Virus record (IMG/VR): IMGVR_UViG_3300029448_000210
Coordinates: 1 to 25,703 of that record
Source: a virus
DNA: 25,703 nt
Strand: one strand, 5' to 3'
The notes under the pieces are model-generated. The model was not told the DNA's origin, searched no databases, and saw only the letters and a list, made by a program, of their open reading frames with translations. Below, piece by piece: positions 1 to 25,703 of the stretch (position 1 is the stretch's first letter; each line of letters opens with the position of its first letter). The translations under genes were made by a program, and so were the position numbers.

Positions 1-198
1 AAAGCACCTGCTTCACCAGAACGTTATCCAATGGTTTACAGAGCTTTTCAACTTAAAACATTGATGGATAAGAGAGCTGAAGCAAACAAAAAAGAAAATA
101 GAATGCGAACTAATGTTGATGCTAAACCTAAGAAAGGGTTGATTGCTAACATGAAAGATCTTGTTGCTAACAATAACAAGCAGAAAGAGACTGCATAA
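1..198 (+). CDS. C-terminal fragment of an unrecognised phage protein
   Basis: Frame 1 is open from the window edge to a TAA at 196-198 and gives the last 65 residues of a protein. The visible part is basic and Lys/Asn-rich (it ends ...NNNKQKETA) with a short block around RYPMVYRAF near the start. The stop overlaps the next start as TAATG (196-200), so it sits in one operon with the HExxH protein. I do not recognise the family, and the fragment is too short to assign a role. Confidence 0.75.
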   Translation, partial: KAPASPERYPMVYRAFQLKTLMDKRAEANKKENRMRTNVDAKPKKGLIANMKDLVANNNKQKETA

Positions 199-1244
199 TG
201 TCATCATCATTAAAAGAACTAAAAGAGTATTTTGCTACAACCCCTGCAGAGTTGCAGGGTGTTGTGAGATGTCCTATGTTTGATGACTTTGATGACAGTG
301 ACCTTTCGCCTAGGCATAAAGAAGTGTGTGACGATCAACGACAACGATTCTTACAAATGATGAAAGGCGCTGAAACGGACAAGTATCTGTTTCAAAACTT
401 CATCGATATGCACAGACATATGATGCGTTCAATCATAGAAACTCGACCTATGTATGAAAATACATACGGTGCTATAATACCCAACACCAGTCGAGGTTTA
501 CCTGTGATAACACCTGTATTGGAAATGCGATCAATCAAGGATGAACACCAAGACGGGCTTCATGCACTAGGTGGTGTTGGAATGGATCATCAAGATGAAC
601 ACGAGAGTCTAATGATAGGTTTTATGTTTTCATATGATTGTCTAGTAGCCCTAAGTGGTTACGGTCTTGAAGCAACTATTATGACACACGAGGCAGTTCA
701 TCTTTGGGAAGATGTTCAACTTTATCATCAAGGTGGTGTTCGAGCTATCAGTGATAGGGTCAAAGATCTTAAAACAGGAAGAGCTGTTTATAAAAAAGCA
801 AGAGAAGAATGGGAAGAAAAACACAGAAATGATCCTCAATATTACAATGTGTTGACCGAACTACCCACTTACCGGGCTTTTGTTGAAACAAAAAGACTGT
901 ATTCAACTCTTAATCCAAGTGAAGACATAGTGACACGAGTGTTTGCTGACAATCACAAGTTGACCTATGATGAAGCACTTGAGGTTGCTCATGCACCTTT
1001 CATGGACATCATGGTTCAGTTGGTTACAGATGATATCAAGATAGATCCAATAAGATTGGCCAAGCATATGCATAGATCAGTTTTGCCTTTTGTTACACCT
1101 CGTGTGAAACCCTTGTTCAAGGAAGTGATAAAATGTCTAAGGGATCATTCGTTGATGAGTGACAAACAATCGATACTAGAGACATACTACAAGGTTATTA
1201 AACGTTGGGCTGAAGAGGCCAAACGAGAAACGGCTTTGGCATAA
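198..1244 (+). CDS. Putative HExxH (gluzincin-like) metallopeptidase-like protein
   Basis: A 348-aa ORF starts at ATG 198, coupled to the upstream stop by TAATG, with an AAAGAGA Shine-Dalgarno-like stretch about 9 nt before it. Residues 163-170 read THEAVHLW, a textbook HExxH zinc-binding motif with two His and a catalytic Glu. About 53 residues later ELPTYRAF (E221) is a reasonable third ligand, as in gluzincin peptidases of the HE-x-x-H ... E-x-x-A-Y type. There is an acidic, His-rich patch at about 129-136. No signal peptide or membrane segment is apparent, so it should be cytoplasmic or packaged. The rest of the protein is unrecognised. The motif alone can occur by chance, so peptidase activity is inference. 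It could act on a host or virion protein, or be a diverged inactive relative. Confidence 0.85.
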   Translation: MSSSLKELKEYFATTPAELQGVVRCPMFDDFDDSDLSPRHKEVCDDQRQRFLQMMKGAETDKYLFQNFIDMHRHMMRSIIETRPMYENTYGAIIPNTSRGLPVITPVLEMRSIKDEHQDGLHALGGVGMDHQDEHESLMIGFMFSYDCLVALSGYGLEATIMTHEAVHLWEDVQLYHQGGVRAISDRVKDLKTGRAVYKKAREEWEEKHRNDPQYYNVLTELPTYRAFVETKRLYSTLNPSEDIVTRVFADNHKLTYDEALEVAHAPFMDIMVQLVTDDIKIDPIRLAKHMHRSVLPFVTPRVKPLFKEVIKCLRDHSLMSDKQSILETYYKVIKRWAEEAKRETALA

Positions 1245-1372
1245 TGACTACCCCTATTCAGTTATTATGCCAGAAGGTGATGGTTTATTACATCACTGAA
1301 ACAGAAACAATCCAAGAGGTAGAAGTGAGTGAGATCTCACCAACGAGTTCGTATATTGATTCTTGTCATTGA
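1244..1372 (+). CDS. Small 42-aa hypothetical protein
   Basis: The ORF starts at ATG 1244, which overlaps the stop of the HExxH gene as TAATG (1242-1246), and ends at TGA 1370-1372. It begins MTTPIQLLCQKVMVYY and is acidic in its second half, with a run of Glu/Thr/Val. It is short and unrecognised. The main evidence that it is translated is the stop-start overlap, a form used repeatedly in this genome. It is the last coding sequence before the long hairpin-rich gap. Confidence 0.45.
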   Translation: MTTPIQLLCQKVMVYYITETETIQEVEVSEISPTSSYIDSCH

Positions 1373-1865
1373 TTACTTAGATTGTTTCGTCAAGAGGTGT
1401 TGTGTATTATTTTCCTTATATCTTTCTATACATATACACAGCACCTCAAAGTTACCTTGTAGGTAAACAGCACTATCGCTTGACGCGATAGGCTATAAAC
1501 TTCACTTCGTTCGTTTATAAGTTTCTTCTTCTCTTTCTTTTTAGCCAAGAGAGCTTTTAGCAAATAACCAAAAGCACTCTGCAGAGAGCAACGACACAAT
1601 CTATTACGGTAAAGGGTTTACATATCTTACCAACCTTGTAGGGTGACTACTTCCACTTTGTAAACAATCCGCGTTGTAGATTAACTTCAGTTATAGTTCA
1701 CAAAATCTTGTTAAGTAAAATGTCCAAAACCTAACAAGCATCACTACTCATATTTGTATACCGTCCTAGCCTAACGGTGTGGGTTGCATCTAACCTCAAC
1801 AATAAGGGTGTTGTCAACTTTATGATAATGTGTTGATGCTATATAGCCTGTGTTGGTAGATGTTA

Positions 1866-1889
1866 GCCTAAATGTGTGCCTAAATGTGT
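1866..1889. repeat. Two tandem 12-bp direct repeats
   Basis: GCCTAAATGTGT occurs twice back to back (1866-1877 and 1878-1889) with no mismatch. A related TAGCCTAA also occurs near 1767-1774. The pair is followed at once by ATAAAATGG and the bulged hairpin 1897-1932 (GGTG-T-CTGTAT pairing with ATACAG-CACC). Paired direct repeats ahead of an operon promoter could be a regulator or replication-protein binding site; no binding protein can be named. Confidence 0.6.
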
Positions 1890-1941
1890 ATAAAATGGTG
1901 TCTGTATCCTGTTTTAAGCGTCATACAGCACCAATAAACTT

Positions 1942-1971
1942 ATAATACTATACTTGGCTTCAAAAAGTCAA
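1942..1971 (-). promoter_or_regulatory. Possible leftward sigma70-like promoter
   Basis: Read on the minus strand, TTGACT (1971-1966) is followed after 18 bp by TATTAT (1947-1942), a fair match to -35 and -10 boxes. It would transcribe leftward into the non-coding gap and then antisense to the 42-aa ORF and HExxH genes. No gene on that strand lies close downstream, so it is either chance in AT-rich DNA or the start of an antisense or small RNA. Confidence 0.25.
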
Positions 1972-2020
1972 CCATAATGTTCTAAGTGTCTGAAATATTT
2001 ATCTTTTTCCAACAAAAAGG

Positions 2021-2050
2021 TTGTAATATAAAGCCACACGAGTGTATAAT
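2021..2050 (+). promoter_or_regulatory. Sigma70-like promoter for the 2117-3795 operon
   Basis: TTGTAA (2021-2026) and a perfect TATAAT (2045-2050) are separated by 18 bp, with TG directly before the -10 box. Transcription would begin near 2057, leaving a leader of about 60 nt that contains the 2083-2100 hairpin and the Shine-Dalgarno of the first gene. This is the best promoter match I found in the window and suggests host RNA polymerase reads this operon. Confidence 0.6.
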
Positions 2051-2082
2051 AGTAAACAGCAGAGAGAGAAAACATAAATAAA

Positions 2083-2100
2083 GTTGCAATATAATGCAAC
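2083..2100 (+). promoter_or_regulatory. Leader hairpin just before the Shine-Dalgarno site
   Basis: GTTGCA and TGCAAC form a perfect 6-bp stem around ATATAA. The stem ends 3 nt before the strong Shine-Dalgarno AAGGAG (2104-2109), which stands 7 nt ahead of ATG 2117. The position suits translational control or an operator for a dimeric repressor. A TTG at 2084 lies inside the stem and would add 11 residues, but it has no ribosome site and is unlikely to be the start. Confidence 0.45.
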
Positions 2101-2116
2101 AACAAGGAGAAATATT

Positions 2117-2719
2117 ATGGCGACTCTCACTTGCTATTCAATAGCAACACAAGAAGATGACCAAAACTACAAAGTAGCAATAACTGGTCAAGTTAAAAAA
2201 CAAGTTATTAGCAAAATAGATGGTGCTGTTGGTGAAGAAATGACACCATTTACACCTGTGAAAAAAGCAATAAAAACACAAGACAAAGTCAAAGCAAGGT
2301 TCGAAACTGTATTGCTTGGACTACAACATATGATTAAACTACAAGCATCAGCTGGTGACAGATGTTATTATTGGGGACTAGACAAAGACGTTATAGAACT
2401 AATAAACACAAACTCACCTAATAGTTTAATAGCACAAATGAAGAAGATGGGTGTTGATGAACATGAAGCACCTGCAATAGTTCAAAAAATATACGACATA
2501 AAAACCAAACTGGGTGTAAGACTTGGATACCAAGATCCAAATAAAAGAAATAGATTTGTTGATACAGCAAAACAAATGCTGTCAAATGAATCTGCACCTA
2601 AAGTTCCAAGTTTTGATAAAGCAATGGCAACTGCTAGAGCAAGAACAAAAAGTATGTTCAATAAAGAACTTGATGAACTAAACAGAGAACATGGAGAGAC
2701 AAATGAACAAGCAAACTAA
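2117..2719 (+). CDS. Hypothetical protein, first gene of a three-gene operon
   Basis: The product has 200 residues. ATG 2117 is chosen over an upstream TTG because AAGGAG lies 7 nt before it. The protein starts MATLTCYSIATQED. It looks soluble and largely helical after about residue 60, with a Lys-rich middle and a basic C-terminal stretch (RARTKSMFNKELDEL). No motif I recognise, no membrane segment, no signal peptide. It overlaps the next gene by 17 nt. Its position behind a host-type promoter, away from the virion genes, hints at an early or regulatory role; that is inference. Confidence 0.8.
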   Translation: MATLTCYSIATQEDDQNYKVAITGQVKKQVISKIDGAVGEEMTPFTPVKKAIKTQDKVKARFETVLLGLQHMIKLQASAGDRCYYWGLDKDVIELINTNSPNSLIAQMKKMGVDEHEAPAIVQKIYDIKTKLGVRLGYQDPNKRNRFVDTAKQMLSNESAPKVPSFDKAMATARARTKSMFNKELDELNREHGETNEQAN

Positions 2720-3122
2720 AAAAGCAATGGAAATGTCAGCTGAAGAAATATTAGCACTAATAAAGAAAAGACAAAATGAAGATAGAGCTAATAGTGGAGT
2801 TGATAAAGAATATGAAGAATACAGAAAACTTCAATATGAACTTTTAGAAAAAGGTCAAGAATATCACAAACTGGGTTGCGAAATGACAGAACTAGAAGCA
2901 ATGATTGATGGATGTTATCCACCTCATTATATGTATTGGTGGGAAGCAGAACTATTAAAAAGGTTACCACATATAACTGCTAAACCAATACGTCGAAGAA
3001 CAAAAAATGGATCACAAGGACCACAAGTAGAAGCACAAGTAGAACAAATAGCAAACCTACGTAGTATGTTAAAAACAAGAAGAACGGCAGTGGAAGATGG
3101 AGAAACAAATAATGCAACATAA
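2703..3122 (+). CDS. Hypothetical coiled-coil protein
   Basis: The product has 139 residues from ATG 2703, with GGAGAG (2693-2698) just upstream. An ATG at 2691 in the same frame would add four residues. The first 65 residues are charged and heptad-like (Glu/Lys/Leu-rich, EEYRKLQYELLEKGQEY), followed by an aromatic patch PPHYMYWWEAELLKRL and a basic stretch KPIRRRTKNG, then another helix. It may be an oligomeric helical protein with a basic nucleic-acid-facing segment. I do not recognise the family. Its start lies inside the previous gene and its stop inside the next one, so the three are probably translated together. Confidence 0.75.
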   Translation: MNKQTKKAMEMSAEEILALIKKRQNEDRANSGVDKEYEEYRKLQYELLEKGQEYHKLGCEMTELEAMIDGCYPPHYMYWWEAELLKRLPHITAKPIRRRTKNGSQGPQVEAQVEQIANLRSMLKTRRTAVEDGETNNAT

Positions 3123-3795
3123 TGGATTTAGTTTTACATATCATAAAGTTCCTTTCCAACAAAGTTATCATCAAATGAAAAATATTAAAGGATATAAAAA
3201 TAATCCTGATTATAAATGTTGGGCTAATGATGTGCATAATGGTGAACTGCATGACCATTTAAAGGGTGGTTGTATTGCTGTTGAAGACTGGTTAAAACAA
3301 AATAATCATGAAAGCAAACTGCATAATAAAACGTTTTTAGGTGAATCTGCTGAAAAGAAAAAAGTTAAAGGACAAAGTAGAAAAGTTTATACTAGAAGCC
3401 GTAAAAAAATGGCACATCATTATCACTTAGATGAAAAACAAAGACAAAACAAATATTTTCGTAAAGTGTTTGGTGATCCTTTTTATGAAGTTAAAACTCA
3501 TTGGACTATTGCTGAAATCATAGCCGTGATGATAAGAAAAATAAACCAAGAACAAAAGAATGGAATGTTAGTGCATTTTAATCTGCGTGAACTTACACGA
3601 TGGAATCAAATGATAGAACATTTACATAATAGTGATAGATTAACAGATATTAACGGTGAATATACAGATTGGCGTCAACTTAAAGTTAGTATGCACGAAG
3701 CATTTCAAAAAAATACACCTGATGATGAATGGCAAAACATTTTGCCTGATGAACTTAAATCAAAGTTTGCACCAAAACAAACACAAGACTTATAA
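3112..3795 (+). CDS. Hypothetical basic protein, last gene of the operon
   Basis: The product has 227 residues from ATG 3112 with GGAG at 3099-3102. An ATG at 3097 in frame is the alternative, but its Shine-Dalgarno would be too close. The protein is rich in His, Lys, Asn and Trp. A strongly basic segment KKKVKGQSRKVYTRSRKKM around residues 80-100 could bind nucleic acid, and two segments around Trp (THWTIAEI, DWRQLKV) look like helical domains. No named family recognised. Its 3' end overlaps the opposing membrane-protein gene by 41 bp. Confidence 0.8.
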   Translation: MQHNGFSFTYHKVPFQQSYHQMKNIKGYKNNPDYKCWANDVHNGELHDHLKGGCIAVEDWLKQNNHESKLHNKTFLGESAEKKKVKGQSRKVYTRSRKKMAHHYHLDEKQRQNKYFRKVFGDPFYEVKTHWTIAEIIAVMIRKINQEQKNGMLVHFNLRELTRWNQMIEHLHNSDRLTDINGEYTDWRQLKVSMHEAFQKNTPDDEWQNILPDELKSKFAPKQTQDL

Positions 3796-3961
3796 GACAA
3801 CCTAGTAGTGTACTGAATAACCACCACAATGTTTTTTTAACAGATGTAACATCATCTTGTAAATGTTGTAGGTGGTTGTTTGCTACTATATCAAGTTTGG
3901 TTTCTATTTTTGCAACTTGCACTTCTACTAAAGTTAATCTGTCTTGTTCTTTTTGATCCAT
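3755..3961 (-). CDS. Small coiled-coil membrane protein, XhlA/holin-like candidate
   Basis: This 68-aa protein has an amphipathic, heptad-like region in residues 1-40 (VEVQVAKIETKLDIVANN) and one C-terminal membrane span in residues 45-68 (LWWLFSTLLGCLISLVFVL). Length and layout resemble the haemolysin XhlA family, which partners holins in prophage lysis. The slot directly after the tail fibre matches the holin gene of T7, which is also about 67 aa. AAGGA in TTAAGGATAAACAATG, partly within the fibre stop, gives a clear ribosome site. A lysis or holin-accessory role is inference from topology and synteny; no endolysin is in the window. Confidence 0.75.
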   Translation of the reverse strand: MDQKEQDRLTLVEVQVAKIETKLDIVANNHLQHLQDDVTSVKKTLWWLFSTLLGCLISLVFVLVQTLI

Positions 3962-3970
3962 TGTTTATCC

Positions 3971-6900
3971 TTAATGCAAGTCTACCCAACTTCCATTTGC
4001 ATAACCTTGAAACTTGTTTGTAGTTTCGTTGTATAATATCATACCATTTGTTGCCGTATATGCATCTCTTTCAGTTGATGTTTTGTTACCTAATACAACT
4101 GCTTCTTTAAATGTTGCTCTAGCACCACTGTCTGCAATACCACCTGCTTCACTTGAAACTGCTGTTGGATATACTGCAAGACTTGTAGCCCCTCCACTAC
4201 CGTTTGGTTTTTCTAATATATCAGAAGCATTTGTTGTAAATGTTCCAATAATACCTGATATTTGAACTGAAGTTGAACTTGAAGCTGATGTTTTAACAAC
4301 ACCTACTGCTCCTGAGTTTCTTTGTCGTATATGTGTGCCCGCCCCTAAAGTTGTAGCACTATCTAATGTTAGTGTTCTGTATTTTGTTGTTCCTGATGCT
4401 GGGCTTTCAAAACTAACAACTTCTCTATTTGGATATTTCATCTCAACATATTTGTATTCTGAGTCTGCACCAAATCTCTGTGCTCTGTATTGTGTTCCAT
4501 CTGCTTTACCACCAGCATATATTTTTGTTACACCAAGAACTTCACTGTTAACTTCTGTTACACCTTTTCTATCATTGTTTGCTATTGGAAAAGCACCTAG
4601 TATTAAATCAGCATTGTAATAATCTGTAGATCCACTAACACCTGCTGTTTCAGTAGTAATCAATCCACCAAACTTTCTTGTTCTTTGAGATCCAATCTCA
4701 CCATTAGCAAATGTTATTGTTGGATATGCTTCTGCCAGTCGCTCTTCATATTTGAACTGTGCATTTGATTGATCATACTCATTAGCAAAGTCTGTGTTGG
4801 ATGGTGATACACCAAACTTGATTGATGATTTAAGTTCGTTTCTGTTGGTCGCCATACCAGTTAAAAGATCTGTTGTGGATCCAATACTGTCTACGTGTTG
4901 ACTCATTGCTCGAGCATCTGCAAAACCTGGATAACTGTATACTGTTGAAGCTGAACCATCTAGTTGATCCATAACCATCTGGAAGCCAGCTGTGCTACCA
5001 TCAGCTTCTACATAATCTCTGTCTATTAACCAAGTGCCTGTGCTTGTAACAGGAACAATGTGGCTGTTGACAACATCTTCTGCAATATAACCAAAACCAC
5101 CATTGGTGTATGTGCTACCTGGTGATGCTTGATATGTTTGATAGATTCTATCACCTCTTTTTGCATTAATGTTACCATTCAATATTAACTGTTGAACTAC
5201 AAGATTTGATTTTGCATCAAAGTTAAATGTTATACCATTGGCTGTTGCTGTTATTGCCCCACCGCCAATGTCTGGCGTATCTAGATAATATGTTTTGTCT
5301 TTGTAATAACTACTTGCATTTGTTGTTTCAACTGTTTGAATATCTCCAGCTGTTAATGTTATGTCAGGTGTTACTGAACCAATACCAAAATCGTCAATGT
5401 CTTTTGCACCGTGTATGTCATTGCTATTAACATCTAAATCTGCTCCTAATGTGTTGCTTGTTAAAGTTTGTGAACCCATTACAAAACTTGTGCCATCCCA
5501 TTTTACATATGGATAAGTTGCTGAAGCACCTCTGTATTCTACTGCTGTTGCATAGGTATTCAATGCTCCTGTTGTTGATCCTGTTAGTAAATCAGAAGTA
5601 TTTGTTGTGAAAGTTCCTGTAGTATTAATCAGTTGCACATTAAGATGACTTGTTGTTGCATCTTTAACTTTACCTGTTGCACCACTATTGGCTTGTGTGA
5701 TTGTTTCACCTGCTGATAGTGATTTTGCTACATTTAATGTCAAATAGTATCCTGTGGTATCAACATTATCTAAATCATTCAAATCAATGTTTAGATTTGA
5801 TCCATCTCCATATAATGTTGTTGCTCTTAAGTTTCCATTAACATCAAAATCATAACTTGGTGAGTTTGTTTTAATACCAACTTTTTCTGTTCCTGCATTT
5901 ACATAAAATATATTGTCGTTTGCATCACCGCCAACCATAAAGTCAACATCACCATTAGCATCATTTATTTTTACATCACTGCTTGTTGATGTAATGTTTC
6001 CAGTTAAACTGTTTGATGGTAAGTTAGTTAAACTTGCACCACTTCCTGAAAATAAGTTTGCTGTTGTTGTTCCTGTTGATTCTAGTGCTGTAAACTTACC
6101 TGAACCATTTACTTCAAAATCTGTGCTTGGTGAGTTTGTTTTAACACCAACTCTGTCATTGCCTGCATCTACAAAAAATACGTTATTATTTGTGTCACCA
6201 TCAACTCTAAAGTTTATGTCTACATTTCCTGGATTAACAACAACTTCATCTGATATTTCTAGTTTGGTTGTTGCTGTTCCATTATGTGCAACACCAGTGT
6301 TAAGTGTTTTAAACTTGATACCACCACCGCCTGCTGTTGCTGAATGATCTTCTGTTGCATATAGATCAACTGTTGCTGAACCATTGCTAAACTTACTTTC
6401 ACCACTGCTGTAAGTTCCTTGATAACCAGCACCAAAAAACTTGAACATAATATCACCATCTTGTAAGTAAGTGTCTGATGTATAATCTCCACCATTTGGT
6501 CTTGCTTTTGCGGCCCATAGATTTGGATAACCGTTGTCTGAGTTGTTCTTTAATACAAGTGCAGGATAATCCCATTGACCATTACCTTCAACGTGAACCC
6601 CTGTGTTAAACAACATACCTTTAGTTGACCAATCTGCTTTGGTGTATGTTCCTTGGTTTCCGCCTGTGATGATTATACCGTTTGCATTGTGATGTTCAAC
6701 TACGTCTGCACCATTGATTCTAACTTCACCTGAACCATTTGGTGCTAACACTATGTTGCCATTTGATGCTGTAACAATGCTTTGTCCATTAACATCTAAG
6801 TTACCACCTAGTTGTGGTGTTGTGTCTTCTACAACATTGTTGATTGATACAGCTTGTGCTCTTGCATCTGTGTAATATAAGTTTGTTTGTTCTGGAATGT

Positions 6901-9031
6901 CTGCTGTTGATACTTGATTTGTTCCTGTTCCAAAATCAATATGTGTATCATCAATACCATCTGCTTTTAATGTTACTGCACCTGATGAAACACTAAAGTG
7001 ATCTGAACTAAATGATGCTATACCTTTGTTTGATGTTGAAGCATCTTCACCTGCTATTGTTATTGTTGTTCCAGTAGCTGATGTATCAATACCTTCTCCA
7101 CCTGCAACTGTTAATGTTTCACTATCTAAATCTATATCTATTGTGCCACTGTCTGTTGTAGCATCTAAGTCTTGTGCTGTAACTTGTGAATCAACATATG
7201 CTTTGATTGATTGTTGTGTTGCCAAATGTGTTGCTGAATCTGATGACATATTATCTTCATCTTTGATTGCTGTGCCTGAAACACCTGTGTTTAATACTGG
7301 TGATGTTAGTGTTTTGTTTGTAAGTGTTTCACTTAAACTTGCATTGTAGCCAGTTAAAACAGCAACATCCATTCTTTTTAATACACCTGCATCACTAACC
7401 ATTATTTCATCTGTTGATGCTAATCCACTTGCTAACTCTGTTTGTGCTGAAACAACATCTGTGTTAAGCATACTACCTTCAACGGCATTTGCCGCGATAG
7501 TCAATGCTCCTGTGTCTGCCAATGTTGCATCACCTGACATAACATTGTCAATCCATTTTGATGTTCCTGTGTCGTATAATAATAAACTAGCATCTGCTGG
7601 TGATGTAAGATTAACATCATTCATTTCAGCAAGTGTGTCTTCTGTTAGTATTCTATCATCTACATATTTTTTAATACTTTGTTGTGAAGCAACTTTTGTT
7701 GCACTATCTGATGCCATGTCATCTTCATCTAAGAAAGCATCACCTGTTAGTGTTCCTGTTATAGCAGGACTTGTTAATGTTTTGTTTGTAAGTGTTTTTG
7801 TATTTGTTGTTGTAACAACTGTGTCATCGTACTCTAATCCAGTTGCACCTGAGTTAACTTTTACATATTTGTTTCCTGCATCTGTATAGTTTGCTGGTGT
7901 GTCTGTTAATGCTGTGAATAAACTTAAACCTGCAATACTTCTAAATGTAAGAGTGCCTGAACCGTTTGTTGATAACACTTGTTCATTTGTTCCATCACTT
8001 GTTGGATATGTTAAACCTTGTAATACTGTTGCACCTGTTGATGTAAGTGTTGTAAACTTACCTGTGCTGTGTGAACTTGCACCAATAGTTGTGCCGTCAA
8101 TAGCACCACCATTAATATCTGTTGTTGTTGCTGTTAAGTTTGCAATGGTAACTGCACCACCATCTGCAATAGTAATAGCATCATCACCATCTGTATATTC
8201 AATCAATGGTGTTTGTAAACTTGTTGTTCCTTTTAAAACTGATCCTGTTATTGCCGCTGTTCCTGTAGTAAGATCATCTCTCATCAATATTTCACCGGAA
8301 CCATTAAAACCTAATACTTTGTTTGCTCTTGATGTTGATGCTGGTAACGTTGTTGTTGATAATGTTTCATCTGATGGAAACTTAACAGCACTTGCGGCTG
8401 TATCAAACTGTGTGTCTTGCACAGCCATAATCATTGTATCAAACTGTGCGTTTAATGATTTGGCTGTAAGTGCACCACCTGTTTGAAAATCTGTTGTTCT
8501 TTGTAGTGTTACATCTCTAAGCACAACAACTTTGGCTCCATTTGCTGGTGCTGATCCAAATATAACTGTTCCTGATTTATTAGCATCATCACCTAGATTT
8601 AATCTAACTGTATAATGTGTTGTGATTGTTTGTTGTGTTCCATCAACAAATACTAACAAGTCTGAGTTGGTTTTTAGTGTTGTATTAAAGGTTCCTGTTG
8701 TTATTGAAATGTTTGTGTTTGTTACTGCTGTTGAGGCACTTGCATTTAATGTAATCTGTGTAGCTGAATCTACTGATAAAATAGTAGTTGTTAAATCTGC
8801 TGAACTAACACCTGCTCCTGTTACTGTGATTGCTTTGCCTTGTAGTGTTGATGTGTAAAATAAGTTTGCTGTATCAACTGTAAGCACAGCTGAACCATTG
8901 CTCATATCTGCTGTTGAGTCTGTAATAGTGCCTGTTGTATCTGTTGCTGGCACTACAAAGTTGAAAGCAAAGTCAGTAGTTGAGCCATTTGCTGTAAATG
9001 TTATTGAAGGTGTTTGTGAAGTTACTGCCAT
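3971..9031 (-). CDS. Tail fibre protein with T7 gp17-like N-terminus
   Basis: The protein is 1686 aa, far longer than T7 gp17 (about 550 aa). Residues 168-206 carry the fibre-attachment signature VVVLRDVTLQRTTDFQ followed by LNAQFDTMIMAVQD. The attachment domain is interrupted at about residues 34-115 by a Thr/Ser-rich beta module. The shaft contains several duplicated blocks: LTNKTLTSP...DED.M.SDSAT...QQSIK.YVD twice; a GVKTNSPSTDFEVNG-like block twice; and a G.FTTN.SD.L block twice near the C-terminus. The C-terminus (AYTATNGMILYNETTNKFQG) is a typical fibre tip. It mediates host-surface binding. The start has AAGGA 10 nt upstream, in a leader element shared with tail tube A. Confidence 0.93.
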   Translation of the reverse strand: MAVTSQTPSITFTANGSTTDFAFNFVVPATDTTGTITDSTADMSNGSAVLTVDTANLFYTSTLQGKAITVTGAGVSSADLTTTILSVDSATQITLNASASTAVTNTNISITTGTFNTTLKTNSDLLVFVDGTQQTITTHYTVRLNLGDDANKSGTVIFGSAPANGAKVVVLRDVTLQRTTDFQTGGALTAKSLNAQFDTMIMAVQDTQFDTAASAVKFPSDETLSTTTLPASTSRANKVLGFNGSGEILMRDDLTTGTAAITGSVLKGTTSLQTPLIEYTDGDDAITIADGGAVTIANLTATTTDINGGAIDGTTIGASSHSTGKFTTLTSTGATVLQGLTYPTSDGTNEQVLSTNGSGTLTFRSIAGLSLFTALTDTPANYTDAGNKYVKVNSGATGLEYDDTVVTTTNTKTLTNKTLTSPAITGTLTGDAFLDEDDMASDSATKVASQQSIKKYVDDRILTEDTLAEMNDVNLTSPADASLLLYDTGTSKWIDNVMSGDATLADTGALTIAANAVEGSMLNTDVVSAQTELASGLASTDEIMVSDAGVLKRMDVAVLTGYNASLSETLTNKTLTSPVLNTGVSGTAIKDEDNMSSDSATHLATQQSIKAYVDSQVTAQDLDATTDSGTIDIDLDSETLTVAGGEGIDTSATGTTITIAGEDASTSNKGIASFSSDHFSVSSGAVTLKADGIDDTHIDFGTGTNQVSTADIPEQTNLYYTDARAQAVSINNVVEDTTPQLGGNLDVNGQSIVTASNGNIVLAPNGSGEVRINGADVVEHHNANGIIITGGNQGTYTKADWSTKGMLFNTGVHVEGNGQWDYPALVLKNNSDNGYPNLWAAKARPNGGDYTSDTYLQDGDIMFKFFGAGYQGTYSSGESKFSNGSATVDLYATEDHSATAGGGGIKFKTLNTGVAHNGTATTKLEISDEVVVNPGNVDINFRVDGDTNNNVFFVDAGNDRVGVKTNSPSTDFEVNGSGKFTALESTGTTTANLFSGSGASLTNLPSNSLTGNITSTSSDVKINDANGDVDFMVGGDANDNIFYVNAGTEKVGIKTNSPSYDFDVNGNLRATTLYGDGSNLNIDLNDLDNVDTTGYYLTLNVAKSLSAGETITQANSGATGKVKDATTSHLNVQLINTTGTFTTNTSDLLTGSTTGALNTYATAVEYRGASATYPYVKWDGTSFVMGSQTLTSNTLGADLDVNSNDIHGAKDIDDFGIGSVTPDITLTAGDIQTVETTNASSYYKDKTYYLDTPDIGGGAITATANGITFNFDAKSNLVVQQLILNGNINAKRGDRIYQTYQASPGSTYTNGGFGYIAEDVVNSHIVPVTSTGTWLIDRDYVEADGSTAGFQMVMDQLDGSASTVYSYPGFADARAMSQHVDSIGSTTDLLTGMATNRNELKSSIKFGVSPSNTDFANEYDQSNAQFKYEERLAEAYPTITFANGEIGSQRTRKFGGLITTETAGVSGSTDYYNADLILGAFPIANNDRKGVTEVNSEVLGVTKIYAGGKADGTQYRAQRFGADSEYKYVEMKYPNREVVSFESPASGTTKYRTLTLDSATTLGAGTHIRQRNSGAVGVVKTSASSSTSVQISGIIGTFTTNASDILEKPNGSGGATSLAVYPTAVSSEAGGIADSGARATFKEAVVLGNKTSTERDAYTATNGMILYNETTNKFQGYANGSWVDLH

Positions 9032-9041
9032 ATAATAAATG

Positions 9042-9060
9042 TCCTTGTTGTAGTATTTAG
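9042..9060 (-). promoter_or_regulatory. Leader element shared by fibre and tail tube A genes
   Basis: On the minus strand CTAAATAC-TACAACAAGGA leads into the fibre start. The tail tube A gene has CTAAATAAATACAACAAGGA in the same place (19661-19680), and the plus-strand gene at 2117 shares CAACAAGGA. The AAGGA part is the ribosome site; the conserved upstream part is longer than a ribosome site needs and could be part of a late promoter or a translation enhancer. Confidence 0.35.
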
Positions 9061-9064
9061 TTCG

Positions 9065-11581
9065 TTAATCCACTAACATCCTTTTCAGAAAGTTATTGGC
9101 TTCTCCGCCTATTCTATTGTCTTTTGCAAGTTTTTTTAGTTTCTTTTGGCTTCTTCTGTAACCTGCTGGGTCAGTTCTTGCCTTGATATAATCGTGTATC
9201 AACACTCTTTTCAATAGTGTCAAATACCACAAGTTTTGTCCTGGTATTGTATTGATTAACATTTTTGAAGCATCTGGAAGTTTTTCCATCCAACTGTCAT
9301 CGTCCATTGATCCAATGTTTGCTAAATCATCTGTTAGTCCAATAATATCTGAAACTAATGGTCCTAGTAGTGCTGATGATTTTTGTTGTGATGCAAAAAA
9401 GCCTTGTGGTTCGTCTGTGAAACTTGATGCAAACTGTGATCCAAAAAACTCTAATGATAAGTCTGAAAATAAACCAAATGCACCACTTTGTTCTGCCGCT
9501 CGTATATACAAGTTAGCATCATCCATTTTACGTGGTTGATTACCTTTCAAAAACTCTTTTAACTGCACAACAGCAACACCCATTAACATCATTTCTGTGC
9601 CAAGTATTGTCATGTTAGTTGCAAACTCTAATCGTGAGTTGTTTTTAAAACTTCTTACTAGTATTTTTCTTGTGTAAGATATTGGATGTGCTTTGAACTG
9701 TGTTAGTGTTTTAAATATTTGTGTTCCAACAGTTGCCGGATCATTAAAAAATGCACCTGCGGCAATGTCATAATCACCTGGTGTCATTACCATTGTGTCA
9801 ACAGCATCATTGAAAGCCGCTGAAACTTTTTGTCTTAAACTTGCTTTACCATAACTGTATTCATAATCCATTTCATCTATTTGAAATATATCTACTCTGC
9901 CATTTTTATCTAATGGTTGTTTTTTCTTTAACAAGTTCCAATCTTTTTTTCTAACACCAAACTTTTCTAGTTGTTGTCTAAACTTAGGACCTAAGTTATC
10001 CCATTCTGTTTTTTTGCTTAACAAGTTACCAAGTTCTTTTCCGTAAATGCCAAGTGCCATTGCTTTTCTACCTTCTGTCCAAAAGTTTAATCCACTGTAT
10101 TTGAAAACTGCATTGGCAAGTTTTGCACCACCTTCTTCTACTTGTCCTGACACACCATTACCAATCATACCAAATCTGTTGTTCATGTGATTCAAATATG
10201 AATCAACACCTTCCAACATATACTGTGCATATCTGGTATATTCTTGTGGTGCACCTTTGTAACCGTATTGAAATATTGAACCTAGTAGTTTGTGTGTTGG
10301 TAATCCAAATAAATGTTTACCTGAAAACATCATTGCTGGTATATCCATTAATGCTGTTATTGTTGCTGAACCTAGTTTTGTTGAAGCCATGTAACCTCTA
10401 GCACCTGTTAGTATTGCGGCGCTTCTTGAATGTTCTAAGTTTTCTGGATCAGCAAAGTTTTTCAAATATGAAAATGCCGCTTTGGTGTCTGATGTAAATC
10501 TACCTTCTTTAGCAAGTTCTTGTTCTAGTTCTATAAGTCCTCTTTTGTAATCAGCACCTAAAAACTGCACCAATGCATCTTCTCTTGACATTTCTTCAAA
10601 CTGCAACAACATTTGTCTTCTTAGATCTACATCTGAAAACTCTTTGGTAATGTCTGCAAGTTCTGCCCCATCTTTAAATGCAAAGGCTCCTTTAACTTCT
10701 TCAATCCATTGTTCATCTGCTTTGATGTTTTGATAGTTTGTATCACCTTGTTCTCTCCATTTGCCATTTGGATTACTCATGTTTTGGTGTAGTTCATCAG
10801 CAAGTTGCTGTCTTCTAGCCAAGTCTCCATGCACTTCTGGGTCCAATGCATTAGCTATCTTACGTATAAAATCGTCTTTATTTGCTCTTTTTATTTTTTG
10901 ATGACTCCATTTTGGTCTCAATCTTAAATCTTGCATCAATGTGTTTACACCATTTGCTCTTCTCATTTCTGCCATTTTAAACTGTGTATCAAAAAGTTCT
11001 TTGGCTACTTTAAATGCTTTTACATCTTTGGTTATTGAATCAACTGCATTTGGATTTTTAAAAAACTGATTGTATTCAGTCATAACCTTTGCATAGTTTT
11101 CTGGTTTGTTTAAGTAATCGATTGGATCATCATCATCTAATAGTTTTCTTGTTCTTGCTAAAAAATCACCAAATGTATTTTTGAATCTAGTTTTTTTCAT
11201 TTGTTCAAATGGTAATGTTTTTGTGTCATTTGTTGTAAACACCATAGAAACAAATCTTGACATTAACTTTTGTCTATACTTAGGATCATTTCTATCTAAG
11301 TCTTGTGTTGTTCTTGCAAGTTCATCGAATCTTTCATTAAGTGCTTCGTTTGTAGATAAACGTTGCATCATTTTATCTGTTGCTTGTTTTTGTTTTTTTG
11401 CTGTTTGCTCTTGTAATCTTTTGAATACAGCAAGTTGTCCTTCTTCTGTTGTTGTAAAACTCTTGCCTTCTTTTGCTAGGTCATCTCGTATTTTTTGTAT
11501 ACGAGTTTCAAGTTCAACTTGGCTTTTTGTGCCAAATCCTTTTGTCTTGCCGTTGTATTCTATAAAACATCCTTTGCTCAT
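9065..11581 (-). CDS. Internal virion protein, C-terminal half of a gp16-like pair
   Basis: The product has 838 residues from ATG 11581, which overlaps the stop of the preceding ORF as TAATG. An upstream in-frame start at 11608 would add nine residues but lacks comparable support. The N-terminal part is charged and helical (about residues 15-110). There are Ala/Gly-rich hydrophobic stretches in the middle (LTGARGYMASTKLGSATITAL) and near residue 660 (MTILGTEMMLMGVAVVQL), and the C-terminus is basic. In T7-like phages gp16 is ejected into the cell and helps form the channel across the envelope. The assignment rests on position before the fibre, size and hydrophobic helices. No transglycosylase motif is visible. 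Confidence 0.75.
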   Translation of the reverse strand: MSKGCFIEYNGKTKGFGTKSQVELETRIQKIRDDLAKEGKSFTTTEEGQLAVFKRLQEQTAKKQKQATDKMMQRLSTNEALNERFDELARTTQDLDRNDPKYRQKLMSRFVSMVFTTNDTKTLPFEQMKKTRFKNTFGDFLARTRKLLDDDDPIDYLNKPENYAKVMTEYNQFFKNPNAVDSITKDVKAFKVAKELFDTQFKMAEMRRANGVNTLMQDLRLRPKWSHQKIKRANKDDFIRKIANALDPEVHGDLARRQQLADELHQNMSNPNGKWREQGDTNYQNIKADEQWIEEVKGAFAFKDGAELADITKEFSDVDLRRQMLLQFEEMSREDALVQFLGADYKRGLIELEQELAKEGRFTSDTKAAFSYLKNFADPENLEHSRSAAILTGARGYMASTKLGSATITALMDIPAMMFSGKHLFGLPTHKLLGSIFQYGYKGAPQEYTRYAQYMLEGVDSYLNHMNNRFGMIGNGVSGQVEEGGAKLANAVFKYSGLNFWTEGRKAMALGIYGKELGNLLSKKTEWDNLGPKFRQQLEKFGVRKKDWNLLKKKQPLDKNGRVDIFQIDEMDYEYSYGKASLRQKVSAAFNDAVDTMVMTPGDYDIAAGAFFNDPATVGTQIFKTLTQFKAHPISYTRKILVRSFKNNSRLEFATNMTILGTEMMLMGVAVVQLKEFLKGNQPRKMDDANLYIRAAEQSGAFGLFSDLSLEFFGSQFASSFTDEPQGFFASQQKSSALLGPLVSDIIGLTDDLANIGSMDDDSWMEKLPDASKMLINTIPGQNLWYLTLLKRVLIHDYIKARTDPAGYRRSQKKLKKLAKDNRIGGEANNFLKRMLVD

Positions 11582-13338
11582 TATATTGATCCTGCCCCTC
11601 TCATACACATTACATATTCTTCTAATGCTGTTTGGTCATCTTGTCTTAGTTTGTTTTGTCTTTGAAACTCTTCAATCATGTCTCTTGTTTTTTGTCCTCT
11701 TGCTGTAACTTTTACTTTAAGTTGGCTGGTTTTTAAATCCATTGCTCTTGCTACTTTTACTCTTAAATCAAAAGGTAAATCATCTAAACTTGTTTCTAAC
11801 AAATCAATCAAGTTGTTTTCATCATCAACAATATATCCTGCTTCAAACATTGTTCGTCTTGATGTTACTTGTTCTGCTGTTATTGCCTTTGTTGCTGTTT
11901 CTGGACTTGAATGATTGTCTCTAAAGTCTGCACTTCTACCACCTGTTGTTGCATCTGCTTGATTAGTTGTGTTGTAATGTTTTTTGTTGTTTAGTTTTTC
12001 ATCAACTGTTGTTCTGCCTGCTGTGTCTGTTTGTCTATTATTAGTTTGTGCTTTTTCACTTGCTTGTGTTGTTTTTGTTTGTTGATTTTTTTGATGTGCT
12101 TTAATAATGTTTTCAGCTTCTTTTGGTTTTTTCTTTGCACCTCTTTTACCATTTTTCTTAATAGTATAAACAACTCCTGTTACATCACCTGCTTCATCTA
12201 TTTCAATCTCATATCTTTTGTCGCCAACTTCTATTTCTCTTGTTTGTAATGAAATATCTTGATCTAGTTCTGCTTTTACCTCTGGTGCAACTTTTTGTAG
12301 TGTTTGTTGTGCTGTTTGAATATCTTTGGCTGTTGTTGATATTTCAACACCTTCTTTGCTTTTAATAACAATGTTATCAAAGCCATCTAATCTTTGTGAT
12401 AGTGCTGGTAATACTTTTAACAAGTCTTCATTTGATCCAGTTACACTTACTGTTCCATTTTTATTATTGGTAACTGTTACTGTTCCTTCTTTTGCTACTC
12501 TACCATTTGTTGCAACATTAACTGTATTAACATCATTAAAGTTGGTGTTGTCTATTCTTGCTATTAATGATTGACCGCTTTGTCCACTTTGAAACTTAAC
12601 ATTTTGATTTGTTGTTGAATCATATTTGTCTCTTTTGATTGATGGATTGTCTTCTGGTATAACACCGTTCATTTTGCCTGCTTTTGAGGCTCTAAATAAT
12701 CTACCAATAACATTTCCACCTACTGGAAATGCGGCACCTACTGCGGCGGCAAATCCCAAGTTTAATGCGGCATCACCAATGCCATAATCTTCTCCACGTT
12801 CTCTTTGTGTGTTGTATGCAATAGTTTGTAAGGCACCTTCTGCTACAAAGTTGGCCGCTCCTGCCATTGCCATCTTACCTAACAAGCCTGCTTTTATATA
12901 CATTGAAGCTGGTGCGGCTATCAAGTTTACTGGATCTAACATAGCACCTGCAAACAATCCCATACCTCTTGCAACCATTCCTCCACCGCCACCACGTTCT
13001 GAAAGTTTTTCGTAGTTGGCAGATTCATTTCTTTCAAAGTAAATGTTTCTTGCTACTTCTAATGTTAAGTCTGGTTCCCAATCAATGTCATCTTGCCAAT
13101 ATGGATGTTGTTCATTCCAATCTGTTTCTTCAATAGCATCTAATGGATTCATGCTTCGTCTTGCTTTCATTCCTAAATCTGAAAGCAAAGCAATACTGGT
13201 ATAGTCTATACCTTCTCCAAAACCTGCACCTACTTGTTCCCAAAAGCCTGCTTTAGGCACATACATATTTTGTGCATCAATGTCAGTTAGTCGTTCTTTG
13301 TATGGATTTAAAAAAGCATCATCTTGAACTTTTGTCAT
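11581..13338 (-). CDS. Internal virion protein, N-terminal half of a gp16-like pair
   Basis: This 585-aa protein starts at ATG 13338, overlapping the stop of the gp15-like gene as TAATG. Residues 110-210 are a Gly/Ala-rich hydrophobic region beginning with GGGGGMVARGMGLFAGAML, suited to membrane insertion. Residues 220-480 are polar, Thr/Asn/Gln/Lys-rich and probably disordered. The C-terminus is helical. Together with the next ORF it totals about 1420 aa, close to T7 gp16 (1318 aa). I see no lytic transglycosylase signature at its N-terminus, where T7 gp16 has one. Confidence 0.75.
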   Translation of the reverse strand: MTKVQDDAFLNPYKERLTDIDAQNMYVPKAGFWEQVGAGFGEGIDYTSIALLSDLGMKARRSMNPLDAIEETDWNEQHPYWQDDIDWEPDLTLEVARNIYFERNESANYEKLSERGGGGGMVARGMGLFAGAMLDPVNLIAAPASMYIKAGLLGKMAMAGAANFVAEGALQTIAYNTQRERGEDYGIGDAALNLGFAAAVGAAFPVGGNVIGRLFRASKAGKMNGVIPEDNPSIKRDKYDSTTNQNVKFQSGQSGQSLIARIDNTNFNDVNTVNVATNGRVAKEGTVTVTNNKNGTVSVTGSNEDLLKVLPALSQRLDGFDNIVIKSKEGVEISTTAKDIQTAQQTLQKVAPEVKAELDQDISLQTREIEVGDKRYEIEIDEAGDVTGVVYTIKKNGKRGAKKKPKEAENIIKAHQKNQQTKTTQASEKAQTNNRQTDTAGRTTVDEKLNNKKHYNTTNQADATTGGRSADFRDNHSSPETATKAITAEQVTSRRTMFEAGYIVDDENNLIDLLETSLDDLPFDLRVKVARAMDLKTSQLKVKVTARGQKTRDMIEEFQRQNKLRQDDQTALEEYVMCMRGAGSI

Positions 13339-16319
13339 TAGTTGCCCTCGTTAATATAATCTATTGCTTCTTGCTCTGTCATACCACTCATCATCATTAA
13401 CACTTGAACTTGTGCATCCATTGCCGTTTCATCTGCTGATGGTAACATATCTTGTTCTAAGTCTCTGACATAATCATACAATGCTTGTATGGGTGTCATT
13501 CTAGTTGGTGGATTTGTATTTGTTGTTCTGTTCATATTGTCTTTCCAGTTCAACATAACTTCTGTTGCAATCTCATCATTTTCTAAACCTTCAAATGCTT
13601 CCATTTCAATCAACATTTGGATAATGCTTTCATTCATGTTTCCATCTTTTACATATACACTGATTGCTTGTAGTGTGTCTTGTTGTGCACCATCTGATGT
13701 TATTGTGCCTGCATAAGTGTCTATTGGTTTTGATTCTAACTCACTGTATGCCATAACAAGATCTTCTCTTTGTTTGTCCAATCCGTAAGGTTCTGGTTCT
13801 TCTAAAGTATTTTCTTCAATGTAGTTTCTTACTTCATTAAGTTCTTCACCCATTATGTTTCCATCTTGGTTTTTATCAAACTGTTTGTATTGTTCGTATA
13901 ATGATGTTCCTATTTTATTTTCAAGTTCTGTTTGCTGTTCATTGTAAGCAAGTTCTTTTGATTCAAAATCTGTAAGTTTTGTTTGTATTGTGTTGTCTAC
14001 TTTGTTTGCAAATGTAGTTGTTTCATTTGCTTCATTATCTTGGTCATTAACTGCAACTGTTGTATCATACTCCCAACTGTCAACAACATCAACAGTTTCA
14101 TTTGATTCTGTGTTGTCATTGTTTTCTAACAAATCAATATTGTTTGTGTATGTAAGTTCACCTGTTGCTGATGGTAATCTTTTGAATATGGTAGTGTAAC
14201 CCATTGCATTTTCTGGGTTGATGATTTTTATTTGTCCACCATCATATGCCAAGTTGTAGTTGTCAAATGTATTGTCTTCTATGTCTTTTTTAAAGTCTGT
14301 AATATCAAATAATGAACCTGTGTGTATGCCGTACTTTTGTGGATTAGCAATAAACTCATCAATGTTGTTTGATATAGTTTCTGGTTTCACATTGTAAGGT
14401 AACATCAACTTCATACCTTTGTGTTCAAACTTATGAAATATTTGATTGTAGTTTTGTTTTACTGAGTTAAGTGCTTTCTCTGTGTTACCAGTTCTCAAGT
14501 ATGTTTGTATAAACATTGCCTGTGCTGATGTAACAATGTCTTCTGACATATCTGAGTTACCCATGTAAAACTCTTTAAACTCTTCTTCAAATGCTATTGT
14601 AAATGTTTCTAGTGCACCTTCTGAACCTGAAAACTCTGAATCAATCTTTTTTGCTTTTGCAATATTTGTTTCCATGTCTTGTATTGCATTAAACATTTGA
14701 TTTGAATAGTTTGGATTAATGTTTGACGTAATAGCAACTGTTTGTTGCCCTGTGTTTGTTAGTTTAGCATCTGTAATAAACTTTTCAAAGTATTTGCCAT
14801 ACTTGTCTTTCAAACCACCTTCACCATAGATTGCATTAAAGTCACCTGATTCAAATGTTGTTCTATCTGTGTCTAGTTGATCTTGTGGTGCAACTTTCAT
14901 ATCGTTTGGTCCTAGTCCAAACTTGTTCATTATAGTTGTGTGATATGCTGTTAATCCTTCTGGTGTTGATGTATCGTATTCAATACCAGCCATGTCTAAC
15001 AATAAGTTTGGATTACCTTCTGCTATTGCTGTTGTTTGTGCTTGATATATTCCTGCAATACCATCAATCTTTGCTTTCATGATACCAAGTTGTATTCTGT
15101 CGTCTGCTGTTTTGTTTTCTTTTTTTGCTAACAAGTTATATTCTTTGTTGAGTGTTTGTATTGTTGTTTTGTTTTCAATGTATGAACTTGTCTTTGCACC
15201 AATAATGTCTGGATATATTTCTTCTGCAAGTTGAAACTGCACTTGTTTTTTTGCAATCTGTGTATCTGAAAAACCTAAGTCTTTCATATCTTGCTCATTA
15301 AATGTATAACTTGGATCTACTCCATTTTGATATAATGCCATTGCTTGATTAAAATCATTTTCCCAAATACTTCTATCAACTGCCATTCCAACTTTTTCAT
15401 TGTTTAGTTCTTGTTGTAATGTTTTTGATAATGTTTTGTAACCACCTGGTCCTGATGCTTCTAGTTCTTCAACTGTGTCTCCATCAAAAAATGATTCATT
15501 CACATCTTGCATAACTTTTTTATATGCTTCTCCACCTGCGGCTAAATCATCTATAAATGCTTGTTTGTCATCTGCTTCTTTGTATGCTCTTTGTATTGAA
15601 CTTACTTGCATAGCTGTTTTTATTTTTTCTTTATAAGCAAATGCTGTTGCTGGTGATAGTGATCCTAACCCTTCATCAATGGCCGCTACTATATCTGCAA
15701 ACTGTTCTTCTAAGTCTGCGTTGTTATTGTAACCACCATCTCTAATAAGAGCTGGTATTGTTTCTAATGCTGTGTCTACTCTGCCTGCTATTGTGGCTTT
15801 TATTTCACCAACTTCTAAGTTTCTTTGATTTGCAAATACTTGTTCACCATATCTAAAACTTAATGAATCAAAATAACCACCTAGGTCACCTTGCATATGT
15901 GATGGTATACTTTGAAAGTAATCATTTTTTATTTCTTCTTTTCTTTCATTGTATGTTGTCACTCTTTCTGTGATTGGCACTTTGCTTAATGGATCATTTA
16001 TTTCTGTTGCTAAAGCTGAAAGTTCTTGTTCAGCTTTGGTTTTCATACCGGCCACATAAGCCGCGTTTGAACCTTTGTTGAATGCTTGGCTTCTTAATGT
16101 GTAGCCTTCTTGTTCAACAAATCCTGCACCTGACTCTAATGCTTTCTGTTGTTCAACCTTACCTTGTTTAAATCCTTCGTCTATTGCTTTTTGATCTAGT
16201 ATTTTGTTTGATGCTTTTACTAAACCTTGTGCAATATCAACTGTGTAATCAGGTAAGTTTGGTCTTACAACTTGTCCAGTCGGTGTTCGTCTGCTTTCAT
16301 ATGTTGGTATTTTAGCCAT
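13338..16319 (-). CDS. Internal virion protein, gp15-like, with an EF-hand-like loop
   Basis: The product has 993 residues; the start at ATG 16319 overlaps the stop of the small basic gene as TAATG. T7 gp15 is about 750 aa, so this one is longer. It is largely helical and polar throughout, with early segments such as PDYTVDIAQGLVKASNKIL typical of podovirus internal core proteins. Residues 815-826 (13842-13877) read DKNQDGNIMGEE, matching the canonical EF-hand calcium loop with Asp at 1, Asn at 3, Asp at 5, Gly at 6, Ile at 8 and Glu at 12, flanked by predicted helices. Synteny (after gp14-like, before gp16-like) supports the role of an ejected core protein. Confidence 0.82.
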   Translation of the reverse strand: MAKIPTYESRRTPTGQVVRPNLPDYTVDIAQGLVKASNKILDQKAIDEGFKQGKVEQQKALESGAGFVEQEGYTLRSQAFNKGSNAAYVAGMKTKAEQELSALATEINDPLSKVPITERVTTYNERKEEIKNDYFQSIPSHMQGDLGGYFDSLSFRYGEQVFANQRNLEVGEIKATIAGRVDTALETIPALIRDGGYNNNADLEEQFADIVAAIDEGLGSLSPATAFAYKEKIKTAMQVSSIQRAYKEADDKQAFIDDLAAGGEAYKKVMQDVNESFFDGDTVEELEASGPGGYKTLSKTLQQELNNEKVGMAVDRSIWENDFNQAMALYQNGVDPSYTFNEQDMKDLGFSDTQIAKKQVQFQLAEEIYPDIIGAKTSSYIENKTTIQTLNKEYNLLAKKENKTADDRIQLGIMKAKIDGIAGIYQAQTTAIAEGNPNLLLDMAGIEYDTSTPEGLTAYHTTIMNKFGLGPNDMKVAPQDQLDTDRTTFESGDFNAIYGEGGLKDKYGKYFEKFITDAKLTNTGQQTVAITSNINPNYSNQMFNAIQDMETNIAKAKKIDSEFSGSEGALETFTIAFEEEFKEFYMGNSDMSEDIVTSAQAMFIQTYLRTGNTEKALNSVKQNYNQIFHKFEHKGMKLMLPYNVKPETISNNIDEFIANPQKYGIHTGSLFDITDFKKDIEDNTFDNYNLAYDGGQIKIINPENAMGYTTIFKRLPSATGELTYTNNIDLLENNDNTESNETVDVVDSWEYDTTVAVNDQDNEANETTTFANKVDNTIQTKLTDFESKELAYNEQQTELENKIGTSLYEQYKQFDKNQDGNIMGEELNEVRNYIEENTLEEPEPYGLDKQREDLVMAYSELESKPIDTYAGTITSDGAQQDTLQAISVYVKDGNMNESIIQMLIEMEAFEGLENDEIATEVMLNWKDNMNRTTNTNPPTRMTPIQALYDYVRDLEQDMLPSADETAMDAQVQVLMMMSGMTEQEAIDYINEGN

Positions 16320-16429
16320 TAATAACCTTTCTTAGATTTAACTTTTCTACCAGTTTTCTTTGCGTAAGATTTTGCTTTTTTCTTACCTGCTTTTGTGTAA
16401 CTAAACTTTCTTTTTCCTACCATTGGCAT
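16319..16429 (-). CDS. Very small lysine-rich protein (36 aa)
   Basis: ATG 16429 has AGGA 9 nt upstream; the stop overlaps the gp15-like start as TAATG. The product is 36 aa, begins MPMVGKRKFSYTKAGKKKAK and ends in KKGY, with about 40 percent Lys/Arg. Short basic proteins of this style recur in marine phage virion regions. It could bind DNA in the head or be a minor virion component; the function is unknown. Confidence 0.65.
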   Translation of the reverse strand: MPMVGKRKFSYTKAGKKKAKSYAKKTGRKVKSKKGY

Positions 16430-16553
16430 GATCTATTTCCTCATCTTTCTGATACTGTTTGTATTCTCCAAATAACTTTGTGATTGAATACCAATCAATA
16501 TCTTTGGTTTTTATTCCCTTGGTTTCGTATAACCATTGCACAAAACCTAACAT
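16401..16553 (-). CDS. Small hypothetical protein (50 aa)
   Basis: The start ATG 16553 overlaps the gp14-like stop as TAATG, and the stop TAG is at 16403-16401. It starts MLGFVQWLYETKGIKTKDID, is mixed helical and charged, and ends with a basic tail. It overlaps the lysine-rich gene by 29 nt in another frame. Unrecognised; the support is tight coupling on both sides and an otherwise empty stretch. Confidence 0.6.
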   Translation of the reverse strand: MLGFVQWLYETKGIKTKDIDWYSITKLFGEYKQYQKDEEIDHANGRKKKV

Positions 16554-16999
16554 TAGCCTCTCATTCCCCAACTAATGCCAAAATCTAATAAGTTGCCAAA
16601 TGCTTTTTGTTTACCTGCACTTCTATAAGCATCTGCTTCCATATATTTACTGCCCATATTGTTTAATGTATCAAAACGATCTGCATAATCTTCATATGCA
16701 AACTCTTTGGCTGTTTGTTCAAATACATCAGTTGGTGTTCCTTCTAATCCAACTCCACTTGATGCATACAAGGCTCTTTGTGCCCCAACTGTTTTTCTTA
16801 ATCTTCTTTTTCTTTCATCAGCTCTTTCTGCCAATGCGGCACCTTGTGTTTGTGCTTGATATGTTGAAATATCAGCTTGTTGGTTGCCCATTTGTATATT
16901 TTGATAAGCAGAATAAGCCGTGCCTGCCGCCGCTATGTATGGTGCGGCTGTTGTAAGCATTGGACCTATTGCCGTTATTGCTGGAACTAAAAAACTCAT
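16553..16999 (-). CDS. Internal virion protein, gp14-like
   Basis: This 148-aa protein has a hydrophobic Ala-rich N-terminus (residues 4-32, PAITAIGPMLTTAAPYIAAA), a Gln/Arg-rich middle, then the block LRKTVGAQRALYASSGVGLE at about 67-86, typical of podovirus gp14-type core proteins. T7 gp14 is 196 aa. In T7 this protein is ejected and forms the outer-membrane part of the DNA channel. A strong GCAAGGAAAG ribosome site lies upstream. It sits between tail tube B and the gp15-like gene, as in T7. Confidence 0.82.
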   Translation of the reverse strand: MSFLVPAITAIGPMLTTAAPYIAAAGTAYSAYQNIQMGNQQADISTYQAQTQGAALAERADERKRRLRKTVGAQRALYASSGVGLEGTPTDVFEQTAKEFAYEDYADRFDTLNNMGSKYMEADAYRSAGKQKAFGNLLDFGISWGMRG

Positions 17000-17026
17000 A
17001 TGTTACTTTCCTTGCTTTTTAAATAT

Positions 17027-19045
17027 TTATTCACCAAACTTCACCTCTGTTGTTAATCCTAAAATCGTGCATTGTAATGGTGTTGACACTTGAAGTTCAA
17101 TGTTTGGATCTGTTGAAACACCTCCAATAAATGTTTTCTTTGTGCCACTAAATGGATTTATTGCTGAATCTAAACTTTGTCCTGTAAATCTAAAACTTAT
17201 ATCTGAACCATCAATGGTCAATGCTTGTGTGCTGTTGATGTTTACCAATGCACTTACTTTTGTAATCTGTTCTCCACGATATGGTTGTCCATTTGCAACA
17301 ACTGGTAATGTTAATGTTGTTAGTTTGCTTGTATAGTTGTAACCAATATTAACTGCTGAATAGTTTGCATCTAATGTCAAGTCTCCACCTGTTGCAAATG
17401 ATGTTATTGTTTTGTTAGCATGAACTATACCATCTGCTTCAATGTTTACAGTTTGGTTTGCAAACTGTTTTAACAGATTATTAATAGTATCATCTGCTGG
17501 TGAGTTGGTTATTGGCACATATGCATCTAAGTATATGTTGTTTTCAGTTAATCTTTCTAAATGATAGCAAGTTATTTCATTTCCATCATCTTTTTTTCTA
17601 GTTCTTTCTACTATTGCGTATAATCTTTGTATTTCTTGTCCACTTTCAACATCATGTACTGCAACAACCTTCTTAAACTTACCATTTGTTGTAAATCTAC
17701 TCCAACCTGCTACCTGTTTTTCAACATTAATACCAAATACACCCAGTTCACCATTGTCATTTACTATTATAACGTAGTTTTGATTGGTATTCTTGTGAGA
17801 TCTGAGGTGGGTTATGTCCTGTGGTGAACTTAAAACGTCATGTGCAATGATTGTGTAGTTCTTTGCATAGTAACCATCACTGTTAAAATCAAAAACAAAG
17901 CCTCTAAGTTCTCTACCATTGGCAGAAACAAACATAACTTCGTTATCAACTGTTGTTGGAACTGCACCATTGTTGTCCATTCCATATTTTGTTTGTAATC
18001 TAATATTAACATTGGTTGGTGTAACTGGATTACCAGTCATTTCAAACTCACCATCACTGGTAAAAATGAATAATGTTTGTTTTGAAACCACGTGTCTAAC
18101 AATGTTTGCACTATCTGAACCAATGGTAAATGAAAATGCTGTTGAATCATTTACTTGTCCAACTGTATCTGAATCAACTATTACTGCTTCTGTAGCCTTA
18201 AAGTTAAAAAAGTCACCTGTTTGTGAACCAAATATTGTTTGTGGTTTTGTTTTTGATCCACCAAATATCAATCTGTTTTGATGAAATGTAACTGATGTTG
18301 GATAACCTTTGGATGATGAAAATGCTGTTTGTTGATATTCTGATGATGTTGCTTCTTGATCATTTGCTAGTTTTTCTTCTGTTGTAACATTTATAGTAAC
18401 ATTGTTAGTGCCACTGAAAGATGTTATTTTACATAAGCCACCATTTATTTGCACATATTCACCTACTGCAAAATGACTTGTTGGATCACTTGATGCTGTT
18501 AGTGTTGTGGCGGCTACTGCATTTGGATTCAAATCAATACCATTATCAAAGTTAGCTAACGGGAGGAAAGTAAAACTAACATTGGCCACAGTCCAACTTG
18601 TGTGACTGGTTCTTGTTATTTGTATTGGATGATAATCTGGATGCACCATAATAAGTGTGTCAAATGTTTGTGCATATCTCCATTCATTGATGTTTGAAGA
18701 TGTAAAGTTGTTTAATAATGAATCTGTTTTTGTTGTTGCAACCAATCCATTTCTTACAACAGTGAACTTGCCTGTTTCAAAAATCAAAACATATTCTTGT
18801 TCTGTTGAAAATCTAAATGGAATCAATCTTGAATGACTTGAAAAACCTGTTTCTGCTTCTGTTGATGAAACGCCTGAAATATATTCAAAGCCACCTCTTC
18901 TTAATAAACCACCTTGTGGTAATACAAAAAAGTTTTCGATTGTTTTTGCACCAGTTTTGTAAATGTCTAGATCTTGTCTAGCATCTAAATAAGTGCCAAC
19001 TTCACCACTTGTAAATGAGTTTTGAACTAGTTTTATTTGTGCCAT
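17027..19045 (-). CDS. Tail tubular protein B (gp12-like)
   Basis: The 672-aa protein opens with the family signature FTSGEVGTYLDARQDLDIYK and KTIENFFVLPQGGLLRRGG at residues 11-52. A second conserved block, GYPTSVTFHQNRLIFGG, lies at 247-263. T7 gp12 is 794 aa. It forms the nozzle of the short tail below tail tube A and carries the fibres and internal-protein conduit. It follows tail tube A with only 1 nt between stop and start (TAGCATG). Confidence 0.93.
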   Translation of the reverse strand: MAQIKLVQNSFTSGEVGTYLDARQDLDIYKTGAKTIENFFVLPQGGLLRRGGFEYISGVSSTEAETGFSSHSRLIPFRFSTEQEYVLIFETGKFTVVRNGLVATTKTDSLLNNFTSSNINEWRYAQTFDTLIMVHPDYHPIQITRTSHTSWTVANVSFTFLPLANFDNGIDLNPNAVAATTLTASSDPTSHFAVGEYVQINGGLCKITSFSGTNNVTINVTTEEKLANDQEATSSEYQQTAFSSSKGYPTSVTFHQNRLIFGGSKTKPQTIFGSQTGDFFNFKATEAVIVDSDTVGQVNDSTAFSFTIGSDSANIVRHVVSKQTLFIFTSDGEFEMTGNPVTPTNVNIRLQTKYGMDNNGAVPTTVDNEVMFVSANGRELRGFVFDFNSDGYYAKNYTIIAHDVLSSPQDITHLRSHKNTNQNYVIIVNDNGELGVFGINVEKQVAGWSRFTTNGKFKKVVAVHDVESGQEIQRLYAIVERTRKKDDGNEITCYHLERLTENNIYLDAYVPITNSPADDTINNLLKQFANQTVNIEADGIVHANKTITSFATGGDLTLDANYSAVNIGYNYTSKLTTLTLPVVANGQPYRGEQITKVSALVNINSTQALTIDGSDISFRFTGQSLDSAINPFSGTKKTFIGGVSTDPNIELQVSTPLQCTILGLTTEVKFGE

Positions 19046-19046
19046 G

Positions 19047-19652
19047 CTAACTCCTTGGTATCACTGAGTCAGTATAACCACCTCTTGCTCTGATTAATCT
19101 ACCTTGATCTAAAAATGCTCTAGGTGGATTTTCTTGTCCGTCAACAACTCTTGCTTGTTGTAGTTTTCTTTGATAATCTTGAACCAATCTATCTTGTATT
19201 GATCCAACACCTGTAACAGCTTCACATATTTCATATGCTAGTTTTGATATTAAAACTTCTGTAAAGAATGGTGGAAAATCTGATTCTGCTTTTTCTTGAA
19301 TGTATTCTAAGTTTAATGGTTCAATGTTTGCGTATATTTTGTTTTTCTCAACTGAATAATCTGAATGTTTGGTACCACTATTATCAAATATGCCTTTTAC
19401 TCTGATGTAATCACCTGGAAGTTGATACACATATCTGTAGTTTGGATCTGCTATTGTTTCTGAAAGTTTTGCTAGTTGAGTTTTCTGTGTGGCAAAGTTC
19501 CAAAATGTTGTGTAAAGCAAACTTTTTTTAGTGTCTTCATACATATTTGAAACCACAACTGACTGTCTGTCAGTGCCATCAAATGTTGAAATAGGATTAC
19601 CACCTATTTTTAATAATGATTGTGATGCTATTGTAAACTTGGTTGTTGCCAT
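19047..19652 (-). CDS. Tail tubular protein A (gp11-like)
   Basis: This 201-aa protein matches T7 gp11 in length (196 aa). It has the typical TDRQSVVVSNMYEDTKKSLL start region, the tripeptide-rich YVYQLPGDYIRVKGI block at about 74-88 and SDFPPFFTEVLISKLAYEIC at about 124-143. It forms the adaptor ring between portal and tail nozzle. The ribosome site AAGGA lies in a leader element shared with the fibre gene. It begins downstream of the capsid terminator, so it needs its own promoter or readthrough. Confidence 0.93.
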   Translation of the reverse strand: MATTKFTIASQSLLKIGGNPISTFDGTDRQSVVVSNMYEDTKKSLLYTTFWNFATQKTQLAKLSETIADPNYRYVYQLPGDYIRVKGIFDNSGTKHSDYSVEKNKIYANIEPLNLEYIQEKAESDFPPFFTEVLISKLAYEICEAVTGVGSIQDRLVQDYQRKLQQARVVDGQENPPRAFLDQGRLIRARGGYTDSVIPRS

Positions 19653-19660
19653 ATGGATGT

Positions 19661-19680
19661 TTCCTTGTTGTATTTATTTA
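19661..19680 (-). promoter_or_regulatory. Leader element of tail tube A, like that of the fibre gene
   Basis: On the minus strand CTAAATAAATACAACAAGGA precedes the start. It nearly repeats the fibre leader at 9042-9060. It lies directly after the capsid terminator, where restart of transcription would be useful. Confidence 0.35.
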
Positions 19681-19684
19681 GCCA

Positions 19685-19715
19685 CAAAAAAAGGGTGATC
19701 CTAAGACCACCCTTT
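19685..19715 (-). terminator. Rho-independent terminator after the capsid gene
   Basis: On the minus strand AAAGGGTGGTC, loop TTAG and GATCACCCTTT form an 11-bp stem (one G-U pair) running into a tract of seven T. On the plus strand the same site has an A-C mismatch, so the orientation is for the capsid transcript. It lies about 60 bp after the capsid stop, like the T7 terminator after gene 10. Confidence 0.85.
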
Positions 19716-19736
19716 AATACACATTTAGTTAAGGAA

Positions 19737-19760
19737 TAATAAAATGGCTACATTTTATTA
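19737..19760 (-). other. Perfect AT-rich hairpin between capsid stop and terminator
   Basis: TAATAAAATG, loop GCTA and CATTTTATTA form an uninterrupted 10-bp stem with a 4-nt loop. It lies between the capsid stop (19774) and the terminator. It may protect the 3' end of capsid mRNA or be an RNase processing site. Confidence 0.5.
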
Positions 19761-19773
19761 AAAATATTTATCC

Positions 19774-20703
19774 TTATGCACTTAATGATACACAAGCTGA
19801 TGCGTCAATCACTACTGAACCTGCTGAGAACTCAGCCGCTATCAATGTTGATAGTTTCTGAGGCACATAGTTCACCATAGTTGTGATGTCTTTACCAACT
19901 GCCATACCAATAGCATCTTTGTGGAATGCATATGAGTATGTTTCATTAGCATCTACTGCCGTTAATAGGTTCGACATGATGATGTTGAAACCTAAAACGT
20001 TTGGTAAAATACCAGTTCTCATTGCATCTGATAATGGACCATCTGTGTTTGACACAAAAGATGAACCTAAGATGTCACCGTATGTTGCTGAATCAACAAC
20101 AAGGTATCTGTCGTTCATTGGAACGTCTTTAGAGTTTAGTGCATTGTGAACTGATTGTAAATCAGCTCTAACCAATGTTCCTGATGTAGCTTCTGCTACT
20201 GCTGTCATATCACCTCTTGCTGTGTCTAATGCACCAATGATTACTGAATCATAAGCACGAGACATAGCCGCTGCGATTGATGTTGCATAAGCTGATCTTA
20301 AATCTACATTAGTTTTTAATGCATCAAAATCGTCAACGTATTCACCTGTTGAATAGTTGTCCAATGTTGCTGTTTTATTTGTGTGGTTCATTACATCAAC
20401 TGTTGCCGCTGTTGTTCCAGTGCCGTCACCGATGAATGTTCCTGAATCTAAATCAAGTGTTCCTGAAGATCCAGTATTGATATCAATAGCCGATAATGCT
20501 TCAATGTCTTGTTTAGCTGTTTTATTTTTGATAACACCCGCTTTACCCAATACTGGGAATCTGTATGTGCTACCTACAACGCCTCTAACTGTTCTTACTG
20601 CACTTTGAAGGTTTGAAGCCTTTTGTTGTGCGATGTGAGTTACCTCATCACCAAACATAGTTACGAAAGCGTTGCTTGACAAGTTGTTTCCTACTGCTGC
20701 CAT
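19774..20703 (-). CDS. Major capsid protein
   Basis: This 309-aa protein opens MAAVGNNLSSNAFVTMFGDEVTHIAQQ, with AVRTVRGVVGSTYRFPVLGK after it, as in marine podovirus capsids of the HK97 fold. Later segments VDDFDALKTNVDLRSAYATS and the ALNSKDVPMNDRYLVVDS block (about 190-207) are typical of the family. It assembles on the scaffold protein coded upstream and forms the icosahedral head. AAAGG 10 nt before the ATG is the ribosome site. It is flanked by a repeat-rich leader and a terminator, suggesting a separate, abundant transcript. Confidence 0.93.
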   Translation of the reverse strand: MAAVGNNLSSNAFVTMFGDEVTHIAQQKASNLQSAVRTVRGVVGSTYRFPVLGKAGVIKNKTAKQDIEALSAIDINTGSSGTLDLDSGTFIGDGTGTTAATVDVMNHTNKTATLDNYSTGEYVDDFDALKTNVDLRSAYATSIAAAMSRAYDSVIIGALDTARGDMTAVAEATSGTLVRADLQSVHNALNSKDVPMNDRYLVVDSATYGDILGSSFVSNTDGPLSDAMRTGILPNVLGFNIIMSNLLTAVDANETYSYAFHKDAIGMAVGKDITTMVNYVPQKLSTLIAAEFSAGSVVIDASACVSLSA

Positions 20704-20725
20704 GATTTTTAGCCTTTCATAATAA

Positions 20726-20743
20726 GATCACTTATTTGTGACC
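20726..20743 (-). promoter_or_regulatory. Hairpin in the capsid mRNA leader
   Basis: On the minus strand GGTCAC and GTGATC enclose AAATAA, giving a 6-bp stem with one G-U pair that only works in the capsid-sense RNA. It lies a short distance before the AAAGG ribosome site. It could stabilise the message or be a processing site. Confidence 0.4.
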
Positions 20744-20746
20744 TGT

Positions 20747-20863
20747 TGAGTTATCCGCGTTATGAGTTATCCGTGTTGCAAGGGCTTGCGTTTCGAAAAC
20801 AAGTTGTCCTATTAAGTTGGGCCCGTCTAACTGTTCAAGATGTTGTGTGAGTTATCCTTGCGG
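20747..20863. repeat. Three-copy TGAGTTATCC repeat before capsid
   Basis: Two 16-bp units stand in tandem, TGAGTTATCCGCGTTA (20747-20762) and TGAGTTATCCGTGTTG (20763-20778), sharing 14 of 16 bases. A third unit at 20848-20863 shares the first ten bases and a GCG-like tail. Between them lie the small inverted repeat GCAAG-GG-CTTGC and the palindrome TTTCGAAA. This is the 183-bp spacer between HNH gene and capsid, a natural place for a late promoter or regulator sites. Confidence 0.6.
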
Positions 20864-20886
20864 GCTCCACTGAGTCTTGTATGTGA

Positions 20887-21222
20887 TTATTTATCCACTT
20901 TTTGTATGCGATTTTTTTTGAACGTTCCCCAACGGCCCTTTGACTTGGCATCATCTAGATTTTGTTTGTGTGTGCCTATGGTCAGGTGTTTGGGGTTACA
21001 GCATTGAGGTGTATCACAACTATGAAGCACCACATTGGCGTCAATGTGTTTGTGATTTTTCACACGATATAACACGGTGGCCAAACGGTGAGCCAACCAA
21101 TGCTTACCACAACATACTGCTACACCGTAGCCTTGGCCGTTCCTCGCTCGTTGCCACAACCAACATCCACTGTTGCTGACTTTGATATACTGTTCGAACC
21201 GTTGCTTGGTATAATGTGCCAT
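20887..21222 (-). CDS. HNH homing-type endonuclease
   Basis: The product has 111 residues from ATG 21222; a GTG three bases upstream is possible. It has the order of the HNH_3-type free-standing phage endonucleases: CWLWQRARNGQGYG near residue 20, AHRLATVLY near 44, then the zinc and catalytic block LHSCDTPQCCNPKHL at about 66-80 and GTHKQNLDD after it. Length is normal for this group, with no added DNA-binding domain visible. The Shine-Dalgarno is weak. It lies alone between scaffold and capsid modules in DNA of higher GC, as expected for a selfish insertion. The adjacent coding genes look intact. Confidence 0.88.
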   Translation of the reverse strand: MAHYTKQRFEQYIKVSNSGCWLWQRARNGQGYGVAVCCGKHWLAHRLATVLYRVKNHKHIDANVVLHSCDTPQCCNPKHLTIGTHKQNLDDAKSKGRWGTFKKNRIQKVDK

Positions 21223-21343
21223 CACAGTTATTTACAGTGAAGACATGGTGGATTATGTTATGTTTGAATGCACACGCCTAGAGGCAGATGAATATACGTG
21301 AATATCGTGACAGTTCTTCGCGGAGCACAACACTCAGTGGAAA

Positions 21344-21363
21344 TGGATCAAGGTGGATCAAGG
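21344..21363. repeat. Two tandem 10-bp repeats
   Basis: TGGATCAAGG occurs twice without a gap or mismatch (21344-21353, 21354-21363), followed by TG. It lies in the spacer upstream of the HNH start. Confidence 0.6.
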
Positions 21364-21463
21364 TGAATAAGAATCCTTTAAGCAAAAATAGGTGAGATTA
21401 TTTTCACACTAGCCACCACTAGTATTTTCAATAGTTTTTTGGGTGCCCATCCTCAAACTGGCC

Positions 21464-21627
21464 CCATCTTGGCCAAAGTGGAGATAGTTTTATGAATGTG
21501 TAGCTGTATAACACTTCAGTTCACAAAAAATCTGCTGTAATATCAATGACTTACACCACCGTGATGAACCTGTGTGTATGCTGTTGTGCAAGATGACTAT
21601 ATGTTGTGCCACGGTTGGCCAAGATGG
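21464..21627. repeat. 13-bp perfect inverted repeat
   Basis: CCATCTTGGCCAA (21464-21476) and TTGGCCAAGATGG (21615-21627) are exact reverse complements, 138 bp apart. Each contains the palindrome TTGGCCAA. They could close a long RNA stem or be ends of a small inserted element. Confidence 0.6.
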
Positions 21628-21742
21628 AAAGGGAGAGTGTCCCCATATGGCCTTTTAAAGATGAATGCTTTCCTGGCGAGCGGCGGCGTGCGAAGAATGT
21701 TCACACTATTCACACAGTTCATCATAGTGTATTCATCTTGCT

Positions 21743-21808
21743 CCATCTCCATAGAATGTTGTGTCCATCTCCATAGAATGTTGTGTCCATCTCCATAGAA
21801 TGTTGTGT
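21743..21808. repeat. Three perfect tandem 22-bp repeats
   Basis: A 22-bp unit beginning CCATCTCCATAGAATG and ending TTGTGT is repeated three times without a mismatch (21743-21764, 21765-21786, 21787-21808). It is the most regular repeat in the window. About 100 bp separate it from the small membrane-protein gene. The unit length is that of iterons or protein-binding arrays. Confidence 0.9.
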
Positions 21809-21911
21809 CCAAGTGTTCACTATGCTCTACTACTCACTAATAGTTTCAATAGTTCAAGTATTCTGCTGTGTATCTGCTGTGTCTTTGCTGTGTGTGTGCG
21901 TATATGTGCTA

Positions 21912-21998
21912 CTAAAGACCCAATGTGTGTGCTATGTAGTTCAATGTCAAATACATCAACATCACTGCTATTATTGTTGTTATTGCAAACTTCATCAT
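21912..21998 (-). CDS. Tiny transmembrane protein (28 aa)
   Basis: ATG 21998 comes one base after the stop of the previous gene (TAACATG), with AAGG 5 nt upstream. The 28 residues begin MMKFAITTIIAVMLMYLTL and form nearly one membrane span, ending in a short polar tail. Single-span microproteins of this kind are common in phages, often with lysis or inhibitor roles, but none can be assigned. The same frame is open further upstream, inside the neighbouring gene; that part is a shadow. Confidence 0.45.
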   Translation of the reverse strand: MMKFAITTIIAVMLMYLTLNYIAHTLGL

Positions 21999-21999
21999 G

Positions 22000-22281
22000 T
22001 TAACCTTCACTGCGTTTGTCTTGTAATGCTGGTGGATTGAAATAACTTTCAAATACCCAAATAAATCGTCTTGCATCCATTTCACTTTCAAATGCGAATC
22101 TGAAGTTGGTTTGTCCATCAGTATGTGTGTTCCAATGTCTAAAACAACAGGTGTTGCACCATTTGAGTAATCGTGCTACTTCGTGGTCCTGTAGTCGATC
22201 AAACTCAACCCAATGTCTTTGCATTTCGATTAAACTCTCGTATTGTTCGGTGTTCTTCCCTATTGTGTTGCCATTTTCCAT
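22000..22281 (-). CDS. Hypothetical protein
   Basis: The product has up to 93 residues from ATG 22281, with AGAGA 5 nt upstream. ATG 22224 (74 aa, GAGAG 11 nt upstream) is an equally possible start that reduces overlap with the preceding gene from 77 to 20 nt. It is rich in aromatic residues, Cys and Arg (LLKWCNTCCFRHWNTH) and ends FNPPALQDKRSEG. It belongs to no family I recognise. It continues the scaffold operon. Confidence 0.65.
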   Translation of the reverse strand: MENGNTIGKNTEQYESLIEMQRHWVEFDRLQDHEVARLLKWCNTCCFRHWNTHTDGQTNFRFAFESEMDARRFIWVFESYFNPPALQDKRSEG

Positions 22282-22489
22282 ATATTTCTCTGTATTGCTT
22301 TCTATCTCGGTGATATAATGTTGCTTTATTCAATCTTCTAGTTAACCAATCACACATCATCTTGCGGATTCTATATTCCATATCACTGGTGTTGCCTGGA
22401 TATTCTTCAACCCTTCTGTGCCACAGGTCTACACTTTTGGCAAGTTCTCGCCTGTTTTCGTAGGGTTGTGGCACCAATCTAGGTTTCAT
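22205..22489 (-). CDS. Hypothetical basic protein
   Basis: The product has 94 residues; ATG 22489 overlaps the scaffold stop as TAATG. It is strongly basic and rich in Arg, Tyr and His (LTRRLNKATLYHRDRKQYRE), probably helical. No family recognised. Its charge would fit nucleic-acid or scaffold binding, but this is only inference from composition. Confidence 0.7.
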   Translation of the reverse strand: MKPRLVPQPYENRRELAKSVDLWHRRVEEYPGNTSDMEYRIRKMMCDWLTRRLNKATLYHRDRKQYREIYGKWQHNREEHRTIREFNRNAKTLG

Positions 22490-23247
22490 TAGCTTCTTGG
22501 CATTCTTTCTAACTGTTGATACAGTCTATAAAGTTCAGCTCTTGTGTTTTCTCCAACACTATCACCTTGAGGTAGTGCATACTCTTTACTAGCACGGATC
22601 TCATTGATCTTCTGACGTATGTCCACTGCACTTGCACCTGGTGTTGCTCCACCTTCTGCGATAGGGTTCACACCATTTCTATATGCCATTGCATCTGCTA
22701 GGATTTCAAGTCCTTGTGCTGTGTTTGCCAGTGGCATTGCCAATGTTGTTTGATCCAATGTCTTTGAAAAGTTCCTTAAAGCACCCATTTTGCTGTCATA
22801 TTCTGTGCCCCAGTTGCTTTTCAATGCACCTTGTTCCACTGTTGGATCTGCTTGTGGCGTTTGATTCTGATATTGTTCTGCAAATGCCTGTATTGAATCT
22901 GAATATAAACCCAACATACCTTTGGCCTGTTCTTGTGTTAGTCCATAGTGTTTGAATACTTCGTTTGCCTGTGACTGTTGCTCTGTGCTCATGTCCAATC
23001 CTATGGTTTGTGCGTGTGAATAATCATAAGCATCTGGTATTTGTGGTGCTTTCTCTTGTATTTTCTTTTCAAGTTCACCGTATGATTTAGCAAAGTCTTC
23101 TGCTGATTTAAACTTCTCTGGTAACCAGTTGGGTCTATCAGTGTTTGTGTCAGTGACAGTTTCAGTTGTTTCAGTTGGGGCTTCTGTTGTTGTAGTAGTT
23201 GAATCTTGTTCTAGCAATGATTCATTTGCTGGTGTTTGATCTTCCAT
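22489..23247 (-). CDS. Scaffolding protein (gp9-like)
   Basis: This 252-aa protein has an acidic Thr/Glu-rich N-terminus (residues 1-37), then RPNWLPEKFKSAEDFAKSYG at about 38-57, a hallmark of podovirus scaffolds. A helical, Gln-rich body follows, then a C-terminal helix (RAELYRLYQQLERMP). T7 gp9 is 307 aa. It guides capsid assembly and leaves the procapsid before DNA fills it. GGAGA precedes the start. It sits between portal genes and capsid, although several small genes and an HNH insertion separate it from capsid here. Confidence 0.88.
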   Translation of the reverse strand: MEDQTPANESLLEQDSTTTTTEAPTETTETVTDTNTDRPNWLPEKFKSAEDFAKSYGELEKKIQEKAPQIPDAYDYSHAQTIGLDMSTEQQSQANEVFKHYGLTQEQAKGMLGLYSDSIQAFAEQYQNQTPQADPTVEQGALKSNWGTEYDSKMGALRNFSKTLDQTTLAMPLANTAQGLEILADAMAYRNGVNPIAEGGATPGASAVDIRQKINEIRASKEYALPQGDSVGENTRAELYRLYQQLERMPRS

Positions 23248-23254
23248 TTTCTGT

Positions 23255-23494
23255 TTATCTCCGTTCTATTATGTTTGATGTTTCCGTGCGTTCCATATCA
23301 CACATATTCTCTATTCTTTTCAACAAGGCCTGCTGTGCTATTTTGTAAACACATGAATATGGATTGGGTGCATCTTGTGAAATGCGGCTTTGATTTGCAA
23401 TCCTGTGTAGATCAAAATAGATTTCCTTGCCTGCTGGGGTATCAAATATGGTTTTGTATACCTGTTTTAGTTTTTGCGTTTCGTTTGGTTTCAT
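23255..23494 (-). CDS. Small Bbp19-like phage protein
   Basis: The product has 79 residues; ATG 23494 overlaps the stop of the GNAT-like gene as ATGA, with a strong AAGGAG upstream. The segment VYKTIFDTPAGKEIYFDLHR followed by NPYSCVYKIAQQALLKRIE resembles the Bbp19 family of short podovirus proteins found near portal and scaffold genes. Function in the family is not known to me. The match is by eye. Confidence 0.65.
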   Translation of the reverse strand: MKPNETQKLKQVYKTIFDTPAGKEIYFDLHRIANQSRISQDAPNPYSCVYKIAQQALLKRIENMCDMERTETSNIIERR

Positions 23495-23985
23495 TTTAAC
23501 TCCTTTGAGTAAGTGTATTGATGCAACTCAAAACCTTTTTGTTTGCACCAACGACTGTATGCTGGTCTGTTGTCCCATGTAAAAATATTTATACTGCAAC
23601 AGTCTTGTTCTTGTGCCCACCATTCAACTTGATGTAGCATCAAGTCTACCCAACGTGGTTTACATCCTTTGGCTGTTAGTATGCCCATGATGTTTGCATC
23701 TTTTTCGTTAATCCACATATTGTAGTGCCATTCTGCTATCAACAAACACATCAACTTGCCATTGTATTCTATGCCTGTTGAAAATCCGTTTGGCTGTTGA
23801 TCCATTCGGATCATCCAGTTTAGCCATTGTGCATCATATTGATTGGGGTATTTTTTGCTCACATGAGCTTCAACCATTGTGTAAAGAGTTTGCCAACCTT
23901 GTGGATTGTCGTAATCTTTGCCTGAAACTATGTGTATGTTATCCTGCTGTAGGATCTTCTGGTTGAGATTGTTGTTCGTTTGCAT
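23491..23985 (-). CDS. GNAT-fold acetyltransferase-like protein
   Basis: This 164-aa protein is of usual GNAT length. The middle (GILTAKGCKPRWVDLMLHQV, residues 101-120) and C-terminal block (RPAYSRWCKQKGFELHQYTY, 140-159) match the pattern of phage GNAT-like proteins placed next to portal genes. The glycine-rich acetyl-CoA loop is not obvious, so activity is uncertain. ATG 23985 lies 47 nt inside the portal gene without a clear ribosome site; an AGGA sits at the portal stop (23942-23945), so a non-ATG start shortly after it is possible. Substrate unknown; virion-protein modification is one idea. Confidence 0.7.
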   Translation of the reverse strand: MQTNNNLNQKILQQDNIHIVSGKDYDNPQGWQTLYTMVEAHVSKKYPNQYDAQWLNWMIRMDQQPNGFSTGIEYNGKLMCLLIAEWHYNMWINEKDANIMGILTAKGCKPRWVDLMLHQVEWWAQEQDCCSINIFTWDNRPAYSRWCKQKGFELHQYTYSKELK

Positions 23986-25489
23986 TTAATAACTGCTGTG
24001 CTCCTTGCATTAGTTGGTTCTGTGCCATTTGTTGTTGCATTTGTTCTTGCATTTGTGCAATCTCTCTTTCTGTTCTTATTACATCTGGTGACATATCACC
24101 GTCTGTCAGTATCTTACTTGCTAGTTTTTTCATATCAATCAGTTGTAGTGCATCAGGTCCAAGTGCTTGAACCATTTGTAGTAGTTGCATATCTCTTTGT
24201 ATTTCTGTCATTGCAATACCTTTTTTAACTGCACTATTCACAACAAGTTCAAAAGCTGTTGTGTCCACAACAAACTCTGGAACCATGCCTCTTCTTTGTA
24301 GTTTTGTTATCAATGTTTTGATCAATGGTCTTAAAAACTCTGTTTCAAGTCTTAATCCAAATGGTCCAATACGTTGATAAAACTGTGATTGCCTTGCACT
24401 TACTTCAGTTGCTGTTTGATAAGTGTTTGGTGCTCCAGCTGGCATGATAGCATCATTGAATAACATTCTTCTAATGCTGTCTTGATGTTGCAACATCATT
24501 GATTCTGATATGTTAAAGTTTCCTGGAAAAGGAACTGGTTGTAATGGTTGATCAACTGTAATAACTTCACCTGGTTGTAGTTTCATGTTTGAAAAGTTTA
24601 CTGTTGTATCACTTGAAACTTGAAAGGCTCCCATAGCACTCCACGCCCCACTTTGTAACATCATCTTTTGTATTTCGTTAGCGGTTCTAATGTGTGGTAA
24701 TGCAGAACGAACTGGTGATTCGCCCCAATGTTCGCCTAGTGTTTTAGAAAACCTAAACACTATAAATGGATTTACTGGCATATAACTGTCTTCTACAAGT
24801 TGCATTTCTTTGCCAACATAAACATTATAGCAATAGTCTTCTTCACCAGTTAATCTAAAAACTGATTCTAAAACTTTGTGTTTCTTGTCTGGGTGTTTGT
24901 CTGCATCTTCTTTTAGTTCAGGTGCTTGTGATCCCCATCTTTCATATATGTACTGTGCTGATTGTTCTGATTCTCTAAAAACAACATCAACATCATCTTT
25001 GTAGTTTGATAAAAAATACAGTTGGCTTGTTGGTATTGCCATAAAGTTCATACCTTTGCCATCCATTGGATCCATAATACAAATAGCACCAGTTCCAGCA
25101 ATAATACAATCTTGTAATGCTTCGCTGGCCGCTACATAAAAGTTTGAATCTCTCAATACTTTGAATACTGTTTTGTTGGCTGTGTCTAACATTCTTCTAA
25201 CATCAGGTGCCATTTTGTTTTTAACTTCTTGTCTAACATCTATGTAAGCCCACTGCTGATTTTGTGGTATAAGGAGGTTCAAAATCGTGCTTGTTAAGTT
25301 TTGTGTGCTGTCCACAGCTGTCATGTCATAAAGTTTTTGTCTGTCTGTTGTTCCTTCTGTGCTTCTCCAAATGTCTCTGTTTGGAAATGTGTAAAGATAA
25401 GCTTCTGATATTTCATCCTCGTGTAGTTGACGAGCCGTCTTCGCTTTCTTCAATAGATTTTTGACGTAGTTTAATGATACTTTTGCCAT
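23939..25489 (-). CDS. Portal (head-tail connector) protein, gp8-like
   Basis: The 516-aa protein matches T7 gp8 (536 aa). Family blocks include the N-terminal helix with YLYTFPNRDIW (31-41), QNLTSTILNLLIPQNQQWAY (63-82), the VFRFSKTLGEHWGESPVRSALPH region and the helix ending MRRGMVP-like before residue 400. The C-terminus is Gln/Met-rich (EQMQQQMAQNQLMQ) and probably lies at the tunnel. The dodecameric ring is the docking point for terminase, internal core and tail tube A. AGGA lies 10 nt before the start, within the preceding gene's stop region. Confidence 0.94.
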   Translation of the reverse strand: MAKVSLNYVKNLLKKAKTARQLHEDEISEAYLYTFPNRDIWRSTEGTTDRQKLYDMTAVDSTQNLTSTILNLLIPQNQQWAYIDVRQEVKNKMAPDVRRMLDTANKTVFKVLRDSNFYVAASEALQDCIIAGTGAICIMDPMDGKGMNFMAIPTSQLYFLSNYKDDVDVVFRESEQSAQYIYERWGSQAPELKEDADKHPDKKHKVLESVFRLTGEEDYCYNVYVGKEMQLVEDSYMPVNPFIVFRFSKTLGEHWGESPVRSALPHIRTANEIQKMMLQSGAWSAMGAFQVSSDTTVNFSNMKLQPGEVITVDQPLQPVPFPGNFNISESMMLQHQDSIRRMLFNDAIMPAGAPNTYQTATEVSARQSQFYQRIGPFGLRLETEFLRPLIKTLITKLQRRGMVPEFVVDTTAFELVVNSAVKKGIAMTEIQRDMQLLQMVQALGPDALQLIDMKKLASKILTDGDMSPDVIRTEREIAQMQEQMQQQMAQNQLMQGAQQLLNANEQQSQPEDPTAG

Positions 25490-25496
25490 ATAACTG

Positions 25497-25703
25497 TTAT
25501 CCTAATAAACTGCCCTTAGAACCAAACTCACTTGTATCACCTAAATAACCATATGGTGTTGCAATAAGTTTTCTTTTACCTGTTCTTTTCTTTTGGCGTT
25601 TTCTTTCTTCGCTTGAAGCAAATCTTGCCTGTGCTTCTCTTTCAGCTTGTTCGGCCTGTTTCTTAGCCGCCTCTTCTGCTTCTCTTCTAGCTTTCTCTTG
25701 TGC
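25497..25703 (-). CDS. C-terminal part of a small protein upstream of portal (gp7.3-like position)
   Basis: The frame is open from the window edge to TAA 25499-25497, giving the last 68 residues. The first half is an Ala/Glu/Lys/Arg-rich helix, the second RTGKRKLIATPYGYLGDTSE with a Gly/Ser-rich end. Location directly before portal and the basic, glycine-tailed design recall the T7 gp7.3 tail-assembly protein, but no sequence identity can be claimed. The start lies outside the window. Confidence 0.7.
   Translation of the reverse strand, partial: AQEKARREAEEAAKKQAEQAEREAQARFASSEERKRQKKRTGKRKLIATPYGYLGDTSEFGSKGSLLG

Follow-up and report, generated by a model that had tools for sequence, protein, structure and literature searches.

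A candidate family of structured RNAs with predicted pseudoknots in a gene-free gap of uncultured phage genomes

Very few large structured RNAs are, to our knowledge, known from phages, and the best-known of them, GOLLD and ROOL, are functionally still unclear. Both are large phage RNAs that form RNA-only cages and often lie near tRNA islands; GOLLD is often over 800 nt long, and ROOL is phage encoded, contains several pseudoknots and has no known protein partner (PMC12286853). The window that we analyzed, a stretch of 25,703 nucleotides corresponding to bases 1 to 25703 of a 32,035-bp virus record, contains a candidate RNA in a gap at 1373-2116 that a preliminary description had likened to these two. 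It resembles GOLLD in being large, structured and extensively covarying and in coming from phages in a marine setting, but its inferred unit of ~466 nt and core of 324 nt depart from the GOLLD pattern of often more than 800 nt with a conserved 3' and a variable 5' half. With ROOL it shares a complex phage fold with several pseudoknots (three here, two of them strongly supported), a general resemblance rather than homology, and it differs from GOLLD and ROOL alike in lacking both an Rfam match and a nearby tRNA, since ARAGORN finds no tRNA gene in the window. We searched Rfam 15 (4227 families) at gathering cut-offs and at relaxed E-value limits of 5 and 2. The whole window gave no match at the gathering cut-off, six relatives gave nothing near a cut-off, and the GOLLD and ROOL covariance models matched neither strand of the window or of these relatives at either relaxed limit, so that by this test the RNA is neither GOLLD nor ROOL and the suggested link to them has no match at any useful score behind it. 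Matches at relaxed limits were chance only (microRNA models and the like). No paper describing such an RNA was found in the open-access literature. In kind the RNA is broadly like GOLLD and ROOL, and it is most aptly described as a new family, adding to the phage RNAs one that Rfam models set apart from both.

The gap is flanked by plus-strand genes, a 348-aa gene with an overlapping 42-aa ORF before it and a 200-aa gene after it, and these neighbors had no family match in Pfam or PHROGs. No gene fits 1373-2116, where the ORFs are only short and not conserved, in agreement with the gene-free gap first described. The 348-aa protein (198-1244, plus strand) is kept beside the RNA in the sister phages L005 and L006, and a search of viral_contigs with it returned no relatives.

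A search with the 200-aa gene yielded three relatives, two of which retained the gap at 73-74% DNA identity, and further loci were found via conserved strings and then gapped patterns. A covariance model built from 17 sequences with a plus-strand structure (R1) recovered 19 records with a single copy each, and also found 11 more records at 243-271 bits, none of them used in building R1, with seven sequences among the unused ones. R1 was later replaced by R2 on the RNA strand, which the window core, itself among R2's building sequences, matches over model positions 1-335 with 254.9 bits (E 8e-65). In total the family comprises 30 records of uncultured phages (the window and 29 others) with 24 distinct sequences. 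With four members as blastn queries, 50,697 phage records gave nothing or short chance matches, and a pattern scan of ~85,000 prokaryote genomes, with a pattern that would recover roughly 70% of known members, found no homolog. Chance pattern matches were discarded in prokaryote genomes (L022-L024, inside or adjoining coding genes) and in viral contigs (L025, L026, L028, L034, L036 and L038). Judged by these comparisons, the gap holds a previously uncatalogued RNA family, whose predicted features are collected in Table 1.

Table 1. Predicted features of the RNA locus, in window coordinates
Feature	Position	Strand	Basis
Inferred RNA gene (start ~1935, 3' hairpins ~1520-1470)	1470-1935	minus	promoter-like site, conserved core, 3' hairpins
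Promoter-like site TTGACT-18-TATTAT	1942-1971	minus	sequence; sister-phage counterpart
5' leader hairpin GGTGCTGTAT...ATACAGACACC	1897-1932	minus	
Leader with AGGC motifs	1846-1884	minus	family-wide YAGGCA repeat density
Conserved core, 324 nt in window	1544-1867	minus	R2 model match
Pseudoknot PK2, 1839-1835 with 1786-1790 (P9 loop)	1786-1839	minus	covarying pair E<=0.005; permutation 0/20000
PK3, P10 loop with adjoining strand	1805-1819	minus	permutation 91/20000
Helix P10, 1812-1810 with 1798-1800	1798-1812	minus	100% paired; pair E<=0.005
Helix P9, 1794-1792 with 1783-1785	1783-1794	minus	alignment pair counts
Helix P8, 1778-1774 with 1760-1764, loop TAGGCTAGG	1760-1778	minus	100% paired; third pair UA/AU/CG
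Helix P7, hairpin CTTGTTA/TAACAAG	1707-1738	minus	pair counts, wobbles
Helix P5, enclosing P6 (1692-1683)	1658-1703	minus	two pairs E<=0.005; 96% paired
Pseudoknot PK1, CAACG 1676-1672 with CGTTG 1593-1589	1589-1676	minus	permutation 0/20000
Helix P4	1634-1642	minus	GNRA tetraloop in 10/24 members, window not among them
Helix P3, GGTAA/TTACC, near-invariant loop	1608-1631	minus	pair E<=0.005; 92% paired
Helix P1, hairpin, invariant CTAAAAG at end	1548-1580	minus	energy, wobbles
Purine-rich linker AAAAAGAAAGAGAAGAAGAAA	1521-1543	minus	family purine content
Two terminator-like 3' hairpins, 1519-1494 and 1491-1473	1473-1519	minus	sequence, energy

Three alignments (A2, A5 and A6) were made with MAFFT, blind to structure, and pairing was counted on them for a structure drawn by hand, with twelve helices (P1, P3-P10 and the pseudoknots PK1-PK3). 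In A2, in plus orientation, 82.6% of cells were paired, against 67% after shuffling and 36-38% with slid partners. The corresponding values for A6 (minus orientation, 24 sequences) were 90.5%, 73.1% and 38-44%; some of the counted sequences had served in drawing the structure, which biases the slid control in its favor. Both sides had changed in 46 of 60 pairs in A6, and its covariation score of 0.501 compared with 0.193 for shuffles, none of 500 of which matched it. An in-house covariation test along the lines of R-scape, in which 100 null alignments preserve the tree and the number of substitutions on each branch, returned five pairs with E<=0.005, two in P5 and one each in P10, P3 and PK2, all of them 96-100% standard pairs. 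Altogether nine standard-pairing pairs had E<1, and two further pairs (E 0.08-0.2) were not standard pairs and are attributed to group differences. When arms were reassigned between sequences 20,000 times, no reassignment paired as well as the native arms of PK1 and PK2, and for PK3, the weakest helix, 91 did, although these permutations overstate significance somewhat because the sequences are related. Compensatory changes, whose absence from homologous gaps the preliminary description had named as evidence against an RNA, were looked for and found in nearly every helix. With 24 distinct homologs and three pseudoknots, this supports all twelve predicted helices, two of the pseudoknots strongly, and we regard it as practically certain that the gap encodes a structured RNA.

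The stems first picked out by eye bear on this conserved structure in different ways. The 14-bp stem at 1394-1407/1434-1447 is exact and strong (-21.1 kcal/mol on the plus strand, z -6.1), and falls outside the region common to the family; on the 3' side of the RNA, this hairpin has a covarying counterpart in L005 and L006 (GTGCTGTGTG/CACACAGCAC) and no U-run on either strand. The stem at 1548-1558/1570-1580 is present and forms part of P1. From the proposed nested set of three helices at 1598-1682, the pairing 1608-1612/1627-1631 survives as P3, but the set as a whole is not the conserved structure, and the conserved partner of its GTAAAC arm (1659-1664) lies instead at ~1697-1702, in P5. In folding energy, the gap taken as a whole does better than 20 shuffles (z -4.9 on the plus strand, -2.6 on the minus), an excess due to a few hairpins, but the likely RNA span at 1470-1935 is not outstanding (z -1.2 plus, -1.4 minus), and the conserved core averages -0.3 (plus) and -0.7 (minus) over 24 members. 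Because the energy of the likely RNA hardly beats that of shuffles, the case rests on comparison and not on folding energy.

Watson-Crick covariation is blind to strand, and wobble pairs are informative. With stems found sequence by sequence and A·C and G·T weighted equally, flanked plus-strand mismatches numbered 11 A·C to 1 G·T in P5, 14 to 0 in P7 and 21 to 5 in P1; since A·C on the plus strand is U·G on the minus strand, wobbles in the conserved stems favor the minus strand. By alignment columns the minus strand has 80 G·U against 34 A·C in total, with P9 as an exception (0 against 7) that favors plus. The RNAalifold consensus is -32.2 on the minus strand and -17.9 on the plus, the nested structure is more stable on the minus strand in 19 of 24 sequences, and the P1 hairpin reaches -17.1 kcal/mol there against -9.6 on the plus strand. 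Four-base loops of P4 are GNRA in 10 of 16 cases on the minus strand, in five sequences (GAAA, GAGA, GTAA, GCAA and GCGA), and in 1 of 16 on the plus. These tests mutually agree and are only partly independent, and we consider it very likely that the RNA is read from the minus strand. The plus-strand preference first drawn from wobble is true of the 14-bp stem but does not extend to the conserved stems, which illustrates that single-sequence folding and single-stem wobble can mislead on strand.

On the minus strand, 11 of the 24 loci have a sigma-70-like site scoring at least 10 of 12 on the 5' side of the core, compared with 6% of shuffles that preserve single-base composition only (binomial 5e-8), and plus-strand promoters upstream of the core are not enriched. 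Two sister phages have TTGACT-18-TAAAAT at the place matching the promoter-like site in the window. Good plus-strand promoters lie past the core and read away from it (2021-2050 in the window); those in L048, L057 and L042 are perfect TTGACA-17-TATAAT sites (12 of 12) about 450-550 bases past the core start. This arrangement would have the RNA and the plus-strand genes that follow read divergently out of one promoter region. The leader is rich in YAGGCA repeats (TGCCTR on the plus strand), with 10.6 per kb across loci where the rest of that strand has 0.93, and AGGC recurs in the P8 loop. The linker between the core and the 3' hairpins is purine rich throughout the family (mean 0.76 purine), and the terminator-like hairpins carry a run of U5-U6 in several relatives and a weak U-run in the window. 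The RNA gene probably extends from about 1935 down to about 1470 (~466 nt, both ends predicted from these features), and we consider it likely to be a stand-alone gene.

Genes neighboring the RNA differ among relatives and include tail-fiber, terminase, GNAT, glycosyltransferase, HNH endonuclease and no-family genes. A podovirus connector occurs in 7 of 31 searched records, and a tail-tip-like protein (PF13550) in the L050 record suggests that this phage is a siphovirus, so the family appears to occur around podovirus-type and probably also siphovirus-type modules. In L004, a close relative, the core is replaced by unrelated DNA and the flanking leader is kept (about 3100-3760); the replacement DNA has a minus-strand ORF of ~90 codons and small plus-strand ORFs. 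The RNA was also absent from the three cultured phages, related by capsid, in which it was looked for. Because its core is missing from L004 the RNA looks accessory, a pattern that its absence from the three capsid relatives and its varying neighbors also fit, and L004, as a near relative without the core, offers a natural comparison.

The explanation that we favor overall, with moderate confidence, is a stand-alone, accessory noncoding RNA gene on the minus strand whose product most likely acts in trans. Transcription would start from the sigma-70-like promoter at about 1971-1942, and the transcript would adopt a compact core fold containing three pseudoknots and terminate at one or two hairpins near 1520-1470, head-on with plus-strand genes. 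During infection the folded RNA would then operate in trans, serving as a scaffold or decoy, its AGGC-repeat leader and the further AGGC in the P8 loop potentially offering several copies of one putative binding site. The role of scaffold or decoy is tentative in itself, the trans action and the binding partner being conjectured indirectly; it is the best-supported guess given the RNA's own promoter-like site, the head-on genes in several genomes including the window, and the lack of a constant gene partner. A counterpoint to the stand-alone reading is that in some relatives, for example L047 and L046, a minus-strand gene starts just past the RNA, which may make it a leader in those genomes. 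It is conceivable, if somewhat doubtful, that the family represents a new class of accessory phage RNA found across morphotypes, which would either form an RNA-only particle, like GOLLD and ROOL, or work in trans, its triple-pseudoknot fold being a scaffold on which repeated AGGC sites are offered to a factor of the host or the phage. At ~460 nt the RNA is small enough for structural work and genetics, with a fold, strand and boundaries defined for testing.

The RNA could instead act in cis on a following minus-strand gene, as a leader or attenuator that is either riboswitch-like or an antitermination RNA, and a minus-strand ORF does follow in L047, L053, L046, L031, L041, L045 and L048, with terminator-like hairpins between. 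We consider this unlikely, as the following gene is not conserved (an HNH endonuclease, proteins without assignment), and in the window, as in L044, L032 and others, the adjacent gene past the RNA lies on the other strand, leaving no gene there to regulate. The put antitermination RNAs of HK022 are far smaller and act in cis at operon starts; the present RNA has phage RNA hairpins in common with them, but the genes after it vary or face the other way.

ColE1 RNA II, a replication primer, has its own promoter, a large folded RNA and a hybrid-forming 3' tract. By analogy, the core could position the purine-rich 3' tract to hybridize with the template and be processed to a primer at an R-loop origin. 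The order of putative promoter, large fold and a purine-rich tract (mean 0.76) that could hybridize is the same, and an unsystematic look recognized no DNA polymerase in the window. However, the accessory distribution, including the core-less close relative L004, is unlike that of ColE1 RNA II (homology being compared through Rfam alone), GC-skew has no turn at the RNA and reaches its maximum near 3.6 kb, where gene direction changes, and the purine tract may simply mirror the tail of a terminator on the plus strand, making a primer quite improbable. We hold a structured RNA on the plus strand, as first proposed, to be highly improbable: the better whole-gap folding z and the wobbles of P9 and of the 14-bp stem speak for it, but the minus strand is favored by the A·C versus G·T counts, the alifold and P1 energies, the GNRA loops and the promoter enrichment alike. 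An element acting only as duplex DNA (an origin or packaging site, both raised initially, or an integration site, with palindromes that mimic RNA stems) is hardly credible despite terminase genes within about 2 kb in several relatives and the palindromes possible in minus-strand origin or cruciform sites, as compensatory changes in pseudoknots, strand-specific G·U pairs and GNRA loops are signatures of RNA.

Head-tail connector, capsid and tail proteins mark the window phage as a podovirus, and its capsid shares ~30% identity with the capsids of marine phages including CKB-S2, MEP301 and EXVC031P. The final 98 bases of the record repeat its start, minus the first ~2 bases (window 1-98 against L029 6339-6436), which indicates a probably complete, circular genome of about 31.9 kb; IMG/VR lists the record without end repeats. 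A minus-strand ORF of 409 aa at L029 4029-5258 (record 29628-30857) resembles a tyrosine recombinase, with weak Pfam support (PF14659, E 3e-4), and given this ORF the phage may be temperate. A search for the PF00589 integrase returned none. Between the capsid and scaffold genes, a minus-strand ORF at 20887-21225 resembles an HNH-type homing endonuclease (PF05551 and PF13392, both under the curated cut-off), and a short tandem repeat of ATTCTATGGAGATGGACACA-like units lies at about 21750-21810, within a region of higher G+C at 20400-22800.
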